Below, piece by piece: positions 1-64,000 of a stretch of DNA of 64,000 nucleotides. The notes under the pieces are model-generated. The model had not been told where the DNA came from. It did no database searches and saw only the letters and a list, made by a program, of their open reading frames with translations. Position 1 is the stretch's first letter; every line of letters starts with the position of its first letter. Source of the stretch: a virus; IMG/VR virus record IMGVR_UViG_3300020579_000009, positions 1 through 64,000 of that record. One strand, 5' to 3'. Made by a program: the position numbers and the translations under genes.

Positions 1-102
1 TGGAACCGCGACGACGGAAAGTACATCCCGTACTGTTCTACTTTTCTGGCGCGAGAGCAATGGGCCGATGAGCCGTGGACTGGAGCTTTTGAAGGGCGCT
101 AG
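1..102 (+). CDS. 3' end of replication initiator (partial)
   Basis: Frame 1 is open from the first base to a TAG at 100-102 and encodes the last 33 residues, ending WTGAFEGR. It is base-for-base the same as the end of the complete gene at 44241-44984, so it is the same helix-turn-helix replication-organiser type protein, cut by the window edge. The surviving part holds the tryptophan-rich tail (YCSTFLAREQWADEPW) typical of the C-terminus of such phage proteins. Confidence 0.85.
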   Translation, partial: WNRDDGKYIPYCSTFLAREQWADEPWTGAFEGR

Positions 103-127
103 GCGCTGCGGGAAGGTTGGCGCGGCG
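1..127. repeat. Left copy of a 127-bp exact direct repeat
   Basis: Every base from 1 to 127 is identical to 44883-45009; the first mismatch is 128 (g) against 45010 (c). The left limit is the window edge, so the true repeat could be longer. It covers the last 33 codons and stop of the replication-initiator gene plus 25 bases of leader. It marks one full turn of phage unit A (44882 bp) and the point where unit B begins. Confidence 0.97.
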
Positions 128-164
128 GCGACGCAGGAAGAAGCAGAAAGGGTGAAAGAAAATC

Positions 165-353
165 ATGGGCGAATGGGAGATTACGGTAAGGCCGTGGAAG
201 GCTTCGGGCGGCAGCACGGTGCATGATGAAACCTTGCTAGTTGAGGCGGATTCGTCACGGCAAGCCCTGTTGAAGTTTTACCAAGCAGAGGACTACGATT
301 TTACCATTTGGCGCGTGATTGATATTGTGCGGCGCGGGCCAGAAGTGAGGTGA
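165..353 (+). CDS. Hypothetical 62-aa protein
   Basis: Unrecognised small soluble protein. The ATG at 165 follows a purine-rich stretch (gaaagaaaatc) rather than a strong ribosome site. The chain has a short beta-rich start (EWEITVRPWK) and a helix with SSRQALLKFYQAEDY, resembling small phage proteins that adjust host factors, but nothing diagnostic. It sits between the replication gene and the HNH gene. In unit B nearly all of it is missing: the sequence jumps between GCGGCG repeats at 122-127 and 329-334, removing 207 bp. Confidence 0.55.
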   Translation: MGEWEITVRPWKASGGSTVHDETLLVEADSSRQALLKFYQAEDYDFTIWRVIDIVRRGPEVR

Positions 354-357
354 GCGG

Positions 358-699
358 GTGCCGGTAGACCAGAAGAAATATCCGAAGAACTGGAAGGCGA
401 TTAGCGCCGAGGTCAGGAAGCGCTCTGGAGGGCAATGTGAATGCACGGGCGAGTGCGGCTTGCACAAAACGACTGGTGGAGCGCGAAGATGCGTGGAGAA
501 AAACGGAGAGGCAGCTAAGTGGGCTCGCGGAAAGATTGTACTTACGGTTGCCCACCTGTGTCATAACCCGCGTTGCGCGAGACGGAAGCATCTCAAAGCT
601 ATGTGTCAGCGCTGTCACCTACGATACGACGTACAGCTCCACAAGCAGCACAGGCGCGAAAGACGCGAGCGAGAAACCGGACAAATGAGATTGCTTTAG
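358..699 (+). CDS. HNH endonuclease-like protein
   Basis: 113-aa nuclease of the phage HNH type, read from a GTG at 358 just behind GTGAGGTGAGC. Residues about 22-40 hold a cysteine cluster (GGQCECTGECGLH), then comes LTVAHLCHNPRCARRKHL and CQRCHLRYDVQLHKQH, which supply the AH..H histidines, the catalytic N, the final zinc CxxC and a terminal HKQH. Proteins of this family nick or cut DNA in a metal-dependent way and often lie near phage packaging or lysis genes. The tail is very basic (RRERRERE). Unit B has no counterpart at this position, so it is an accessory gene. Confidence 0.75.
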   Translation: MPVDQKKYPKNWKAISAEVRKRSGGQCECTGECGLHKTTGGARRCVEKNGEAAKWARGKIVLTVAHLCHNPRCARRKHLKAMCQRCHLRYDVQLHKQHRRERRERETGQMRLL

Positions 700-719
700 C
701 CAAGGAACAAGACTAAACT
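691..719 (+). promoter_or_regulatory. Candidate sigma-70 promoter for lysis genes, unit A
   Basis: TTGCTT (691-696), 17-nt spacer, TAAACT (714-719), 24 nt ahead of the lipoprotein ATG at 744. Each box matches the consensus at four of six positions. A promoter of similar quality occurs at the matching site of unit B (45042-45070). Predicted by eye only. Confidence 0.4.
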
Positions 720-743
720 CTCGCGCAGCAAAGGAGAAAAAGC

Positions 744-1130
744 ATGAGACCTAGAAGGGCATTTCCTACCATCGCTTTGCTGATTCCGCTGATGCTGGCG
801 GGCTGCGCGGCGCGGCCTATCCATCCCGGCGCTGCCAATTCCTACGACTCTAACGCTTACGACGCGCTGATTGTGGCGCACAGCGTCATTGAGACTACCA
901 AGACCGATTTGGCGAACAATGCCTTCCCCGCATCTATCGCCGGAAACGTCAAGACGGCGCTGAACGACCTGATACGCGGCTATGACGTGGCGCAGACAGC
1001 CTACACTGCTTACCACGCTTCGGCAGTAGTGGGCACGGCCACTCCCGCGCAATCGACAGCCCTGACCAACGCTCTCAACGACGTGAACAGCAAGACCGCC
1101 GCGCTCACAGCGGCAAAGGCGGGAAAATGA
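744..1130 (+). CDS. Lipoprotein of the lysis cassette
   Basis: 128-aa exported lipoprotein. The start is fixed by AAAGGAG nine bases upstream. Residues 1-21 are a signal peptide (basic MRPRR, hydrophobic ALLIPLMLAG) ending in a lipobox L-A-G-C at about 18-21, so the mature protein begins with a lipidated cysteine in the outer or inner membrane. The mature part is Ala/Thr-rich and helical, with no known domain. Its place before the endolysin suggests an outer-membrane spanin-like role, but no partner i-spanin is obvious. The first 17 residues are the same as in the unit B protein at 45093, while the mature parts differ entirely. Confidence 0.7.
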   Translation: MRPRRAFPTIALLIPLMLAGCAARPIHPGAANSYDSNAYDALIVAHSVIETTKTDLANNAFPASIAGNVKTALNDLIRGYDVAQTAYTAYHASAVVGTATPAQSTALTNALNDVNSKTAALTAAKAGK

Positions 1131-1369
1131 GCACCACCGTAACCGTTACGACACCTAGCCCGAATCCTCCCGGCAGCAAGCTCCAAAGCATCCTCAGCAT
1201 CATCTCGCTGGTCTTGCAGGCGCTCACGGCCATTCCCGGTCTTGGTGTACCGATTGCCATTGAGCAGGCGTTCCAGAAGATTCTGACCAATGCGCTCGCG
1301 GCTTATCAGGCAGAGACTGGCCAGCCGCTCGACTTGAGCAAGATTCCGCAAGAAAGCCTAGTCCCTTGA
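1127..1369 (+). CDS. Small hydrophobic protein of the lysis cassette
   Basis: 80-aa protein whose ATG overlaps the stop of the lipoprotein gene (ATGA), so it is probably translationally coupled. A Thr/Pro-rich start is followed by a hydrophobic segment, about residues 20-46 (ILSIISLVLQALTAIPGLGV), and an amphipathic helix ending QESLVP. One membrane-inserting helix plus this location makes a holin or holin-related role possible. Unit B has a shorter hydrophobic protein at the same place (45533-45742) with little sequence similarity. Confidence 0.6.
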   Translation: MSTTVTVTTPSPNPPGSKLQSILSIISLVLQALTAIPGLGVPIAIEQAFQKILTNALAAYQAETGQPLDLSKIPQESLVP

Positions 1370-1372
1370 CAT

Positions 1373-1394
1373 TAGCGCCGAAGCGATGGCGCTA
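1373..1394 (+). other. Hairpin after the hydrophobic gene, unit A
   Basis: TAGCGCC (1373-1379) pairs with GGCGCTA (1388-1394) around an 8-nt loop. No T-run follows, so it is not a classical terminator. It could limit readthrough or protect mRNA. Unit B has a different 6-bp GC hairpin at the same gene boundary (45746-45768). Confidence 0.4.
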
Positions 1395-1432
1395 GGAAGG
1401 CAAGGCGCGTTGCCACGATGGAGTAGTTTGCA

Positions 1433-1789
1433 GTGACTTGGGGCCCTGCTGGGTTCGCGCTCGGTCAGGGCCTCCTCCTAAAGCCTATGCTCCTAACAAC
1501 TCATCAACGCGAAGAGCTTTCACATCATGGCCTGTGGATACGCGAGGCTTGCGACAAGTGCCATAAGCTTCTGCTTTTGCCGTGGTGCTTCACGCGGCGC
1601 GGCGAGAAAGGCGTCTATTGCTCAAGGCTTTGCCGGGATGGGGAAGAGCGAGCGCCTATTGGAACGTGTGCGAATTGTGGGGCGAAGTTGGGCCCAGTAC
1701 GCAGAGGAACGAAGTTCTGTTCCGCGACCTGCCGGACACGCCAACACAGAAGTCCTAAACAGGGCGAAATTCGCGTTACTGGCCATTGA
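1433..1789 (+). CDS. Double zinc-ribbon protein
   Basis: 118 aa if read from GTG 1433 (TGGAG lies nine bases ahead); an internal ATG at 1487 is possible but lacks a ribosome site. It carries two treble-clef-like knuckles: CDKCHK...YCSRLC (about 40-63) and CANCGAKLG...FCSATCRTRQHR (about 77-105). Such CxxC..FCS..C proteins bind nucleic acid or act as small adaptors in phages. The unit B protein at 50104-50403 has a matching C-terminal knuckle (KFCSRRCKD..) but lies on the other strand in the late operon, suggesting relocation of a common module. Confidence 0.6.
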   Translation: MTWGPAGFALGQGLLLKPMLLTTHQREELSHHGLWIREACDKCHKLLLLPWCFTRRGEKGVYCSRLCRDGEERAPIGTCANCGAKLGPVRRGTKFCSATCRTRQHRSPKQGEIRVTGH

Positions 1790-1827
1790 AACTAAAGGAC
1801 TTAAAAACAGCTGGATACATTTAAGCT

Positions 1828-2304
1828 ATGGACACACAATCTGAGGCAAAACTGGCGGAAGTTCACCCTGAACTGGCAAGGCGTATCGAGCAGCTAGCCG
1901 CTTTGCTTTCCTTCCCGCTCATCGTGACTTGTGGCTTGCGAAGCTGGGCGGCTCAGGACACGCTCTTTGCTCAAGGAAGAACTACCCCCGGCCCGGTAGT
2001 GACGAATGCCAGAGGCGGATGGTCGATGCACCAGTTTGGGCTCGCCGTCGACGTGGCTCCCACGGACGGACATAGCGTGGATTGGAATGGCAAAGACGCC
2101 AAGTGGGAAGAGATTCTAGCGAAGGCTCCGAGCGTAGGCTTGGCGGAAGGCGCAACGTGGCGGACGTTCCCCGACGAGCCGCACCTTTATCCACAGGAGA
2201 TTCCGCCAAACCCCGATGACACCCTGCGCTACACCTTCAAAGAAGGCGGCATGGCCGCAGTCAACGCGTGGGCCGATGCCCTGATGGGGATTACCAGCGA
2301 CTAG
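1828..2304 (+). CDS. Endolysin, peptidase M15 (L-Ala-D-Glu / DD-peptidase type)
   Basis: 158-aa zinc peptidase of the VanY/endolysin M15 group that cuts the peptide stem of peptidoglycan at the end of infection. The fold marks are in order: RSWAAQDTLFAQGR (about 39-52), the first zinc site SMHQFGLAVDVAP (His about 68 and Asp about 75), and the second zinc histidine in FPDEPHLYP (about 118). There is no signal peptide, so a holin must release it. The last four bases overlap the convergent late operon's last stop codon (2301-2304). Unit B carries an unrelated DUF5675-like protein here instead. Confidence 0.88.
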   Translation: MDTQSEAKLAEVHPELARRIEQLAALLSFPLIVTCGLRSWAAQDTLFAQGRTTPGPVVTNARGGWSMHQFGLAVDVAPTDGHSVDWNGKDAKWEEILAKAPSVGLAEGATWRTFPDEPHLYPQEIPPNPDDTLRYTFKEGGMAAVNAWADALMGITSD

Positions 2305-2768
2305 CTAACCTGGTTCAAGCTGAAATCCGTCACCTGCACGGGCGCGGCAGCCAGAATCGGAACGTTGAATACATGGCTGATAGCCGTTCCAGCGCCGTTC
2401 ACGCCGGAGATGGTCAGGTTATAGGAAGCTCCGGTGTCGGTAGCCGCCACGGACGCTGTAAACTGGAGCGTCTTGGGGTCTACCGGGCCGAGCGTTACGA
2501 GCGTGTCATCCACGCTGACCACCGGGCCAGAGGTAAGAGGGACAAAGTTCGTTGCCGGGACAAGCCCGATAGCGAAGGTACTGGTGCTGCCTTGCTGCGT
2601 TCCATTGATAGCCATTGATTCTCCTTGAATGATTTGAAACAACTCGAAATCCGTTACCTGGTTGATGCTTACAAGCTGATTGAGAGTGTGCGCGATGCGT
2701 TCGAGTTCATGCGCGATGCGTTCAACTGCCCGCAGTTCCCGTTCTTCCCGCTCTTCTTCGTGCCTCAT
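2301..2768 (-). CDS. Putative virion surface protein, coiled coil plus beta domain
   Basis: 155 aa. The first 50 residues are charged and helical (repeated ERIAHELERIAHTL); residues 55-155 form a beta-rich Ig-like domain (PLTSGPVVSVDD, TASVAATDTGASYNLTISG). The domain looks like a capsid or tail decoration or adhesion module; function is inferred. The ATG (2768-2766) overlaps the stop of the two-helix membrane gene upstream. The unit B copy (47117-47635) has the same beta domain at about 97 percent identity but a different coiled coil, far closer than neighbouring genes. Confidence 0.6.
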   Translation of the reverse strand: MRHEEEREERELRAVERIAHELERIAHTLNQLVSINQVTDFELFQIIQGESMAINGTQQGSTSTFAIGLVPATNFVPLTSGPVVSVDDTLVTLGPVDPKTLQFTASVAATDTGASYNLTISGVNGAGTAISHVFNVPILAAAPVQVTDFSLNQVS

Positions 2769-2929
2769 CGGATTATAGAAAGAGCATGCCCGCCAGCGAT
2801 TTCAAGCAGAAAAGCCAGTAGGCCGCACGCGAACGATAGCCTGCCGATTTCCTGTAGCTTGGGATTGGCGCTTAGGGCATACATGAGCACACCGACGAGC
2901 GCGACCAATAAGCTGAGATAGATAATCAT
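2765..2929 (-). CDS. Two-helix small membrane protein (holin candidate)
   Basis: 54-aa protein. Two hydrophobic helices are clear: IIYLSLLVALVGVLMYAL (2-19) and LSFACGLLAFLLEIAGG (31-47), joined by a short polar loop (SANPKLQEIG). Size and two-helix hairpin layout match class II holins, which would release the cytoplasmic endolysin, but small phage membrane proteins of this type also have other roles. The unit B copy (47632-47796) is nearly identical for the first 30 residues. Confidence 0.65.
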   Translation of the reverse strand: MIIYLSLLVALVGVLMYALSANPKLQEIGRLSFACGLLAFLLEIAGGHALSIIR

Positions 2930-2973
2930 GGATTCAGTCTCCCCTTTTCAGAAAAGTTTGTATGTTCCCTTCA

Positions 2974-3261
2974 TCACACCTTTGGAGTCGGAACAGGTTG
3001 CGCAGTAATTTGCGGCTGGCCTGCCATCGCGGTCTGTTTGTCGAGCGCACCCTGAAAGTTTGGGGAACCTTCGATTCGCTGGCTAAACGCACGGGTAAGA
3101 TTCGAGGCCAGCGCGTTGGCAAAAGAAAAAAAGAATTTATAAAAGCCGCTGGAATTTGCCTGCGGAGATGGAAGCGAGCCCACGAAGTTGCTGAACACCA
3201 TGTAGCCTACGAGAGTTGATGTGGCTTGATGCGCGGAGATGTAAGCCCAGATTGTGCTCAC
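2974..3261 (-). CDS. Hypothetical membrane-associated protein
   Basis: 95 aa; not recognised. It starts MSTIWAYISAHQATSTLVGYMVFSNF, a weak hydrophobic helix with His and Thr, followed by a Phe-rich stretch (FYKFFFSFANAL) and a Pro/Gln-rich tail. This shape (N-terminal helix WAYISAH, Pro-rich end) recurs in small phage proteins near lysis genes. Its start lies just upstream of the zinc-knuckle gene stop (3258). The 44 bp to the next gene hold nothing clear. Confidence 0.5.
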   Translation of the reverse strand: MSTIWAYISAHQATSTLVGYMVFSNFVGSLPSPQANSSGFYKFFFSFANALASNLTRAFSQRIEGSPNFQGALDKQTAMAGQPQITAQPVPTPKV

Positions 3262-3422
3262 TTTTCCTTCTTTTCGTTGAATCGAGGATATCTGTCCATC
3301 TGCTCGCGTATCTTACCAGCACAATCGGCACAATAGGGATATTTAAAGTGAGTTGAGCCGTTTATCTCCACCATTTTCTCTTCATGGGGAGGAATCTCTT
3401 TTCCGCACTTCTCGCACTTCAC
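3258..3422 (-). CDS. Small zinc-knuckle protein
   Basis: 54-aa protein from a GTG at 3422 that overlaps the preceding TGA (GTGA) and has TGGAG ahead. It holds two CxxC pairs: KCEKCGKEIPP (2-12) and YCADCAGKI (34-42), followed by a basic and acidic helix REQMDRYPRFNEKKEK. It should fold around one zinc. The unit B homologue (48129-48275) has the same plan CPKCGKDIP...CAGCVAEIKEQMKKYP, so the gene is a stable member of this late block. Confidence 0.6.
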   Translation of the reverse strand: MKCEKCGKEIPPHEEKMVEINGSTHFKYPYCADCAGKIREQMDRYPRFNEKKEK

Positions 3423-3868
3423 GGCTCCATCCTCAGAAGCAAACCAATTACAGCGATGCCCAAAAATGCGAGACTGATGGCAACAGCCCACGAAGCATTG
3501 AATCCCGCGCTTTTCCCCGCACTTTGGCTGCGCGATTCCCGCAAGTCAGTGATTTCCTTGTTAAACCCTTCTTTTATGGTGTCGATTTTGTCGATTACCG
3601 CTTGATGATTGGACATATACTCCTGTCGCGGCATGAAACCAGAAGCCTGGTCAGCGAGAGTTTTCCTGAACTCGTTCACGCTATCGAACCGCTTCTCTGT
3701 GGCTGTTTCGGCTTTGGCCACGGCTTCCTTGCTGGACGTGAGAGCGAGACTTGTCTTTTCGTCTGTCGCGCGAAACCGCTCCTCGTAGCGCCTGTCCCGC
3801 TCATCCATAAGCGTGCGGAGGTTCAAAATCTTTTCCAGTATGGCGGTATTGTGCTCCTCCCCGGTCAT
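3419..3868 (-). CDS. Coiled-coil protein with C-terminal membrane anchor
   Basis: 149 aa. Residues 5-115 are a long charged helix (ERDRRYEERFRATDEKTS, AKAETATEKRFDSVNEFRKTL). Residues about 127-145 (WAVAISLAFLGIAVIGLLL) are one transmembrane helix near the C-terminus. This tail-anchored coiled coil resembles widespread phage proteins near the lysis region, whose role is not settled; a spanin-like or membrane-tether role is possible. Unit B has an equivalent at 49208-49711 with the same layout but little sequence match. Confidence 0.6.
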   Translation of the reverse strand: MTGEEHNTAILEKILNLRTLMDERDRRYEERFRATDEKTSLALTSSKEAVAKAETATEKRFDSVNEFRKTLADQASGFMPRQEYMSNHQAVIDKIDTIKEGFNKEITDLRESRSQSAGKSAGFNASWAVAISLAFLGIAVIGLLLRMEP

Positions 3869-3990
3869 TTCCCCCTCTTAGGCCGCACCCTTAAAAGGTG
3901 CGCCCGTTCCCGCAAGAGCAATTGAATCACATGCAAGAGTTTAATCTCCAGCTTGGTTAATCTGTGGGAGTCTGGTATCACAATATCCAT
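3865..3990 (-). CDS. Hypothetical 41-aa basic protein
   Basis: The ATG (3990-3988) shares its A with the stop of the exported coiled-coil gene (TAATG). The product is a Leu-rich amphipathic helix (LTKLEIKLLHVIQLLLRERAHLL) with a basic end RVRPKRGK. It overlaps the next gene by four bases. No family recognised. Being chained between two genes on both sides is the main support. Confidence 0.45.
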   Translation of the reverse strand: MDIVIPDSHRLTKLEIKLLHVIQLLLRERAHLLRVRPKRGK

Positions 3991-4715
3991 TACTGTTTGG
4001 TCAGCTCCAGCCAATGCAGATTGAACAGATACCCTGCCGTTCCTGAGCAAACAAAATGCAGCGTCACTGGCCCTGCTGGAAGAGCGAGAATCGGCCCTGC
4101 TACCGTTTGCCACGTCTGCCAGCCGCCTGTCGCGGGGATAGAGACAACGCCCAGCATGGTGCCTCCCTGCTGAATCGTGAGTGTGCCGCCATGAGCGCCC
4201 GAAGAAGAACGAACGGTTAGTGCATAGTTCCCTGCTGCCGGCACCGAAACCGAATAGTCGTAGGTCTGGCCGTTCTGGATGAAACCAACATCGAGCACGG
4301 AGCCGGAATCGGTCGTGTTTTCCGTCTGCATCGCTGGGACGGCAGCGATAGCGGTTGAGGCTTCCACATGCACGATGACGGCGACGGGCGGGAGAGTGCC
4401 TTGCTGGAGCGCCGCGATTTGAGCCTGCATCGTTGTGATTTGTGAAGCGAAGCCCGTAGCCTGGGATTGGAGAGTCGAGATAGTCGCTTCGTCACTAGCG
4501 AGTTGTGTCTTGAGCGCGGCAATAGCACCTGCATCGTTCTGCTGAAGCTGAAATACGGTGGCGATGTTGTTCTCTATCGTGGATTTGTAGCTGAGCAGCG
4601 CAATCGAAGCGTTGGTCTGTGAGGTCGTCACATCGGGGTAGACCGCAAGCGATGGAGCCTGCGCGTTAAGGCTTATAGCACAGCAGAGAACGAAAATTAC
4701 TAGGGTCTTTCTCAA
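3990..4715 (-). CDS. Exported coiled-coil protein with carbohydrate-binding-like domain
   Basis: 241 aa from a TTG at 4715, which sits five bases after GGAGG and yields the signal peptide MRKTLVIFVLCCAISLNAQA; the ATG 12 bases upstream lacks this spacing. After cleavage come a helical stretch (about 35-110; QQNDAGAIAALKTQLASDEA) and a beta-sandwich (about 120-241) with ALTVRSSSGAHGGTLTIQ and PAGPVTLHFVCSG, resembling CBM6-type sugar-binding domains. The order signal, coiled coil, CBM looks like a cell-surface or secreted adhesin rather than a cytoplasm-assembled tail part. It overlaps the gene upstream by about 50 nt. Confidence 0.65.
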   Translation of the reverse strand: MRKTLVIFVLCCAISLNAQAPSLAVYPDVTTSQTNASIALLSYKSTIENNIATVFQLQQNDAGAIAALKTQLASDEATISTLQSQATGFASQITTMQAQIAALQQGTLPPVAVIVHVEASTAIAAVPAMQTENTTDSGSVLDVGFIQNGQTYDYSVSVPAAGNYALTVRSSSGAHGGTLTIQQGGTMLGVVSIPATGGWQTWQTVAGPILALPAGPVTLHFVCSGTAGYLFNLHWLELTKQ

Positions 4716-5091
4716 CTTTACCTCCATGTGTCGCTGCCTGAATCGCCGTCACTGTGTTCCATGTTGTTGCTCCGGCTGTCGGCAAGAGCCAATCCCAATG
4801 GAACCTGTCATCCTCGCTCTTGCGCCAGTAGTGCGATAGCTGCCCCATGCCGACCGAGAAGCCGAAACGGATACTCTCGCGGGCCTTGAATTCTCCGTAG
4901 CCTCCATCTGGGCAATGCCCTCCGATGCCGAACTGCTGGCGGCAGGTGTGAATGTAGTGCGTGGCGGCAACGGAACTGCCAGCCGGAAGTACGAAGTCGG
5001 TCAGGACATGGAGCACAACCTTACGTGGCCCCGCCACCGCCAGCCCCGGCAAGAGAAGGAAGAGAAGGGCGAACTTTATTGATTGGTGCAT
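4666..5091 (-). CDS. Exported protein of unknown function
   Basis: 141 aa with a clean Sec signal peptide (MHQSIKFALLFLLLPGLAVA, cut near residue 20). The mature part has paired cysteines and aromatic residues (HTCRQQFGIGGHCPDGGYG), a charged middle (YWRKSEDDRFHWDW) and a last LLCYKP. No family recognised. It overlaps the fibre gene upstream by 16 nt and belongs with three other exported products in this operon. Confidence 0.6.
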   Translation of the reverse strand: MHQSIKFALLFLLLPGLAVAGPRKVVLHVLTDFVLPAGSSVAATHYIHTCRQQFGIGGHCPDGGYGEFKARESIRFGFSVGMGQLSHYWRKSEDDRFHWDWLLPTAGATTWNTVTAIQAATHGGKVEKDPSNFRSLLCYKP

Positions 5092-7328
5092 AGGATTTGG
5101 ATTATCTCCGTGTTGCTAGCACCCGGAGTGTTGTTGAACGTAAAAACTACTCCGGTATTTGTCAATGCAGTAGGTGTTAGAAATTCTGAGGCCGCAAGAA
5201 TTGGCTGTGTTCCACCCACCTGATACGCGCTGCAAAACGCTGGAGCTTGAATGAATGGCGTGGGAAATGTATAGGTGATAGTTGGATTAGCTGTTAGGCC
5301 GACAGTGCCGTTCGTGATTGTTCCTTGAACGGATTGCGTGGCTCCAGTTAAAGCCGTCCATGCGGCGGTGGGTGTATTACCCCACCCGCTACTGAGCACT
5401 AGCTTAGCTGCTGTGATGGGAGTGCCTGTTACAGAGCAGGAGCCGAAAGTATTGATTGCAGAGTTGGCGATACTGCCTTGCGTGAACGTGTTGGCGCACG
5501 CATCGGTGAAATTGATGGTGCCGCTGGTCTTGGTGAACATTGACATCTTCGTGCCGATAGCGGAGAGAGTTGCGCTGTAGGCGTTGATATTGCAGTTTGT
5601 CGGGTTGGCTCCGCAGAAGAACAGAGAAGAGTTGCCAGTCCCAGAACTATTCGATTCGGTAATTTTCGTGCCGCTTAAATTCACTGTTGCTGTTCCGTTG
5701 TTGTTGAAGAAAATCCCGAATGTGGCGTTGCCGTTGCTCGCGCCAATAAGATAGTCGCTGAAGGAATTCCATGTCCCGTTACTTTCGAGTCTTACCGCAG
5801 GGACGTTGCCAGCGCCGCTCGCGTTCACTCCCCAATACATCCCACCAGTCGAGTTGACGATGTTGCCGTTGAGGTCGAGCCACAGAGACGCCCCTCCACC
5901 GCCAGCGGCTCCGTCTGAGCCGAAGCAGTCGAGAGCATTGAGTGTGAGGATGTTCCCGGAAGCGAAGCGGCAATTCGTATTTCCGAAGCCCTCTGTAACG
6001 ATGTTGCTAAAGTAGGTGACGCCGCACCCGCCCTTGCCCAGTAGTCCTGTCGAGCTTGCAGAGGCAGCCTCCCACATGCTGAAGGACATATTCCAAGCGG
6101 CCATTGCCGTACAGTTTGGGTTGACGCCTTCAAATTCGATGAGGTTGACGGCGTGGGTCGTTCCGGCATCCGACTGGCCGTATCCCCATACGCCCCAATC
6201 GTGGGCATACCAATTCGCGGGGCCGACGATGCATCCAGCGAGGCTTTGGCCACCCGTGCAGTTAGCAAAGTTCGTGCTAGGTAGAGGGACTAGGATAGAG
6301 TTGCCCATTCCCTGTCCCGCTACGGACGGGCCTACCTGCGTATCGTCTGCGAGCGCGACTCCGGCACAAGGGCTTCCGGTGGGCACCGTGCCGACATTGA
6401 GCAGGCCCCCAGATGGAATCGTAATGAACGCCTGCCCTGAAGGAAACACAACAGTCTTGCAAGTAGTGCCCGCCCACGCAGCAATTGCGGTATTCTGGAT
6501 GGCGGTTGAATCGTCCTGCGTTCCCCAAACGAGGGCGCAGATGTGTCCACCAGCTTGCGTACACGATGCCGTGGCATTGTCAACGGCACAGCCGGGGAAA
6601 GTCGTTCCGACACTTATACTATTTGCGCTGTTGATGGTGCAGATAAAGCCTTGAGGTAGAATCACGCTTCCGCAAGATGCGCCGTTGCAGCCAACCGTCA
6701 TGCTGTCGGGAGCGGTCGTTCCAAAGACAATCTTCCCTAAGTCTGCGCTGGTAAATCCGCAACTCGCATCCGGGCAGGTCACGGTATTGCTGTTTTGCAC
6801 GAATGTCGCAGCGGAATTGGATTTCACGTCCCACTTCGCGCCGAACGATAGAGGGCTTAGAGAGAAACCGATACTGGAATCCACCGTCCAAGTATTCGTC
6901 GCCGTGCAAATGTAGATGCCAAAAGGGATGACTGAAAGCTGAACCGGAGCCGTCGTTCCCGGTGTGCATGTAGCAGGCAGCGAAGAGACAGACGTGATGC
7001 CGGAGCCGGAGCCGCCAATGGAAACCGTCTGCCTATTTGCGCTATTGTAGCCTGGCCCCGATAACTGAATGACATAGGTGCCAGATGCAATGTAGAACGT
7101 TGCGAAACCGGAAGGCCCAAGTTGAATGGGCTGGGCAATGGATTGGGTCAGCCCGACATCAGAGAAGATAGCTGCCGTTACTGGGCAGGGATAGCCATTA
7201 TCAGGCGAAGGGCAGACGCGGAGTTGGGCGTTGGGAGCAGGGGGGCTGAGATTAAAAATGGTGCCCTGCGCTTCGGCGTAGCCAGCCCAAGCCAAAATCA
7301 TCAGCAATGCAAATAATATTCTTCTCAT
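5076..7328 (-). CDS. Exported tail-fibre or tailspike-like protein
   Basis: 750 aa. The ATG at 7328 overlaps the stop of the upstream gene and gives a signal peptide MRRILFALLMILAWAGYAEA. Then follow a beta domain with a cysteine pair (VCPSPDNGYPCP) ending FYIASGTYVIQLSGPGYN, a second module with ATCTPG...IYICTATNTW, then SPLSFGAKWDVK, the G-A-K-x-D start found in pectate-lyase-like spikes, and about 500 residues of Gly/Asn/Thr-rich repeats fitting a beta-helix, closed by a small C-terminal domain. It would bind or cut surface glycans. The Sec signal is odd for a virion part. The unit B homologue is at 51656-53962. Confidence 0.75.
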   Translation of the reverse strand: MRRILFALLMILAWAGYAEAQGTIFNLSPPAPNAQLRVCPSPDNGYPCPVTAAIFSDVGLTQSIAQPIQLGPSGFATFYIASGTYVIQLSGPGYNSANRQTVSIGGSGSGITSVSSLPATCTPGTTAPVQLSVIPFGIYICTATNTWTVDSSIGFSLSPLSFGAKWDVKSNSAATFVQNSNTVTCPDASCGFTSADLGKIVFGTTAPDSMTVGCNGASCGSVILPQGFICTINSANSISVGTTFPGCAVDNATASCTQAGGHICALVWGTQDDSTAIQNTAIAAWAGTTCKTVVFPSGQAFITIPSGGLLNVGTVPTGSPCAGVALADDTQVGPSVAGQGMGNSILVPLPSTNFANCTGGQSLAGCIVGPANWYAHDWGVWGYGQSDAGTTHAVNLIEFEGVNPNCTAMAAWNMSFSMWEAASASSTGLLGKGGCGVTYFSNIVTEGFGNTNCRFASGNILTLNALDCFGSDGAAGGGGASLWLDLNGNIVNSTGGMYWGVNASGAGNVPAVRLESNGTWNSFSDYLIGASNGNATFGIFFNNNGTATVNLSGTKITESNSSGTGNSSLFFCGANPTNCNINAYSATLSAIGTKMSMFTKTSGTINFTDACANTFTQGSIANSAINTFGSCSVTGTPITAAKLVLSSGWGNTPTAAWTALTGATQSVQGTITNGTVGLTANPTITYTFPTPFIQAPAFCSAYQVGGTQPILAASEFLTPTALTNTGVVFTFNNTPGASNTEIIQILCTNQ

Positions 7329-8047
7329 CCCAGGTACTCCAATCTTACCCGCAATGCGTACAGTCCAGTAGAGCCCGTATTCGTGGTGGCGTAAGTGATA
7401 TTCTGACTTGCTGCGCTGAAAAATAGAAAGGAATTTGTTATTGGCGAACAATCACTTCCCAAACTCGCCAGATTCGCACTTCCTGAATTTATAGTTACCG
7501 GGCCGGAAGGCCCGTTGTTATACCCAATGGCAGAAGAAACAGTGCCCGCGCTTCCCGCCGTGGTGGTAAAAAGATAGACCGTAGCACGGTAAATCCCCGC
7601 TCCGGTCGATGGGACGGCATATAGTGTCGTCGTTCCAATGCTGGCATTTTGCCCCAGCACAGTCGCACTTGCCACGATTGCCGGAAGTTGAGTGGCGATG
7701 ACTGGCGGAAGAACTGTGCCTGTCGCCGCTAGTGTATTGAGGTTCGCGCTTGTGCCAACGATGCTATATTGAACAGGCCCAATCTCGTTCCCCTGGAAGT
7801 CCCTGAACGTCACGGCGTAAAGCGTGTTTGATGGAGTGATGTTGTCGTTACCCCACAAAGGCAAAGTGAAGGTTCCATCTTGCGCGGTCATGGCTGTGTA
7901 GGTCAGTGCAGGAATGATGCTTGTGCCGGAGACACCTATCGGGTTGCCAGTTCCAATGTTTGTGAGCTGGAAGATGACCTTTCCCTGCGCGATTTTCCCG
8001 CTGGTGAGAGTCTGTAGGGTGCCTGTTACGGTGCAAGGTGTGGGCAT
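7325..8047 (-). CDS. Fibre-associated beta protein
   Basis: 240 aa, no signal peptide. The first 100 residues match the kind of N-terminal domain seen in phage fibre and baseplate-attached proteins (CTVTGTLQTLTSGKIAQGKV; TYTAMTAQDGTFTLPLWGND), i.e. a transthyretin-like beta fold. A Thr/Ala-rich linker follows and the end is a compact beta domain (LYALRVRLEYLG) that resembles the trimer tips of unit B proteins (MQYAVHVRVEGPF at 63223). It probably attaches to or caps the fibre. Both ends overlap neighbours by four bases or less. Confidence 0.6.
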   Translation of the reverse strand: MPTPCTVTGTLQTLTSGKIAQGKVIFQLTNIGTGNPIGVSGTSIIPALTYTAMTAQDGTFTLPLWGNDNITPSNTLYAVTFRDFQGNEIGPVQYSIVGTSANLNTLAATGTVLPPVIATQLPAIVASATVLGQNASIGTTTLYAVPSTGAGIYRATVYLFTTTAGSAGTVSSAIGYNNGPSGPVTINSGSANLASLGSDCSPITNSFLFFSAASQNITYATTNTGSTGLYALRVRLEYLG

Positions 8048-8577
8048 CAGCTTAGGCGGTTGACGTTCCCGCCCCTCCCAAAGATTCCACCACCGCCACC
8101 TACTCCACCGCCTACTCCGCCTTGATTCACTGGCGTCTGCGAAACAGGTATGACCGTGGCACCGCCGCCAAGCGCTGCACCCGGAGCCGGAGCCGATACC
8201 GCGCTTCGGTCGCCATTCTTATCAATCGCCTGTACCCAATAGAATCGCGTAACGGTGTCATTGAGACTCGCTCGCATGAAGGAATTGCTTGAACCTCCCA
8301 AGTTTGCCGGAACGGTTGTTAGCGGCACGCCAGCCGGAACTTGGTTGGTAGAGGTTTCAAAGACAGCATAACTCGCCGCATTGACAACTTCGTTCCATGC
8401 AACCTGAACTGCATTGGGATGTGAAATCGTCGTTACCATCGGCGCAGCGGGAGGAAAAAGACTGCCCTGCACCTGATTGGCAACGGTCATCAGCCAGGTC
8501 AGAAAGTCGTAGGTCGCTGGGCCAAGAGCGGAGTCCTGTGGCACACCGTTCCACACGCGACGTGGGCCGCTAGGCAT
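8047..8577 (-). CDS. Fibronectin-III-like virion protein
   Basis: 176 aa. A short conserved start (WNGVPQDSALGPATYDFLTWLMTVAN) is followed by one fibronectin type III-like domain (about 45-140; VQVAWNEVVNAASYAVFETS, RFYWVQAIDKNGDRSAVS) and a glycine-rich tail (GVGGGVGGGGGIFGRGG). The unit B gene at 53959-54594 has the same plan (helical start, beta domain, Gly tail) with low identity. Probably a tail or fibre-base component. Confidence 0.6.
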   Translation of the reverse strand: MPSGPRRVWNGVPQDSALGPATYDFLTWLMTVANQVQGSLFPPAAPMVTTISHPNAVQVAWNEVVNAASYAVFETSTNQVPAGVPLTTVPANLGGSSNSFMRASLNDTVTRFYWVQAIDKNGDRSAVSAPAPGAALGGGATVIPVSQTPVNQGGVGGGVGGGGGIFGRGGNVNRLS

Positions 8578-9103
8578 TCTTGGCCACCTTAAAAATCTTC
8601 TTGGTGTTCACGGGATTCCCATTAGGAATAAGCGAATGCACGTTGAATCCGTCACGGATTACGGCGATGCTTCTGACATCAGTAACAAACAGGCAATCGC
8701 TTTCCCTGTCCAGCAACTTCTCGAAGTTTGCTATGAATCGCTTCTTGTAGCTTGTGAGAGAGTCTCCTTCGCGCAGAGGGATGTCAGGGTTATCGCGCCA
8801 TTTTTCCTCGACAGCTCTAATAGCTCCATCAGCGATAGCAGAATCGCGGGCATGAAAACGTCCGAAATTGAATCTCCGGTATCCGTAATCAGTTCGAACC
8901 GGGACTCCAAGCTCATTCCCGGCCACATTCCCTGCCTCAGAGTCCAAGTCTGAGCTGACAACATGAGCCACCTTGCCTTTCAGTGGAGCGAGTAGCGCTC
9001 GCCATTCATTCTTGGCCTTACGCTCCAGCGGCACGAAACGCCAGCCAGAGACACGACCGCGCCTGTCTAGCTTGTTTTCTGGGGCAGCCACAACGTAAAT
9101 CAT
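8570..9103 (-). CDS. Histidine-phosphatase-fold protein lacking catalytic residues
   Basis: 177 aa following the phosphoglycerate-mutase layout: MIYVV then RRGRVSGWRFVPL, VVSSDLDSEAGNVAGNELGVP, RRFNFGRF, and NPDIPLREGDSLTSYKKRF. In active enzymes the stretch after MIYVV is RHGET with the phospho-accepting His; here residues 6-10 are AAPEN. The second Arg (S-x-L-x-R-A) is D-S-E and the second catalytic His (V-x-T-H) is T-D. It therefore looks like a binding-only relative. It overlaps both neighbours and lies between the internal virion and fibre genes, as does its unit B counterpart (54595-55101). Confidence 0.65.
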   Translation of the reverse strand: MIYVVAAPENKLDRRGRVSGWRFVPLERKAKNEWRALLAPLKGKVAHVVSSDLDSEAGNVAGNELGVPVRTDYGYRRFNFGRFHARDSAIADGAIRAVEEKWRDNPDIPLREGDSLTSYKKRFIANFEKLLDRESDCLFVTDVRSIAVIRDGFNVHSLIPNGNPVNTKKIFKVAKNA

Positions 9104-10944
9104 TGCGTCTCTCCCAGCATGTCTTTGAAGTCGTCAATCTGACGCTGGATTATCCCGCGCTCCGCGCCCTTCGCGCCTTGTAGTTTTTTCTCCGCGGCAG
9201 CCAGCGATTCCCTTAGCACTTCCTGTCGCATCATGGCGTCCGAGGCTCCGCCAAATGGAGTAGGATTGCCTCTTGGCATGTCGCCCCCGCCTTTAAGCGC
9301 GGCAGCGGCGGCCGCCTTGTTGGGGTAAACCTTCTTCGGAGAGATGTTCTCAGGCTCAAAGCCTTTCCCGCCGAGAAAGTCAGCAGCAGCGGGATTCCTT
9401 AGCATTCGAGGGACACCAGCACGAAGTCCAGCGCTTGTAGGCGATAGCTTGGCGATGAGCAAATCCATCTTGGTAGGTCGCGACAAGCGTTGAACGGTAT
9501 CAATGGCCCCGGAGCGCCCTACTTCTTGGTTGATTTTGTCCATGTTGATGCCGAAAGGCTCGTACTTGCTAAGAATGTCGAGCGTCTGTACGCGGGACTT
9601 TCCGGTGAGCGGTTCCATGATGTCGCTGGCATTTTCGCCCGCGAGTGTTTTTGCAATAGGTGAGCGGTGGAAGTCATCGAGGTAGCCCTTCCACTTCGCA
9701 TTGGCGTCAATCCATTGCGGCTCTTGGCTCGCATCCCGTGCGCCTTCACGCAGGATTTTCGAGAGTTCTCCGTAAGCCGCTGAAGCAGCCGCTTGTGCCG
9801 GGCCTTGTAAGCGGCCCATCTGCCTGCCCAAGTCCGAGCGTGCCTGTTTCACTTCCTCGAAGGTCATTCTTCCCGCTTGTGTCGTTCCAATGTCTCCTAC
9901 AGCAGCTTTAATCTCATTTGGCTGGAAACCTTGCTCCTTGAGAGCCTGTGCGATTTCATCCGGGGCCATGCCGCCTTGCTTCAGGCGATTCACGAAGTCG
10001 GCGGTATTCTTATTGACGAAATTAGCCATCGAAGGCTTTTCCGGCGTGGTCAGTTTCTTAAGGCTGGTTGGCAACTGACTTTGATCTTCGAGCGTGTCAC
10101 CCATTGCCGCTGAAACCCTGCCACGCACTTCCGCCTTGTCAAAGGCCCCTTCTGGTTTTGCAGAGTCAACGGCCTGAGATACCTGAGCCATTGCCTGTTG
10201 AGCGTCCTGGTGGACGGCATCAGCTACGCCAGCGACATGTTTTTGTAGTTCGAGCGCGTGCGCGTGCTGGTCGGCAAGGACACGGACTTTTGATGGCCCT
10301 TCGTTGAGAATCTCTCTTGCCGTATTTTGGAAGGCGGATTTTCCTATGGGGTCAGCAATAGCTTCGGGAACTTTCTCTCCGCCTTTTAGCGTAGCGAGTT
10401 GTGTCCCAAAAGCCGCAATGTCGTGGGCCGACTTACCAACGTCGTACTGCCGCATCTCGCGCTGTGGGCCGCCTGTAACGTTGGTCAATTTACGAAAGAA
10501 ATTGTCGATTAAAGGATTGATTGCATCCATCGCATTGCCGAAGCCAGAAGTAACCGCGCCCGGAACGGCGACAACTGGATTCGTTGTCATGCTGGCTTTC
10601 ATATCTTCCGGCTTGAGCGTCCAGAACTTGCCGATAGTTTTTGCCTGTTCAGTAAGATTTGAACCCAAATCCGAAACAGGGTTCATCGTTTCAGGGATGC
10701 CAACGCCGCTAGCAGCGCCAAGTACGGATTCCCGCGCAATCGTCCCGGCAGTAGAACCATCATCGGGAGCAGTCAACTGCTTGACATTGAGAATTGGCCC
10801 ACCTTTGCGAGACTGCATTGCCCCCGGTTGCATGGCGGCAAGGTGCTGTTCGATAGCCTGATTCACAGATGCATCATCCATTGAGCCGGGAAAACGGACA
10901 GCTCCGACACCTGGAACGCGCACGATTTTGTCCCCATCAGGCAC
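9100..10944 (-). CDS. Large internal virion (ejection) protein
   Basis: 614 aa, largely helical, Ala/Gln/Lys-rich. It opens with a short domain (IVRVPGVGAVRFPGSMDDASVNQAIEQHL) shaped like the GxGxVxFP..M..xxI..A segment found at the N-terminus of many phage internal proteins, then MQSRKGGPILN, which recurs in the unit B homologue (55098-57077). No transglycosylase or other enzyme motif is seen. Size, composition and place after two other helical proteins fit a DNA-ejection protein of a short-tailed phage. Confidence 0.6.
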   Translation of the reverse strand: MPDGDKIVRVPGVGAVRFPGSMDDASVNQAIEQHLAAMQPGAMQSRKGGPILNVKQLTAPDDGSTAGTIARESVLGAASGVGIPETMNPVSDLGSNLTEQAKTIGKFWTLKPEDMKASMTTNPVVAVPGAVTSGFGNAMDAINPLIDNFFRKLTNVTGGPQREMRQYDVGKSAHDIAAFGTQLATLKGGEKVPEAIADPIGKSAFQNTAREILNEGPSKVRVLADQHAHALELQKHVAGVADAVHQDAQQAMAQVSQAVDSAKPEGAFDKAEVRGRVSAAMGDTLEDQSQLPTSLKKLTTPEKPSMANFVNKNTADFVNRLKQGGMAPDEIAQALKEQGFQPNEIKAAVGDIGTTQAGRMTFEEVKQARSDLGRQMGRLQGPAQAAASAAYGELSKILREGARDASQEPQWIDANAKWKGYLDDFHRSPIAKTLAGENASDIMEPLTGKSRVQTLDILSKYEPFGINMDKINQEVGRSGAIDTVQRLSRPTKMDLLIAKLSPTSAGLRAGVPRMLRNPAAADFLGGKGFEPENISPKKVYPNKAAAAAALKGGGDMPRGNPTPFGGASDAMMRQEVLRESLAAAEKKLQGAKGAERGIIQRQIDDFKDMLGETQ

Positions 10945-11903
10945 TAAGGGTTACTCCCCTGAACAGGCTGAATCCCTTGTCCGGGAACATAGACATGCGT
11001 TGCACCATCCCCAGATGGTTTTGGCTTCTTCTGGTTCTGCTTGGCTTGCACTTTGTTGGTCGCAGGCGGAGATGGCAACGCAGCGGTCGGGCCACCCGTT
11101 ACTGGAGCGCCTCCAGACGATACTCCCGGCATCCCCGCCCCGCGAGCTTCGCTTACCCGTTTCGTTACATCATCGAGCCCAAAGGCTTGTGAGAGAATCG
11201 GGTGTTCAAAGGCAAGATTCTGAATCGACTGAATAGCCTGCAATCCTTCGGCAGTTCCCTTCTGGTTTAGAGCGGAGTTGGCAAGGTCAAGAAAACCTTG
11301 CTTAATTCCCATGCCTGTTACGGCGAGTTCATACTTCGCTTGCTCAATCCCTACCTGTTGGACGCGTAGCTTGTAAGTTTTCTCAAATTGCGCGGCCTGA
11401 TTATCAAGACGCTGCTTTGCTACAGAAAGCCGTCCTGCCGCCATGTCTTTCTGCCAGTCGTTCTTTTCCGCCGCGAGGTCGGCCTGTTGCTGCTTGATTT
11501 GGTTGGCGGTATCGCCTTGCTCTTTCTTGCGTTGCACGTCCTCGGCGCGAGTGTCGGCATTCTGCTTCGCTACGTCGGCCAAGTCTCTGCGGTATCCAAG
11601 CTCGCCCTGCTGATAGGCTCCAGTCTGAGCAAGGCGAGCCATCGTCTCGGCCTTCTGTGCTTCAAGCTGCTGGGCCTGCAATCTCTGCTCTGGCGGCATG
11701 GAAGCCCAGCCATAGGACTGTGCTCCGCCAGCAAGCGCCTGAATAATCTTGGCGATAATCGGATGAACGCCAGGGTCAATCTGCCCTTGCATTTGTGGGA
11801 CAGACGAAGCCATCGGGTTAGAAAGGGATTGCTGCGCCTGCTGCATCATCCCCTGCGTTGGGTCAGGCGGCTGTTGGACTAGAGGATTCTGAGGAGTGCT
11901 CAT
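10944..11903 (-). CDS. Internal virion protein (coiled coil)
   Basis: 319 aa. The ATG at 11903 overlaps the preceding TGA; an ATG nine bases earlier is also open. Pro/Gln-rich ends enclose a long helical centre (about 70-220; RLQAQQLEAQKAETMARLAQ, KQNADTRAEDVQRKKEQGD), with a Pro/Lys-rich tail. Unit B homologue at 57078-58145. The middle of three consecutive helical proteins that likely form the ejected internal complex. Confidence 0.55.
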   Translation of the reverse strand: MSTPQNPLVQQPPDPTQGMMQQAQQSLSNPMASSVPQMQGQIDPGVHPIIAKIIQALAGGAQSYGWASMPPEQRLQAQQLEAQKAETMARLAQTGAYQQGELGYRRDLADVAKQNADTRAEDVQRKKEQGDTANQIKQQQADLAAEKNDWQKDMAAGRLSVAKQRLDNQAAQFEKTYKLRVQQVGIEQAKYELAVTGMGIKQGFLDLANSALNQKGTAEGLQAIQSIQNLAFEHPILSQAFGLDDVTKRVSEARGAGMPGVSSGGAPVTGGPTAALPSPPATNKVQAKQNQKKPKPSGDGATHVYVPGQGIQPVQGSNP

Positions 11904-12592
11904 AGCGTCCAACCTCCTGTCGTCGGCGTGCCACCACCTTGTGTGGGCACCGTAGGCACACCTGGAACTGGCCCGAACACGCTAGGAGGCAAAGAGCCAG
12001 GTGTATCGCCAGGCGCTCTCCCCGGTACTTGATTACCCTGTCCTAGTAAGTTTGCAAGAACGCCGCCAAGCCCGCCAAGTCCACTGCCAAGACTTTGATA
12101 AGGGAGTTGCGCTGAGACGTTTGGCTGATTCTGTGACGCTCCCGCCATAGCTCCGGCAGAAGTAAGTCCCTGCTGCGCCTGAAACTTGATTTGCTCGTTA
12201 TTCAGTAGATTCGCTAGATAGTTTCCTGCTCCGCTTGCCGCCATGCCTGAGCCGATATTTGCAAGTCCCGCCGCAGTAGTTCCACTTGGCCCATAGCCCA
12301 ATCCTGTTTGACCTATCTGTTCGCGGAACTGTCCCGCTGCGTTGTTGCCTTGCTGGGCGTTCTGCGCTGCCGCCGCAGCTTGAATATTCTGAAGGAACGG
12401 GCTTCCAGATTTCGTATAGGGCGTATAGAATGCTTCCGCTTGGTCGAAGGCTTTCTGCTTATCGGCCATTTCCTGCTGGGCGATTTGTTCCTGCTGTGTC
12501 AGAGCCTTCTGTTGACGGCCTCCAGCCTTGGATGCCTCGACAGCTCCGGCGATGGCAGCCCCCGCAGCGATAAGCCCTGAAATCAGCGGCAT
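11900..12592 (-). CDS. Internal virion protein, P22 gp7-like type
   Basis: 230 aa. An N-terminal Gly/Ala-rich helix (ISGLIAAGAAIAGAVEASKA) leads into a Gln-rich coiled coil (QQKALTQQEQIAQQEMADKQ) and a Gly/Pro-rich C-terminal half. This composition is typical of the small membrane-active ejection proteins of podoviruses. Unit B homologue at 58145-58870 keeps the middle (GGEATGQAQNLSQ type) and the Gly-rich end. It overlaps the GNAT gene by ten bases. Confidence 0.5.
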   Translation of the reverse strand: MPLISGLIAAGAAIAGAVEASKAGGRQQKALTQQEQIAQQEMADKQKAFDQAEAFYTPYTKSGSPFLQNIQAAAAAQNAQQGNNAAGQFREQIGQTGLGYGPSGTTAAGLANIGSGMAASGAGNYLANLLNNEQIKFQAQQGLTSAGAMAGASQNQPNVSAQLPYQSLGSGLGGLGGVLANLLGQGNQVPGRAPGDTPGSLPPSVFGPVPGVPTVPTQGGGTPTTGGWTL

Positions 12593-13032
12593 CGAAGTTC
12601 TTTCATGTACGTCACCTCTACCTGCTTATAGCCTAATCTCTCATACAGCTTTCCAACTTCCGCGTTCGGCGCGGTGAATCCCATGCGCGTTGCGCCCATC
12701 TCTCGTGCCTGTTTCTCTGCTTCCCACAAGAGTTTTATCGCTCCGCCTTCCTTGCGTTCTTGCGGCTCGACGTACCACATAATTTCCGTTGCCGTTGGCT
12801 CTCCAGTGAAGTAATGAGGGAAAATAATAAACCCTAAAAGCCCAGCCACTTTGCCACCATCGTTCTCATATAGCAGGACTTTCCCGTTTGCTCCGCCGAT
12901 GACATTGAGCGCCAATTTTGCGCTTTCCTCCGGCGTGTCTTTTAGCATCCCGGCGTATGGGCCATCCTTAAGAGACTGACTACCCAGCCTCACGATGTCG
13001 GATACATCCTCAACCGTCGCCGCTCGTATCAA
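12583..13032 (-). CDS. GNAT N-acyltransferase
   Basis: 149 aa with the complete GNAT fold: start IRAATVEDVSDIVRL, strands around GKVAGLLGFIIFPHY, the central EIMWYVEPQERKEGGAIKLL containing the R-x-x-G-x-A type acyl-CoA loop (R-K-E-G-G-A, about 92-97), then EMGATRMGFTAPN and YERLGYKQVEVTYMKEL. The family moves an acyl group from CoA, or in some members from acyl carrier protein, to an amine. Its ATG overlaps the stop of the acyl-carrier-protein gene, so the pair is co-translated. The pair is absent from unit B at the same point. The substrate is unknown. Confidence 0.85.
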   Translation of the reverse strand: MIRAATVEDVSDIVRLGSQSLKDGPYAGMLKDTPEESAKLALNVIGGANGKVLLYENDGGKVAGLLGFIIFPHYFTGEPTATEIMWYVEPQERKEGGAIKLLWEAEKQAREMGATRMGFTAPNAEVGKLYERLGYKQVEVTYMKELRCR

Positions 13033-13253
13033 TGCGCCTCCGCGTAGTTCACAATGTCCTGCACCGATAAAAGATTCTGCGCCTCGCAGTCCGGTATCTC
13101 TTTCCCTAGCCCGTCCTCAAGAGCCTGAATCAAGCTGGCCATTTCGAGAGAGTCCGTAACCAGTGTGACGAGTCGGCAGTCAGGCGTCACCAGCTCCCCC
13201 GTTTCTTGCTGGATAACTCTAGTCACTTTCTCCAATGTCTCGCTTCTCATCAT
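13029..13253 (-). CDS. Acyl carrier protein
   Basis: 74-aa acidic four-helix protein aligning over its full length with bacterial ACP: helix 1 LEKVTRVIQQETG, then TDSLEMASLIQALED with the phosphopantetheine serine at residue 35 (DSL motif), then GKEIPDCEAQNLLSVQDIVNY, matching the EIPDEEAEKI..V.DAI.Y end of ACP. Activity would need a host holo-ACP synthase. It begins with a double ATG overlapping the stop of the upstream virion gene and ends by overlapping the GNAT start. No ketosynthase or ligase lies nearby, so it may serve as the GNAT acyl donor. Confidence 0.85.
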   Translation of the reverse strand: MMRSETLEKVTRVIQQETGELVTPDCRLVTLVTDSLEMASLIQALEDGLGKEIPDCEAQNLLSVQDIVNYAEAH

Positions 13254-13801
13254 TGCGCCATCCTTAGCCCTCTGCCGCCGCCACCGTTACCGCCTCCCAA
13301 ACTTCCAACCGTGGGTGCTGTTGGCACGGTGCTCGCTGCCTGTGGAGCGAAATTAAATCCTAGTCCGTTAAGCGCCTGCTGGAGCCAGGTCATCGGGAGT
13401 CCCGCTTGTGGCGCATTGCCTTCCTGTCCAGATGGGCCGCTGATTTCAGAAAGATTCCCAAGTGGGTTAACTTTCATCACGTTGCCGCCTTGCTTATTGT
13501 TGCTAAACAGTCCTCCGATAGCCGTGGCAAGATTTTGCAAGTAAGAAGAGTCAAAGCCCTGCGATGGGCCACTAGCGCGAATCGCTTGCGGCCCAAGAGT
13601 ATTACTAGTGCCGGGAGCCGGGGCGAGTGGAGGTGTGGGATTTGCAGGGCCTTGTGGGTTCCTGCCATTTTGCGCTGGGCCTGGCAATGCTCCATTTCCG
13701 GGGAACTGTGTCGCTGGATTAGGGCCTTGCTGTGCGGGGCCGGGCATCTTTCCGAACGCCCCGCCAAACGCCGAGCTTGGCCCCATGTAAAGTCCTGGCA
13801 T
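13250..13801 (-). CDS. Proline/glycine-rich virion protein
   Basis: 183 aa, mostly Gly, Pro, Asn and Gln (PGPAQQGPNPATQFPGNGAL), with one conserved motif, FDSSYLQNLATAIGGLFSNN, and a tail RGLRMAQ. The unit B protein at 58867-59454 has the same motif (FDSAYRQDLATYAGGLFGRP) and a similar end GGRMAFE. It lies between the nozzle protein and the internal virion genes. Function unknown; probably a minor virion component. Confidence 0.55.
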   Translation of the reverse strand: MPGLYMGPSSAFGGAFGKMPGPAQQGPNPATQFPGNGALPGPAQNGRNPQGPANPTPPLAPAPGTSNTLGPQAIRASGPSQGFDSSYLQNLATAIGGLFSNNKQGGNVMKVNPLGNLSEISGPSGQEGNAPQAGLPMTWLQQALNGLGFNFAPQAASTVPTAPTVGSLGGGNGGGGRGLRMAQ

Positions 13802-13802
13802 A

Positions 13803-16427
13803 CTATCTCCCTACGATACCTGTATACGCTACTTCGTACCCGCGCAGCTCATAAAATCCCGGCCCGGACGGGAAAGTACATCCAATCTGAAACCTTCTCC
13901 CCTTCACTGGCCTGAATCCGCCGAACTTGAATTTAGCAGGGGAGTATTCGAGAAACAATGGATTTGAGTTGCTATCCACGCCGGGAATGAGATTTGTGGT
14001 CAGTGGATTCACCCCAATGACGAACCTATCGTCATCAAAGGCATTCACCGCCCAAGCCCATCCCTGCGAAGCAAGGTTGTTCGGAATCTGATTAGTGAGT
14101 GCCCGCATCCATTCGAAGGTCTTAATCATGTGCGGATCTTCGTTGCCGAAGGCATGAAGCGTTACGCCGGGAGTAGGAACGCTGCGCTCCGCCGAAATCG
14201 TGAAATAGCTGGGCTGCCAATCCACGTCTGTAATCAAGTCCACGTCGCCAACAGACAGGTGATTCGTGGAGTTCCCATCGTAGGACGTGACGATGCTCTC
14301 GCAGTTGATGTCGTACTGATACCAAGTCGGCGCATTGGTCGCCATGTCGAAGGTGAAATAGCTGGGCTGACCATTGGAAGCAAGAAGGTCAAGGTCGAGC
14401 AGAAGCAGTTTGTTGTTGAAAGTTGAAGAATCAAGAGCAATGGCAAGGGCTAGCCAGGAACGGTCGCCTTTCTTATAGAAACTCATTCTGGCGAATTGCA
14501 ATCGTGCTCCGTTGATACGGTTGAGCACGTCCTGAACGGGCTTGCCTACGTTCTTTGGCGCGTAATGGTCGGTGAAAAGCCAGACTTCCCGGTCGGAGGA
14601 AAGCCACATCGCTCCAAGCGGAGTTACTGCTGTAGCATAAGGCGAAGCACAACCAATCTTATAAGGGAGCCTCTGAATCGTCGCCGCAAGCTGCGCTGGA
14701 TTTGCAATAGTGTTGTCACTGAGAAGCCCCGTCAATTTGTACATGTCCTGACGGTTTGACCAGATGATGAGCCCGGTTGGGAGATTCGCCATGCCGTTAA
14801 GTTGCCCGTCACCCAAAGGCATCGTCACTGTGTTCAGCGGAGAGAAGCATTCTGGCGGCTGGCCGATGACTGTAGCTTCGATGTTGCTATAGAAAAAGGT
14901 TTGGAGATTAGCCACGACTCCATAAACGAGCACTCGCCCTTGGTAGTCTTGACAGAATGCCCCAATGGGCGGAGGAACATTGTAAATTTGCGCAATCTCG
15001 CTGGTGAATGGAGGGTTGGGCGGTTCGGAGTTGGCGGTATCGTTGAATTCCAGTCCCGCAAGCAACGCTGTATTCCCTATCGGGTTGAAGGCATTCCTGC
15101 CAATTAGGAAATAAACTGGCTGGCCATCGCCAGTAGCATAGAGTTTTACGAATCCCTGTGCTGGAGAGGAATTTAGTAATTGCGGATCGTAAACCTGAAA
15201 ACGCGCTCCGCCAATTCCACCGCCGTTATAAGGGAGATGCAATGTCATGGAAGTGGCGCTAGCAACCGCCGATATGTAATTCCCTGTAAAGGCGGAACCT
15301 TCAACCCAAATAGCCCGTCCAATCCATGCCGATGTGAATGCGGTGCCGACTCCGGTAACGGTGGCGTTGCCGTTCACGACTGTAACCGTTCCGACTTCCA
15401 CAAGGTCTATGGTTCCGGTTTGGGACGCATACTTCACGAATTGCGAAGCGGGGGAAGGGGCGGAAGTCTCTCCATTTACATCTGCCTCCCAAGCCCATTG
15501 ATAGGAACGCCCGACTGTTTTGGTGATACCTAGCGTCACCGTTCCAGCTCCGCTCGTAGCTGCTGGCCCTACTTGCACGAAGGTAAAAGTCGAAGCTCCG
15601 GTCTTGGTAATTTGAACTGCTACACCTGCCGCTGTGTTGAAAGTGGTATCGGTCACGCCTGAGATGCCAACATAAACCCCCGTCACCATTCCGGCTGGTA
15701 GTGGCGCGGTCGTGGTAATGGTCACGATGTTATTTGCGCGTACTGCTCCTGTGGGAGCGGCCTGAATCGTTGCCGTAGAGCCAGCTACGAGCGTGATGCT
15801 TGGAGAAACGTCAGGCGCATCCAATCCCCAAAACATGAAGAGAGGAGAAGCCTCGGCAAGCGTGTTTGGCACAGTCTTAGAACGAAATTGCCCATTTGTC
15901 TCATAAATAGCATTTCCGATTCTGGTTCTCATCCACGGGCCGTTAAGAACGGAAAGCGCAAAAGGGAAGTCCGCACTAGGAGATTGACCATTAAACCTAT
16001 CCCATACTTCATCGAGTGGCTGTACTAGTGTTGCGGCAACCATTCCAGAAATAGAAAGCGGGTTATTACAAATCCAACGCGGCCAGAATGCGTCATCATT
16101 ATTGTCGAAGAGTACGCGGTTAACCAAAGTCGCCGGGGAACCAAATCCAGTCGGGTCCAGGAAGGAATACATGGAAATAATACGATTGCCATTGGCCGTG
16201 AATCCACTAGCGGTGGAGTTGAAAAATGGTGCCCAGCGAGCCCTGCGAATCGTGCCGAACTGCCCGGCGTAGACCTGCGAGGAAGCCGCCCAGAATTGCG
16301 GCGTAAGCAAGTCGGGACTGGTGTAGCCGTTATATCCTCCTACAAGGGAATCCAGCGTAAGGACTCGCGGCCCTGTCTCGTTCTGTGTCTGCTCGAACTC
16401 CGCTGGTGCTCTGCGTCTCTCGGCCAT
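13803..16427 (-). CDS. Nozzle/plug-type tail protein (beta-rich)
   Basis: 874 aa. The chain is beta-rich, with a propeller-like core (LPTGLIIWSNRQDMYKLTGL, GAMWLSSDREVWLFTDHYAP) and inserted Ig-like modules around 215-315. Size and place straight after the adaptor match the T7 gp12 nozzle or P22 gp10 plug of short-tailed phages; the assignment rests on that layout rather than clear sequence identity. The ATG shares a base with the upstream stop (TAATG). The unit B homologue (916 aa, 59457-62207) has the same LT-G-LLSDNT and DxYAP(K/R)N(V/I)G segments. Confidence 0.6.
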   Translation of the reverse strand: MAERRRAPAEFEQTQNETGPRVLTLDSLVGGYNGYTSPDLLTPQFWAASSQVYAGQFGTIRRARWAPFFNSTASGFTANGNRIISMYSFLDPTGFGSPATLVNRVLFDNNDDAFWPRWICNNPLSISGMVAATLVQPLDEVWDRFNGQSPSADFPFALSVLNGPWMRTRIGNAIYETNGQFRSKTVPNTLAEASPLFMFWGLDAPDVSPSITLVAGSTATIQAAPTGAVRANNIVTITTTAPLPAGMVTGVYVGISGVTDTTFNTAAGVAVQITKTGASTFTFVQVGPAATSGAGTVTLGITKTVGRSYQWAWEADVNGETSAPSPASQFVKYASQTGTIDLVEVGTVTVVNGNATVTGVGTAFTSAWIGRAIWVEGSAFTGNYISAVASATSMTLHLPYNGGGIGGARFQVYDPQLLNSSPAQGFVKLYATGDGQPVYFLIGRNAFNPIGNTALLAGLEFNDTANSEPPNPPFTSEIAQIYNVPPPIGAFCQDYQGRVLVYGVVANLQTFFYSNIEATVIGQPPECFSPLNTVTMPLGDGQLNGMANLPTGLIIWSNRQDMYKLTGLLSDNTIANPAQLAATIQRLPYKIGCASPYATAVTPLGAMWLSSDREVWLFTDHYAPKNVGKPVQDVLNRINGARLQFARMSFYKKGDRSWLALAIALDSSTFNNKLLLLDLDLLASNGQPSYFTFDMATNAPTWYQYDINCESIVTSYDGNSTNHLSVGDVDLITDVDWQPSYFTISAERSVPTPGVTLHAFGNEDPHMIKTFEWMRALTNQIPNNLASQGWAWAVNAFDDDRFVIGVNPLTTNLIPGVDSNSNPLFLEYSPAKFKFGGFRPVKGRRFQIGCTFPSGPGFYELRGYEVAYTGIVGR

Positions 16428-17398
16428 TAGCGTGACCCGCTAGGAGAAACGGTGTAGCGCAAAAGCCTTTGCGGGAAAGGGCGTACCCTTGCTGGTTCCT
16501 GCCGCTGGCGAACCATGATACTGTCGCGCATGGAGTCCAGCTCCGTCTTGGCTAGAGCCGCCCAAGAAGTGAAGCGCGAATCATTGCCCGGCGTGGACAT
16601 GAAGTTACGCGTGGCGATGGTCGAAATGACGTTGTGATGCCCATCTGGAATATCAGGAACGGAACAAAGATTGTAGTTCGTAAGCGCCGGGATTACAGGG
16701 TTTGGAGCGGTCAAGAGTGTCAAAGCCGTGTCGCTGGCAATAGCTTTTACCCGGAACGTTTGGTTGTTCGCACCTTGATTGAAAACCAGTTCCATCCCGA
16801 TGTCGGTGTCCTGGTCATTGCCGGGCAGGGCGGAAATAAAATCAGCGGGGACTACTTGCGTGAAGTTCGTCCCTGCTCCCGTGATTGCTGTTCCGGCGCT
16901 CGACACCGTGCCGTTGAACACGATGGCCAGCGGCATGAAAATGAAGCTGTAGGTCACTTCAATCTGCGTGCCTACTGGCAGAGGTTGAGCAAAGAGCACG
17001 CTGAACTTGCTGAATAGAATGTAATAGTATGGCCCGCTAGTGGCCGCTATCTGCGGAGTGATTTGCTGCTGCGCCTGAAAGTCATCGTCGTTCCAGCTGC
17101 GCGGCTGACCCTTGCTCCAGTTTGTGTCGCCGGGCTGAAGGATGCGGAGGCGGTCAATCTGGAAGGCGCGAAGCGAAACAGCGGTATTGAGATTCCCGTT
17201 AAAGTTAGCGAGGAAGTCAAACTCTACCGCTGAGGTTGCAACGGTTACGATTTTCTGGTCGGTGAAATAGCTGTCCTCAAGCTGGAGGATATAATCCCAA
17301 GTCTCTTTGTACGCAGCGTTTACTTCGTCCAGATACTCGGAAATATCGTAGGACGGATTACGCCGCTGCACTCGCTGGCAAAGAGAAAGGGCATTCAC
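16427..17398 (-). CDS. Head-to-tail adaptor-like protein
   Basis: 323 aa. The start has the conserved helix pair YDISEYLDEVNAAYKETWDYILQLEDSYFT, followed by beta segments (KIVTVATSAVEFDF, GTQIEVTYSFIFMPLAI). An Ig-like insertion (SSAGTAITGAGTNFTQV) recurs in the nozzle protein and in unit B. The C-terminal helix TSWAALAKTELDSMRDSIMVRQRQ fits docking to the portal. Unit B homologue 62207-63220 matches at about 40 percent in the first 60 residues. Position between head proteins and nozzle supports a gp11/gp4-like adaptor role. Confidence 0.55.
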   Translation of the reverse strand: MNALSLCQRVQRRNPSYDISEYLDEVNAAYKETWDYILQLEDSYFTDQKIVTVATSAVEFDFLANFNGNLNTAVSLRAFQIDRLRILQPGDTNWSKGQPRSWNDDDFQAQQQITPQIAATSGPYYYILFSKFSVLFAQPLPVGTQIEVTYSFIFMPLAIVFNGTVSSAGTAITGAGTNFTQVVPADFISALPGNDQDTDIGMELVFNQGANNQTFRVKAIASDTALTLLTAPNPVIPALTNYNLCSVPDIPDGHHNVISTIATRNFMSTPGNDSRFTSWAALAKTELDSMRDSIMVRQRQEPARVRPFPQRLLRYTVSPSGSR

Positions 17399-17404
17399 TC
17401 ACTG

Positions 17405-18022
17405 TTACCTCTTGGGTGCCGTTAGTTCCGCCATGCGTTTCTCGACTTCCGCAGCGACAAGCTGAGAAATCTGCGCGGGGTCGGGCTGGATAATCTGGAT
17501 GTTTGCCGGAACCTGCGCGGCGGGACGGTTCACCACTTCCGGTCGCGCCATTCCGAGGATGTCGTAGCATTCCTGCTCGTAGGTAGTGGGACTCCAGCGC
17601 CCCGGCCCACCCTGCATCTTCACGCGGAACTGCAATTCAAAAGCCTCTACCACTTTCTTCCTGAAAACAAGATTCCGCTTCTTGCCTTCGGCGGCCAGTA
17701 TTTCCATCTCTTTTTCTGACGTATGGTCGCTGTTGCAGAACATCAAGCCCACAGGATAGAACGTGCCATTGAACTCCATGCCCTTGTCGCGGCAGATGCG
17801 CGTGGCCAGTTCGCGGGCGGAGATGGTGATTTCCTTCTGGTCGGCTTCCTTGTCCACCCAGCTTGTAACGTAGGTGTCCTTGTAAAAACCATCAGGGTCA
17901 AGCGCCGTCCAAGCCCCAGCAGATAGCGGAACCTGAATGCGATAGGCTTGAACGTAATCGACCAAAAACCCCTGGTCGCCTCGCTTCGGAAAATCTTCTG
18001 GACTCCAAATTGCCCACGGCAT
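17405..18022 (-). CDS. Hypothetical late protein (205 aa)
   Basis: Not recognised. The start MPWAIWSPEDFPKRGDQGFL follows the previous stop by overlap. The middle is charged (YKDTYVTSWVDKEADQKEIT; MEILAAEGKKRNLVFRKKVVEAFE) and the end helical (AQISQLVAAEVEKRMAEL). It contains no membrane helix or signal. It is placed before the adaptor, where unit B instead has an exported fibre-like gene (63223 to the edge), so the two units differ here. Confidence 0.55.
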   Translation of the reverse strand: MPWAIWSPEDFPKRGDQGFLVDYVQAYRIQVPLSAGAWTALDPDGFYKDTYVTSWVDKEADQKEITISARELATRICRDKGMEFNGTFYPVGLMFCNSDHTSEKEMEILAAEGKKRNLVFRKKVVEAFELQFRVKMQGGPGRWSPTTYEQECYDILGMARPEVVNRPAAQVPANIQIIQPDPAQISQLVAAEVEKRMAELTAPKR

Positions 18023-18357
18023 TATTTTGTTCCTTTCTCTTCAAATGGCATCCATGCTGGTTTCGGTGGCCCTTGATTGGCTACCGTCACGGTGTCGGCA
18101 ATCTTGTCATTCAGGGCGATGCCGTCCGATTCTTCCATCTTGTCCTGCCCGTAGACCACGACACTGAACTTTGCACGCATATCTTCCGTCCGCATGGGAG
18201 GCGTGGTATAGGTTTTGGCGCTGGGCGCTCCGGCGATGAAGGCTCCGTCTTTCTTCCAGAGATACTTGTAAGGAGCAACGAGGTCGGTATCGACGGCAAA
18301 CGTCGCCATCGTGCCGGGAACTGCCGCTGGTGTGGTGCTAATTACTTTGGTTGCCAT
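18022..18357 (-). CDS. Small Ig-like protein
   Basis: 111 aa. The pattern (TMATFAVDTDLVAPYKYLWKKDG, KTYTTPPMRTEDMRAKFSVVV) is that of an immunoglobulin-like beta sandwich with a strand-central Trp. Such domains are common as decorations on capsids and tails. The tail is Pro/Lys-rich. Start overlaps the upstream gene by 20 nt. Confidence 0.55.
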   Translation of the reverse strand: MATKVISTTPAAVPGTMATFAVDTDLVAPYKYLWKKDGAFIAGAPSAKTYTTPPMRTEDMRAKFSVVVYGQDKMEESDGIALNDKIADTVTVANQGPPKPAWMPFEEKGTK

Positions 18358-18712
18358 AAACCCTTTCCCATGCTTCGGCGTAAGAGCGGCTGTACCCTAC
18401 CCGGCTTTCGCTGAGATGCAACCCAGCCCGTACTACCCGCTCCGCTCCGTCCATGTAGCTGTCGGTCATTTCATCGGCCTTGCGCTTGTTGTAGTCCTCG
18501 CGTTCCTTTTTGTAGAAGTTCACAAGCTCTGCCGCTGAACTCGTTTCCCGGTTGCCCACGGAAAGAATCTGTAAGTCACGTTCCGTGACGCCCGGTCCTT
18601 CGGTCGTGCGGGCTACATAGTCCTTGCCCGTCACGTCCTTGCCAATTAAGTCGAGCTTGCCATCAGAACGCTTTTTTGGCTTGAGCTTCCAAGACTCAGG
18701 AAGCGCGGCCAT
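18338..18712 (-). CDS. Hypothetical late protein (124 aa)
   Basis: Charged, soluble, no known domain. Begins MAALPESWKLKPKKRSDGKLDLIGKD, in the style of head-region phage proteins that start with SWKLKP, and ends in helices (FYKKEREDYNKRKADEM; RVGYSRSYAEAWERVYG). The ATG shares a base with the upstream stop at 18712. Confidence 0.5.
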   Translation of the reverse strand: MAALPESWKLKPKKRSDGKLDLIGKDVTGKDYVARTTEGPGVTERDLQILSVGNRETSSAAELVNFYKKEREDYNKRKADEMTDSYMDGAERVVRAGLHLSESRVGYSRSYAEAWERVYGNQSN

Positions 18713-18951
18713 CAGGCGACCTGGTACAAACCTTGGAGCGGCGATTCGGCAGCCGCGAAGTCAAAGTTCGTGGTCGTGCCCGCAGCAGCAGCTAGCGCCG
18801 TTGAGAGAGCCGCGTTCTGTGCCGCCGTCAGTTCCATGTCCACAAGAATGGACTGGTTCGGAAGCGTGCCTGTCCAGACCTGTAAACGGCAAGCGCCGCT
18901 GGCGCTGACGAGGTTCGTGCAAACTAGCCTTGTTGCAACCAAAGTCGCCAT
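18712..18951 (-). CDS. Hypothetical late protein (79 aa)
   Basis: Beta-rich small protein (LVCTNLVSASGACRLQVWTGTLP) with an Ala/Thr-rich middle. Unrecognised. It has a good leader (AAGGAGAATCAG) before the ATG. May be a decoration or connector protein. Confidence 0.5.
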   Translation of the reverse strand: MATLVATRLVCTNLVSASGACRLQVWTGTLPNQSILVDMELTAAQNAALSTALAAAAGTTTNFDFAAAESPLQGLYQVA

Positions 18952-18963
18952 CTGATTCTCCTT

Positions 18964-19419
18964 TTAACCGATTCGAGCAAAAACGTTAAATCCTGTTGCC
19001 GTGCCGAGCGTTACGGTCAAAAAATTCAGCCGCATTTTCCCGTTACCACCCAACCCTGAAACATCTAAAGCAATGGGTATATTATTCGTCGAAGATTCGA
19101 AAGCAATTCCTGAATAAGGTGATAACCCCGCTGCTGCGCCACTTACCGGAGTGAGCTTATTGAAAATGCCGAATACCGGAGTGAATGCCGGAATCCCTTC
19201 TGGAACAATGGCTGCTTCAAGCTGCCCCACTACCGAAGTCAGCGTTCCGGCAATAGGGATAGGAACAACCTGCACAAGCAAGACGCCGCGATAGTTCGAG
19301 GACTGAGGAATAATCCCGAACGGCGCTTGTGCTCCCGTCGTCTGAATGTTGCTGTAGAGCCACTCATCCACGCCAAGGCGCAGAGTGAAGCTCGTTATCC
19401 CTGGACTGTTTGCTGGCAT
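18964..19419 (-). CDS. Minor capsid or decoration protein
   Basis: 151 aa, beta-rich and hydrophobic (LLVQVVPIPIAGTLTSVVGQ; MRLNFLTVTLGTATGFNVFA). It follows directly on the 114-aa beta protein with no gap and probably arose as part of the same capsid-associated set. No family recognised. Confidence 0.5.
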   Translation of the reverse strand: MPANSPGITSFTLRLGVDEWLYSNIQTTGAQAPFGIIPQSSNYRGVLLVQVVPIPIAGTLTSVVGQLEAAIVPEGIPAFTPVFGIFNKLTPVSGAAAGLSPYSGIAFESSTNNIPIALDVSGLGGNGKMRLNFLTVTLGTATGFNVFARIG

Positions 19420-19764
19420 TTAGTGTCCAAAAGCGCAGATGAGCGTCTTTACCGCCGTGACGTTGGTGGTGTTGGCCACTTCAAGTCCTGTAGAACTGAC
19501 GGCGAAGCCAAGATTCCCAGTGGCACTGAAAATTATAGAGTAAGTTGCTACTTGCCCATCTGCCCAGATACCAACCGGGCCGAACACCGGAGGAATCTGT
19601 AACTGGAAATCGGAAGTAGCCGCGTAAGTGTTGAAAAAGAAAGTCGAGGCAGGAAGCGCATATCCGCCAGTTGGATAGCTAGCATCGCCGTCCACTTCCA
19701 CGATGGCGAAGAACTCGGACGCGCCCCAAGCCCATTTGTATTTCGGAATGATTGTCAGAGCCAT
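19420..19764 (-). CDS. Minor capsid or decoration protein
   Basis: 114 aa, beta-rich, no charged helix (YKWAWGASEFFAIVEVDGDA; VATYSIIFSATGNLGFAV). One base separates its stop from the next ATG. Placed just downstream of the coat gene, where many phages encode decoration proteins. Function inferred. Confidence 0.5.
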   Translation of the reverse strand: MALTIIPKYKWAWGASEFFAIVEVDGDASYPTGGYALPASTFFFNTYAATSDFQLQIPPVFGPVGIWADGQVATYSIIFSATGNLGFAVSSTGLEVANTTNVTAVKTLICAFGH

Positions 19765-19767
19765 CCG

Positions 19768-19956
19768 TTACTTCCCTTCTTCCGGGTTGTACTCCACGTC
19801 GTCGGATTTGAGCCCGCCGTTGATGGTGTTGCTGAACGAATCGTCCAGGTCATCCATCGCCTGTTTCAAGGCTTTGGAAGCCTGCCCGCCAAGTTCAGGA
19901 ACCTGCCCCGTAATCGAAGTCCCGTCGCCGCTGGTATTCACTTTCCCCATTGCCAT
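19768..19956 (-). CDS. Small acidic late protein (62 aa)
   Basis: Begins MAMGKVNTSGDGTSITGQ, with a helix ALKQAMDDLDDSFSNTI and an acidic end DDVEYNPEEGK. AAAGGAGAATGGCA precedes the ATG. Unrecognised. Confidence 0.5.
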   Translation of the reverse strand: MAMGKVNTSGDGTSITGQVPELGGQASKALKQAMDDLDDSFSNTINGGLKSDDVEYNPEEGK

Positions 19957-19962
19957 TCTCCT

Positions 19963-20139
19963 TTAGGGCTTTGCCCGATCTTTCACCATGTCTCTTGTGT
20001 CGGACACATCAGGGCCATCTGATTCCGCTGCCTTGTCCGTGACGCTGAGTGATCCCATACGGCGGAGCGCTTCTGCTGCTGCGTCTTTCGCTCCGCCGTC
20101 AGGATCAGCACCGTAAATGTCCTTGTTGCACTTAGCCAT
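19963..20139 (-). CDS. Small acidic late protein (58 aa)
   Basis: The ATG at 20139 is only three bases after the coat gene's stop codon. The product MAKCNKDIYGADPDGGAKDA... is acidic and soluble, with a helix DAAAEALRRMGSLS. It fills an otherwise empty 180-bp stretch between coat and the next gene and keeps codon use like its neighbours. Unrecognised. Confidence 0.5.
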   Translation of the reverse strand: MAKCNKDIYGADPDGGAKDAAAEALRRMGSLSVTDKAAESDGPDVSDTRDMVKDRAKP

Positions 20140-20141
20140 TT

Positions 20142-21434
20142 TTAGTAGCCAGCCGGAACGCTCAAGCCAACGACTGCGGTGTTGGCGTTCGGGAAATAGG
20201 CTCCTAGGTTTCCACGGAACTCCAGATAGGCCACAAATGCATCGTTGTAGCCGCCCGTGGTAGTCGGCACGCGGTTCAGAATCGAACCTGTCCGGTCATC
20301 AAAGCTAAGTTTCCGCGCCGTGACCTTGAGCAAGGATTCCTTGTTCACGAAATACAGTGTGTCGCGCGGGGCGTCCGTGTCGATGACCCAGGGGATGCCT
20401 TCAAACTCATAGGCGGTGTAGCCCAAGTCCATCTTCATGGCCGTGCCGTTGAACTGCTTGAGCGTCCAGCCCATGTCGGCATAGGCGTGAAGTTGGCTGC
20501 CGTGGCTCCAGATGCGGAGCTTCGACAGGTCAACCGCGCCGCGAACTTGCTGAATCGTCCAGATGCCGCGCCGGAGGAAATCACGGGTTAGGGCAGGCGT
20601 CCCGGCCAGCGTAATGACGTTGGCGTTGTACTGCGGATTGGCTGCCCGGTTAATGTTCTGGAAGTTGGCCGCGAACGTGCCGTTGTCGACGATGACCTTA
20701 AGGCCCGCCATCGCCTTGTTGAAAGAGCCCGAAGAAATGATGGCATCGCCTGATACTAGTACGCCAGCCGCAGAAGCCGGGCCGACTACGATAGTGACCG
20801 CGCCGCCTGCCGCCGTCAGGTTCGTTGTGCCAGCCACGCCTAAAAGGTTCGAGACGGACACGATGGTTGCCGTGCCCTTGACGGTGTTGACCGTGCCAGT
20901 AAGGAAGTCCACTGTCAGGCCGGGACGCAAATAACGCGCACCGTCTCCCAACCCCGTCACGTCCACAGTGGTGTTGGCAACCGTCGAGAGGGTGACGCCA
21001 GCGCCGACTTTGGCAAGAGTGCCGGAGCCGTCGAGGAAGGAATACCAGTTCAGTTCCTTGATGGCATCCACGACGCCGTTGCGGACGTTAAAGGCAAGGG
21101 ACTTCACATAGTTGGTAGCGTCTCCGCCACCGCCTGCGTCGAGCGCCGCCCCGGTAAACTGAATGGGCTTGACGTAGCTGTAGAAGCCCACGATGGCGCG
21201 GTTCACGCGCTGGGAGTCGCCAGCCGGAAGCGCTCCGCCATCGCCATACCATGCGTGCTGGCCGTTACCTGCCATGTGGACGGGGATTTCTAGTCCACGG
21301 TTCGAAATCATGGTGCCCGCGCCTTCGAATACATCGTTCCAAAGGACGGCGGCGGTATTGAACTGTTTTTCTACGCGAGGATTGAAAACGACCTTGAAAA
21401 TCGGGTCTGCTGCGGACAAATCGAATTGTGCCAC
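20142..21434 (-). CDS. Major capsid protein (HK97-type fold)
   Basis: 430 aa, directly after a scaffold-like gene. N-terminal arm DLSAADPIFKVVFNPRVEKQ, then EVPVHM-type strand (GLEIPVHMAGNGQHAWYGDG), long helix region NYVKSLAFNVRNGVVDAIKE, and a C-terminal body with FEGIPWVIDTDAPRDTLYFV, the classic coat segment where the chain names a target strand and the ligand. Residues about 150-240 are a Val/Thr-rich beta insertion (PGLTVDFLTGTVNTVKG) resembling the I-domain of P22 coat. It would form the shell with the 293-aa scaffold. Confidence 0.8.
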   Translation of the reverse strand: MAQFDLSAADPIFKVVFNPRVEKQFNTAAVLWNDVFEGAGTMISNRGLEIPVHMAGNGQHAWYGDGGALPAGDSQRVNRAIVGFYSYVKPIQFTGAALDAGGGGDATNYVKSLAFNVRNGVVDAIKELNWYSFLDGSGTLAKVGAGVTLSTVANTTVDVTGLGDGARYLRPGLTVDFLTGTVNTVKGTATIVSVSNLLGVAGTTNLTAAGGAVTIVVGPASAAGVLVSGDAIISSGSFNKAMAGLKVIVDNGTFAANFQNINRAANPQYNANVITLAGTPALTRDFLRRGIWTIQQVRGAVDLSKLRIWSHGSQLHAYADMGWTLKQFNGTAMKMDLGYTAYEFEGIPWVIDTDAPRDTLYFVNKESLLKVTARKLSFDDRTGSILNRVPTTTGGYNDAFVAYLEFRGNLGAYFPNANTAVVGLSVPAGY

Positions 21435-21451
21435 TTGAGCCTGCTAGGCCG

Positions 21452-22333
21452 CTATTTGTATGCCGATTTCAGTTCTGAGTCGGAGATATTGCCCCAGATG
21501 GGGTCGTGCCCGTGGCCCTCTTGTTTCGAGGACGCGCTGCCGTTTACGTTATCGGCGGCAGCGGGAATCTCTCTTACGCCGTTCGCTTCCACTGTGGAGC
21601 GGCGGGTATGCTCGGCATTCGATGCGGCTTTGGTTTCAGCAGTAACGAGGCCAGAAGCCTTCGAGAAGTAGGTCGGCACATCCACGTAGACGCCAGCGGC
21701 TATCCGGTCACGGGCCTTTGCATCTCCCCAGAGCATTTCATTCGTTTTCAGCCGGATATAGTCTCTATCCTTCTGCGAAACAGATTCAGGGAGCTTCGCC
21801 AGCAGACCATCCACGGACACCTTATAACCTTCTGAGATTGCCGTCTGCCTGCGTGCGGACTCTTCCTGATTCTCTTTCTGAATGAACCTGTCCAGTTTGG
21901 CCTCGATTGCGGTGAGTCGCGGGTCAACTGCGGGTGCCGAATCAGCAGTTCTGCTCGAACTGCCGTTCGCGCTGCCATTGCGGACTTCGGCGGGGAGACG
22001 GTTAAACCAGCGGTCGGATACTCGCTCCAGCAGTTGCTTATGCAACGCCGGATTGTTCTTCTCAATTTCATCGAGCAATAGGTCAGGATTATTTTCGAGA
22101 AGTGCGGGCAGGTTATCAAGAGCAGTTTTGGCTGCCTTGAACTCCGCTGCGGTAGCCGGAGTAATGCCCATATCGACCAGTGATTTATACGCCTCTACGT
22201 CTGCTTCCGTGAACTGAGGTTTCGTTTCCACGGTTTCCGCCGTGGTCGTTGCCGCAGTTGTTTCAGTAGAGGTAGCGGTGGTCTGCTGAGTCGCTGCGGT
22301 CTCTAGTTCGGTGAAAGTCAGATTACCTTCCAT
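21452..22333 (-). CDS. Scaffolding protein
   Basis: 293 aa, acidic and helical, low complexity at the start (TTATSTETTAATTTAETVET), helices in the middle (LPALLENNPDLLLDEIEKNN; AIEAKLDRFIQKENQEESARR) and a short end PIWGNISDSELKSAYK. Placement between portal and coat and this composition are typical of podovirus scaffolds that guide shell assembly and then leave. Confidence 0.75.
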   Translation of the reverse strand: MEGNLTFTELETAATQQTTATSTETTAATTTAETVETKPQFTEADVEAYKSLVDMGITPATAAEFKAAKTALDNLPALLENNPDLLLDEIEKNNPALHKQLLERVSDRWFNRLPAEVRNGSANGSSSRTADSAPAVDPRLTAIEAKLDRFIQKENQEESARRQTAISEGYKVSVDGLLAKLPESVSQKDRDYIRLKTNEMLWGDAKARDRIAAGVYVDVPTYFSKASGLVTAETKAASNAEHTRRSTVEANGVREIPAAADNVNGSASSKQEGHGHDPIWGNISDSELKSAYK

Positions 22334-22376
22334 GCTGTTCCTTGTAGACTACAAACAAGCGATAGTCAAGACAATT

Positions 22377-24758
22377 TCATCCGTTGCGTCCGTTGCGCCT
22401 TCTTTGCTGCGCGGAGTGAGACTGTCCGCGAGGGCCAGTATGGTGTTGGTTGCCTCCTGATGGCTGCGGCTGATGGGGTTTCATGGCATTGCCTTTTTGC
22501 TGTCCGGCAACCTGCCGCTGCTGTGGAGAAGTCTGTTCGGCGGGTTTCCCGCCTTGCTGTGGCGTACCTCCGGCTTCCTGTCCCGCTCCCTGAATAGCCC
22601 CTTGAATCTGCGCCATCTTCTGCATATTCAGCAGATGTTTGTGCAGATGGTCTTGCGCTCCGGCCTTCACTTGCGGCGGTTGGTCGTCCCAATCGTCCGA
22701 CTTCATCCAGTCCGTGAGCGTCTGGATATGCACAGGGTCATTGTCGCGGGCAAGCATGGGGTCGGGGAATTGGCCCGTAGCTTTTGCTCCCTGAATCTCT
22801 TTGGTCTGCACTTTCGAGTCCCGCGAGTTCGGGCTTAGGTCAGGAGAAAGCTGATACAACTCCAAGACTTTGTTCTGTACTGCTTGCGGTAGTTGCGGAT
22901 TGAATGCTCCGGCTGAAATCGCTTGCACGAGATTCTGCTGCTTAGATGGGTCGAGCGGAACGATTCTGGCCACCCACCGAATACCATCGAGTTTCAACAT
23001 CTCTCCGCGCAGCATCTTAAATTCCCACTGTCCATTTTGTCCCATTGTGGCTTGCACGCGGTCATCGAGCCAGTTTTCTGCGGCCAGTTTCGTCATCTGC
23101 ATAGCCCAGAGTTCGTTTTCTTCCTTGTACATAAGCTGCAAGGGCGCAAGCATTCCTTGCGCTTGAGCGGCTGCTGTTTGCTGCCCGCCAAAAGTATTGA
23201 TACCCGTTTCGTGCTGGCCGATTGCTGCGGGAGAAACGCCGGAATGGAACGTCATATCCTGCAAGCGGGTGTTTTTCCATTGCCAAACGTCAGAGGAAAT
23301 CTGCCCTCCGGGGTGCCATTTCACGGCTTGGTCGATGTTTCTTTGCCCCAGGTTCTTGCACTCAATCATGTAGCCGCCGTCGCGGATGATGTTGTTCTTA
23401 TCGATTTTCTGCGTGTCGGCTAGAAGCAGAGGCATGGTGTTGTAATCGACGTGGCGCATCAGCATGCGGTCGCATTCATCGAATTGCATCTGTAGAGGAA
23501 TCAAATCGTCGTCGCCGTCGCCCCAGAATCTTCCTTCGACGTGGATGTGTTTGAAATGCGTCCAGTGGTCGTCCATCGACTCGTTACGCGTTTCAAGCAG
23601 GCAGTCATCGGCTTTCCCGGCATACATTCCAACCGGAAACAGCTTCCTCATCTCATCATCAAAGAAGTATTGGCTTGGCCGAATCCAGCCTTGAATCAGA
23701 ATCTTTTTCTGCTGCGCTACCGCCCGTTCATACCAACCCGGATATTGCGTCGGGTCGCTCGGCAAATCAGGAATGGCTTCCTGGTAGACAAGTCCGATGT
23801 CCTCGCTGACGTTCACGCCTTCGCCCGCCGACTGCATCCCGCCGAATTTGGCTTTCGGGAAATTCGCATGGAGCGCCACGGAATCAACCATCCGTACACG
23901 TAGAAACTCCGGCGCTTCTCTTAGCGTCTTGACACTAGAACGGACGTAAGCCTCGAACGGCCAAACCACTTCGCAGATTTCTTGTCCTTTGGGGTAGGCT
24001 ACTTTTCCTTTCATCTGCGGGACTTGGGCCGTTTGTGGCGGAGTGTTTATAGGTGGTGCGGGAGCATCCGGCCCACAGGCAGGGCAGACCTGCGCTTGCC
24101 CTTCGCCCTGTAACTGACAGACCGGGCATTGCCAACTGCCTTCGCTGATTTGCACTTCGACATCTTCGTAGACTGGCTGGGTAAAAAAACCGTATCTTGG
24201 ATCAACGGAATAATAGTTGTACCGGAAGGAGTTTCCAAAGAGACGAAGGTTAGTTGCCTCGCGCGCCCGAATTGCATCATAGCCAATATTTTCTTTCTGT
24301 ATGTCCAGTGAAGCCCTAGCCGCCGCTGCAATGCCTTGAGATTCCGCATCAGGGCTGGTCGGTTGAGCAATAAACTCCGGGGCCGTCTGGACGTACATGG
24401 CTGCGCCATAGCGGATATAGCTCCTGTAGTAGTTCGAAGCGAACCCATACTCAGCGGAATTTACGCCAATGCTGTCGAAGGAAAACCCGATGTCGGAAAG
24501 AACGGAATCATGGTAGCCAGTGAAGAACAGGTGATTGCGGAACCACTTCCGATGGAGTTGCAATTTCTCGTACTGTAGCTGCCAGTAGCGCTGGTCGAGC
24601 ATCCATTTAATTCGTTCCTCAATGGGCCGTCCCCACGGGTAGGACGGAAGGATTGCCCGTTTGTCCTGCTTTTCCTGTTTGTCGCGGACAAGCGAATCGC
24701 TACCCCCCTTGAACATCGAGGTAACTTTCTGCATTATTCCGCTGACTGTTCCGCCCAC
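22377..24758 (-). CDS. Portal protein with zinc-ribbon insertion
   Basis: 793 aa, close to the size of P22 portal (about 725). Starts with a basic arm, then helices EERIKWMLDQRYWQLQYEKL, the stem and clip region (LMRHVDYNTMPLLLAD, IGQHETGINTFGGQQTAAA) and a Gln/Gly-rich barrel tail. Residues about 212-231 are a four-cysteine knuckle, CPVCQ...CPACG, not usual in portals. The dodecamer forms the DNA gate and terminase dock. Its ATG follows the upstream stop directly. Confidence 0.8.
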   Translation of the reverse strand: MGGTVSGIMQKVTSMFKGGSDSLVRDKQEKQDKRAILPSYPWGRPIEERIKWMLDQRYWQLQYEKLQLHRKWFRNHLFFTGYHDSVLSDIGFSFDSIGVNSAEYGFASNYYRSYIRYGAAMYVQTAPEFIAQPTSPDAESQGIAAAARASLDIQKENIGYDAIRAREATNLRLFGNSFRYNYYSVDPRYGFFTQPVYEDVEVQISEGSWQCPVCQLQGEGQAQVCPACGPDAPAPPINTPPQTAQVPQMKGKVAYPKGQEICEVVWPFEAYVRSSVKTLREAPEFLRVRMVDSVALHANFPKAKFGGMQSAGEGVNVSEDIGLVYQEAIPDLPSDPTQYPGWYERAVAQQKKILIQGWIRPSQYFFDDEMRKLFPVGMYAGKADDCLLETRNESMDDHWTHFKHIHVEGRFWGDGDDDLIPLQMQFDECDRMLMRHVDYNTMPLLLADTQKIDKNNIIRDGGYMIECKNLGQRNIDQAVKWHPGGQISSDVWQWKNTRLQDMTFHSGVSPAAIGQHETGINTFGGQQTAAAQAQGMLAPLQLMYKEENELWAMQMTKLAAENWLDDRVQATMGQNGQWEFKMLRGEMLKLDGIRWVARIVPLDPSKQQNLVQAISAGAFNPQLPQAVQNKVLELYQLSPDLSPNSRDSKVQTKEIQGAKATGQFPDPMLARDNDPVHIQTLTDWMKSDDWDDQPPQVKAGAQDHLHKHLLNMQKMAQIQGAIQGAGQEAGGTPQQGGKPAEQTSPQQRQVAGQQKGNAMKPHQPQPSGGNQHHTGPRGQSHSAQQRRRNGRNG

Positions 24759-25031
24759 TTACTTTTTCTCCACATACTGCGGCATCCCAGGAATCTTGAA
24801 GCGCACTCGCTCCAGCATTTCCATTTTGCGTTTCTCCGTGAGCGGTTCCGGCTTCGCCAGTTGCTTCACCGCTTCCGCCAGCGGGTGCTCGTCAGGCAGG
24901 GGATTTAGTCCCTTGCTTTCCAGTATCTTGTCTATCAGTCCCCGGTTTGTCCGGTTGTGCTGATACTGCTGGACTGCCAACAGAAGTGCCAAAAGTCCGC
25001 TTGAGATATAACAGGCTAGGTGCGACTCCAA
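24759..25031 (-). CDS. Small membrane-anchored late protein
   Basis: 90 aa from a TTG at 25031 placed six bases after a perfect AGGAGG. N-terminal helix (ACYISSGLLALLLAVQQY, about 6-23) inserts in a membrane; the rest is charged (RKMEMLERVRFKIPGMPQYVEKK). Stops one base before the portal start. It overlaps the rival frame at 24892-25074, but the ribosome site and the ordered C-terminus favour this frame. Confidence 0.55.
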   Translation of the reverse strand: MESHLACYISSGLLALLLAVQQYQHNRTNRGLIDKILESKGLNPLPDEHPLAEAVKQLAKPEPLTEKRKMEMLERVRFKIPGMPQYVEKK

Positions 25032-25074
25032 GCAGTTCCTCCTTTTCGTAATTGTCCCAATCTTTTTCGCTCAT
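24892..25074 (-). CDS. Possible overlapping small protein (60 aa)
   Basis: The ATG at 25074 overlaps the stop of the zinc-finger gene (ATGA), the normal linkage in this operon. The product starts MSEKDWDNYEKEELLGVAPS and becomes polar (PDKPGTDRQDTGKQGTKSPA). For its last 140 bases it shares DNA with the membrane protein in another frame. Either one frame is false or both are made from nested genes. Confidence 0.3.
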   Translation of the reverse strand: MSEKDWDNYEKEELLGVAPSLLYLKRTFGTSVGSPAVSAQPDKPGTDRQDTGKQGTKSPA

Positions 25075-25286
25075 CGTGTCCTCTCTGGATGGCAGCGCGG
25101 GCACGCATGCCGCGTTCCTCCTTGCACATGCGTATCGAAGGGCTTGAGGTCATTGCGCGAGAAGCATTGCCCACAGATACTACACCGCATTACTTGACCG
25201 ACAATCGGCTTGATGGCCGGAGCTTCTTTCAGCTCTTTCGCTTCCTGCGCAATTTGTGCTTCGAGCGCCGTTCTAGCGTCATCCAT
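25071..25286 (-). CDS. Small zinc-finger protein
   Basis: 71 aa. A helix (TALEAQIAQEAKELKE) precedes a CxxC...H...CxxC finger: CSICGQCFSRNDLKPFDTHV then HACPRCHPERTR. Probably binds nucleic acid or stabilises a head complex. The ATG overlaps the preceding stop (ATGGATGA). Confidence 0.6.
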   Translation of the reverse strand: MDDARTALEAQIAQEAKELKEAPAIKPIVGQVMRCSICGQCFSRNDLKPFDTHVQGGTRHACPRCHPERTR

Positions 25287-25425
25287 GTTTCACTTTGACT
25301 TTCATCTTCATCTTGGCTTCGACTTTGGCTTTCTTCTTGTCGGGAGTTTTACCTTTTTGCGCCAGCTTCATCGCGGCCATGACCATCGGCTTCATCAGGT
25401 TGCCCATGCCGCTAAGGTCTGCCAT
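25279..25425 (-). CDS. Small lysine/methionine-rich protein (48 aa)
   Basis: AGGAG seven bases before the ATG at 25425. Product begins MADLSGMGNLMKPMVMAAMK and ends in a strongly basic tail KAKMKMKVKVKHG-type repeat of Lys with Val/Met. May bind DNA during packaging. Unrecognised. Confidence 0.5.
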   Translation of the reverse strand: MADLSGMGNLMKPMVMAAMKLAQKGKTPDKKKAKVEAKMKMKVKVKHG

Positions 25426-26062
25426 TGATTTCTCCTAGTAGGCGCTGCGCATCCTGCCACTGGAGCGTATCATCGTCGCGCCACTGACAGCATACGTCTC
25501 CCGCTGCAACTTCCGTTTGGAGCGCACGGCAAAATCCAGTTGCCGATTCCCATTTCTCTTCTTTGCCTTCCGTCTGGTAGTGGTCGCAATCGTCGCCGCC
25601 GTTTATACCTCCGCAATTGGCTCCGCCGTATTTCTGGCCCGGCTTAGGAGCGTTAATCCAGATGAGCCCCATGTAATCGGGGTCGGAAGCAAACACCCGA
25701 TAGAACGCTTCGCCCTTGTTCGTCTTGCCATAGAACTGCATGGAGCAGCACGGCCAGTACTCAATCTGCTTGGCGTCGGCAGTCGCTTCTTTCGGCCATA
25801 TCAATTTCTTTATGATTTTGCGCGGGCCGATAAGCGAACAGGTTTCCGCTGTTTCGTTGTAGAACTGGCAGTTGTAGCAGGAGGCTGGTTCGTCGTTCAT
25901 TTCCTCGGACGTGGTGAAAAGCGCTTCGCCTTTGGTGTTGACGACGGGAGATAGACTTGTAGGCGCTGAGAAGGCCATACGCATGGCGTTGACTTTCCTA
26001 AGCTGCTCCGGCCCGTAGACCGGAAAGCCGCCTTCGATGATTTTAAGATCGCTTCTGCTCAC
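25412..26062 (-). CDS. Cysteine-rich late protein
   Basis: 216 aa from a GTG at 26062. Several cysteine pairs (PASCYNCQFYNETAETCSLIG, EYWPCCSMQFYG, GGANCGGINGGDDCDHYQ, VCCQW) suggest metal binding or an iron-sulphur-like knuckle. The middle resembles an iron-sulphur-protein style FYNETAETC segment. It sits between terminase and portal, so a packaging or head-vertex role is possible. Not recognised as a known family. Confidence 0.55.
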   Translation of the reverse strand: MSRSDLKIIEGGFPVYGPEQLRKVNAMRMAFSAPTSLSPVVNTKGEALFTTSEEMNDEPASCYNCQFYNETAETCSLIGPRKIIKKLIWPKEATADAKQIEYWPCCSMQFYGKTNKGEAFYRVFASDPDYMGLIWINAPKPGQKYGGANCGGINGGDDCDHYQTEGKEEKWESATGFCRALQTEVAAGDVCCQWRDDDTLQWQDAQRLLGEINGRP

Positions 26063-26171
26063 GTTTCGCTCTGGCCTTGTCCACTCCTGAAATCGTGCCT
26101 TTATTTCTGCTAGCGTAGAAAACTGATTCCGCCTTTTTAGGGTCTTTATACGTTCGCCGCATCGCGGCCAT
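26043..26171 (-). CDS. Small conserved packaging-region protein (42 aa)
   Basis: ATG at 26171, stop 26043, overlapping the next gene's GTG in another frame. The product MAAMRRTYKDPKKAESVFYA then SRNKGTISGVDKARAK is a short basic peptide of a type I recall being common next to phage terminase genes. Function unknown. Confidence 0.55.
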   Translation of the reverse strand: MAAMRRTYKDPKKAESVFYASRNKGTISGVDKARAKREQKRS

Positions 26172-26187
26172 GATTTTATTCCCCTTC

Positions 26188-26505
26188 TCAGTTAAGGGCA
26201 TGGTTCACGGGCTCAGGAATGTCGTCGCTGACCGATTGATTCAGTTCGCGCTGCATGGCGTGAAGGGCTTTGGTGATTTTCAGAATGAATTGCCCTTCGA
26301 GGAAAACAGGGGTGAAGTTCGCGGCGTCGATGAAGTCGGTGTCTTTCTTGTGGAGAAGTAGCCGCCAGCGGTCTTGGCCGAAAACCGGGAAAAGCAACTG
26401 GCCATTCGAGCCGTGATATTCGTAGCCTTCGGGGGGCAAGAGGACTTCAGCGAAAAGCGTTTCTACTAGTTCATCGGGCGTGGGCGGCGGAGGTGCCATG
26501 TTCAT
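26188..26505 (-). CDS. Hypothetical late protein (105 aa)
   Basis: Overlaps the terminase stop by four bases. Pro-rich start (MAPPPPTPDELVETLFAEVL) followed by a compact alpha/beta domain (HGSNGQLLFPVFGQDRWRLL; FILKITKALHAMQRELNQS). Soluble. No family recognised. Confidence 0.55.
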   Translation of the reverse strand: MNMAPPPPTPDELVETLFAEVLLPPEGYEYHGSNGQLLFPVFGQDRWRLLLHKKDTDFIDAANFTPVFLEGQFILKITKALHAMQRELNQSVSDDIPEPVNHALN

Positions 26506-27989
26506 TGCGGAGGAATCTCCCTAGCCTGTTGTACTCTTAAATCCTTAATTCTCAAAGTGGAAAATCCGTGGCGGCGCAAAGGTTCCTTTTCCTTGTGTTC
26601 CTCGACGCGCTGCCAGTAGAGCCGTGAGGCTACGTCAAGCTTTGGATTCTCCCACTTTTTCGGCAAAACAAGTTCGCTCGGAAGCGGCCTAAAGGTGTGA
26701 ATCAGGTAGCGGATAGCGTCAGGACAATGGGAATTGGCGTGGCTCGGCTCGTTTTTCGGATTACCGGATTTGTCTTTTGCCCATTTATAAGTCGTTAGTT
26801 CGCGGATGGTGTTGGTGCAGGACTTGGCTACGAAGTAGCGCGGAGAGCCTTCTTTTCCGGTGAAAGGATGCTTTAGGCGAGGGTCGATGTGCATGTATTG
26901 GGCGACTTTGAAAAGGCCGGGTTTCACGTCCTTGATGGCTGCTTGGCCGGAGATGCCGTAATCTTCCAGCTCAATCGCCGCCGCTCTTTGGGCATAGTCG
27001 TAGGCCATGCCTTCGAGCTGACGGCCATCCATTTTTTCGTGGAACTGTTCGGCAATGGGTTTTACGCGGAGTTCCGAGCCGTAGATTTCGGCAAACTGGT
27101 AGAGATTGCCGTCCGGGGCCAAGCTCGCTATGGGGATAGCCCAAGGATCGCCTTCTTCGCCGCCGCCAACGTCCGTGCCGACAAAAACAGGCCATTCTAC
27201 GGGCGGTCTCTGGTGCCCGGAAAACACTTCCCAATCCCGCGCGTCATCCCAGACGTGGGTATTATCGCCAAATTCCTTATAAATCAGGTCGGTAAAGTCG
27301 GTGAAACTTCCGTTTACGAAGCGGTCGTACCAGTCCGGTGGATAGAGGCATTTTCTGCGGATGTGATATTCCTCCGGCAGAAAGACGTTCTCCATCGAAG
27401 TCGCGCCGATGCCAAGATTCAGGCTTTTCATTTCCGCCGAGCGGTCGGGGTCGAAGAAATACCGCCACTGGTAGTCGTGCCCGGCTGGGTTTGAGGCGCT
27501 ACGGTAGATTCTTCGTGAAACGTTTTTGCGTCTCAGGCGTCCGGTAAGCATCAGGAACACTTCTTCGGAGACTTCGCTGGCCTCATCTACCCCGGCAAAG
27601 CTCAAATTTAAGCTGCGGATGTGGCCTGTCACTTTAGGGTCGGAAATATCGAGATGCCGGAAAATGACTTGATGGCCGTTAGAGAATGTCCAAGTCTTTT
27701 TGGCTTCCGCCCAATCGCCCATGCTAGATGGCACTAGTTCAAGGAACGTTTTCATGGTGGTGGATTCAAGGGCTGGCATATTGAGGCGTCCGAGGAGGGA
27801 AAAACCGTTCGGCTCGATAACGGCGTTGCAGATACAGGACGTACAGAGGGAGACGGATTTGCTTGCGCCTTCTCCGCCGACGAAGGCTACTGCGAAATAC
27901 TTCGAGGTTACGAATTCCTTGGCTTTTGGTAACTTTTCAAGTCCCGCGATTGCGTCAGCGAGTTCTAGTTCTCCGGTGTAGAAGCCCAC
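26502..27989 (-). CDS. Terminase large subunit
   Basis: 495-aa packaging motor with ATPase and nuclease halves. The Walker A is GGEGASKS at residues 38-45, Walker B FAGVDEAS with Asp135-Glu136, coupling motif SASNPAG at about 164-170. The nuclease half has the first acidic residue in VGTDVGGG (Asp273), an AYDYAQ strand near 332 and the final HCPDAIRYL near 432-440. It pumps DNA into the prohead through the portal. It overlaps its neighbours by 25 and 4 nt. The unit B counterpart is beyond the window. Confidence 0.92.
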   Translation of the reverse strand: MGFYTGELELADAIAGLEKLPKAKEFVTSKYFAVAFVGGEGASKSVSLCTSCICNAVIEPNGFSLLGRLNMPALESTTMKTFLELVPSSMGDWAEAKKTWTFSNGHQVIFRHLDISDPKVTGHIRSLNLSFAGVDEASEVSEEVFLMLTGRLRRKNVSRRIYRSASNPAGHDYQWRYFFDPDRSAEMKSLNLGIGATSMENVFLPEEYHIRRKCLYPPDWYDRFVNGSFTDFTDLIYKEFGDNTHVWDDARDWEVFSGHQRPPVEWPVFVGTDVGGGEEGDPWAIPIASLAPDGNLYQFAEIYGSELRVKPIAEQFHEKMDGRQLEGMAYDYAQRAAAIELEDYGISGQAAIKDVKPGLFKVAQYMHIDPRLKHPFTGKEGSPRYFVAKSCTNTIRELTTYKWAKDKSGNPKNEPSHANSHCPDAIRYLIHTFRPLPSELVLPKKWENPKLDVASRLYWQRVEEHKEKEPLRRHGFSTLRIKDLRVQQAREIPPQ

Positions 27990-28153
27990 TTATGCCAGCC
28001 TTCGACTAACGCCTGCCTATGAATCTTGCGCTGTTTCTCTTCCCAGCGGCTTGCGCCGTCTATCTTATCCCAAATATAGAATCCCACTAGCGTCCAAAAG
28101 GCTACCGTGAACATCTGGCCCCAGGTGGCTTCGAAGTTCGGTTGATGGTACAT
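27965..28153 (-). CDS. Small membrane protein (62 aa)
   Basis: MYHQPNFEATWGQ, then one transmembrane helix (MFTVAFWTLVGFYIWDKI) and a basic cytoplasmic tail (RWEEKQRKIHRQAL). Shares its first base with the stop of the exported gene upstream. Role unknown. Confidence 0.55.
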   Translation of the reverse strand: MYHQPNFEATWGQMFTVAFWTLVGFYIWDKIDGASRWEEKQRKIHRQALVEGWHKWASTPEN

Positions 28154-28677
28154 CAGATTCCTCCATGCCGCGCGGTAAATGCTATGCCGTAGGCGTTGCC
28201 GGAGCCCAAATATAGTCTCGGCAACCGTTCAAGTTTGTGATGGCCTGTCCTATGGAGCAAAAACGAAAGACCCTCACCGGCCCCGTAGAAGGCAAGCTGA
28301 AAGCCCACCATCCCAGCGCAACTCTGAGTAGGCAGGTTCATCTCGCGCTCGCCCCGTGCCAGAAAACGGCAGGTAATCGCTGAATCCGTCGCGGCCAAAG
28401 TCCCGGCTGCGGCTAGTTCCAGTTTTGCGAAGCGGTCGTAAAAGCGATGTTTGGTGAAAGGGCTTTCCGGTTCGGCGTGATAGGCCGTGCCACTATCCTT
28501 TGGAGGGTTCCCCGCGCGCCTTTCGGCAAGCACTACTGGCTTCACCTCTCGGCTAAGCGCCCACGGTTCACCTTGTCTCGCCAACCCCGTACTTACCCTC
28601 TCCTCATGCGCTGGCTCAGTCTGTGCGCCACAGAATTGAGCCATAGCTCCAAGAGCAAAAAGCAAAAGTCCGCTCAT
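28153..28677 (-). CDS. Exported or membrane-linked protein next to terminase
   Basis: 174 aa from the ATG at 28677 that overlaps the stop of the RHH gene. N-terminal signal (MSGLLLFALGAMAQFCGA) then a charged, soluble stretch, and a hydrophobic C-terminal half (LELAAAGTLAATDSAITC; VGFQLAFYGAGEGLSFLL) that could lie in the membrane. Not recognised. Finding an exported protein upstream of terminase is unusual. Confidence 0.55.
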   Translation of the reverse strand: MSGLLLFALGAMAQFCGAQTEPAHEERVSTGLARQGEPWALSREVKPVVLAERRAGNPPKDSGTAYHAEPESPFTKHRFYDRFAKLELAAAGTLAATDSAITCRFLARGEREMNLPTQSCAGMVGFQLAFYGAGEGLSFLLHRTGHHKLERLPRLYLGSGNAYGIAFTARHGGI

Positions 28678-29036
28678 TCGATTATCGCCAGTCCCCCGCA
28701 TTGCCAGCAGCGGAAACTCTTTGCGACCCCGTGCTTGCATGTTTTAGCAGTATGTCTATGTTCACCAACTCCACCCGATGTGGATTCGGATTCTGCGTTA
28801 TTAGCAGGTAAAGCTGCTGCCGTAGGTCGCTCAGGCGCACTAATCCGCCGTTTTGCCACACGTACTGACGTAGGCCGTGGCAGTCCCGAATTGTCCTCAA
28901 GTTCTCCAAGTAGTGTCTCCCGCATCCACTCCACCAGCGTCTTGCCCTCTCCCCGCGCCCGCTTCTCCATCCTGTCGGCGTCTCCTGATTCTACGTAAAC
29001 CACTAATCGAGCCCGCTGGTCGAAGATTCTTCGCAC
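28674..29036 (-). CDS. Ribbon-helix-helix protein with zinc knuckle, first gene of late operon
   Basis: 120 aa from a GTG at 29036. Residues 9-45 read as an RHH domain: strand RLVVYVES, helix DADRMEKRARGEG, helix TLVEWMRETLLGEL. The C-terminus has CKHGVAKSFRCWQCGG, a possible zinc site. RHH proteins bind operator DNA as dimers; being first behind the late promoter it could regulate that promoter. The predicted -10 box ends only eight bases before the GTG, implying a very short leader or a start further in. Confidence 0.6.
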   Translation of the reverse strand: MRRIFDQRARLVVYVESGDADRMEKRARGEGKTLVEWMRETLLGELEDNSGLPRPTSVRVAKRRISAPERPTAAALPANNAESESTSGGVGEHRHTAKTCKHGVAKSFRCWQCGGLAIIE

Positions 29037-29044
29037 TCGCCAAA

Positions 29045-29072
29045 CCTATAGCATGTCGTATATATGTGTCAA
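29045..29072 (-). promoter_or_regulatory. Late operon promoter, unit A
   Basis: On the minus strand: TTGACA (29072-29067), 16-nt spacer, TATAGG (29050-29045). The best-scoring sigma-70-like site seen in the window and placed at the head of the 27-kb late operon. Confidence 0.65.
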
Positions 29073-29254
29073 GAGAATTCGCAAAAGTTGTGGATGAAGA
29101 TATGCATTGGCAAAGGGGTCCCCCTCTTTTCGGCTGCTTCCCTTAGCCAGTACTGGTAGTCCTGAGGCGTCCCATAAGACTTATTGTGTTAACTAGGATG
29201 TGATGATACTAAAGGACTTAGCTTACACTTGCACAATTATGGTGCAATGGTACA
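29073..29254. other. Intergenic stretch upstream of late promoter
   Basis: About 180 bp with no convincing gene. It contains an inverted repeat TTGCAC (29229-29234) / GTGCAA (29242-29247) with a 7-nt spacer just after the HTH gene's stop; no T-run follows, so an operator or processing site is as likely as a terminator. A weak DnaA-like TCATCCACA lies on the minus strand near 29091-29099. Confidence 0.4.
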
Positions 29255-29710
29255 CTATTTGTCTGGAGTAACGTCTATTGCGGAGTCTTGCTTAACTGGA
29301 GTGTTTGGCTGTACTTGCATAAGATTCTGGATAGCAATCGTCAGACCGGGATCAGGGGCTTTGCCTTGCTTCGAGTTTAATGGCCAGATAGTATTTTCAA
29401 GGACCTTAATTGCCATGTTTTCAGAGTTTTGCGAGAGTCTATGCTTTGCGACGCGAATGCTTTCCGGGATCAGGTCCATACTCGCAAGTCTTTCTCTCTG
29501 AAGTGTCTCATCGAAATTGTTCAGGTCTATCACGTTTGTAACCGTGTTATAGGCTATGCCTAGGTCTCTTTTAATCTTTAGCTTAGACTGCCCATTAGCT
29601 CTTTTTGCCAGAATTGCAGACTGAATAGCAGGGGCTTTCCTTGAGGACTTTGGCCGATACGCTTTCTTATTGGCTGTAACAGTCTCTAATTGCGGAGAAT
29701 CGGTGCTCAT
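29255..29710 (-). CDS. HTH protein, candidate terminase small subunit
   Basis: 151 aa. Basic N-terminus (KKAYRPKSSRKAPAIQSAI) leads to a helix-turn-helix (RANGQSKLKIKRDLGIAYNTVTNVI, about 36-60) of the homeodomain-like kind, followed by a helical body (ESIRVAKHRLSQNSENMAIK) like the assembly domain of small terminases. It is the nearest DNA-binding protein to the large terminase, though a transcription regulator is an equal alternative. It lies between a terminator (29748-29781) and the late promoter, so it is its own unit. Confidence 0.5.
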   Translation of the reverse strand: MSTDSPQLETVTANKKAYRPKSSRKAPAIQSAILAKRANGQSKLKIKRDLGIAYNTVTNVIDLNNFDETLQRERLASMDLIPESIRVAKHRLSQNSENMAIKVLENTIWPLNSKQGKAPDPGLTIAIQNLMQVQPNTPVKQDSAIDVTPDK

Positions 29711-29747
29711 GCCTGGAGTATCGCGCGGACCTGCCTGCTATTGCAAG

Positions 29748-29781
29748 AAAAAAAGGCCAGAGTTTTTAGGCTCTGGCCTTT
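29748..29781 (-). terminator. Rho-independent terminator of the MoxR/VWA operon
   Basis: On the minus strand an 11-bp stem AAAGGCCAGAG (29781-29771) / CTCTGGCCTTT (29762-29752), 8-nt loop, followed by a T-run. It lies 19 bases after the last gene of the operon (29800). Confidence 0.85.
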
Positions 29782-29799
29782 GGGTTTGAGTGTTTTCTG

Positions 29800-29994
29800 C
29801 TACTTGCGCGTGTAGGCTAGGAATTTTTCGCGCTGAAAATAGGGGTTGAATTGCCTGCAAACGTCTGCGATCTTGCGGCAGTCTACGTCCCACTGACTTT
29901 CGGCCATGTCTGTTAGGACGTTTGGGTTGATAGGCTTTAACGGTCTCGCGGACCGTAGCGCATCTGCTAGGGCAATGAAGTGTTTGCGTGTCAT
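29800..29994 (-). CDS. Third gene of MoxR/VWA operon (64 aa)
   Basis: ATG overlaps the VWA gene stop (ATGA). Begins MTRKHFIALADALRSARP and continues helical with aromatic residues (QWDVDCRKIADVCRQFNPYF, REKFLAYTRK). This compact type occurs as a stand-alone small protein on phages and plasmids, to my recollection, without known role. Tight coupling and the terminator right behind it make it part of the operon. Confidence 0.6.
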   Translation of the reverse strand: MTRKHFIALADALRSARPLKPINPNVLTDMAESQWDVDCRKIADVCRQFNPYFQREKFLAYTRK

Positions 29995-31229
29995 GGTTTG
30001 GCCGCCAGTCGGAAGTACTCTGGTAGGCTGGAAACATAGAGAATATTATTCTCCGCGCATTTGTTGCGGCATTCGAGCGTAAGCAAGGGGTGTGGCGCGT
30101 CCCCTACTCCCGTTACCACGCCGTCACATATCCAGACTTTTGGTCCGCGCTGTCTGGCAAGCCAGTCTAGGGCAGGTCCGTCCACCCCGTTACCGTCGCC
30201 CATTCTTTCCGGGTTGGACGCGTATCGTCCGTTTTGCGCGAAGATAATGAGCCAGCCGTCCCTTTTGCCGTCTGAACAGTATCCCGCTATGGTTGCGGCT
30301 GGCGCTGTCTTTAGCAGTTCTACCAGGTCCCCGCTGGATAGGTTCATCGATCCCGATATGTCTATTAGGATATTTCCGCCAATGCTAGGGACCTTGCGAT
30401 CCCATGCCATGCCATCAAACGCCGGGAGTAAGGCGCGTAAGGGATTACGGAATGCTCCCATAAACCCTGCCTTGCGTTTGTGGCCTAGTCTCATCCGCGA
30501 AATAGACTTGTCTAGGTTAGGTTTGACAATTTCCATGTCGCACCATTCCGGGGTTTCGTTGAAAAGACGCGGCAGGGTAGTACTGCCCTTGGCGTCCAAT
30601 TTGGACAGGTCCTCGCGTTCCGTTTGGGGTTTGCCAAAATAAGATTCTAGGGTTTTGGCCGTGAGGATTATTTTGTCGGTAACTTCAGACGGGATGCGTG
30701 TTTTGCCTTTCATGCTTGCGCCGATAGCGCGAAGCGTTAGGCTGGCCGTTTTGAGCACGGCCATGTCACGCGCGTTCAGTACTTTATCGGTTATCTTGTT
30801 TTTTACGCTGAGAATCTGCAAGGCGCGCTGTGCGTGTATCTCGCGGATGAATTCTTGCGGTATCTCGCCGTCAATTTTCGGCATGGGCAGGTTTTTAATG
30901 CTGTCCACACCTTGCGCAAAGGCAAACCCGTTAACGATGTTATCTAGGACGGGTTGTACCCATTCATTCTTGGCGCAATGGAACGTCCGGTCTATATCTG
31001 GGGTTATCGCGTCAACGGCAAGGTGAGCGTATTCATGCGCGCGGATCGCTATGTCCTTATCTTCATTTGTCAGTGGCACGCCAAAGGCACGGCCAGTGTA
31101 AGAGGTAGTTCCAGCCGTGCCTTGCATCGGATCGCAGACCGTGTATTCTCCGTTTCCCCTGCCTGCTACGGCTGGAACTGGAATGTACTTACGGTCCTTG
31201 GCGCGTTTTTTGAGTATTTGAGGTATCAC
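29991..31229 (-). CDS. Zincin-like and VWA-domain protein (MoxR partner)
   Basis: 412 aa in two parts. The N-terminal half has HEYAH at residues 65-69, an HExxH zinc-protease motif, with a following helix VQPVLDNIVNGF like the N..D..N helix of DUF2201-type metallopeptidase domains. The C-terminal third is a von Willebrand A domain with an intact MIDAS, DISGSMN at 290-296 (Asp290, Ser292, Ser294), and later strands KVWICDGVVTG and NNILYVSSLPEY. Such proteins work with MoxR AAA+ ATPases as chaperone or metal-insertion pairs. The start overlaps the ATPase stop. Target unknown. Confidence 0.8.
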   Translation of the reverse strand: MIPQILKKRAKDRKYIPVPAVAGRGNGEYTVCDPMQGTAGTTSYTGRAFGVPLTNEDKDIAIRAHEYAHLAVDAITPDIDRTFHCAKNEWVQPVLDNIVNGFAFAQGVDSIKNLPMPKIDGEIPQEFIREIHAQRALQILSVKNKITDKVLNARDMAVLKTASLTLRAIGASMKGKTRIPSEVTDKIILTAKTLESYFGKPQTEREDLSKLDAKGSTTLPRLFNETPEWCDMEIVKPNLDKSISRMRLGHKRKAGFMGAFRNPLRALLPAFDGMAWDRKVPSIGGNILIDISGSMNLSSGDLVELLKTAPAATIAGYCSDGKRDGWLIIFAQNGRYASNPERMGDGNGVDGPALDWLARQRGPKVWICDGVVTGVGDAPHPLLTLECRNKCAENNILYVSSLPEYFRLAAKP

Positions 31230-31924
31230 GCGACACCCCGCAGTTTGAGGGTGTCGGTTATGTCCTTGGCGCGTTCCGCATAAGCAAGGACAGAGGCAGT
31301 TTCCATGTCCACCCCTGCATTGCGAAGCTTGGCGTAGGCGAAGCTAGCGCGGGTGGAAATAGCGCGGGAGCTGTCTTTCCAGGAGTCCTTTACCGCGTCC
31401 CCTAACCCTGCCCATGCCGAATTCAGCGCGGAAATTAGTCCGGGATGAGGATCAACCAAATTGATTACACACTCGCACCTATCCCGCAAGGCAGGATCAA
31501 GCTCATCGGCTGTATCGTTGGAAGTAATCACGGCGCGAAAATTCCTGTTCGCCGTTACGGTCTCGCCGTCCGCCAAGGTAATTCTCGCGGAGTCCTTGCT
31601 GTCTAGGACGGCCAGTAATGCATCCTTTACAGCACCAGACGCGCGGGACAGCTCATTAATTACCAGAGTCTTTCCTTCCCGGAATGCCGTCACTACAGGT
31701 CCATCATGGTAGACAAAGGCATTTCCTTCCGGGATATAGTGGCCAAACAATTCCTGCACAACAGTATCCTCTGAGAGATTCAGGGACACCGTATTACTTG
31801 GATTCTCTCCCCCTTGCGCTGTGAACGTTTTTCCGATACCGGGTTTCCCGCAAACGCAAACAACCCGCAAGTGTTGGATCGCGGTATCCAGTAAGGACCA
31901 TGCATTTAGATTAGTAGTAGTCAT
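31226..31924 (-). CDS. MoxR-type AAA+ ATPase
   Basis: 232 aa from the ATG at 31924, behind AAAAGGAAAAA. Walker A is GKPGIGKT (26-33), Walker B is TLVINELSR with N90-E91 in the MoxR style, sensor 1 VITSND (132-137), arginine finger LDPALRDRCE (142-151), and a C-terminal helical lid. Resembles CobS/MoxR ATPases. It is the first gene of a three-gene operon with the VWA protein, transcribed away from the early region. It is shorter than most MoxR proteins (about 300 aa), lacking an extended lid. Confidence 0.85.
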   Translation of the reverse strand: MTTTNLNAWSLLDTAIQHLRVVCVCGKPGIGKTFTAQGGENPSNTVSLNLSEDTVVQELFGHYIPEGNAFVYHDGPVVTAFREGKTLVINELSRASGAVKDALLAVLDSKDSARITLADGETVTANRNFRAVITSNDTADELDPALRDRCECVINLVDPHPGLISALNSAWAGLGDAVKDSWKDSSRAISTRASFAYAKLRNAGVDMETASVLAYAERAKDITDTLKLRGVA

Positions 31925-32347
31925 GTCGGTTTTTCCTTTTCTTGATTCAGATTCGGGTTGCCCATGCGAGGACACCCCGTAGGCATAGAGTAGACTGTAG
32001 CGTGTAGCAATGCAAGTGAATAATCGCCTGTCTCGACAAATGTAACTAGTAGTACGCGTATGAATTACGCGAATTGTCTTGACATGGGAAAACAATAGGG
32101 TGTAAAAACTACAGTGTAGTTTGTCGGTTCCATGCGAGTACGGGATATCGGGAGTTTAACGGTACTGGTATCCCGTTACTATCCAAACGTACAGTACTAC
32201 GCCATTAAGGGGAGTTTTTGTTACTCTCAAAAAAGCCGGGGGTTTTTGGAAAATTTCCTATATATGGCCCGCAAAAATTTTTGAAATTCATCCTGTGGGA
32301 AGTAGGACCCATGCCAAGGGACCCTCTCTGCCCGATTGGAGCCGAAC
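31925..32347. promoter_or_regulatory. Divergent control region between MoxR operon and early genes
   Basis: A 423-bp stretch without a believable gene. It holds a rightward promoter TTGACA (32079-32084), 18 nt, TAAAAA (32103-32108); a perfect dyad overlapping the end of that promoter (32106-32122); a second imperfect inverted repeat AACGG...CCGTT (32158-32177); two similar TGTCTYGACA words near 32030 and 32076; and an A/G-rich stretch near 32240-32290. The leftward promoter for the MoxR operon is not clear by eye. Confidence 0.6.
32106..32122. promoter_or_regulatory. Perfect dyad operator
   Basis: AAACTACA-G-TGTAGTTT, eight bases each side of one central base with no mismatch, overlapping the -10 region of the promoter at 32079-32108. 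A repressor here would block rightward early transcription. The binding protein is unknown. Confidence 0.65.
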
Positions 32348-32632
32348 ATGCCCATTAAACTAATGGAAAATGAAAAAGATTCTATTCCCAAGCCTAAAGT
32401 GAAAGCGGTTATACGCCAAACGAAGATTTGGCAAGAAGCCGTAGAGTTCCTTGCTGGCGGCAAGCCGTTTGAAATCAAGCTGCCCAAGAATTTCCTGCTC
32501 GCGCAGGGCATCACCGATCCGGTGGTATCTTTTAAGGTTTCGCTTCAGCGCTTTGCGGAACGCAAGGGTTTCCGCTACCGCATCTATATCGTGGACGCTG
32601 TGATCTATTGCGTCCCAGTACTCACATCCTGA
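32348..32632 (+). CDS. Hypothetical early protein (94 aa)
   Basis: Chosen ATG 32348 lies six bases after TGGAG; an in-frame TTG at 32336 is less likely. Product starts MPIKLMENEKDSIPKPKVK and ends with an alpha/beta stretch (SFKVSLQRFAERKGFRYRIY). Looks like a small DNA-binding or modulator protein; no family recognised. Confidence 0.55.
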   Translation: MPIKLMENEKDSIPKPKVKAVIRQTKIWQEAVEFLAGGKPFEIKLPKNFLLAQGITDPVVSFKVSLQRFAERKGFRYRIYIVDAVIYCVPVLTS

Positions 32633-32642
32633 AAATTGGTAC

Positions 32643-32671
32643 TTGACGTAGTAGTAGCAGTAGCACATAGT
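32643..32671 (+). promoter_or_regulatory. Early promoter with TAGTAGTAG spacer
   Basis: TTGACG (32643-32648), 17 nt containing tagtagtagcagtag, CATAGT (32666-32671). RBS AGGAGG and ATG follow at 32680-32692. Shares the TAGTAG element with the promoters at 38692-38721 and 38784-38813. Confidence 0.45.
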
Positions 32672-32689
32672 CGGCGGCAGGAGGCAATC

Positions 32690-32992
32690 ATGCCGAAAGC
32701 ATCATTGAGTAATGACAAGCGCCAAGCACTGATGGACGACATCAGGCAGGGCTTGAGAATGAAAGACATTGAAAAGAAGTACGGAGTCACTGGTGGTACG
32801 GTCAGCTATTATCAGAACAAGATTGGCAAGCCTGGACGTAACGGGCATCGCCGCATCGCTCCCATCGTTCTAGGCTCTACGATTGACAACGCCCGCTCCA
32901 GTAAAGAACAAGTCGCTGAACTGGTGGATTTGCTGTGGACGCGGCTGCCGTTGCCGGAGAAGCTGGCTATCCTCAAAGGAATAAGCCGATGA
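32690..32992 (+). CDS. HTH protein (homeodomain-like)
   Basis: 100 aa; AGGAGG five bases before the ATG. Helix-turn-helix KRQALMDDIRQGLRMKDIEKKYGVTGGTVSYYQNKIG (about 9-45) is of the resolvase/transposase-like class, then a basic wing (GRNGHRRIAP) and an acidic helix (WTRLPLPEKLAILKGI). Likely a repressor or activator of early genes. Its stop overlaps the next start (ATGA). Confidence 0.7.
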   Translation: MPKASLSNDKRQALMDDIRQGLRMKDIEKKYGVTGGTVSYYQNKIGKPGRNGHRRIAPIVLGSTIDNARSSKEQVAELVDLLWTRLPLPEKLAILKGISR

Positions 32993-33468
32993 AAAGGAAA
33001 GAGAAGTCCCTAAGTCTGGCCACCGTCAGGAAATTCTTCCCAGACGTAACCAGCGTAACCGACGCCGACGACAACACCATCCTTGAAGTCACCCGCACAG
33101 ATTCCAGTTCCGGTACTACCAAGAGTCATAACCATTGCGCCTTTGCCAAGGCTTGCCAACGCAAGTTCCAAGCCCGTGGAGTGATTGTCTCTGTGAAAAC
33201 CTGCTACATCATCAAAAAGGACGCGGCTATACGCTTCATTCTGCCGGAGAGCGTCAGCCGAGAGATTGTTTCCTTTGACCGCAAGGGCGGGTTTGCCGAA
33301 GGCCACTACCAACTGAACGCCCCTACCAGCTCACATCGTCTTGGTGCTCGCCAGGAACGCGCCGAAGGCGTGCATGTAACGAAAAATGCCAGCAAGCGCA
33401 AATTTCGCCACTTTACTTCCGGTATCAGGGCTATGCTGCACGGCAAGAGGATTGACGAGGTTGCGTAA
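32989..33468 (+). CDS. VTDADD-family protein, copy 1
   Basis: 159 aa, ATG 32989 overlapping the HTH stop. Unknown family with a second copy at 38183-38662: shared segments are F(F/A)P..V..VTDADD near 15-28, K.H..CA.A.A..R near 45-60, VI.S...Y.IK, PE.VS.E.VSFDR..G.F near 84-100, and RF.H.T..IR..L at the end. Basic overall. The two copies, each followed by a short HTH protein, suggest a regulatory or DNA-binding pair. No known domain seen. Confidence 0.6.
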   Translation: MKRKEKSLSLATVRKFFPDVTSVTDADDNTILEVTRTDSSSGTTKSHNHCAFAKACQRKFQARGVIVSVKTCYIIKKDAAIRFILPESVSREIVSFDRKGGFAEGHYQLNAPTSSHRLGARQERAEGVHVTKNASKRKFRHFTSGIRAMLHGKRIDEVA

Positions 33469-33613
33469 AAGCAAGAAAAAGCCGCTCTATCGCTGCACGT
33501 TTTGCGGGCATCGCTCGCGCCGTACTGGGGAATGCCCCTTCTGCGGACAGCTTAGGAAGGACCCTTTGGGCCGTGAACTAGAGCGCAGAAGGGCTAGGAG
33601 ATACCAGGAATGA
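33461..33613 (+). CDS. Small zinc-ribbon protein (50 aa)
   Basis: Read from TTG 33461 (GACGAGG ahead), overlapping the previous stop by eight bases. It has CTFCGHRSRRTGECPFCGQL, a four-cysteine ribbon at about residues 12-28, between basic ends (RKSKKKPLYR; ERRRARRYQE). Likely binds nucleic acid. Confidence 0.55.
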   Translation: MRKSKKKPLYRCTFCGHRSRRTGECPFCGQLRKDPLGRELERRRARRYQE

Positions 33614-33954
33614 CGCCGGAAGAACACAAAATCGCTCTAGCGGAGATTGAAAGGCTCATGGACGGAGACCCTGCCAAGGACAGTGTGGAAGGCATGCTCT
33701 TAGCGCAACTGGCCGAGAAGGTCCAGAAGCACGAAACGGCTGTTTATGCCGAAAGACTAGAAATCTGGAGCCGCATCACCAAAGAACCCCTCTTTCAGTT
33801 CTTAAAGCACGATCCCGTAGGCCGTACCATCCTATGCCTGTTTGCTAACGGCCAAATCTCGCATGGCAAATGCGCGCAGGCCATAACCGAGAAGTTTTGC
33901 TTGAATCTTGAACCAGATTTGCCGGAATGGAAGGGCTACGATGTCCAAGAGTAA
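33610..33954 (+). CDS. HigA-N-like protein
   Basis: 114 aa. Its first 42 residues (EEHKIALAEIERLMDGDP, then MLLAQLAEKVQKHE) follow the N-terminal helix pair of HigA-type antitoxins, but the standard HTH that normally comes next is not visible; a helix FANGQISHGKCAQAITEKFC may be a divergent one. No HigB toxin is adjacent. ATG overlaps the previous stop and its end overlaps the next start by 14 bases. Confidence 0.5.
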   Translation: MTPEEHKIALAEIERLMDGDPAKDSVEGMLLAQLAEKVQKHETAVYAERLEIWSRITKEPLFQFLKHDPVGRTILCLFANGQISHGKCAQAITEKFCLNLEPDLPEWKGYDVQE

Positions 33955-34108
33955 TGGAACTATGGGTGTCTACAAGTTCGCGCGCGAAATGCGCTGGAGC
34001 GTGGATTGGGTGTACAAGCAGATTCAGGCGGGAAACCTAAAGGCCGTGAAGGAAGGCCGTAAATGGGCTATCCCTGAAAAAGAGCTGGAGAGATGCCGCG
34101 CCAAGTAG
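33941..34108 (+). CDS. Excisionase-like HTH protein, copy 1
   Basis: 55 aa. Reads as a MerR/excisionase-type winged HTH: VYKFAREMRWSVDWVYKQIQ, then AGNLKAVKEGRKWAIPEKEL, where the KxGRKWxIP wing is diagnostic. It starts MSKSNGTMGVY; copy 2 at 38001-38177 starts MSKNSNGYVGVY. Without an integrase here it is probably a transcription regulator or copy control rather than a true Xis. Confidence 0.75.
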   Translation: MSKSNGTMGVYKFAREMRWSVDWVYKQIQAGNLKAVKEGRKWAIPEKELERCRAK

Positions 34109-34133
34109 GACCCCAATGTGTGCGATTTAGCCG

Positions 34134-34322
34134 CTAGGCTCGTTCTCCCGGTGCTGCCCTCAGTTCAGGGCTACGCTCGTACAGTGTCTTGCAACCCATG
34201 CAAAGCCACCCATCTGCTATCCAAAATGCCGCTGTGTAGTTGTCGCCTGGCTCAAAAGGGTCAACGCGCCGCACGTAGGCTCTCCCATGAATATGGCACT
34301 CTGGCTCATTCGGCTCGCTCAT
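34134..34322 (-). CDS. Hypothetical accessory protein (62 aa)
   Basis: ATG at 34322 overlaps the upstream stop. Contains a possible zinc pair (ECHIHGRAYV; GWLCMGCKTLYERSP). Its C-terminus reads through another copy of the CACCGGGAGA start-associated motif, and no gene follows. Last gene of the minus accessory cluster, converging on the plus cluster at 34108. Confidence 0.5.
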   Translation of the reverse strand: MSEPNEPECHIHGRAYVRRVDPFEPGDNYTAAFWIADGWLCMGCKTLYERSPELRAAPGERA

Positions 34323-34783
34323 TCCGTCTCTCCCGGTGCTGCTTTGCGCCCCGCTTCCCATTCAGAAAAAGTATCGTTTAGCGCGGGGGTTTCATCCCAG
34401 CTGAACTCCACGCTCCACATCGGCCACTTGCCATCATCCTGCATTCCTTCTACAGAATCATTTGTGCCGAAGTCGCGCAAATATCGCAGGAGTAGTTTGC
34501 CGTCGTCTGTAAGCCATGCCCAGCCAATCCCCGTTCCATGCTCGACAAGCCCCCAGCTATCAAGAACTTTCGCGCCGAACTCTACCCAGGAATCGCGCAC
34601 GTCTTCTGAATCATTGCCAAGCTGGAACTTGTAGAAGCTGCCGTTTTTATCGTGATTCTCGGCGCGTTCAAGCAAATGCAGAACGGTTTCCCAGTGGGCA
34701 TCAGTTCCGCAGCCACACAGCCCCATCTTTTCGATTATCCCGCGCACCTTCAAGGCATCAGCCCTATTCCAGTTTTCGCTCAC
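34319..34783 (-). CDS. Hypothetical accessory protein (154 aa)
   Basis: From a GTG at 34783 right after GAGAGGAATT. Soluble; helices (ADALKVRGIIEKMGLCGCGTDA; ETVLHLLERAENHDKNG) and an acidic middle (LTDDGKLLLRYLRDFG) that resembles a winged-helix end. No family recognised. Confidence 0.5.
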   Translation of the reverse strand: MSENWNRADALKVRGIIEKMGLCGCGTDAHWETVLHLLERAENHDKNGSFYKFQLGNDSEDVRDSWVEFGAKVLDSWGLVEHGTGIGWAWLTDDGKLLLRYLRDFGTNDSVEGMQDDGKWPMWSVEFSWDETPALNDTFSEWEAGRKAAPGETE

Positions 34784-34820
34784 AATTCCTCTCCCGGTGC
34801 TTTTTGCTGCGCCGCGCGAA

Positions 34821-34970
34821 TCACGGCCTACACTTCCACAGTAGTCGTGCGAAAAAGTAAGCTGTGCCGCCAACGATAGCGATACCGATAACCCCGGCAA
34901 GCGCCACAATCAAAGTGCTCGTAACTCGTATCAGCGTGTCCCGCGCTCTCTCGCTCGACTCTGTGCTCAT
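34821..34970 (-). CDS. Small membrane protein (49 aa)
   Basis: N-terminal charged stretch (MSTESSERARDTLIRV) and one helix (STLIVALAGVIGIAIVGGTAYFF-type, about 17-40), then basic LLWKCRP. Could be a small exclusion or signalling protein; unknown. The 173 bp between this gene and the antitoxin-like gene upstream show nothing clear. Confidence 0.45.
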   Translation of the reverse strand: MSTESSERARDTLIRVTSTLIVALAGVIGIAIVGGTAYFFARLLWKCRP

Positions 34971-35143
34971 GGTTGCACCTTTTTCCTGCTTCCCCATTCT
35001 TCGCCAGGATAGCAGTCCCATCGTCGCTCCCTTCCGCGCTCCTCGTGCCAAAGCCAGAGAATCAAAAGGGTGTCTCGCCGCACGCAGAGTTCTTAGCCCA
35101 AGCCGTGCAACCTGTTAGCGTCACTCCGCGCGAGACACCCATC

Positions 35144-35326
35144 TCATTTTCCGACTTGAATCTCATCTTGAATCCTCATGTAAAGTTTGTAACTCAGAAG
35201 CACCGCCACGGGTTCATCGCCATCTTGAATCACGAATAGTTCATCGTCCAATTCTCGCAGCGTATCGGCATTGAAATGGCGCAGCTTTGTTATCCCGACG
35301 TGCTTAACGCGCTCGTCTATGTACAT
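35144..35326 (-). CDS. Orphan Phd/YefM-type antitoxin-like protein
   Basis: 60 aa from the ATG at 35326 (GAGGGAAACG ahead). Reads VGITKLRHFNADTLRELD, ELFVIQDGDEPVAVLLSY, KLYMRIQDEI: the Phd/YefM pattern of ..LR.N....L..., (P)xxIxxxGxPVAVLxSYxxYxxL. No toxin gene lies beside it. It may act as a repressor or neutralise a host toxin. Its start overlaps the end of the 281-aa gene by ten bases. Confidence 0.6.
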   Translation of the reverse strand: MYIDERVKHVGITKLRHFNADTLRELDDELFVIQDGDEPVAVLLSYKLYMRIQDEIQVGK

Positions 35327-36162
35327 CGTTTCCCTCGCTTGCCTGCTGGCTCCGTGGCGCTGCGCTCCTGGCTGGCGGCGAGGGGTGCTTTGATGGAATC
35401 CAGTCCAGCATCCACGCGTGGATTTGTCCGACAAAGAATGTTCTTGGCTTCTGGGTGCTCGCTGGCGAATATCGCTTCAAGCCAATCGCTTGCGTGCTGT
35501 AACGCCGCTCGCAGTTCCGTGGATTCGCCTGCCGCCGCGACGTTGTTGCCCCTTCGCCAGCCAAGTGAGTAAGCCTCGGAAGCCGTTAATCCGCAAATGT
35601 GCTCACCGTCAACTATTTCCAGTATCGCGCTACAGACCTTGCACACTACGGGCGGCGCTGCCTCGGCCCCCGGCTTAACCAGCGTCAGGTCAGGACGAAA
35701 CTTGCGAGCCTCCTTAGCTGATTCGTTCAGTGGCGTAGTTGGCTCCTGTTTGCCCTCGACGGGCGGGGCGGCGCTGTCATGGAATACATCAAAGCAACGC
35801 GCTCCAACACCGCTCAATGGCATCGGACTTTCCTTTGTTCCCTTGCAATGGGGGCAACGGGCTGGCGCTGGCGGCTCCTGTTTGCTGGAGAGAGCGGCGT
35901 TCCAGGCTGTTCGAGCTAAGTCTTTGGGCACATGAGATTTTCCATTGTCCACGATTTTTGCCCACCATTCTTCAAACGTTCGCGTCCCCGGCTCCCGCAG
36001 GGCTTCGCGCACGACCCCTTCTAGTTCATCGGCGCAAAGAGTAACCATCCATCGAGCGCCGTGTGTCTGCATATCGCTTGTGCCCACACGCACTTTCCCT
36101 TCGCGCCACTTCGCAATCAGTTCCCGCAACGTGCGCTCTACATCCATTGGCTTGTCGGTCAT
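35317..36162 (-). CDS. Hypothetical accessory protein (281 aa)
   Basis: Multi-part: an N-terminal helical domain (MDVERTLRELIAKWREGKV; RTFEEWWAKIV), a cysteine knuckle (CPHCKGTKESP), a second pair (CKVCSAILEIVDGEHICG) and a C-terminal helix (GWRRGNNVAAAGESTELRAALQH). No catalytic motif. Mixed zinc ribbons suggest a scaffold or nucleic-acid contact. ATGA overlap with the gene upstream. Confidence 0.5.
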   Translation of the reverse strand: MTDKPMDVERTLRELIAKWREGKVRVGTSDMQTHGARWMVTLCADELEGVVREALREPGTRTFEEWWAKIVDNGKSHVPKDLARTAWNAALSSKQEPPAPARCPHCKGTKESPMPLSGVGARCFDVFHDSAAPPVEGKQEPTTPLNESAKEARKFRPDLTLVKPGAEAAPPVVCKVCSAILEIVDGEHICGLTASEAYSLGWRRGNNVAAAGESTELRAALQHASDWLEAIFASEHPEAKNILCRTNPRVDAGLDSIKAPLAASQERSATEPAGKRGKRCT

Positions 36163-36563
36163 GCGATTCCCCTAACTTTGCAACAATCCAGCTTTGGTTT
36201 CAGCCGGTCTCCATCTAATTCTCGCGCAATCTGACGGTCGATGCGCTTCCGTAGGTTGACGTGCGCTCCTGTTGGCCTGTAGCCATTCTGAATCAGGTCG
36301 TTGCGCTCCAGTAGCGTGTAGCAGCGATGCGTCCATGAACAATGCCGAATCGCAAAGAAAACGTGAACGCGACTACGGCCCTGACTCACACGGCGCACGA
36401 CTCGAAGCGTCCCAGAGCGCGAACGTAGAACGTCTCCAGCCCTGACTTTCCATATCCAGGAGAATCCGCGCTGTTTGTCGCTCTCCATTTTCATACGCTT
36501 TGTGCGCTCAATGTACCAATCGTCGCTCGTGGCTACATCCATTGGCTCCTCCGATGTCGTCAT
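36159..36563 (-). CDS. Hypothetical accessory protein (134 aa)
   Basis: ATG at 36563 overlaps the DUF1643 stop. Starts MTTSEEPMDVATSDDWYIER; the middle is a beta domain (RAGDVLRSRSGTLRVVRRVS, RVHVFFAIRHCSWT) like a small SH3-like fold, with a basic end. Unrecognised. Confidence 0.5.
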   Translation of the reverse strand: MTTSEEPMDVATSDDWYIERTKRMKMESDKQRGFSWIWKVRAGDVLRSRSGTLRVVRRVSQGRSRVHVFFAIRHCSWTHRCYTLLERNDLIQNGYRPTGAHVNLRKRIDRQIARELDGDRLKPKLDCCKVRGIA

Positions 36564-37084
36564 GGCTGCGATGTCTCCTTCCAAAATGGTATCGGCTTTG
36601 CATCCTTCGGCAGATAGAGCGGATGACGCGGCGAGCCATCTTTGTTCCTGCCAAAACATTTGAAGTCCGTCCGCAGAATTTGTGAAAACTTTACGATTAC
36701 TTTCTCATCCCGCTTTAGATAATGGCCGTGCTTTCCCCACGCCGCGATGATGATTCCAGCTTCTCTAGCCGAATCCTCAATCCATGTATCGTTGTCTGGG
36801 CCTATCGGGTCTTTCGCTGCCATCATCTCTTTGGGATTGGTCGCCCGAAACGCAAACAGATTCGTCATGCACAACGCTCCGTAGCCCCACGCATTAGCGA
36901 AGCCTACGCAGCGACGAATCGTAGGGTCGTCTTGGATTTCATCAGCGGTAGACGGGTTCAGCCCCACAAACATCGCATAGGCTCGCTTGCGCCCGAATCC
37001 TTGACGCTCCTCTCCGTCAAGCATCGGCCAGTCGCGCCAAAGCGTATAGCGATAAACTCTATCCTCGCTGAGAATTGCGCTCAC
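36560..37084 (-). CDS. DUF1643 family protein
   Basis: 174 aa from a GTG at 37084 behind GGGGAGCAGAGG. Matches the family throughout: RYTLWRDWP, MFVGLNPSTADEIQDDPTIR, RCVGFANAWGYGALCMTNLFA, RATNPKEMMAAKDPIGPDND, AWGKHG, and the end PRHPLYLPKDAKPIPF. DUF1643 proteins are scattered in bacteria and phages; their biochemistry is not established to my knowledge. The N-P-S-T-A-D and the two A-W-G/H-P-L stretches look like an active or binding site. Confidence 0.9.
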   Translation of the reverse strand: MSAILSEDRVYRYTLWRDWPMLDGEERQGFGRKRAYAMFVGLNPSTADEIQDDPTIRRCVGFANAWGYGALCMTNLFAFRATNPKEMMAAKDPIGPDNDTWIEDSAREAGIIIAAWGKHGHYLKRDEKVIVKFSQILRTDFKCFGRNKDGSPRHPLYLPKDAKPIPFWKETSQP

Positions 37085-37100
37085 CCTCTGCTCCCCGCTC

Positions 37101-37277
37101 TCACTTTGAACCTTTAGCTGGATTGCACCAGCAAACAGCTATGGCATGAGTATCGTCAAGGTTTAGAACGTGATTTTTGCTTTCACAGCTTGGGCAATAA
37201 GGAATAGAAGTTCCTTCCCTTGCTTCCAACTCTCCCCCGCATTCGCGACAATGCAATTTAATTGTTCTCCGTTCCAT
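37101..37277 (-). CDS. Small zinc-ribbon protein (58 aa)
   Basis: From ATG 37277 behind CGGGGAGCAGAACA. Two CxxC knuckles: LHCRECGGELEAREG and PYCPSCESKNHVL (about 7-33), then a short beta end. Nucleic-acid binding is likely. The leader shares a 15-base word with that of the DUF1643 gene. Confidence 0.55.
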   Translation of the reverse strand: MERRTIKLHCRECGGELEAREGTSIPYCPSCESKNHVLNLDDTHAIAVCWCNPAKGSK

Positions 37278-37312
37278 TGTTCTGCTCCCCGCTCTCTTGG
37301 TAGTAGGATGGG

Positions 37313-37573
37313 TCACGGGCGTAGCCTCACTTCTTTTTTGCCGCGCGTCGTGCGCTGGACTTGCGTGATTGACTCGTAGACGATAAACTTTTTCTCAGCA
37401 GAATCTTCTTCTGCGAAGTGAACAGTGTCTCCGTTGAGGAAAAACTGGCCTCTGCCGATACCACGCTCATCAACAGGGATTTGCCTCATCACTTCGCTGC
37501 AAGGCATGCCCTTGCGATAAATCAGCACTCGCGCAACCATGCCGATAGTCGGTTTAGTCCGTCGCTCGCTCAT
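37313..37573 (-). CDS. Hypothetical accessory protein (86 aa)
   Basis: ATG at 37573 overlaps the previous stop (ATGA) with GGGAGACAGA ahead. Beta-rich, starting MSERRTKPTIGMVARVLIYR, with NGDTVHFAEEDSAEKKFIVY and a basic end RTTRGKKEVRLRP. Perhaps a small SH3-like or RNA-binding protein. Confidence 0.5.
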   Translation of the reverse strand: MSERRTKPTIGMVARVLIYRKGMPCSEVMRQIPVDERGIGRGQFFLNGDTVHFAEEDSAEKKFIVYESITQVQRTTRGKKEVRLRP

Positions 37574-38004
37574 TTCTGTCTCCCACGCGGTTTGCGCTTG
37601 GTGCTGGGCTTCGCGCCTAAAGTCCCCGCCTGTGCATCTCTTGCTGCTCGCGCCATACAACATAAAATCATTTCCCGGTAGAACATCGGAGGCGTCCCCT
37701 TGTGTCCTTCTCCTGCTTCGCCGTGCATGCAAGGAAGCTCTCGGAGCGTTTCCCCTATCTCGAATATGATTCCTTCGCCCATGTCCTTGTTGACCTTCTC
37801 GCACCATTGTTTCTCCGCAAATTCTTCCAACTTCGCCAGCACAGTCCCATGCGCCAAGTCTGCCTTGAGCTGATTCTTGCCTTGCTCCACCTGTATCGCC
37901 GTCAGCTTCGTCTCCAGCGCATTAATCCCTGCCAGCAACTTGCCTTGCGATTCGGCCACGCTCTTCAGCAATACCGCATGCGTCTTGTGCCATTCCTCGC
38001 TCAT
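37570..38004 (-). CDS. Coiled-coil accessory protein (144 aa)
   Basis: ATG at 38004 overlaps the stop of the HTH gene. Central helix (LLAGINALETKLTAIQVEQGKNQ; KLEEFAEKQWCEKVNK) and a basic C-terminus (KPSTKRKPRGRQK). Contains a CMHGEAGEGHKG segment. Unrecognised. Confidence 0.5.
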   Translation of the reverse strand: MSEEWHKTHAVLLKSVAESQGKLLAGINALETKLTAIQVEQGKNQLKADLAHGTVLAKLEEFAEKQWCEKVNKDMGEGIIFEIGETLRELPCMHGEAGEGHKGTPPMFYREMILCCMARAARDAQAGTLGAKPSTKRKPRGRQK

Positions 38005-38177
38005 TGTTGCTTCGCCTGCCGTGATTCCAGCTCGCCAATCGGTATCTGCCACTTGCGGCCTAGCTTCTTTGCCGGGAGTTTGCCCAGATAGATTTGCTGA
38101 TAGATGTGATTCAGCGACATCCCCGTTGCTCTGGCGAAAGCGTAGACGCCCACGTATCCATTGCTATTCTTCGACAT
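38001..38177 (-). CDS. Excisionase-like HTH protein, copy 2
   Basis: 58 aa (ATG 38177, stop 38001). Reads MSKNSNGYVGVYAFARATGM, SLNHIYQQIYLGKLPAKKLG and RKWQIPIGELE: winged HTH with the KLGRKWQIP wing. Clear paralogue of the protein at 33941-34108, including the shared MSK(N)SNG start and GVY.FAR helix. It begins five bases after the end of the copy 2 VTDADD gene. Confidence 0.75.
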   Translation of the reverse strand: MSKNSNGYVGVYAFARATGMSLNHIYQQIYLGKLPAKKLGRKWQIPIGELESRQAKQQ

Positions 38178-38182
38178 CTATT

Positions 38183-38662
38183 TTATCCCCTTGTACTCAA
38201 TCCCTCTCGAATGTTCGCTGTGTGGTGGATGAATCGCTTTGCGGCTCCGCCAGTCTTTGGACGGCTGTTGTCCTCCCGCGTGTCTTTGCCGCGATAGGTT
38301 CCAAGACGCCCAGACTTCGGCATGGCTTTGAGTTTGTAATCGCCCGGCTCGAACGATGCGCCACGGTCAAAGGAAACTACTTCCTTGCTGACCGCTTCGG
38401 GAACCTTGTAGCGCGTGGCATGCGTTCCTTTGATGACGTAAGCGATCGAAGCGGAGATGATGACACTCGCTGCGCTCTCTTGCCGCTTCACCGCCGTTGC
38501 CATCGCGCATTCCCCGTGATTCTTCTTGACGCTTGTTTTGTAGTCCTTCTCCGTGACGTTGACGAGCAAATCGTCGTCCGCATCCGTAACTGTTTTAACT
38601 TTCGGCGCGAACTTCTGAACCACGCCAAGAGCTACTCGGCCAATCCTGTTGCGATTCTTCAT
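38183..38662 (-). CDS. VTDADD-family protein, copy 2
   Basis: 159 aa; first gene of the minus accessory cluster, AAGGGGGGCG before the ATG. Homologous to the protein at 32989-33468 over most of its length (VKTVTDADDDLLVNV, VVSFDRGASFEPGDYKLKA, RFIHHTANIREGL) with roughly a third of positions alike. Followed at once by the short HTH copy 2. Unknown function; basic, probably nucleic-acid binding. Confidence 0.6.
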   Translation of the reverse strand: MKNRNRIGRVALGVVQKFAPKVKTVTDADDDLLVNVTEKDYKTSVKKNHGECAMATAVKRQESAASVIISASIAYVIKGTHATRYKVPEAVSKEVVSFDRGASFEPGDYKLKAMPKSGRLGTYRGKDTREDNSRPKTGGAAKRFIHHTANIREGLSTRG

Positions 38663-38691
38663 GTAGCGCCCCCCTTATGAGGGCTGGCATA

Positions 38692-38721
38692 CTTCTACTA
38701 CTACTCGGCCAAACCTGTCAA
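38692..38721 (-). promoter_or_regulatory. Leftward early promoter
   Basis: Minus strand: TTGACA (38721-38716), 18-nt spacer ending GAGTAGTAG, TAGAAG (38697-38692). Drives the 38662-34134 cluster. Shares the TAGTAG word with the rightward promoters. Confidence 0.5.
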
Positions 38722-38726
38722 GGACA

Positions 38727-38741
38727 TAAAGTGTCACTTTA
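38727..38741. promoter_or_regulatory. Perfect dyad operator between divergent promoters
   Basis: TAAAGTG-T-CACTTTA, seven bases each side with no mismatch, centred between the leftward and rightward early promoters, so one dimer could control both. Different in sequence from the dyads at 32106 and 42673. Confidence 0.6.
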
Positions 38742-38745
38742 GCGA

Positions 38746-38754
38746 TTATCCACA
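38746..38754 (+). promoter_or_regulatory. DnaA box
   Basis: TTATCCACA, identical to the strict bacterial DnaA box. Single copy in a regulatory gap. Could mark an origin or a host-sensitive switch. A second copy at 2189-2197 lies inside the endolysin gene and is probably chance. Confidence 0.4.
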
Positions 38755-38783
38755 GACACTTTTTGGCTGGTACTTTCGTACTA

Positions 38784-38813
38784 TTGCATAGCCTGTTTTG
38801 GTAGTAGTAGTAT
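38784..38813 (+). promoter_or_regulatory. Rightward early promoter
   Basis: TTGCAT (38784-38789), 18-nt spacer with gtagtag, TAGTAT (38808-38813); ATG 38834 follows after GGGAGG. Confidence 0.45.
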
Positions 38814-38833
38814 GTTGCCAGCGGGAGGCGCAC

Positions 38834-39052
38834 ATGGACGGATTGGACTTCATGGCAATCAGTGCTTGGGAACTCGACGAGGAACAGGGCATGCGCGGGT
38901 GGCTCTTGTGGCTCAAACAGGCCGAAAAGCTCATGCACAAGCGCACTCTCGACGGCTGCGAGGATGAGGACGGCTATTCGCTGGACTCCGCGCACGATGC
39001 TTTTGAGGCAGAAATCTCACCCGAAGATTACGCAGCAGGGAAACGAGCCTAG
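38834..39052 (+). CDS. Hypothetical acidic early protein (72 aa)
   Basis: ATG 38834 behind GGGAGG. Acidic, Trp-rich helix (ISAWELDEEQGMRGWLLWLKQA) and DCEDEDG-type middle. Small acidic early proteins in phages often bind and inhibit host enzymes, but no target can be read from the sequence. Confidence 0.5.
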   Translation: MDGLDFMAISAWELDEEQGMRGWLLWLKQAEKLMHKRTLDGCEDEDGYSLDSAHDAFEAEISPEDYAAGKRA

Positions 39053-39086
39053 TTCGCAGCCCCCTGCACTAGAAAGAGGAGCCGAA

Positions 39087-39371
39087 ATGAAACACTTTCC
39101 AGAGAAAATCTACGATATGCGCGGCAACAACAATGGCTTGTATCGCGTCGCTGTGGTCTGGTGCGCGGTTTGCCGCCAGCAATGGGGCGAAGGCTCTTGG
39201 CTAGAGGGCATGAAGGGCTACGACAAGGCCCACCAACCCACCTTCTCCGAGGGTATGACCCGCTTGAATTCCGTGCTAAAGCGTGTCGCTGAGGCCGCCG
39301 TGCCGGATACCGAGCGCGAGGATTACAAAGCCTATGAGCGGTGGCGCGAAGATAGGGCGGTGCGCGGATGA
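39087..39371 (+). CDS. Hypothetical early protein (94 aa)
   Basis: ATG 39087 behind AGAGGAG. Contains VVWCAVCRQQWGEGSW, a one-pair cysteine site, and a charged C-terminal helix (DTEREDYKAYERWREDRA). GATGATT overlap with the next start. Unrecognised. Confidence 0.5.
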   Translation: MKHFPEKIYDMRGNNNGLYRVAVVWCAVCRQQWGEGSWLEGMKGYDKAHQPTFSEGMTRLNSVLKRVAEAAVPDTEREDYKAYERWREDRAVRG

Positions 39372-39571
39372 TTCACTCCATCCCTTGCCCTGATTGCTCG
39401 AAGCGCATGGATTCGTTCCTCTGGTGCGAGCGATGCCTTGGAAGCGGACGTATCGCGCTTATCGCCAAGCCCCAGCCCAGCGGGAAAGCCCTGCTACGCG
39501 CGGCGGGGATATGGTTTGGCTTTTTTCTGCTTGGTATTTTGCTGGTGCTGCGGCAGTTGAGGTTGCTCTAA
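39368..39571 (+). CDS. Zinc-ribbon membrane protein (67 aa)
   Basis: A DnaJ-like knuckle (CPDCSKRMDSFLWCERCLGSGR, 7-28) joined to one transmembrane helix (GIWFGFFLLGILLVLRQL, 47-64). ATG overlaps the previous stop. First of three coupled small membrane genes. Confidence 0.6.
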   Translation: MIHSIPCPDCSKRMDSFLWCERCLGSGRIALIAKPQPSGKALLRAAGIWFGFFLLGILLVLRQLRLL

Positions 39572-39684
39572 TGGACGCCTTCTTTCAAGCGCATGAAGCG
39601 TGGATTCTAGTTTTCATAATCGCTGGCAGCGTCAAGTTCGTCTTTGACGTATTCGACGTGATGAAGTGGTGGAGCAAAGAATGA
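39571..39684 (+). CDS. Single-helix membrane peptide (37 aa)
   Basis: ATG shares its A with the previous TAA (TAATG). MDAFFQAHEAWILVFIIAGS: helix about 11-26, then VFDVFDVMKWWSKE. Coupled to genes on both sides. Confidence 0.5.
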   Translation: MDAFFQAHEAWILVFIIAGSVKFVFDVFDVMKWWSKE

Positions 39685-39791
39685 CCAGCGCGGAAGTGAC
39701 CTGGAAATCCATCGGCAAGTTCCTGCTCGCGGTCTTGGGGGCTTTGGCCTATGTCTACGGTCTGCTGTGGCTGCGGGGGCTGGGCCAGTGA
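39681..39791 (+). CDS. Single-helix membrane peptide (36 aa)
   Basis: ATG 39681 overlaps the previous stop (ATGA). Product MTSAEVTWKSIGKFLLAVLG continues ALAYVYGLLWLRGLGQ: one membrane helix. Its own stop overlaps the nuclease GTG. Confidence 0.55.
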   Translation: MTSAEVTWKSIGKFLLAVLGALAYVYGLLWLRGLGQ

Positions 39792-40141
39792 AAAAGCTCT
39801 GCCTGTTATGCAAGAAGCGTTTCTCTGATGGCCTTTTCTGCGCTCATTGCACGTTTGAGAAACACATGAAGTCTATGAATCTCACTATCGAACCGGAATT
39901 TCTTTTTCACCCGCAACGCAAGTGGCGATGGGACTACATCCTTTCCGGTCATAGAATCGCCGTGGAAATTCAGGGCCAGATTTGGCACAAAGGCGGTCAC
40001 ACGTCCGGCAAGGGAATGCAGCGCGATATGGACAAGAGAAATGCCGGAGTCATGCTGGGCTGGCGCGTGCTTACGTTTTCGACTGACGATGTAATCAGAG
40101 GCCGCGCAAAAGCGTTTATCTACGAACATCTCTTCACCTAA
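39788..40141 (+). CDS. PD-(D/E)XK nuclease with zinc finger (junction resolvase candidate)
   Basis: 117 aa from a GTG in a GTGA overlap. N-terminal finger CLLCKKRFSDGLFCAHC (5-21). The core follows phage endonucleases of the VSR/resolvase-like group: KWRWDYILSGHRIAVEIQGQ (catalytic D and E-x-Q), WHKGGHTSGKGMQRDMDKRN, GWRVLTFSTDDV. It would trim or resolve recombination structures next to the ERF protein gene that follows. Confidence 0.75.
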   Translation: MKKLCLLCKKRFSDGLFCAHCTFEKHMKSMNLTIEPEFLFHPQRKWRWDYILSGHRIAVEIQGQIWHKGGHTSGKGMQRDMDKRNAGVMLGWRVLTFSTDDVIRGRAKAFIYEHLFT

Positions 40142-40154
40142 AAGGAGCTTTTCA

Positions 40155-40973
40155 ATGGCAAATGAGCAACTGGAAATCCCTAGCGAGAAGCACCGCTTCA
40201 GCAACACAAAAGAAGTGCGAGACGAAATCAAGGCTCTTGCCGCGAATGGCGAGACGAAAGAGCTTCCTAAGCTGAACCTGCTGCAAAAGCTCGCTGCCAT
40301 CGTTGCGGAAATCGACAACGTGGACAAGCGCGGGCGCAACGAGTTCCAAAAATATGCATATGTCAAGGCCACGGATGTCGCTTGGCTTGTCAGGAAAGCC
40401 CTGTCCAGCCGGAATATCTACCTGGTGGCCGACGTGGTGGAAGTGCGGAACTACGAAATCCCTGCTAGGGAAGGCTCCATGCAAGCCGTGGACGTGAAGA
40501 TGCAGTTCAGCTTCTTTGATGGCGATGTGGTGGATGGCATGCCCGTTGTGCTCCATGCCTTCGGTACGGGCACCGACAAAGGCGACAAGGCCATCTACAA
40601 GGCCATGACCGGCGCTTTGAAGTATGGGCTTCGCCATGCTTTCCTCATCCCAGATGAGTCTGACCCCGAAGGCGATGCCAGCGTGGACAAGCTGACCGCC
40701 AATGCCAAGAAAGTCGGCGAAGAGAAGGCCAAAGCCATCAAGGAAGGCAAGAATCCACCTGTCCTTAGCCTCTTCTACATCTGGAACGATGAGAACCAGA
40801 CGGCTGAGATTGTGGGGGCCGAAGAGCTGAAAACGGCCAACAAGGACATCCTCAAGCAGTTCTGGAGCAATGCGGCAAAGGCCATCATCGTCACCGGTGA
40901 GCAGTTGGAAGGGCTGAAGTACCAGTTTGAGCAGCGGGAAGTGCCGTTTAGCCCATTGAAGGCGAAGGCATGA
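40155..40973 (+). CDS. erf: ERF-family single-strand annealing protein
   Basis: 272 aa; AAAGGAG before the ATG. The ERF core spans about 40-175: LLQKLAAIVAEIDNVDKRGR, EFQKYAYVKATDVAWLVRKA, and the signature GTGTDKGDKAIYKAMTGALK followed by YGLRHAFLIPDESDPE. ERF proteins anneal single strands in phage recombination and genome circularisation. The C-terminal 80 residues (SLFYIWNDENQTAEIVGAEE) are extra and not recognised. Confidence 0.88.
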   Translation: MANEQLEIPSEKHRFSNTKEVRDEIKALAANGETKELPKLNLLQKLAAIVAEIDNVDKRGRNEFQKYAYVKATDVAWLVRKALSSRNIYLVADVVEVRNYEIPAREGSMQAVDVKMQFSFFDGDVVDGMPVVLHAFGTGTDKGDKAIYKAMTGALKYGLRHAFLIPDESDPEGDASVDKLTANAKKVGEEKAKAIKEGKNPPVLSLFYIWNDENQTAEIVGAEELKTANKDILKQFWSNAAKAIIVTGEQLEGLKYQFEQREVPFSPLKAKA

Positions 40974-41119
40974 GATTGCATGGCCAAAGTGTGACGAGCT
41001 ATAGAGGCAGGAACAACCTCCGGCAATGGCGTAGCAAGAGTGATGAGCGGGCAGGCATGCCCGTAGCTTCACAAATTGGATGGGAAGTCACACCCTTAGC
41101 GCGGGTTCCTGTCCAATGA
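40970..41119 (+). CDS. Hypothetical early protein (49 aa)
   Basis: ATG 40970 overlaps the ERF stop and its TGA overlaps the next ATG, so both edges are ATGA couplings. Basic product: MRLHGQSVTSYRGRNNLRQW, then VTPLARVPVQ. Unrecognised. Confidence 0.5.
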   Translation: MRLHGQSVTSYRGRNNLRQWRSKSDERAGMPVASQIGWEVTPLARVPVQ

Positions 41120-41424
41120 AATTCTCTGAACTCAAAGCGAACTGGGCGTGGTTTCTGGAGCATATGCCGGACGATGAGCCTTGCTCGTTCCCGCGCAGAG
41201 AGGTCAAGCGCAGAATCGCCAACAAAGAGAAACGGAGCAGGGTTTCCTTTGCCTGCGACCCGGATACCTACTCCGAGTTCCACCGGGAGCGGGAACGCAT
41301 CATGCGCGTGCTCGATGAAAACCCCACGCTGTTCGGCCTGTTTATGATTAAGTGCTTGGGCCATTGGGATGACATCGACATCGCAGAGTGGAAGAAAGAG
41401 CAGGAAGGGCCAGATGAAAGCTGA
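41116..41424 (+). CDS. Hypothetical early protein (102 aa)
   Basis: ATG 41116 coupled to the previous stop. Charged, soluble (FLEHMPDDEPCSFPRREVKR; YSEFHRERERIMRVLDENPT). No family recognised. Overlaps the HNH gene by 11 nt. Confidence 0.5.
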   Translation: MKFSELKANWAWFLEHMPDDEPCSFPRREVKRRIANKEKRSRVSFACDPDTYSEFHRERERIMRVLDENPTLFGLFMIKCLGHWDDIDIAEWKKEQEGPDES

Positions 41425-41761
41425 TAGGCAGGCGACGGAAGCCGCTCGCTTCGAGGACGATAGGAGCTATATTGCGAAGGACGGCAGGCACGTCCTGCGT
41501 GGATACGATTGGGACGAACGCAAGCGGGAACTGTTTAAGCGCAGCGGAGGACGGTGCGAGTTCCTGAACTGTCAGGGCTATCGCTGCTCTGCCGAAGGCG
41601 CTATCCCGGCGCACATCATTCCGAGGCACCCGTTGCGCGATGACCGCTTATCAAATTTGAAGCATTACTGCATCCCGCACGACAAGCAGATGGAGAAACA
41701 GGCTTGGCGGAGAATACGGAGCGACAAAGCCGAGAGGATAGCAAATGGTCAAATACCCTAG
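41414..41761 (+). CDS. HNH nuclease-like protein
   Basis: 115 aa. Metal and HNH residues in order: GRCEFLNCQGYRCSAEG, AHIIPRHPLRDDRLSNLKHY, CIPHDKQMEKQ. Fits a small phage HNH endonuclease or recombination-linked nuclease. Lies beside the ERF module. Confidence 0.7.
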   Translation: MKADRQATEAARFEDDRSYIAKDGRHVLRGYDWDERKRELFKRSGGRCEFLNCQGYRCSAEGAIPAHIIPRHPLRDDRLSNLKHYCIPHDKQMEKQAWRRIRSDKAERIANGQIP

Positions 41762-41981
41762 AATGAGGCACTTCCGGTCTGGCGATACGAACCACGTGGA
41801 AACCTGGTGGAGCAGAACCACGGAGATTGGCGTGGGCGTGGTGCCCGTCAAGAGCGATAACTTAGAGCCTGTGCGCTTGCCTGTGGGCCTAGAAGTGACC
41901 GTGGCTACCATGCTGCGCCATTTGCCGAGCAAGCGCGAGCGGGAAGCAAAACGCTTTCTCGCCCTCACGGAGCGCAGCTAG
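41745..41981 (+). CDS. Hypothetical early protein (78 aa)
   Basis: Overlaps the HNH end by 17 nt. Beta-rich start (HFRSGDTNHVETWWSRTTEI) then a helix (VTVATMLRHLPSKREREAK). Not recognised. Confidence 0.45.
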   Translation: MVKYPRMRHFRSGDTNHVETWWSRTTEIGVGVVPVKSDNLEPVRLPVGLEVTVATMLRHLPSKREREAKRFLALTERS

Positions 41982-41982
41982 A

Positions 41983-42525
41983 ATGCGACTGTATTTTATT
42001 CGCCGGGACATGGAAATTAGCGATGCTTTGCCGCTAGATATGCCCTATTTGCGAAAACTCCAGAAGGAAGAATCTTTCGCGCTTGGCTGGATTCCTGAGC
42101 AAATCTTTGACAGGGTTTGGGCTGGAACTTTCACGGGATGGATTTTGCTTTGCCGCGTGAATGGCGACCCTGTGGGTTTTTGTTTTTGCGCTCCGGGCTA
42201 TAAAGCCCCTTTTTATGGAAGAATCTATCAACTCGCGGTGCAAGCCGATGCGCGGCGCTATGACTATGGAACATTCCTTGCCGACACAGCGCATTCGCTT
42301 ATTTCGGAATCAGGCTCGCAGGGAACAACGCTGCGATGCGCCCATGATTTGCCGTCGAACTTCTTTTGGGATGCTCTGGGGTGGAAGCTGCTAGGGATTA
42401 TTCCCGAAGGTTCCAGCGTGGGGGACTCGCCGCGCAAGACAAAGCGAGCCTTGCACAAGCGATTGAAAGTAGGCACGTCGCTATTCCCGTTGGTCGGCCT
42501 TGAACGTGAACTGGCTCGCAGCTAG
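41983..42525 (+). CDS. GNAT acetyltransferase-like protein
   Basis: 180 aa. Reads like a GNAT: LRKLQKEESFALGWIPEQIF, WILLCRVNGDPVGFCFCAPG, IYQLAVQADARRYDYGTFLA (acyl-CoA loop region), ISESGSQGTTLRCAHDLPSN, FFWDALGWKLLGIIP. Substrate unknown; phage GNATs may modify host or phage proteins. Different from the GNAT at 12583-13032. Confidence 0.7.
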   Translation: MRLYFIRRDMEISDALPLDMPYLRKLQKEESFALGWIPEQIFDRVWAGTFTGWILLCRVNGDPVGFCFCAPGYKAPFYGRIYQLAVQADARRYDYGTFLADTAHSLISESGSQGTTLRCAHDLPSNFFWDALGWKLLGIIPEGSSVGDSPRKTKRALHKRLKVGTSLFPLVGLERELARS

Positions 42526-42666
42526 GGGGCGCGGATTTTGCTTGCAAAGGGAGCGAAAAAAGCTCTTGTAGAGAAAGGAGTTTTGCTCTTGCGCGGCCCC
42601 CGGAGCGGTGAGGGGGGAGCCAGCGTTTCGCTATTTCTTCTACCGTAAAATAGTTTGAGAATTAGC

Positions 42667-42695
42667 TTGACAAACCTAACGCTAGGTTGTAGGAT
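42667..42695 (+). promoter_or_regulatory. Strong promoter with operator in its spacer
   Basis: TTGACA (42667-42672), 17-nt spacer, TAGGAT (42690-42695). Within the spacer AACCTA-ACGC-TAGGTT (42673-42688) is a perfect 6-bp dyad, so a bound dimer would exclude polymerase. Starts the 42719-44235 gene group. The preceding 140 bp (42526-42666) show only GC-rich, gene-free sequence. Confidence 0.65.
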
Positions 42696-42718
42696 GGGGT
42701 TAGAAAGTGAGGCACGCC

Positions 42719-42829
42719 ATGACATACGAAACGCCATTCGGAACCTTCAACACCTGGGAAGAAGCTGCTATAGCTTGCGAGCGCTGTGACATGGACCCTG
42801 TTACCTGCATCAAGATGGTGCGGCCATGA
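42719..42829 (+). CDS. Hypothetical early protein (36 aa)
   Basis: First gene behind the operator promoter; TGAGG precedes ATG 42719. Product MTYETPFGTFNTWEEAAIAC continues ERCDMDPVTCIKMVRP, a Cys-rich small protein. Its TGA overlaps the next ATG. Confidence 0.5.
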   Translation: MTYETPFGTFNTWEEAAIACERCDMDPVTCIKMVRP

Positions 42830-43113
42830 ACCAATGCGGCTTTCGAGGACTTGGCCATTACTGCACACTCGGCAAGGTGCAGTTTATTTCTCGCTATCAG
42901 GAGACGAACGATTACTGCGTTGACGGGCGGCGCGTTTCTGTGACTGATGCTGGCGACGTTCACCATGACGAAGAAGGCGATATTGCTCGCATCTACGCAT
43001 TTGAGCTTTCTAAGCATCAAGAGTATCTACGCTGGCATTCTGAGAATGTCTCTTGGCTGAAGAATAAGCCATTCAAATTCAGTGCGGGAATCTGCAAGGC
43101 GTTCGCGGCATGA
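42826..43113 (+). CDS. Hypothetical early protein (95 aa)
   Basis: Coupled to the previous gene. Alpha/beta, with GRRVSVTDAGDVHHDEEGDI and a helix ELSKHQEYLRWHSENV. Unrecognised. Confidence 0.5.
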   Translation: MNQCGFRGLGHYCTLGKVQFISRYQETNDYCVDGRRVSVTDAGDVHHDEEGDIARIYAFELSKHQEYLRWHSENVSWLKNKPFKFSAGICKAFAA

Positions 43114-43355
43114 GACGCAGGGGCACGCATCCTTTGAGCGGCAAGAAATATGCCGCTATGTTGGCGAAAATAAGTGAACCTAGATTTGTTGCTGAAGGGG
43201 CTTGCGGCGGTGAATATGCCGTCGTGTGGGACAGAAAGCGCCAGCGAATCGTATTTCCTTATCTGCGCACTGGCGTAAGCCTATCGGACGACCAAATTAG
43301 AGCCATTGCAGAAGAATTGAATGGTTTAATGGGAGACGCCAATGAGCGGCTCTGA
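43110..43355 (+). CDS. Hypothetical early protein (81 aa)
   Basis: ATG overlaps the previous stop. Contains GEYAVVWDRKRQRIVFPYLR and a helix SDDQIRAIAEELNGLM. Unrecognised. Confidence 0.5.
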   Translation: MRRRGTHPLSGKKYAAMLAKISEPRFVAEGACGGEYAVVWDRKRQRIVFPYLRTGVSLSDDQIRAIAEELNGLMGDANERL

Positions 43356-43806
43356 CAAAGTTTATATCCCTGAGTGGATGCCGGAGCGCCGCCAGGACTT
43401 CATGGTGACTTGCGATGAAGTACCCACTCCTCATTCCTATGCCATTTGCTGTTGCACGGCGAACCACAAAAATCCCAATCCAGTGCCATCGTGGACTTCG
43501 CATGACCCATTGACCAGATGGGCAGACAGTATCGTATATGCGTTTTCGACCGGACAGTATGGAGATTTGCACGTTGATGAGAACTTCGCCAAGGCAGTAT
43601 TGGATGTGAAGAATCGCATCAAGGCATCCCAAGCGACGAAGCAATTAAAGCAGTGCCATACCTTGGCTTGCAGATGCGGGAAGAAAATTGAAATTGAGAC
43701 GTTCGGTTGGGGACCGGGAGAGCATGGCGAATCTTGGATGTGTCCTGACTGCAAGAAGCGATACATGGAGTTATGCGAAAGGCAAATTGATGAATCAGGA
43801 ACATAG
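43342..43806 (+). CDS. Hypothetical early protein with zinc ribbon (154 aa)
   Basis: Cysteine and Trp rich; a C-terminal ribbon CHTLACRCGKKIEIE...WMCPDCKKRYMELC (about 108-145). The first half (AICCCTANHKNPNPV; DPLTRWADSIVYAF) is unknown. Overlaps both neighbours by about 15 nt. Confidence 0.5.
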   Translation: MSGSDKVYIPEWMPERRQDFMVTCDEVPTPHSYAICCCTANHKNPNPVPSWTSHDPLTRWADSIVYAFSTGQYGDLHVDENFAKAVLDVKNRIKASQATKQLKQCHTLACRCGKKIEIETFGWGPGEHGESWMCPDCKKRYMELCERQIDESGT

Positions 43807-44032
43807 CGAGAATCATTACAACTGTAATGCTTGCGTGGCGTTTAACGTTTATTGGATTAGTGGACAAGGAAAGATGGTCAATTTGAGGCAGCGTTACATG
43901 AGCGATACACCTAAGAATCCCGCCGCAGTAGCTCTCGGCAGCATAAAGAGCAAGAAAAAAGCTAAGTCCTCGCGCAAGAACGGCAAGCTAGGCGGCAGGC
44001 CAAAGAAAGTAGTTGACAAGGCGGCGCAATGA
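43790..44032 (+). CDS. Basic early protein (80 aa)
   Basis: ATG 43790 inside the end of the previous gene. Ends in a lysine-rich segment with AVALGSIKSKKKAKSSRKNG then KLGGRPKK, a DNA-contact type motif seen in phage and plasmid proteins. The first half has NHYNCNACVAFNVYW. Confidence 0.45.
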   Translation: MNQEHSENHYNCNACVAFNVYWISGQGKMVNLRQRYMSDTPKNPAAVALGSIKSKKKAKSSRKNGKLGGRPKKVVDKAAQ

Positions 44033-44235
44033 TTTACAATTTCCGCAGATATCTGTGGTCGGGCTTGTGGCGTACCCCACTTTGCCGTGAGCCGTTGCAA
44101 GCCCACCACGCATATCTGGAAAGACTCACGGCAAATGTCCTCAAAATTGACCACGTACTTTGTGACCATCACGAGAGAGTCATTCGCCGCGCTGTGAAGC
44201 GATTTTGCTTGACATTCGATAGCGTTATACTGTAA
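44029..44235 (+). CDS. Hypothetical early protein (68 aa)
   Basis: ATG overlaps the previous stop. His/Arg-rich (HHAYLERLTANVLKIDHVLC; DHHERVIRRAVKRF). No family recognised. Confidence 0.45.
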   Translation: MIYNFRRYLWSGLWRTPLCREPLQAHHAYLERLTANVLKIDHVLCDHHERVIRRAVKRFCLTFDSVIL

Positions 44236-44236
44236 C
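44209..44236 (+). promoter_or_regulatory. Promoter for the replication gene
   Basis: TTGACA (44209-44214), 16-nt spacer, TGTAAC (44231-44236). It ends five bases before the first ATG (44241) and 11 before a second (44247), so transcription probably begins near or inside the start, giving a short or leaderless message. Confidence 0.4.
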
Positions 44237-44240
44237 TTCC

Positions 44241-44984
44241 ATGCTCATGGCGAACACAAAAGTAGGACTTGCGTACCGCAGCACTCGGCGGAATTGGGTA
44301 AAACTGTGGACGCATGAATGGTTGCGCGGCACTTCGCGGTTTGAGTTGAATCCAGCGCAGCGGAGCGCGTTTGTGGACTTACTGGCGATGGCCGGAGACT
44401 CAAAAGTACCGGGGAAGGTCTGCGCTGGAATTGATGTTGATGGGTCGATTCTCGGCTTTCCGCTGGATTACATTGCTGGCGTTCTGACGATGGATAAGCC
44501 GTATCTCAGGGACACGCTATTCCTTCTTGAAAAGCAGGGAAGAATTGAGACTTCACTGGACGCCAGAGGTAACTCGATTATCACTCTCACAAGCTGGGTG
44601 AAATATCAGTCGGAGTATCATCGCCAGAAAAGTTACAGGTCAAACTCCGATGAGGTGACAGGCAAAGTTACAAGTGAAACTCCTGCGAAGTTACCAGTAG
44701 AGGGAGAAGTAGAGGTAGATGGAGAAATAGAAGAAGAAACATCTTTTGGTGTGTTTTGGGATTTGTATCCTCGCAAAGTCGGAAAGGCAAAGGCAACTGT
44801 CCTGTGGAAGAAACTAAGCTCTAGACCGGAGCTTCAAAAGAACGCCTTGCATGGGCTGAAACTTTGGAAACAATCCGAGCAATGGAACCGCGACGACGGA
44901 AAGTACATCCCGTACTGTTCTACTTTTCTGGCGCGAGAGCAATGGGCCGATGAGCCGTGGACTGGAGCTTTTGAAGGGCGCTAG
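44241..44984 (+). CDS. Phage replisome-organiser-like replication initiator
   Basis: 247 aa; a second ATG at 44247 (MANTK) is plausible. The N-terminal winged-helix region has WVKLWTHEWLRGTSRFELNP, DYIAGVLTMDKPYLRDTLFL and LTSWVKYQSEYHRQ, the pattern of phage replisome organisers. An acidic linker (VEGEVEVDGEIEEE) leads to a C-terminal domain with FWDLYPRKVGKAKATVLWKK and the Trp-rich end. It would bind the origin and load host helicase. The last 102 bases recur at 1-102. Confidence 0.75.
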   Translation: MLMANTKVGLAYRSTRRNWVKLWTHEWLRGTSRFELNPAQRSAFVDLLAMAGDSKVPGKVCAGIDVDGSILGFPLDYIAGVLTMDKPYLRDTLFLLEKQGRIETSLDARGNSIITLTSWVKYQSEYHRQKSYRSNSDEVTGKVTSETPAKLPVEGEVEVDGEIEEETSFGVFWDLYPRKVGKAKATVLWKKLSSRPELQKNALHGLKLWKQSEQWNRDDGKYIPYCSTFLAREQWADEPWTGAFEGR

Positions 44985-45009
44985 GCGCTGCGGGAAGGTT
45001 GGCGCGGCG
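44883..45009. repeat. Right copy of the 127-bp exact direct repeat, unit A/B junction
   Basis: Identical to 1-127. To its left lies unit A; to its right unit B diverges at once by a 207-bp deletion relative to A (joining at the GCGGCG motif) and then continues as a related but different phage. Confidence 0.95.
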
Positions 45010-45041
45010 CGGGCCAGAAGTGAGGTGAGCGCAGATTTAGC

Positions 45042-45070
45042 TTGTAACGGGCCAAGCATGTAAGTACGAT
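45042..45070 (+). promoter_or_regulatory. Candidate promoter for lysis genes, unit B
   Basis: TTGTAA (45042-45047), 17-nt spacer, TACGAT (45065-45070), 22 nt ahead of the ATG at 45093. Each box matches the consensus at four of six positions. Confidence 0.4.
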
Positions 45071-45092
45071 TCGCGCAGCAAAGGAGAAAAGC

Positions 45093-45536
45093 ATGAGACC
45101 TAGAAGGGCATTTCCGACCATCGCTTTGCTGATTCCGCTGATGCTGCTGACGCAGGCTTACGCTTGCACGGGTGGCGTGGTTCACAAAGTCACCGTGGCG
45201 CAGCACGACTTCCGCATCGCGGTACAGGCGTTTCAGGACACGGAGATTGCGCTCTACAACCAGGGCGGAGTTATCTCACCGGACACGCACCGGGAGATTC
45301 AGGAATACATCGGCAAAGTGGCGCTGGCGGGCGTAGACCTAGACCAAGCCTTAGCCTCAAACGCTCCCACTTCGACGCTCAAGACCAAGCTCGACAGCAT
45401 CATGGCCTTACTTGACCAGCTCAATACGCAAGGGCTTCTGGGAGTGAAGAGCCAGAACGCCAAACTTGCGCTGACCTCTGCTCTGCTTGCCATAAAGGGC
45501 ATTGTCGCTGGCGCGGAAGCGTGGGTGACGCAATGA
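45093..45536 (+). CDS. Exported lysis-cassette protein, unit B
   Basis: 147 aa. Residues 1-17 equal those of the unit A lipoprotein (MRPRRAFPTIALLIPLM), but after that the sequence is unrelated: LLTQAYAC then a soluble helical body (DFRIAVQAFQDTEIALYNQG; SDTSTLKTKLDSIMALLD type). A cysteine follows A-Y-A, a weak lipobox, so lipidation is less certain than in A. Good RBS AAAGGAG. Overlaps the next gene by ATGA. Confidence 0.65.
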   Translation: MRPRRAFPTIALLIPLMLLTQAYACTGGVVHKVTVAQHDFRIAVQAFQDTEIALYNQGGVISPDTHREIQEYIGKVALAGVDLDQALASNAPTSTLKTKLDSIMALLDQLNTQGLLGVKSQNAKLALTSALLAIKGIVAGAEAWVTQ

Positions 45537-45742
45537 ATCCTTTGCTCATAGTCCAGATTCTCCAAGCCCTGCTCGCGGCTGAGCCTACGGTAGTCCAAGC
45601 AATTCATAACCTGCTCTCCGGCACGGGCACCGCCGATGATTTGGCCGTCCTCGGCGCGGACAAGATTGCTTGGCAAGCCATCGCAGACAAGGCAGCGGCG
45701 GAAGTGGCAAAGATACCGCCGACTACCACCAAGATTCCGTGA
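45533..45742 (+). CDS. Small hydrophobic protein of the lysis cassette, unit B
   Basis: 69 aa from ATG 45533 (ATGA overlap). Hydrophobic helix (PLLIVQILQALLAAEPTVV) and amphipathic end (ADKIAWQAIADKAAAEVAKI). Counterpart by position of 1127-1369 in A. Confidence 0.5.
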   Translation: MNPLLIVQILQALLAAEPTVVQAIHNLLSGTGTADDLAVLGADKIAWQAIADKAAAEVAKIPPTTTKIP

Positions 45743-45935
45743 GTTTCGCGCTAAGGGGCTTGGCGCGATAGGACGGCTCCCCACCTTCCCCAAGAGGCTA
45801 ACTAGGGCCGTCCGACTTTTGCGCTCGACACGATGGGCGCTGGAAAGGTGAGCGTTACCACGACATGCCCAAGGGAGCGGAACGTTTCAATGGCTTTGAA
45901 CCCGCCGCTCCCTGGGCCTCCTAAAAGGAAAACTT
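45743..45935 (+). other. Gene-free stretch with two GC hairpins
   Basis: Hairpin TCGCGC/GCGCGA at 45746-45768, inverted GGACGGC (45771-45777) / GCCGTCC (45807-45813) followed by TTTT, and GGGAGCGG (45873-45880) / CCGCTCCC (45905-45912). The last ends 23 bases before the next ATG and might fold over the leader. A possible 106-residue frame from 45833 is rejected as it has no ribosome site and overlaps the next gene. Confidence 0.4.
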
Positions 45936-46190
45936 ATGAAACGCAGAGCGGAAGAAGCGGAAGTCATAGTACGGCTGGACTATCTGGACAAGCAGGCGCA
46001 TATCTGCGTAGGCTCTTGGCCGCGCATGGCAGCCAAAATGAAGAAGATGTACGGAGAGAGCATGGACAAGGGCGTTCGCAACCAGTCCCAGCGATGGCTG
46101 ATTCCGCTCCGGTGTATCAGTTTCCGTTCCTTGAAGCCCACCACAAGGCCTAACGTCGTTCAACCACGCCGTTCAGCAACGCATTCCTGA
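45936..46190 (+). CDS. Hypothetical protein of lysis region (84 aa)
   Basis: AAAAGGAAAA leads to ATG 45936. EAEVIVRLDYLDKQAHICVG, KMKKMYGESMDKGVR, WLIPLRCISFRSLKP: a compact alpha/beta domain of a kind I recall from phage genomes, with no set role. Confidence 0.55.
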   Translation: MKRRAEEAEVIVRLDYLDKQAHICVGSWPRMAAKMKKMYGESMDKGVRNQSQRWLIPLRCISFRSLKPTTRPNVVQPRRSATHS

Positions 46191-46199
46191 GATTATCTC

Positions 46200-46679
46200 G
46201 TGGAACTGGTACTCCAACGCCTGACGCTGACGCCAAACTCCACCGAAGGGGAACTTCGGGGCGGGGGCAAGGTTTGGGACACGCTGGAGCTGCCTGTGAA
46301 AGACGGTCTACCCGGTTCCGCCATTCCACCGGGGAAGTTTTTAGTGGTGCTTAGTCAGTCGCCTAAATTTAGCCGCAGTACGGATTCTTGGGTGATGCAA
46401 TACGCGATGGAGATTCCGCATGTGCTTGGGATTCCGAGCAGGTCAAATATCCTCATCCATTGGGGCAATTCCGCCGTAGACACGGAGGGCTGCGTCCTCG
46501 TGGGCGACACGGCGGCACAGGACTACATTGGGCAGAGCCGGAAAGCCTTTTCTGAACTTTGGGCGCTTCTCAAGGCAGCAAAAGACGCAGGCGAAGCTAT
46601 CAGCCTGACCGTGCAAGGCGGGATACCGCAAACGCCTAATACCTCTGGCGACGTAGCCGATGCTCTGGCGAGCGACTGA
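46200..46679 (+). CDS. DUF5675-like lytic protein
   Basis: 159 aa from GTG 46200. Matches the DUF5675 pattern: LQRLTLTPNSTEGEL, DTLELPVKDGLPGSAIPPGK, VLGIPSRSNILIHWGNSAVD, TEGCVLVGDTAAQDYIGQSR. The H-W-G-N...D-T-E-G-C block resembles peptidase or transpeptidase active sites. It occupies the endolysin slot of unit A and probably acts on the cell wall or in lysis; the exact reaction is not established. Confidence 0.75.
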   Translation: MELVLQRLTLTPNSTEGELRGGGKVWDTLELPVKDGLPGSAIPPGKFLVVLSQSPKFSRSTDSWVMQYAMEIPHVLGIPSRSNILIHWGNSAVDTEGCVLVGDTAAQDYIGQSRKAFSELWALLKAAKDAGEAISLTVQGGIPQTPNTSGDVADALASD

Positions 46680-46765
46680 TGCCAGTGGAATGGGTATTCG
46701 CGGGGCTAGGCGTGGCTATGCTGCTTCTGCTGGCCTACCTGCTCGACCGCGCGAGAAGGCGCTAG
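46679..46765 (+). CDS. Single-helix membrane peptide (28 aa)
   Basis: TGATG overlap with the lytic gene. MPVEWVFAGLGVAMLLLLAY then LLDRARRR: one membrane helix with a basic inside end. A holin or antiholin-like peptide by position. Overlaps the convergent HNH gene by 50 nt. Confidence 0.55.
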   Translation: MPVEWVFAGLGVAMLLLLAYLLDRARRR

Positions 46766-47093
46766 GCTGTGGACGGTACATCGTCCCCTTCTGCCCAGCG
46801 TCTCTAAGATTGTCCGCTTGAGTTCCAAGGAAAAGATGATTCGGATTCACGCATTGCCGAATATCGCAATGATGAAGAACCTGTTGGCCTGTCGGGATAT
46901 CTCCACGATGAATCATCCAAGAGAATTTGTGAGCATAGATATTCCCCTTGCCCACAATTAGATGACCGTATCCTTTGGCACTTTTAGAGCCAATCCAAAA
47001 CCAACAGGAATCCGTCTTGTAGACCTTCTGCCAGAAACGCTCTTCCGCAGTGCCGCGAAAACCTGTTTTCGGGCCGGGTTTCATGCAACGCAT
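46716..47093 (-). CDS. HNH homing-endonuclease-like protein
   Basis: 125 aa (a second ATG at 47084 is possible). HNH_3 type: DSCWFWIGSKSAKGYGHL, YAHKFSWMIHRGDIPTGQQV, LHHCDIRQCVNPNHLFLGTQ, ADNLRDAGQKG. Such genes are selfish elements that spread between phage genomes. Absent from unit A at this point, where the M15 endolysin converges directly on the late operon. Confidence 0.85.
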   Translation of the reverse strand: MRCMKPGPKTGFRGTAEERFWQKVYKTDSCWFWIGSKSAKGYGHLIVGKGNIYAHKFSWMIHRGDIPTGQQVLHHCDIRQCVNPNHLFLGTQADNLRDAGQKGTMYRPQPSAFSRGRAGRPAEAA

Positions 47094-47116
47094 TTTAGCA
47101 CAGTTCTCGCTGCTTT

Positions 47117-47635
47117 TTACGCAGGCGGAGCTGTGACTTGGCTGAGCGAGAAGTCCGTGACCTGAACAGGCGCGGCAGCCAGAATCGGCACATTGAACAC
47201 ATGGCTGATAGCCGTTCCAGCCCCATTCACGCCGGAGATGGTCAGGTTATAGGAAGCTCCGGTGTCGGTAGCTGCCACGGACGCCGTGAACTGGAGCGTC
47301 TTGGGGTCTACCGGGCCGAGCGTTACGAGCGTGTCATCCACGGTAACGACCGGGCCAGAGGTAAGTGGTACAAAGTTCGTTGCCGGGACAAGCCCGATAA
47401 CGAAGGTGCTAGTGGTTCCTTGCTGAGTTCCCTGAATAGCCATGTTTCCTCCTGAGATTTGAAACAACTGAAAATCCGTTACTTCATCTTGCGGCGGAAT
47501 CAGTACTGCTAAAAGCTGGTCAATCTTGGCGCTCTGGTCGGCAACAGCGGCCTCGATGGAGTTCAGGCGGTCATTGGCCTCATTCAGCGCCTGCTCGATC
47601 TCCCGGAGTTCCCGGTACTCCCGCCATTCGGTCAT
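47117..47635 (-). CDS. Putative virion surface protein, coiled coil plus beta domain, unit B
   Basis: 172 aa. Residues 1-60 are a coiled coil (EIEQALNEANDRLNSIEAAV); the rest is the beta domain with PLTSGPVVTVDDTLVTLG and TASVAATDTGASYNLTISG, about 97 percent identical to unit A 2301-2768 but with a longer tail (SQVTAPPA). Last structural gene before the HNH element. Confidence 0.6.
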   Translation of the reverse strand: MTEWREYRELREIEQALNEANDRLNSIEAAVADQSAKIDQLLAVLIPPQDEVTDFQLFQISGGNMAIQGTQQGTTSTFVIGLVPATNFVPLTSGPVVTVDDTLVTLGPVDPKTLQFTASVAATDTGASYNLTISGVNGAGTAISHVFNVPILAAAPVQVTDFSLSQVTAPPA

Positions 47636-47796
47636 CGGACTATCGAAAGAGCGTGTCCGCCTGCCACTTCAAGCAGGAAGCACAGAAGTCCGGCGAAGTA
47701 GCTGATACGCCCGATTTCCTGCAACTTGGGATTGGCGCTGAGCGCATACATGAGAACGCCGACGAGCGCGACCAATAAGCTGAGATAGATAATCAT
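47632..47796 (-). CDS. Two-helix small membrane protein, unit B
   Basis: 54 aa, MIIYLSLLVALVGVLMYALS (same as A) then RISYFAGLLCFLLEVAGGHA. ATGA overlap with the gene downstream. Holin candidate; see the unit A copy at 2765-2929. Confidence 0.65.
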   Translation of the reverse strand: MIIYLSLLVALVGVLMYALSANPKLQEIGRISYFAGLLCFLLEVAGGHALSIVR

Positions 47797-47808
47797 GGAT
47801 TCATCCTC

Positions 47809-48132
47809 CTATGGTTTGGGCGGTGGTGCTGCTTCTTTCTGAACAGAAGCCTGCGCATCGGCAATGGCCGCACTCGCTTGCTTTGTGGCCGTGGCAGCAG
47901 TTTGCATGGAATCGGCAATCGGTGTGGTCTTTCCGCTGTTGGCCCATTGCTGCCAGAAACGCGCTTCACTGACTACCACTACCAGCCCGGTAGCGACGAG
48001 TACATGCCGGAACCAAGGCCAGCTAAACAGTGCCTGTGGGATGTCCACAAGATTGGCAAGAATGACGCCCGTAGCGGCGCTAACCGCCGATTTGATGGAG
48101 CCAATTACGAGGTCGCTCTGCTTGACATTCAT
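47809..48132 (-). CDS. Membrane protein of late block (107 aa)
   Basis: ATG 48132 overlaps the zinc-knuckle stop. Helices VIGSIKSAVSAATGVILANL and FRHVLVATGLVVVVSEARFW, then an Ala/Gln-rich soluble tail (ASAAIADAQASVQKEA). Position matches 2974-3261 in A. Possible holin or membrane tether. Confidence 0.5.
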   Translation of the reverse strand: MNVKQSDLVIGSIKSAVSAATGVILANLVDIPQALFSWPWFRHVLVATGLVVVVSEARFWQQWANSGKTTPIADSMQTAATATKQASAAIADAQASVQKEAAPPPKP

Positions 48133-48275
48133 TGCTTTCCTCGTTTCTCCCACTTCGGATATTTCTTCATTTGCTCTTTTATCTCAGCCACGCATCCCGC
48201 GCAAGGAGAAAGAACGCCTTCCTTCATGACTTCCTGCCCCTTGGGGATGTCCTTGCCGCACTTCGGGCATTTCAT
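48129..48275 (-). CDS. Small zinc-knuckle protein, unit B
   Basis: 48 aa. KCPKCGKDIPKGQ and CAGCVAEIKEQMKKYPKW mirror the unit A gene at 3258-3422. Its start lies inside the last 92 nt of the membrane gene upstream. Confidence 0.55.
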   Translation of the reverse strand: MKCPKCGKDIPKGQEVMKEGVLSPCAGCVAEIKEQMKKYPKWEKRGKQ

Positions 48276-48819
48276 GCGCCAGTCCTCCTACGATGAGAAA
48301 CGCCACGATTCCGAGCATCGGCGGTACGCTCCAGTTGTACGGCAGCCAGGATTCCAGATGCAGGATAAAGCCCATCCGGAAGAATGCTTGGGACAGCCAG
48401 AGCAGAGCCAGCACCAGCGACACCGCGCCATTCCTGACGTAAGGCGCTCGCCCGCCGATGCACAAGGCCCCCCAGAGCAGAATTCCGGCTTCTACAAGTT
48501 GCACCCACTCGTAGACCTTTGCAGGATGTCCCAGCGAGACGTAGGCCATGCGTGCAACCGTCATAGCAAGAACCGAGGCAAACCCAGCCGACCTGTAACT
48601 CAGTCCCTCACTGGCAATCCACACCACGCAGGTTAGAATAAAACCTGTCATTACGGCATAAGCGGTTAGATATTCCAGCGACGTATCGCCGGAGAGCCGC
48701 TCGACGCCCCAGATAACCGGGACGTAGGCTGCCTGAACGCAGAAGTAAGCGAAGAGGCTCGCCTGGTGCCGCGTGCGCCGGCCAGCAAAGAGAACAGCAG
48801 CAAGAACCAGTACCGCCAT
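48184..48819 (-). CDS. Multi-pass membrane protein
   Basis: 211 aa with about six hydrophobic helices (LVLAAVLFAG, FAYFCVQAAYVPVIWG, YAVMTGFILTCVVWIA, GFASVLAMTVARMAY, VEAGILLWGALCIGG, MLGIVAFLIVGGLA). No family recognised; a transporter-like or exclusion protein is possible. No counterpart in unit A. Its ATG shares a base with the previous stop (TAATG). Confidence 0.6.
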   Translation of the reverse strand: MAVLVLAAVLFAGRRTRHQASLFAYFCVQAAYVPVIWGVERLSGDTSLEYLTAYAVMTGFILTCVVWIASEGLSYRSAGFASVLAMTVARMAYVSLGHPAKVYEWVQLVEAGILLWGALCIGGRAPYVRNGAVSLVLALLWLSQAFFRMGFILHLESWLPYNWSVPPMLGIVAFLIVGGLAHEMPEVRQGHPQGAGSHEGRRSFSLRGMRG

Positions 48820-48977
48820 TAGCTCTCAACTTGGCCTGTAGCCTGCTTAATCTTCACAGTGACCGCGCCTTCTGGTTTCATCACCGTCACTGTGATTACT
48901 CCGCCTGTGACTGCCAGTTTCACGTTCTCATAGAGCACTACAACCCCACCGGGGTGCGGCCCTCCTCCGGTTCCCAT
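48819..48977 (-). CDS. Small beta protein (52 aa)
   Basis: ATG 48977, stop shared with the next ATG. Gly-rich start (MGTGGGPHPGGVVVLYENVK) and a strand-rich part (TGGVITVTVMKPEGAVTVKI). Unrecognised. Confidence 0.45.
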   Translation of the reverse strand: MGTGGGPHPGGVVVLYENVKLAVTGGVITVTVMKPEGAVTVKIKQATGQVES

Positions 48978-48979
48978 AA

Positions 48980-49201
48980 TCAGTCCTCCTGACGTTTCCA
49001 GTGTTTGCCGTTCAAAATGCCCTGGATGTACTTGATTTGCCCCCGCAGCACCACTACATCCCTGCGAAGCTCTTCGATGTCGTCACGCGGTTCCTGCTCC
49101 TGAAGTTTCCATCTGAATAGATACCGCGCTAGGGCAAAGTTGCAAACCAATGAGAATGCTGTGCCTGCGAAAATCAAACCAATCTGTTGCCAGAAGGTCA
49201 T
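48980..49201 (-). CDS. Small membrane protein with coiled coil (73 aa)
   Basis: N-terminal helix QQIGLIFAGTAFSLVCNFAL (5-24) and a charged helix (EELRRDVVVLRGQIKYIQGI). Tail-in membrane coiled coil like i-spanins in shape; only eight bases separate it from the larger coiled-coil gene. Confidence 0.5.
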   Translation of the reverse strand: MTFWQQIGLIFAGTAFSLVCNFALARYLFRWKLQEQEPRDDIEELRRDVVVLRGQIKYIQGILNGKHWKRQED

Positions 49202-49207
49202 GGTTCC

Positions 49208-49711
49208 TCATTTCCCTGTCAACAAACGGCTTACCAAGTTTGCCACAAAGATTCCTATCACGACGATGATTCCGATGACCCACTGATTCTGCTGTCGCCC
49301 CTCCACCCGCTGCCCGCTTGCTCCCACGCCCTGATACTGGTTCTGCTCCAAGGCGGCAATGCGTTTGTCCTGGGCCTGTGCTTGTGCGCCCTGCTTTTCG
49401 AGCGCCAGCGCGACGTTGTTGGTATTGGCAACCAGTAAGGCATCGATGCGCCCTGCCTCTGCTCTCTTCGCCTCTCCATCGGCTATCCGGCGTTCAGCAA
49501 AGAGCTTTTCCGTGAAGCGTTCCGCCTGTTCCCTCAAATCATCTTGCCGCTTCTGGGCAGCTACGGCCATTTCGTTATGGTGCCGCCTCTCCATCTCCAC
49601 CAGTTCCTTGACGTTGGCGGTAGGGTCGATAAGCGGAATCTGTGGAGTCTTCTCTTTCAGGGCATCCAGCCGCAGCAGAATCTCCCGATATTCGCTGAGC
49701 TGCTCCGTCAT
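49208..49711 (-). CDS. Coiled-coil protein with C-terminal membrane anchor, unit B
   Basis: 167 aa; long charged helix (ERRHHNEMAVAAQKRQDDLR; RIADGEAKRAEAGRIDALLV), then QWVIGIIVVIGIFVANLVSR as a membrane helix near the end. Same layout as A 3419-3868. Overlaps the LuxR-like gene by four bases. Confidence 0.55.
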   Translation of the reverse strand: MTEQLSEYREILLRLDALKEKTPQIPLIDPTANVKELVEMERRHHNEMAVAAQKRQDDLREQAERFTEKLFAERRIADGEAKRAEAGRIDALLVANTNNVALALEKQGAQAQAQDKRIAALEQNQYQGVGASGQRVEGRQQNQWVIGIIVVIGIFVANLVSRLLTGK

Positions 49712-49944
49712 TCAAGAATCCCCATTCGGAATCCATTGGCTACCGCTTCCGCTGCGTTGCTGGCTCCGAGTTTCCAGCACAGGCGATGCACCAAATCCCT
49801 CACCGAAGCAATGCTGACATGCAGGAGCGAGGCAATTTCCTTGCGCGTCATGCCCTTGCTCAGCAGGTTCAGCACTTCTCCCTCGCGTTCAGTGACCCTG
49901 ACCTTGACGGAAACTTCCGCCGTAAGATTCACTGGCAGCGCCAT
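49708..49944 (-). CDS. LuxR/GerE-type HTH protein
   Basis: 78 aa from ATG 49944 (start inside the last 16 nt of the gene upstream). VTEREGEVLNLLSKGMTRKE, IASLLHVSIASVRDLVHRLC and WKLGASNAAEAVA are the four-helix GerE domain with no receiver or sensor. It would bind DNA as a dimer; in a late operon it could modulate late transcription or host genes. No counterpart in unit A is seen. Confidence 0.8.
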   Translation of the reverse strand: MALPVNLTAEVSVKVRVTEREGEVLNLLSKGMTRKEIASLLHVSIASVRDLVHRLCWKLGASNAAEAVANGFRMGILE

Positions 49945-50192
49945 GCGATGCGTTCTCCGGGCTTCCCCTGAAGCTCCACCCACTCTCTGCTTACAGAGCG
50001 AATCTGAATAGGCTTGTCCGCTGAACAGGCAGGAAACTTCTTGAAGAATTTGTGAAAGCCCACAACCACCGTACCGCCTTGCGGGATATGCACGACCCCG
50101 CTCTCAACGTGCAAAAAGGGCCAGGAGAGCAGAGCGATAAGAGACCATGTAGCGGTTCCATTTCGTCCGGTGTTCCTGTTTCCATAGCGCAT
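49929..50192 (-). CDS. Hypothetical exported or membrane-linked protein (87 aa)
   Basis: Starts within the zinc-knuckle gene, overlapping by about 90 nt, so the true start may be later. A hydrophobic stretch (TWSLIALLSWPFLHV) then beta segments (VHIPQGGTVVVGFHKFFKKF). Unrecognised. Confidence 0.4.
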   Translation of the reverse strand: MRYGNRNTGRNGTATWSLIALLSWPFLHVESGVVHIPQGGTVVVGFHKFFKKFPACSADKPIQIRSVSREWVELQGKPGERIAWRCQ

Positions 50193-50403
50193 CTTTACAT
50201 CTCCGGCTGCAAAACTTTACAGGGCCACCATAACGGCGCATGAAGGGCTTCGCACAGTTGTTGCAGTACCCAATGCTGAACTTCCGGCACCGGCACTTGC
50301 GCCTTCGGCACCTGCTACACTGCCCCGCATCAATTGAGCACGCCTTGATTGGTTCCTGATGCGGTGACACAAATAGGCACGCTCCCCGGTATGGGATTCC
50401 CAT
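50104..50403 (-). CDS. Zinc-knuckle protein, unit B
   Basis: 99 aa with two knuckles (CSRCRRRKCRCRK, then YCNNCAKPFMRRYGGPVKFCSRRCKD). The last part matches the C-terminal knuckle of unit A 1433-1789. The start is uncertain: the ATG at 50403 lies inside the exported gene's end and a GTG occurs a few codons on. Confidence 0.5.
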   Translation of the reverse strand: MGIPYRGACLFVSPHQEPIKACSIDAGQCSRCRRRKCRCRKFSIGYCNNCAKPFMRRYGGPVKFCSRRCKDALWKQEHRTKWNRYMVSYRSALLALFAR

Positions 50404-51247
50404 TGATGGGGTCTATCGGCAACGCGCAACTCAGCATGAGCACGAAGCCAGAGATGCCGTGAAGATTAGCAAGGAACGACCCCGGAAACGGCATGATGCT
50501 GCCCTGATTGATGAGCTTTGCTAAGCCGTCATAGTTGTAGACGTTCAGCGAAACGATGTCGGAAAGAGCGAGAGCCACGGTTCCTGAGATGTTTCCGCTG
50601 GCATCCGGCGTGACGTTGGCGACTTGCTGCGATGCTCCGCTGGATAACTGGTAGATGCCTATGGTTCCTGTAGCTGGAGCGCCGTTAATCAACACCTGCC
50701 CGGAGAAGCTGAAGTTGACGGTTTGCGGTGGAGTGGTGGGCTTGGCGGTCAGCGTGACGTTATCGAAGTCCAGTTGCGACGGCCCGGTAGACGTGATAAG
50801 CACTCCCAGATTCCCCGTGGGTTGCGAGGCTCCTACGGGACAAGGAAGCGTCACCGTAATCCATGCTCCCAAGGGAATCGTGGAACTATCGCCGCTCGTA
50901 GCGCAGAATGAAGCCCCGGCATCGGTCAGGGCAATCTCATAGGCGCTGGAATGGCCGTCATTTCTGTGGCCGATGGAGAGAGTCAGCGTGTAGGTCGTGT
51001 TGATGCGCGGAGCCACGCCGAAATCCTGCGAGCAGGTTCCCCCGTTCATCCAAGCTATGGAGGCTCCATCCGGCAAAGTAGCGAAGTAGCCTACGGGCTT
51101 CCATGTGGCGCAGTTCCCTTTCCATCCGGTAGGAGCCGTTCCGTTCCAGGTGCCAGCGGCAATGGTGTTGCTTTCAAAGCTGCCGTTGGTCACGCTCTGC
51201 GCTGCCGCCAGCCCCGGCAAGAGAAGCAAGAGAAGGATTAGTCTCAC
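50330..51247 (-). CDS. Exported carbohydrate-binding-like protein
   Basis: 305 aa from GTG 51247, which follows GGTGGA and gives signal MRLILLLLLLPGLAAAQS; the TTG 42 bases earlier would bury the signal. Mature part begins VTNGSFESNTIAAGTWNGT, a DUF642-like or CBM-like start (N-G-x-F-E), with a beta sandwich to about residue 180 (STIPLGAWITVTLPCP), then a second beta domain (SFSGQVLINGAPATGTIGIY). Several cysteine pairs fit an oxidising compartment. Confidence 0.7.
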   Translation of the reverse strand: MRLILLLLLLPGLAAAQSVTNGSFESNTIAAGTWNGTAPTGWKGNCATWKPVGYFATLPDGASIAWMNGGTCSQDFGVAPRINTTYTLTLSIGHRNDGHSSAYEIALTDAGASFCATSGDSSTIPLGAWITVTLPCPVGASQPTGNLGVLITSTGPSQLDFDNVTLTAKPTTPPQTVNFSFSGQVLINGAPATGTIGIYQLSSGASQQVANVTPDASGNISGTVALALSDIVSLNVYNYDGLAKLINQGSIMPFPGSFLANLHGISGFVLMLSCALPIDPINGNPIPGSVPICVTASGTNQGVLN

Positions 51248-51285
51248 GATTCCACCGTCACATTGAACACCGTAGATTCGAGATA

Positions 51286-51642
51286 TCAATTCATATCCTC
51301 AACGACGTAATAAACATTGTAAGTAACGCCTGCTGGAGGCCCTCCTGTTGCTGAGGTGATGGGCTGTCCGGCTTTTACCCGAACTAGAACGGAAAAACCC
51401 GCCGCAGCCACATTGTTAATTGGGTCTACCGATTGGAATTGCCCCGAACCTCCAACGGTCTGAGAACCCAAATCATCTGTGTACATAACAGGCACTGTGA
51501 AAGGAGTTGCTGGCGAGGCTTCAAGATATTCCGATATCCTGAATAGGCCAGAACTACTAGGCGTAAACAAGGTGGCACTAAACGCTCCAGTCTGATTTAG
51601 AGACTGGATTGAAGCTACAATGGTTGGGACTTCAGCTTTCAT
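51286..51642 (-). CDS. Small fibre-associated beta protein
   Basis: 118 aa, AAAGGAGAAGAT before the ATG. Short start MKAEVPTIVASIQSL then a beta domain (FSATLFTPSSSGLFRISEYL; FSVLVRVKAGQPITS). Of the type that forms trimer tips in fibres; follows the fibre gene by 13 bases. No clear counterpart in A. Confidence 0.5.
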   Translation of the reverse strand: MKAEVPTIVASIQSLNQTGAFSATLFTPSSSGLFRISEYLEASPATPFTVPVMYTDDLGSQTVGGSGQFQSVDPINNVAAAGFSVLVRVKAGQPITSATGGPPAGVTYNVYYVVEDMN

Positions 51643-51655
51643 ATCTTCTCCTTTT

Positions 51656-53962
51656 TTATTTGCTATCACAACTGATTTGAATGACTTCAGTGTCGTTGAC
51701 TGTCGGTGTCCCATTATAGGTAAAAACTACGCCGGTAGTCGTCAAAGAACTAGGAGTCAAAATACTTTGATTATCCGTAATGAGCGGCTGGTTTCCACCA
51801 ACTTCTATAGCCGAACACACCACGCTCGATACATCAACGAATGGCGTCGGAAAAGTGTAGGTAATCGTGGGGTTTGCCGCTTGTCCTGCTCCGGTGTTGG
51901 TGATGGTTCCTTGAACGAGGCGGGTGTTGCCGGAGAGTGCTGTCCATGCCGCCGATGCTCCCCAGCCCGCGCTGAGAACGAGTTTTGCCGCCGTGATGGT
52001 TGTTCCGCTGATGGAGTTTGAACCGAAGTAGGTTCCTGCGGCGATGCTGTTTGCAGAGCCGCCCTGTATAAATGTATTGCCGCCGTCATCATAGAATTGC
52101 GAGCCAGCAGTGGTGATAAGAAATTGATTGTTAGCGCCTGCCGCTTTTACGGTGGTGCCGCGAACGTGCATCTGCGTTACCGTGCTGTTCAGCCAAATGG
52201 CCGCGCCGCCAGCCGACGTAGATAACATGCCCAGAGAATCATTGGTGAGATTCACGGTGCAGGCTGCGACACATTGTGTTTTCATGACGGTACACGCAGT
52301 GCTGAAAGCGCAATTGAGGAAATCCCCGTTGGAATTAAGCATGCCTGTAGAAGTAGCGTCATTGACTAAAACGATGGGGGTCAGGAAGTTCTGTCCGTAG
52401 TAACTACCGTTTGAGTTGATGATGGATGGCTGGCCGTTGGTGCCTGCCAGCAAATTAAAAACGATGGAAGTCCCATTTGAGCCGAAGCAGGCAATCTGGG
52501 CAAGCTGCATGACTACTCCCGCGTTTGTGGCGGTGCAGTTGATTGCGCCGAACAATTCCGAAATGTCGTTGAAATATACCGGGTCGCCGCACGAAGAACG
52601 CCCCATATCAAACCCTACGGCGTTGGGGTCAAGTATTCCCCAGTTGGAAAACGTGAGATTGAATCCCGTAGAGCCTGTGCACCCGCCGCCGAATGGTGAG
52701 CCGTCAAGTTCAAACAGGTTGATAGTGGGATTCCCAGAAATCGAAGCCTGTCCCAATCCATTGATGCCAAAATCGTGAGCCGCAAGATTGGGAATTCCGC
52801 CATTGCAGGCGTGGGCGCTGAATCCGTTCGTGCATCCAGCATAGTTGTAATTCGGCGTTGGAATCAGGACGGAGTTTGCTGGCCCTTGTCCAAAGACTTC
52901 CGGGCCTGTTTGGTTCACGTCGATGGGGGAATTGCCGGAAACGCCAGTCCATCCACCGCACGGAACGCTTAAAGAAGCGCCCGCGATATTCATTACCGGC
53001 CCGCCGATAAAAGCATTGCCTTCCGGGAACTGCAAAGCCTTGCAAGCGCCGGGAGTTGAGAAGGCTGCCGTCGCCGCTGCGTTAATGGCCGTAGCGTCGT
53101 CTTGGCTGCCCCATGCGAGAGCGCAAAGAGGATTCCCTGCCGGGACGCAATTGGCGAGCGCGGTTGCGGCTGCGGTGATGCTGGTCGCGCTGTTGACGGT
53201 CGTGATGGTCGTTTGAGCTAGGAGCGCAGCGTAGTTGCCCGTGCCATTGTTCGCGCTGTTCGGCCCTGCGTAGCCGAAAACAATTTTCCCGACATCCGTC
53301 CCCGCAACTCCCGCTGTCGAGCAAGGATAGACCGCCCCCGGACATTGGAAATTGCAATCCCCTGCTCCGCAAGTAACCGTGGCGCTGCCGATGGAGAACG
53401 TTGCGTTCATGGTATATTTCGCATCCCACTTCGCACCATAGGCGAGCGGAGAAATTGTCTGCGAAGGGTTGGATGGAAACCAGGTATTCGTGGCGGTGCA
53501 GATAAAAACGCCGTAGCCCGTGCCATTGATAGTCAAGTTTACCGGAGCCGTAGTTCCCGGTGTGCAAGTAGCAGGCAGTACAGAGACACTGGTAATGGCG
53601 GAGCCGCCACCACCGCTAGGCCCTGTGAGTGTGATATTGGTTAGGACGGTGGAATAGCCAGTGCCGAAACTCTGGACGACATAGGAACCTGCCGGGGCAA
53701 AGAACGTGTAGTGCCCGTTGGCCTGTACGGAGAATGGGTTAGCTTGCTGCGTGGTGCCGCTCTGGTCGCTGTAGATAAGCGTCAGGGGGGAGCACGGAGG
53801 CCCACCAGACCCACCAGAAGCGCATACAGCGATGCTTGCAGGGCCATTGGGGAATCCGGCAGGAGCTACGCTGCCATCAAACCTCACGACCGCAGGTGTC
53901 GTTTGCTGCGCCCTTGCCAGAGGAGCCAGTAGCAGCAACATAAAAAATAGTATTTTCCTCAT
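51656..53962 (-). CDS. Exported tail-fibre or tailspike-like protein, unit B
   Basis: 768 aa. Signal MRKILFFMLLLLAPLARAQQ, then VCASGGSGGPPC, FFAPAGSYVVQSFGTGYS, ATCTPG...GVFICTATNTW and SPLAYGAKWDAK in the same order as the unit A protein (5076-7328). About 480 Gly/Asn-rich beta-helix residues and a C-terminal EVIQISCDSK follow; A ends EIIQILCTNQ. Two Cys pairs are kept in both, fitting disulphides made outside the cytoplasm. Confidence 0.75.
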   Translation of the reverse strand: MRKILFFMLLLLAPLARAQQTTPAVVRFDGSVAPAGFPNGPASIAVCASGGSGGPPCSPLTLIYSDQSGTTQQANPFSVQANGHYTFFAPAGSYVVQSFGTGYSTVLTNITLTGPSGGGGSAITSVSVLPATCTPGTTAPVNLTINGTGYGVFICTATNTWFPSNPSQTISPLAYGAKWDAKYTMNATFSIGSATVTCGAGDCNFQCPGAVYPCSTAGVAGTDVGKIVFGYAGPNSANNGTGNYAALLAQTTITTVNSATSITAAATALANCVPAGNPLCALAWGSQDDATAINAAATAAFSTPGACKALQFPEGNAFIGGPVMNIAGASLSVPCGGWTGVSGNSPIDVNQTGPEVFGQGPANSVLIPTPNYNYAGCTNGFSAHACNGGIPNLAAHDFGINGLGQASISGNPTINLFELDGSPFGGGCTGSTGFNLTFSNWGILDPNAVGFDMGRSSCGDPVYFNDISELFGAINCTATNAGVVMQLAQIACFGSNGTSIVFNLLAGTNGQPSIINSNGSYYGQNFLTPIVLVNDATSTGMLNSNGDFLNCAFSTACTVMKTQCVAACTVNLTNDSLGMLSTSAGGAAIWLNSTVTQMHVRGTTVKAAGANNQFLITTAGSQFYDDGGNTFIQGGSANSIAAGTYFGSNSISGTTITAAKLVLSAGWGASAAWTALSGNTRLVQGTITNTGAGQAANPTITYTFPTPFVDVSSVVCSAIEVGGNQPLITDNQSILTPSSLTTTGVVFTYNGTPTVNDTEVIQISCDSK

Positions 53963-54594
53963 TGTGTCAACTTCCTCCCCAAATAAACACCTCCGCCGCT
54001 CCCTCCACCCCCAGCGTTGGTCGCTGGCGTATTGCCAGCCGCTGGTGTTGTGATTCCAGTAACGGCAAGGTCGGAAGCGAGTTGCAATCGCCCTCGTAAT
54101 ATCTGCTGCTGAGCCACGGCGATAGTCGCAGCGGTATATGCGATGGGCGGAGAACCTACAGCCGGAGGGACACTTACAAATAATACGCGCTGCAAGGATT
54201 CATCGAAGTAGGGATAAAAGAAGTATTGCGTGTTGGCGAGAAGCCCAGTGATGGTTTGATTGCCGGGGAAAGGGCCAGCTACGGTGTTGTCATCCCGGTA
54301 TATCCGCAGGATAGAAGAATTGTTGGTGCCGTCCCAGAAAAGGGAGATGGACGTAGTAGAAGGACATGTAAAACCGAAATTTGTAGCCAGCGCGGTGGTG
54401 CGGCTACCGGCAGACTTTAACTGCGTGCTGGTAGGGTCAACCACAGGCTTGTTAAGAGAGCTAAACCCTGCGCCGGAAAGGTTCTGTCCCACAAGGATAT
54501 TGAGTGAGGTTTGAACCCAGTCCAGAAACTCATGCGTGCCGTGACTCAGATTCTCGTCGTGCGGTCGCAAGCTATATTGTCGTAACCTGCCCAT
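53959..54594 (-). CDS. Fibronectin-III-like virion protein, unit B
   Basis: 211 aa. Begins MGRLRQYSLRPHDENLSHGT then LDWVQTSLNILVGQNLSGAG, a beta domain (TTSISLFWDGTNNSSILRIY; TGLLANTQYFFYPYFDESLQ) and a Gly-rich tail GGGGSGGGVYLGRK. Counterpart of 8047-8577. Confidence 0.55.
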   Translation of the reverse strand: MGRLRQYSLRPHDENLSHGTHEFLDWVQTSLNILVGQNLSGAGFSSLNKPVVDPTSTQLKSAGSRTTALATNFGFTCPSTTSISLFWDGTNNSSILRIYRDDNTVAGPFPGNQTITGLLANTQYFFYPYFDESLQRVLFVSVPPAVGSPPIAYTAATIAVAQQQILRGRLQLASDLAVTGITTPAAGNTPATNAGGGGSGGGVYLGRKLTQ

Positions 54595-55101
54595 CTATCC
54601 GCCCCACTCGTAAATCCTACCCCGCTCGAACTTCGTCGCCACGCCCGTTAGGTTCTCTATCTCAAAAGGTGCCGCGACAACGACGTAAGTAGCTCCATTC
54701 CGCTTGAGTTTGTCTTTAGATGCCGCCAGTCTATTCTTGAAACTGGTCAGCGAATCTCCCCCTGGTATGGGAATATCGGGATTGGCTTTCCAGCGTTCGC
54801 GCATATCGGAGAGCAGTTTTTCCGCTTTGTCCTTGCTCTGGCCGTGCGCGTTGGCAAAGTTGAAGCGTCTGAGACTTTTCCATTCCTCGCAAGGCACGCC
54901 AAGATTGCGGGCAAGGAAGAACCCGCTCTGCCCATCCAAGTCCGAGCACACTACCTTCTGAGCGCCGAGTTCCTTGAGGCGCGGGGTCAATTCCTTGAGT
55001 TTTTTGAGCTTTTCCCGTGGAGCAGGTGTCTGCCGCCAGCCCATGACTCTTTGCTGTTGGTCGTAGATGGATTCCGCTGGGAGTACGAAAAGCACCTTCA
55101 T
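54595..55101 (-). CDS. Histidine-phosphatase-fold protein lacking catalytic residues, unit B
   Basis: 168 aa. The expected RHGET is LPAES (7-11); then QQQRVMGWRQTPAP, VVCSDLDGQSGFFLARNLGV, LRRFNFANAHGQSK, NPDIPIPGGDSLTSFKNRLA and VVVAAPFEIENL where a T-H would be. Same fold marks and the same losses as the unit A protein at 8570-9103, though overall identity is low, so the inert form was kept. Confidence 0.65.
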   Translation of the reverse strand: MKVLFVLPAESIYDQQQRVMGWRQTPAPREKLKKLKELTPRLKELGAQKVVCSDLDGQSGFFLARNLGVPCEEWKSLRRFNFANAHGQSKDKAEKLLSDMRERWKANPDIPIPGGDSLTSFKNRLAASKDKLKRNGATYVVVAAPFEIENLTGVATKFERGRIYEWGG

Positions 55102-57077
55102 GGCGCTTGCTCCTCTCTGAGAATGCTTGCGATTCTTCCGGCCTTCCCGGCCTTTGAACCTTTAGACTTGGTTTCCGCTTTCTGTTCTTTGGTCATTTCC
55201 TTAATCATGTCGGCGTTTTGCTGCATACGCTGCTCCGCTTGCTGAATCTCTGCATCGGAGAATACGCCTTCTCCTGCCACGCGCAACCTGTCTTTGATGT
55301 GCGCGTTCTCGACGCGTAGAGCTTGCAGTTTGTCAGCCAGGCTCACGGGCTTCAGTGTTTCTTCCACGCCCTTCGGGTTGATTCCGCCCTTCCAATCGCC
55401 TCCAGGACTAGGCGGAGGGTTTGCCGCAACTCCTCCCGGAGATGGACTACCGCTACTAGGTGTTCCACGTGGAACATTTGGAGTGCCTGACGGGGGTTTC
55501 TGTATCGGCCCTTCGAGCGGTGGCCCTGTTCGCTCCGAGCCTGCCGCAGTAGTCTTTTGAATCTCTTTGAGGAGTTTTCCCATGTCGGCAGCGTCCAGCA
55601 TGTTCGCCACTTTGCCAGCCACAATGATAGGCAGAACAAGCCCCAACCCCGGCAAGCCCGATGCCTGCCCTACAGCTGCCGCTCCTATCGCCGCTGGCCC
55701 CGCCGTCAGCGGGTGACGGATGATGGCCTTGATTTTCCCCATGAAGTTCGCTTTGGTTTCCTGCGAGTAACGGTCAAGGTCAACGCCCAACTCCTGAGCT
55801 TTGGCAAACGACTTCGCGTCAATGCCGTACTTGTCGAGGGCTTGCTTGATTTCTCCTGCCGCCGTGGCGTTCTTTGGGTCAATGAGCTTTGAAAGAGCAT
55901 TCGAGTGGTTCGGCTCGTCTACCAACTGGCCTAGCAATCCGCTCTGCATTCCCTTATAAGTCCGCGTTTCATCGATGTAGTGCTGCCAGAGTTTCGCCTG
56001 CTGTGTACCCAATTCCTGCGCCCTGTCTCCAGTGGCTTTGTGGAGACCGTCATAAAGAGCGTTGAGCGCAGCGGCTTCGCGGAACTTCCCTGCACGTTCT
56101 AGGGCCGCAGCATCCCTGCCTACGTCGGTCGTAAAAGACTTTGCCTCTCTCAGCGGAATCATGGGCCTGGATTCCGCTCTAAGAATCTGTCCTTCCGCCC
56201 CTTCTGGCAGCGCCTTCATGGTCTTGCCCATCACGTCTCTAGCCGCCCCTGCCGCTTTGGACACATCGACAAAACCCGTCTGATTGCCTTTACTCTGCAT
56301 GTCCATCTCATCGGCGGATAGGACGCTATTCACGCTCTGGCTGATTTCTCCATTCGGCCCCATAATGCGCTCGTTGAGCATAGCCAGAGGCTTACGCAAC
56401 ATGTCGTTTACGACACTGACTTTGCCCTTGTCGATAGCAAGATTCCGGTGGATGAGTTTCTCCGATGCGCTAATCTTGGCCTTCAATCCCTCATCTATCG
56501 CTTCCGGCCCCGCCATCTGCATCTTAAGTCCAGAGAGGCCGCCAATCCCAGAAGCGATTGAACGAGGGTCGCCGCGCTTGATTCCCTGCTCGATGTCGCT
56601 AGAACCACTTTCAATCCCCGAAGCCACCCCTTCAATCCCTTTTGCCGCCATGTCGAACGGAGTCATCAAGGCAGCGCCAACGGAAGCTAGTGGCAGGTAT
56701 TTCTCCATCGGCTCATTGCCACCCAGAGCCTTTTTCCAGTTGCCGAAGGAATCTTTGGCCATTCCGCCGAAAGCCGTCCCTGCCTGTTTAGCGGCATCTC
56801 CGAGCGTGTCGGCGTCTTTGATTCCGAAGGCTCCCAAAGCTGCCTGCGTAGCGGAATGAACGGGACTATCCCCGGCGTTTAGGATTGGCCCGCCCTTGCG
56901 GTTCTGGTAGGAGCCTGCTGGCACCGCGCCTTGATGCACGCCTAGCTGTTCTTCGGTGGGCTCATTAGCAGGATGGAACACACCGACAGGATTCCCGTTT
57001 GCATCCCATCGCTGTCCACTCGGAGGCGGCGGGGTATCGGAGACCGGGTTGCCTTGTGCGTCCCAGCGTTGCGGCAT
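55098..57077 (-). CDS. Large internal virion (ejection) protein, unit B
   Basis: 659 aa. A repeated start (RWDAQGNPVSD; RWDANGNPVGV) is followed by YQNRKGGPILNAGDS, shared with A 9100-10944. Long helical body with membrane-active stretches (LTAGPAAIGAAAVGQASGLP; GLGLVLPIIVAGKVANML) and a basic coiled-coil end. Overlaps its neighbours by four bases or abuts them. Confidence 0.55.
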   Translation of the reverse strand: MPQRWDAQGNPVSDTPPPPSGQRWDANGNPVGVFHPANEPTEEQLGVHQGAVPAGSYQNRKGGPILNAGDSPVHSATQAALGAFGIKDADTLGDAAKQAGTAFGGMAKDSFGNWKKALGGNEPMEKYLPLASVGAALMTPFDMAAKGIEGVASGIESGSSDIEQGIKRGDPRSIASGIGGLSGLKMQMAGPEAIDEGLKAKISASEKLIHRNLAIDKGKVSVVNDMLRKPLAMLNERIMGPNGEISQSVNSVLSADEMDMQSKGNQTGFVDVSKAAGAARDVMGKTMKALPEGAEGQILRAESRPMIPLREAKSFTTDVGRDAAALERAGKFREAAALNALYDGLHKATGDRAQELGTQQAKLWQHYIDETRTYKGMQSGLLGQLVDEPNHSNALSKLIDPKNATAAGEIKQALDKYGIDAKSFAKAQELGVDLDRYSQETKANFMGKIKAIIRHPLTAGPAAIGAAAVGQASGLPGLGLVLPIIVAGKVANMLDAADMGKLLKEIQKTTAAGSERTGPPLEGPIQKPPSGTPNVPRGTPSSGSPSPGGVAANPPPSPGGDWKGGINPKGVEETLKPVSLADKLQALRVENAHIKDRLRVAGEGVFSDAEIQQAEQRMQQNADMIKEMTKEQKAETKSKGSKAGKAGRIASILREEQAP

Positions 57078-58145
57078 CTATTTATACCAAGTCTTTGTTT
57101 TGGCATCCCATTGAGCGTCGGCAGGCACACCCTTTGGCCGGGCGGGTGCTGAACCTTGCGGCGCGGCTGCCGTGCCTGCCTTTGGCGTTGGCCGGAACTC
57201 CGGCGACGGCGCACTTTGCACCTGCGGAACATCTACTCCAAGAGCATTGAAGAGCCACGATTTCACGCTAGGGTCACGCGCTGCGGCTTCGTTGGCAATC
57301 TGCGTCCGCGTTCCCGACATGACCTGAGCAACATCTTCCGTGGTCGCATCCTTGTGTAGAGAACGGTAGTTCCTACCTGCTTCGTTAGCCGCTGCTTGCG
57401 CCTCATCCACGATGTTATGGCGGACTTTCTCATCCGTGGCGGCTTGCTTGAAGTTCCAGTTATGCACCATGTTGTCGTGCTGGTTCTTGACACTCTGAAC
57501 GTAGGCATCGGCGCGTTCTTTCATGCTATCCGCGCGAGATGCAGCCGCAGCGCCCATCTGGCCGCGATAGTTGGCCAGTCCGGCTGCCTGAGTGAGTCCG
57601 GTAGTGGCGCGGAGTTCCTCTGTAGGGATGGCTTCCTGGTCTTTGAGAGCTGCAAGCTGGTCGCCCAGAGATTTCTGTTGTGCTCCGTACTGCCGTATGC
57701 CCGGCCCGTAGACAACGCCCTGTACATCTTGACCGGGGCGTGTAGCAGCTCCTAACGTGATAAGGGCCTGCCCTAGATTGTGAAAAAATCCCTTCACCCC
57801 TTCCCCGTGCCGAATGTCGGGCGTCCAACCCATCTTTGGCGGTTGCATCGCAGCCATTTTTTTCTGGATGTCCTGCTCTTGGCTGCCGATTTGTTCTAGC
57901 CTTCCGCTGGCCTGCTGATATTGAGGAAGGTTAGATACTTGGCTGACCATCGAAGCTAGGTCTGTCCCACCAGTAGCCGGAGCACCTCCTTGTGGCTGGA
58001 CAGGACTGGTCGGAGGAATAGCGGAAGGCCCCGGTGCAATAGGCACTCCAGCTTGTGGCTGCCCACCGCCCATCATCCCCATCAGTTGCATGAGCTGCGG
58101 AGGAAGTGGGCTATCCGTTGCTTGGGTTACGTCGCCTTCAGCCAT
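57078..58145 (-). CDS. Internal virion protein (coiled coil), unit B
   Basis: 355 aa, Gln/Pro-rich start, helical middle (RLEQIGSQEQDIQKKMAAM; QAAANEAGRNYRSLHKDATT) and Pro-rich end with a repeated DAQWDAKTKTWYK. Counterpart of 10944-11903. Confidence 0.5.
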   Translation of the reverse strand: MAEGDVTQATDSPLPPQLMQLMGMMGGGQPQAGVPIAPGPSAIPPTSPVQPQGGAPATGGTDLASMVSQVSNLPQYQQASGRLEQIGSQEQDIQKKMAAMQPPKMGWTPDIRHGEGVKGFFHNLGQALITLGAATRPGQDVQGVVYGPGIRQYGAQQKSLGDQLAALKDQEAIPTEELRATTGLTQAAGLANYRGQMGAAAASRADSMKERADAYVQSVKNQHDNMVHNWNFKQAATDEKVRHNIVDEAQAAANEAGRNYRSLHKDATTEDVAQVMSGTRTQIANEAAARDPSVKSWLFNALGVDVPQVQSAPSPEFRPTPKAGTAAAPQGSAPARPKGVPADAQWDAKTKTWYK

Positions 58146-58870
58146 TATTTCCCCTGACCTGTTGGAATGCCGCCAGCACCGAAGATGCCGCCAGCCATTT
58201 GCCCGATTGCGCTCATCGTTTCAGCGGCGGTATTTGTCGGCTGCTGAATGCTAGTGCTCGTTTGCCCCAGCAAAGAGGCTGGATTAAAGAGTTGCGCGAG
58301 CGAAGAAAGTCCTTGCGCTCCGCCCATCTGCATCATTTCGTTCTGGAAAAGATTCTGCAAATACATCTGCGAAAGATTTTGGGCTTGTCCGGTAGCTTCT
58401 CCACCAAGCATGGCAGCCTGCATTCCCGATGGTGCGGCACCATAGCCGGAAGCGTTCAGTCTTTGTTTCGACAGAGCCGCTGCATTTTCTCCATGGTTCA
58501 CGCCTTGCCCGAAACTGGCTTGCTGCTGTTGCTGATAATACGGCGAACCAAGATTCATCAGTTGCTTGAAAAAATCCATTGCCGGGCCTGCGGAACCGCC
58601 CATCATCTTCGTAAACCAAGGAATCAAGGCGTTTCTTGCCAAGCCCGTTTGCAGGTTGGTTTCCGCAAGGTTGGCAGCCAAAGCTCCACCATCCTTAGTG
58701 CCAAAGCCATAAGGATTTGTCGTTCCCGTCGCGCCAGCCGGACTGGCGGAAGGCGGAGAACCAAACAAGGAAGGCCCGCCAGGAATACCGGGCATGTTTG
58801 TGCCTGTCTGTCCCGGCCATCCAAGAGGATTAGAGCCTTGTCCCTGTAACGGGTTAGGCATCGTACTCAT
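58145..58870 (-). CDS. Internal virion protein, P22 gp7-like type, unit B
   Basis: 241 aa. Pro/Gly-rich start, Gln-rich helices (FKQLMNLGSPYYQQQQQASF; QAAMLGGEATGQAQNLSQMY) and a Gly-rich end. Counterpart of 11900-12592 by order. Its ATG directly overlaps the stop of the next gene upstream, with no ACP or GNAT in between. Confidence 0.5.
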   Translation of the reverse strand: MSTMPNPLQGQGSNPLGWPGQTGTNMPGIPGGPSLFGSPPSASPAGATGTTNPYGFGTKDGGALAANLAETNLQTGLARNALIPWFTKMMGGSAGPAMDFFKQLMNLGSPYYQQQQQASFGQGVNHGENAAALSKQRLNASGYGAAPSGMQAAMLGGEATGQAQNLSQMYLQNLFQNEMMQMGGAQGLSSLAQLFNPASLLGQTSTSIQQPTNTAAETMSAIGQMAGGIFGAGGIPTGQGK

Positions 58871-59454
58871 TCAAACGCCATCCTTCCTCCGCGCTGGCTT
58901 CCACTACCTTGCTGCAAAAACTGCTGTAGCCACGCCTGCATGGGATTCGGAGTTTGCGCCGGTGCTTTAGGTGCCGGAGGCGCGTAGCTGAAAGGATTCC
59001 CTCCAAGAGCGTTCTGCAAGAGTGTGTTCGGCATTCCCAGAACAGGGTCGCTGCCGGCGCCTGTAGCGGCTCCGCCAAAGGGGTCGTTGCTCGTCGGATT
59101 GAAAGACAGGTTCCCTCCAGGCCGTCCGAAGAGTCCTCCCGCATAGGTAGCAAGGTCTTGACGATAGGCAGAATCAAACGGCCCTGTGCCCGTAGCCCGC
59201 ACCGACTCAGCGCCCATTACATTCGCAGGAGGAGGCGGAGCTTGGTAGGCCGGAGTACCACCGGGAGGATTTTGCGCTGTAAACTGCCCTGCTCTTACCA
59301 TCTGCGATGTCCCACCAGAAGTAGGCGTTTGGTTTTGCGCCATGGGCTTTGCGCCGACAGGGCCAACGGAGGGGCTTTTCCCGCCAAAGTAAGGCACGCC
59401 AGTCTTGCCGGGTTGCCCCATCATCACATTCATAGGGTTAAACATTGTTCCCAT
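58867..59454 (-). CDS. Proline/glycine-rich virion protein, unit B
   Basis: 195 aa, Pro/Gly/Asn-rich, with FDSAYRQDLATYAGGLFGRP and the end GGRMAFE matching A 13250-13801. In B this gene leads straight into the gp7-like gene, so the ACP/GNAT pair of unit A is an insertion or a loss at this joint. Confidence 0.5.
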   Translation of the reverse strand: MGTMFNPMNVMMGQPGKTGVPYFGGKSPSVGPVGAKPMAQNQTPTSGGTSQMVRAGQFTAQNPPGGTPAYQAPPPPANVMGAESVRATGTGPFDSAYRQDLATYAGGLFGRPGGNLSFNPTSNDPFGGAATGAGSDPVLGMPNTLLQNALGGNPFSYAPPAPKAPAQTPNPMQAWLQQFLQQGSGSQRGGRMAFE

Positions 59455-59456
59455 AA

Positions 59457-62207
59457 TTATCTCGGCGGGCTTGGCCCAAAGCCCAACTGAATGCTCCTCA
59501 ATGCGTAATTTACACCCGTTCCACTTGGGAAGTTAACAACAAACTGAATGCGCCGTCCCATCACGAAGTTGACTCCGCCAATCTTAAATAATTCCGGGCT
59601 ATGCCGGAACGGAGCGCCGCTCGATAGATTTGGATTTCCGCAAAGGGAACTCGAATCATTCACTCCCGGTATAAGCGAAAGCGATAGCGGCGAAGCAAAA
59701 GTATAAAAGTCATCATCTATGCCCAGGGCTCCAAAACTCCATCCGCTCGCCACTGTTCCTCCGGTGCTGGATGCGTTAGCGCCGACCTGGGTGTAAGTGA
59801 AAGTTGTTGGCGTCGGAGTAGTCTGAACAGTGAATGCCCCGGCAGGAAAGTTCAGCCCGGTCACTCCCACGACAAAAGCCGTGTTATTTGGCGAGAGTCC
59901 GTGAGGCGTTGCCGTTGTCACCGTGACCGTGTTCAGGGCTCGCGCTATTGTTGCGATGGCTACCGTCGTGGAATTGGCAAGCGTGGATGGGTCTTGGTTG
60001 GTCGTGAAGCGTAGCCACGTTGGCCGCTTAATCATAAATGCGGAATCGTTTCCCCACGGTTGGGTCGTGAATCCAGCTCCCGTAACAACCGTTTCCGTGC
60101 CAAAGAGTCCAGTCTGGTAGTCTGCATCCTGAATCAAGTCCGTCGAACCGACGACCATCCTCACTGCCCCGCCAGTTTCATAGAGCACTTCGAGCGAATT
60201 GCAGTTGATGTTGAAAACCCAGAAGGCCGGGTGATTCGTAGCCATGTCGAACGTGAAGAAAGACGCTTGTCCATTCGAGGCCAGCAAGTCCAAATCGAGG
60301 CTCACAAGAACATTGTTCGATGCTCCATTCGATAGCGCGATGGATACCCAATTCCTGTCGAGCGAGTGATAGTAGGTCAAGCGCACGTTCGCCAGTTGGT
60401 TGAGCGGGATGTTTCGCAGGATATTCTGAATCGGCCTGCCGATATTTCTGGGAGCATACTTGTCCGTGTAGAGCCACAATTCCCGGTTCGATGTAACCCA
60501 AATGGCTCCAAGCGACGTGACGGCCACGGCGAAGGGATTCGCACATCCCAAGCTATAGGGGAGGCTGGTTATCTGCGTGCCTAGACCGACAGCAGTATTC
60601 GCCGCCCCCAAGCCTAGAGGGGTGTTGTCAGAGAGAAGACCGGTTAGCCGGAACATGTCCTGCTTGTCGCTCCAGATAATGAGTGAACCGGGCAGGTCGG
60701 CCATGCCTGAAATGTTGGCATTCTGAATCGGGAGCGTAACCTGATTGAGGGGAGCAACGGATTCTTGCGTAAGCCCAACCGTGGTGCTCTCGATGTTCGT
60801 AAAGAAAAAGGTTTGTCCCGGAATGGTTCCACCGTAGATAAGTAAGCGTGACTGGTATTCCTTGATGAAAGCTCCTACGGGTGGAGGAACGTTAAAAAGC
60901 TGGCTGACTTCCGTGGTGAATGGAAAGTTTGGAGGCTCGGAGTTGGCGACATCCAGATAAGAGATACCTTGCCCAAAAGCAGAACCGGCAGTTGGAGCGA
61001 ACGCATTCCTCGCTATACGGAAATAAGTCGCTCCGCCATCGGCGGTTGCATAGAACCGGATGTGCGTGGTTTGCGGGTCATACACTAGAAAGTTTAATGT
61101 TGGAAACACCCCCAAGGAAGTCGCTACCGTAAGCTGCGTAGTGCTCTGCACGCTCAAGATGCGGCTCGCTGTGTTCACGCCGCCGCCGATAGTCATAATG
61201 GAACGCCCTACCCAAGCCTGCGAAAACTGCGTATTCGTCCCGGTGACGGTCGTTCCAGCCGATGCTATCGTTCCAGGTTCTTGGGCGAAAAGTGTTCCAA
61301 ACTGAAGATTGTAAAGAACGAATTGCGTGGCAGGCGAAGGAGCTGAAACGTGGTTTTTGTTGACATTCTCAAAAGCATAGGCATAGGAACGTCCCACGGA
61401 CTTCGTAATCTGCGTGGTCAGGTTCCCGCTTCCAACGATTAACGCCGTATCAAAACCAGCCTGCGGCCAAGTGTAGGTAAAAGGCCCGGCACCGCTTACC
61501 TGGACACCGCCGAATGTTCCATTAAAACTAATATCGCTGACCAGTGTTACATTGATTACACCGTTCTGGTTGGAAAATCCGACCACCAACGCCGCAGTTG
61601 TTGCGGTCACTATGCCGTTTTGCCTGCGAATATTCGTAAGTGCCTTGCTGTCGCCGGAACTGATGGTTATTTGGAGGCTTGAGTCAGGGGCATCCAGCCC
61701 AAAGCCTTCAATGGTCGCTGCGTTGGCGAGCCTTCCTGCCATTTTGATTGCGCCATTCATCTCATAGACGATGTTTTGCAGGACTTCCCGCGAGAATGGC
61801 CCGGCGAGCGATGGTGCTGGAGTGGTGTCGGCTGTACCAGACCCGGTAGGGTCGTAATAAGGATTGAATCGCTGCGTCTTAGCATAAGAAGCGCCCGTAT
61901 CGAAGCTGAAGAACTTCCCATTGTTATCTCCCAGCAGATAGTTGGACAAGCCCGGTAAGGCAAAGAACTTCAGTGTAGTGAATGGTTGGTTCTGGTTCGT
62001 CCAGTTTCCTTGTGCCTGTGATACAAGATTGGCGAAACGCGCTCTCTGCACAAACCCATAAGCCCCTGAGTAGACGTTTGAAGCCGCTGACCATTGGCGC
62101 GGAGTCTGGAGCGTTGGGTCGGTGTAGGTGTTGTAACCCAAGTTCAAAGACGCCAGTACTTCCGCTGGAGCGGATTGCTGTGCGCGAACTGGAGAGCGTT
62201 GTGCCAT
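59457..62207 (-). CDS. Nozzle/plug-type tail protein (beta-rich), unit B
   Basis: 916 aa. Shares with A the core LPGSLIIWSDKQDMFRLTGL, GAIWVTSNRELWLYTDKYAP and SPATQFVLYNLQ-type strands, plus an extra Ig-like insertion (NTVTVTTATPHGLSPNNTAF) near 790-840. Counterpart of 13803-16427. It shares one base with the adaptor stop. Confidence 0.6.
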   Translation of the reverse strand: MAQRSPVRAQQSAPAEVLASLNLGYNTYTDPTLQTPRQWSAASNVYSGAYGFVQRARFANLVSQAQGNWTNQNQPFTTLKFFALPGLSNYLLGDNNGKFFSFDTGASYAKTQRFNPYYDPTGSGTADTTPAPSLAGPFSREVLQNIVYEMNGAIKMAGRLANAATIEGFGLDAPDSSLQITISSGDSKALTNIRRQNGIVTATTAALVVGFSNQNGVINVTLVSDISFNGTFGGVQVSGAGPFTYTWPQAGFDTALIVGSGNLTTQITKSVGRSYAYAFENVNKNHVSAPSPATQFVLYNLQFGTLFAQEPGTIASAGTTVTGTNTQFSQAWVGRSIMTIGGGVNTASRILSVQSTTQLTVATSLGVFPTLNFLVYDPQTTHIRFYATADGGATYFRIARNAFAPTAGSAFGQGISYLDVANSEPPNFPFTTEVSQLFNVPPPVGAFIKEYQSRLLIYGGTIPGQTFFFTNIESTTVGLTQESVAPLNQVTLPIQNANISGMADLPGSLIIWSDKQDMFRLTGLLSDNTPLGLGAANTAVGLGTQITSLPYSLGCANPFAVAVTSLGAIWVTSNRELWLYTDKYAPRNIGRPIQNILRNIPLNQLANVRLTYYHSLDRNWVSIALSNGASNNVLVSLDLDLLASNGQASFFTFDMATNHPAFWVFNINCNSLEVLYETGGAVRMVVGSTDLIQDADYQTGLFGTETVVTGAGFTTQPWGNDSAFMIKRPTWLRFTTNQDPSTLANSTTVAIATIARALNTVTVTTATPHGLSPNNTAFVVGVTGLNFPAGAFTVQTTPTPTTFTYTQVGANASSTGGTVASGWSFGALGIDDDFYTFASPLSLSLIPGVNDSSSLCGNPNLSSGAPFRHSPELFKIGGVNFVMGRRIQFVVNFPSGTGVNYALRSIQLGFGPSPPR

Positions 62208-63220
62208 TAGCGGAGAAACGCCCTATTCTTTCTGCCGATTCCATACGGAAATCTTTGCTTGGTCGGAGGGTTGTTGCTTTGCCGCTCTATGAGAGAATCG
62301 CACATCATCTGGATGTTCTTCTGGCTGATGGCTGTCCACTCGGAAACTCTCGAGTCATCTCCTGCCACGGAGTACATTTTGGATAGAGCCACGGCGGCAA
62401 TCACGCGAATATGTTCGCGCGGAATCTCCGGCAGCGCGGAGAGGATGTAAGGAGAGCCAGCAGTAAGGGCTGGGGCAATCGCTGTTTGTGTAGTAAGCGA
62501 CGTATCGCTTGGGATGGTCACGATGCGGTAGATTTGGTTTGGCCCGCCTGTTTCTCCGGCAACTATAAGCTCCGCTTGAATCTCTTCCTGCTGAGCCGTG
62601 GCGGGCTGCGAGCCTTGAAAGTCGGGCTGCAAAAGTTGCGTAAAATTGGTTCCGTTGCCAGTGACCGTAATGCCAGCCGATGAGATAGTTCCGCCGAAAA
62701 GATAGCTCAAGGATAGCGGCCAGAACGTGTAAGAGGCTTCAATCTGTGAGCCTATGGCTAGTGGCAATGCGAATCTCAGATTATTTCTGCCGTTCAGCCA
62801 CCAGTAGTATGGCCCGGTCTGTGTTGGCTGAGAGGTCGGGTTGGCGGATAGCGCCACAAAGTCAGGCTCGTTTGGAGTCATGGAGCGCGAGGATTGAAAG
62901 AACCCTCCAGAGGGAGGCAGCACGCGAATGCGGGTAAGCTGATAAAGCCTATTGCTTACCGGGGACGAAAGAGCGCCATCGGCGTTGAATTGCAGGTCAT
63001 AGCTGAATTGCGCCGTCACAACCGTCACAACCTTGATGTTGGTGAAGTAGTGGTTCTTGAGCTTCGATACTTCCTCCCAGACGTGAATGTAAGCGGCGTT
63101 TATTTCGCGTAGATACTCACTAAAGTCATATCCGGGAACTCTCTGAGCTACATACTGCACAAGCCCAAAGACGTTCGTTGGCGGCGATAGAAGGGCCGGA
63201 ACTTGCTGGGCAACTGGCAT
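62207..63220 (-). CDS. Head-to-tail adaptor-like protein, unit B
   Basis: 337 aa. The start helix PGYDFSEYLREINAAYIHVW and LKNHYFTNIKVVTVVTAQFS match A; the Ig-like insertion SSAGITVTGNGTNFTQL and the helix SEWTAISQKNIQMMCDSLIE follow. Counterpart of 16427-17398. Confidence 0.55.
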   Translation of the reverse strand: MPVAQQVPALLSPPTNVFGLVQYVAQRVPGYDFSEYLREINAAYIHVWEEVSKLKNHYFTNIKVVTVVTAQFSYDLQFNADGALSSPVSNRLYQLTRIRVLPPSGGFFQSSRSMTPNEPDFVALSANPTSQPTQTGPYYWWLNGRNNLRFALPLAIGSQIEASYTFWPLSLSYLFGGTISSAGITVTGNGTNFTQLLQPDFQGSQPATAQQEEIQAELIVAGETGGPNQIYRIVTIPSDTSLTTQTAIAPALTAGSPYILSALPEIPREHIRVIAAVALSKMYSVAGDDSRVSEWTAISQKNIQMMCDSLIERQSNNPPTKQRFPYGIGRKNRAFLR

Positions 63221-63222
63221 AT

Positions 63223-64000
63223 TTAGAATGGCCCCTCTACGCGAACGTGAACCGCATACTGCATAACTGTCCCGCCGACCGATGCGTAACCGCTCGTAGC
63301 GAACTGGATAGCCGCTCCTGACTTGGCGAAGAACGTATTATTATTGGCGTTTGTAGGCCCGATGGTGCCGACCGTATTGGCGCTACTCGTGGAGACGATG
63401 AGCGATGACTGAGCCACGGAACTGTCGGCATCCGTCCATAGGATAGTGCAGGATGGCAGGGTTGAACTAGTCGTTGCCGCCTGAGTGACCACCGTGTAGC
63501 AGGATATACGGTAGTAGCCGTTCGCAGTAGGTATCAGGAGCGTGGTCGTGCCGACGTTGGCTGTCTGCGCCGTGAGATTCGATACAGCCGACTGCTGCAC
63601 CACCAAGTTTGGGCTAGGTATACTAGCGCCGTTAATGACGGGGCTAGTGAGCGTGACTACTCCGGTAATGGTACATGGCCCAGTGACAGGGCAAGCCAGC
63701 TCCGTGTCTGCCTGAACGAATGGCGTTACTATTGCTGGCCCGTAAATCTGGATGGTGTAGCGCCCTGGCGCGGCATAGAAAAAGAAATTCCCATTGATGT
63801 CGGTAAGGAACGGGTTGGTTCCTCCACTGGTCGTGGCATTGCTTGTGGCCAGCGTGGCGAGAGTCGAGCAGGGAGTTGTGGTTGTATTGGCTGGCTGCGT
63901 GCATACCGCTACAAACTGGAACGCCAGCGGAGTTCCACGGGAGCCGATAACCTGCGATTGATAGCGGACGCTCTGAGCGAAGGCGCAGCTAGGGAGCAGG
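63223..64000 (-). CDS. Exported fibre-like protein, 5' end beyond window
   Basis: Open from the window edge to 63223, about 258 residues visible. The first residues, LPSCAFAQSVRYQ, look like the end of a signal peptide (cut after AFA). Then VC..PC, TNPFLTDINGNFFFYAAPGR, YTIQIYGP in the style of the fibre N-terminal domain, TLTSPVINGASIPSPN and a C-terminal tip ending MQYAVHVRVEGPF. In unit A this slot holds an unrelated 205-aa protein. Confidence 0.65.
   Translation of the reverse strand, partial: LLPSCAFAQSVRYQSQVIGSRGTPLAFQFVAVCTQPANTTTTPCSTLATLATSNATTSGGTNPFLTDINGNFFFYAAPGRYTIQIYGPAIVTPFVQADTELACPVTGPCTITGVVTLTSPVINGASIPSPNLVVQQSAVSNLTAQTANVGTTTLLIPTANGYYRISCYTVVTQAATTSSTLPSCTILWTDADSSVAQSSLIVSTSSANTVGTIGPTNANNNTFFAKSGAAIQFATSGYASVGGTVMQYAVHVRVEGPF

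Follow-up and report, generated by a model that had tools for sequence, protein, structure and literature searches.

On the reverse strand of a 64,000-nt stretch of soil phage DNA (the window; positions 1 to 64,000 of IMG/VR record IMGVR_UViG_3300020579_000009, the whole of which, G000, measures 78.7 kb), three overlapping genes code for a short MoxR-type AAA+ ATPase, a protein in which a zincin-like region with an HExxH motif is fused to a predicted VWA domain, and a 64-aa protein (Table 1). The initial annotation of the locus had described these three genes and had singled out residues K32, E66, and D290, all of which prove to be the correct ones. It had also given ATGA as the form of coupling; this holds for the end of the fusion gene and the 64-aa open reading frame, but the stop codon of the ATPase gene overlaps the GTG start of the fusion gene as GTGA. 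Along with these overlaps, the terminator, which is as strong as had been claimed (−22.8 kcal/mol; z = −6.4), makes this a self-contained unit.

Table 1. Features of the three-gene unit and its surroundings (positions in the window)
Feature	Position	Strand	Basis or remark
MoxR-type AAA+ ATPase, 232 aa	31226..31924	-	PF07728, phrog_16448
Zincin-like (HEYAH) and VWA fusion protein, 412 aa, GTG start	29991..31229	-	phrog_33218 (VWA part), AlphaFold model
HEYAH, residues 65-69, on helix 57-75 of the model	31023..31037	-	Sequence, model
Leu95, at the third-zinc-ligand position, on helix 88-105 of the model	30945..30947	-	Alignments, model
DISGS, residues 290-294, MIDAS motif 1 of the VWA domain	30348..30362	-	D290, S292, and S294 invariant in 49 of 49
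64-aa protein	29800..29994	-	No family match; 75% identity in L002, Ka/Ks 0.128
Intrinsic terminator, 11-bp stem and T run	29752..29781	-	Kept in L002; just before the putative small-terminase gene
98-aa gene, divergent from the unit	32336..32632	+	86% identity in L002; Ka/Ks 0.096
Leader between the divergent genes	31925..32335		Alignment of window phage with L002
Putative small terminase, downstream of the unit	29255-29710		Named by position and likeness across relatives; no family match
Large terminase (TerL)	26502-27989		phrog_2

The ATPase matched PF07728 (AAA_5) with 63.1 bits (E = 3.5e-17; curated cutoff, 22) and phrog_16448 with an E value of 1e-23. It has Walker A (GKPGIGKT, residues 26 to 33) and Walker B (LVINE, ending at E91) motifs, the sensor N136, and an Arg-finger region (R147/R149), in keeping with invariant residues in its alignment of relatives, and the nearest solved sequences are those of midasin, NorQ (E = 5e-5), and CbbQ. 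The AAA_5 match and the overlapping VWA gene bear out the earlier description of a phage MoxR AAA+ ATPase with a VWA partner. The 64-aa protein had no match in Pfam, PHROG, PADLOC, or phages, and the idea that it is a common small phage protein gained no support from a search.

The trio recurs in an independent 46.8-kb phage contig (L002/G001), with the three genes in identical order and the terminator kept. The ATPases of the two phages are 88% identical and the fusion proteins 78% identical, with Ka/Ks values of 0.063 and 0.19, respectively (Table 1 gives those of the two small genes); the Ks values of the unit genes are about those of terminase, portal, and capsid. All three genes of the unit are under purifying selection, and the recurrence of the trio at Ka/Ks values of 0.06 to 0.19 shows that the observation is more than chance. 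The divergent 98-aa gene is absent from other TerL-related loci and is present only where the unit is. In the two-phage alignment of the leader, the stretches GACTACAsTGTAG and TACTAGTTACATTT are conserved; no sigma-70-type promoter, a consensus that may not be that of the host, was matched upstream of the ATPase gene. As a separate observation, a tract of some 120 bp within the fusion gene (30430-30553) is identical between both phages, synonymous sites included, with an identity of about 80% elsewhere, and a recent exchange or an overlapping signal may lie behind this.

Distribution and gene neighborhoods

We examined a TerL-related sample of 33 records with 34 terminases (G000 has two), in which an AAA_5 domain together with a phrog_33218 match occurs in G000 and G001 only. 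The phage L018, which by TerL (90% identity), portal (91%), and capsid (94%) is as near to the window phage as G001 is, lacks the unit in the 21.6 kb examined. Seven of the unit-less records are 41 to 46 kb in length, the exact frequencies being soft because some unit-less records are fragments, and other TerL-related phages have unrelated small genes ahead of the small terminase. On G000 itself, a second related phage lies in tandem (terminase 59%, portal 44%, and capsid 54% identical) with nothing resembling the unit before its small terminase; its early region falls beyond the contig end. Thus, with its own terminator and its absence from close relatives, the unit is an accessory (moron-like) cassette, and since close phages exist without it, the conserved head and packaging core is independent of it. 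When bacterial genomes were searched with TerL, a single Planctomycetes contig with 26% identity came up, and for this reason no host is assigned.

Several further features of these phages were noted in passing. (i) The stretches 2301-32632 and 47117-78747 of G000 (window and L010) are two co-linear related phages, an arrangement that tandem proviruses or an assembly join may have given. (ii) At 12583-13253 (-), among the late structural genes, a 74-aa product that by eye resembles an acyl carrier protein (TDSLEMASLIQALEDGLGKEI) is followed by one that by eye is GNAT-like, whose gene is 76% identical in G001. (iii) The early genes of the phage include one for a DUF1643 protein (155 bits; 36560-37084, -). 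(iv) Related phages code for low-complexity repeat proteins with GYGSGYGYG and CSDCSGCSD repeats (L035:3858-4475, -; L018:2206-2778, +).

Locus searches with a single protein or a two-row alignment of either the ATPase or the fusion protein returned L002 only, and tblastn of the fusion protein against phages or plasmids gave nothing credible. The wider family was found via phrog_33218 in Planctomycetota, where this profile picked out related pairs in 3 of 392 genomes plus two further genomes, and then by a mixed alignment search, in which 199 IMG/VR viral contigs proved to encode relatives of the fusion protein (80 of these relatives were kept). An ATPase gene lies directly upstream of the fusion relative in 41 of the 42 nonredundant loci with room upstream. 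A tblastn search with four family members had no match in 50,697 deposited phage genomes, and we found no description of the family or its spread in the open-licence papers searched. Judged by sequence, the pair is a family separate from the earlier phage zincin-VWA pairs and outside Pfam.

The neighbors of the pair differ between clades. After the pair, the largest clade has a small protein, then an exonuclease (phrog_284) and, in most cases, a single-strand annealing protein; in other clades, genes within 8 kb include those for a helicase, primase, or Sak4-like protein; and in the L075/L087 lineage the pair stands just before TerS/TerL, as in the window phage. That no partner gene is common to all fits a machine with differing clients or one whose client is a host protein. 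A chaperone of virion assembly or packaging, of the kind proposed for the jumbo-phage DUF2201-type pair and for ATV, a two-tailed virus of archaea, would account for the position directly upstream of the putative small terminase and TerL, which the independent L075/L087 lineage repeats, and the proposal is already in print for the same layout (PMC7824862). However, the exonuclease and annealing-protein context of the largest clade, the separate terminator of the unit, and the existence of phages with 90 to 94% identical TerL, portal, and capsid but without the pair make this role an unlikely one. The same phages weaken virion maturation, one of the uses first suggested for the unit, as far as a core role is concerned.

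We are also doubtful that the unit is a device for host takeover or counter-defense directed at a host complex. Although conflict systems do include MoxR-vWA pairs (PMC7159879) and the patchy, moron-like distribution would suit such a device, PADLOC gave only a weak TRIP13 AAA match, and no effector domain or VMAP-like third protein was recognized with Pfam or PADLOC. The counter-defense role raised at the outset thus found no support in these searches, with the proviso that anti-defense genes need not match a defense database.

The fusion protein and its zinc site

The fusion protein matched no Pfam family at E values up to 1 and was linked to phrog_33218, a family with no assigned function, through its VWA half (E = 6.6e-17). 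A two-row alignment gave a useless structural model (pLDDT, 34), whereas a 39-row alignment gave an AlphaFold model with a mean pLDDT of 76 and values mostly above 86 for residues 281 to 410. The model comprises two N-terminal helices (residues 57 to 75 and 88 to 105) and a C-terminal domain that, going by the model, is a VWA fold. Among solved structures, the model comes closest to the NorQ-bound VWA domain of NorD (Z = 9.4; rmsd, 3.8; 147 residues; Foldseek E = 2.9e-3), which tops the VWA domains listed for the model. With the full-length model as the query, the solved-structure matches listed span residues 280 to 412 only, and none of them covers the N-terminal domain with its helix-helix arrangement. 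Among viral models, weak matches were a Podoviridae VWFA protein (E = 1.6e-5) and the CobT-like protein of Gordonia phage GMA7 (Foldseek E = 5.9e-5, but with a TM of 0.15 to 0.20 and an rmsd of 20.6); in BFVD, a close match in structure (E = 1e-14) was to a single unnamed viral protein.

In the 49 nonredundant proteins on which the zinc-site counts are based, DxSxS, M295, Y317, G334, and D369 are invariant, as is GNxVDxPA, in its case partly by selection, this being one of the scan patterns. The MIDAS ascribed to the VWA domain is therefore present in part: DxSxS and the late Asp (D369) are there, but GNxVDxPA stands where a metal-binding Thr would usually be, which leaves metal-dependent binding of a client uncertain. 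The zincin motif is less constant. HExxH is intact in 38 of the 49 proteins and lost in 11, on what by eye are eight separate branches of the tree (L074 and the window protein join it by long branches), and 35 proteins have both HExxH and the downstream Glu. Conservation thus extends to the AAA-VWA core and not to the protease site.

For the third zinc ligand, 41 of the 49 have Glu, and at this position the window and G001 proteins have Leu95. These two and L074 are the only members with HExxH and without the Glu, their ExxR having become LDNI, LDNV, or TDAV. A shift of the alignment by one residue would make Asp96, beside Leu95, a ligand, and this residue could act as a substitute; hence, the loss of zinc binding is likely rather than certain. 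We conclude from the alignments that the zincin-like domain of the window protein has probably lost protease activity and probably has a binding or structural role instead.

These substitutions bear directly on the ATP-gated cleavage that the initial annotation had read from the fusion of HExxH to VWA, in which the ATPase would feed a client into an active HExxH site. The HEYAH motif is present in both close phages and lies on one helix followed by a second, as in zincins, and the retention of HExxH with Glu in 33 of 47 phage relatives means that activity may persist in most members. Nonetheless, with Leu or Thr in place of the Glu and Val or Ile in place of the Arg in the window protein, G001, and L074, with the repeated loss of HExxH across the family, and with faster evolution of the N-terminal half than of the VWA half (73% versus 84% identity between the window and G001), we regard an ATP-gated protease as quite improbable, and cleavage by the window copy is unlikely.

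A proposed remodeling machine

Building on the observed layout, purifying selection, ATPase family, modeled VWA fold, near-universal adjacency of the two genes, third-ligand substitution, and absence from close phages, we think it probable that the unit is an optional protein-remodeling machine, made up of a MoxR-type ATPase and a VWA adaptor and carried as an accessory transcription unit. The ATPase would form a hexameric ring, on which the fusion protein would dock via its VWA domain, as NorD does on NorQ; the N-terminal zincin-like domain would hold a client protein, and ATP hydrolysis would pull on or rearrange this client without proteolysis. The client might be a host protein or, perhaps, a replication or packaging complex of the phage.

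MoxR-VWA machines have been described mainly in the maturation of metal enzymes and in conflict systems, and we know of no viral client of such a machine save in the two-tailed archaeal virus. The pair described here is compact (232 and 412 aa), small enough for reconstitution, and has natural members with and without the zinc site. Such members would allow one to ask whether these phage pairs cleave or remodel, a question that applies also to the cyanophage "peptidase/CobS" pair.

Comparison with known systems

The architecture as such is already known, since the jumbo-phage DUF2201 and phage CobS/peptidase pairs have the same layout; it is thus not an unusual one. In the group 2.2 jumbo phages, a MoxR ATPase is paired with a metallopeptidase-vWA protein, for which a part in virion assembly with processing has been proposed (Iyer 2021, PMC7824862). 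We traced the example to Agrobacterium phage Atu_ph07 (ASV44729/ASV44728), where, as in the window, an AAA+ ATPase is encoded beside a protein with an N-terminal metallopeptidase-like region and a C-terminal vWA domain. ASV44728 consists of DUF2201_N and DUF2201 and, as a control, matched PF13203 and PF09967 with 127.7 and 41.3 bits, respectively. In contrast, the window fusion protein matched neither family at E values up to 1, and pairwise BLAST between the two was not significant.

The CobS/CobT-type pairs of phages (cyanophage P-HM1 cobS/"peptidase"; Gordonia phages GMA6, DalanDe, and GMA7; Brevibacterium phage Cantare) likewise combine AAA_5 with an adjacent HExxH and VWA protein, and their HExxH...EDxR(I/V) signature is common to them and to the bacterial and most viral members of the window family. 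The ATPase profile aligns with phage CobS-type ATPases (E = 3e-18). However, the CobT-type proteins are 580 to 740 aa long, with long linkers and a canonical GGT MIDAS, and BLAST did not match them significantly to the window protein; hhalign gave a local alignment only, at an E value of about 1e-3. Metal insertion, in which the pair would aid a host CobN-type chelatase in making cobalamin, as has been proposed for viral cobST (PMC8651126), is very improbable despite the CobS alignment and the weak likeness in fold to the GMA7 protein, as the fusion protein had no CobT Pfam match at E values up to 1 and no chelatase or cobalamin gene was recognized in the annotated stretches.

In Planctomycetota (G297, G362, G447, and G492), an ATPase gene directly precedes one for a HELAH/HELGH...EDAR and VWA protein. 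The ATPase is 37% identical to that of the window in G297 and G362, the VWA domain is 38 to 49% identical where complete, and the GNxVDxPA variant is shared. These pairs differ in lying on bacterial contigs, in having complete zinc ligands, and in an extra upstream gene, and some have metabolic neighbors, e.g., an isocitrate-dehydrogenase-like gene. In three Planctomycetota genomes we noted, ahead of the pair, a conserved protein of about 280 to 300 aa with no Pfam match (L066:1672-2502, -; L056:6410-7312, +; L064:2177-3181, +), a possible dedicated client or partner.

With NorQ-NorD, a MoxR AAA+ ATPase and its VWA cochaperone that activate nitric oxide reductase, the window pair shares the adjacent ATPase and VWA genes. 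It differs in being phage-borne, in having an ATPase of only 232 aa and a partner with an N-terminal HExxH domain, and in its surroundings, where no nitric oxide reductase was recognized. The role in protein remodeling that had been suggested by analogy is strengthened by the NorQ-bound NorD VWA domain being the best solved match. More tentatively, the pair may be a member of an unnamed and widespread two-gene AAA-VWA family of uncultivated phages that has lost HExxH on several branches and rearranges complexes of phage packaging or of replication-recombination, as a phage equivalent of NorQ-NorD remodeling.
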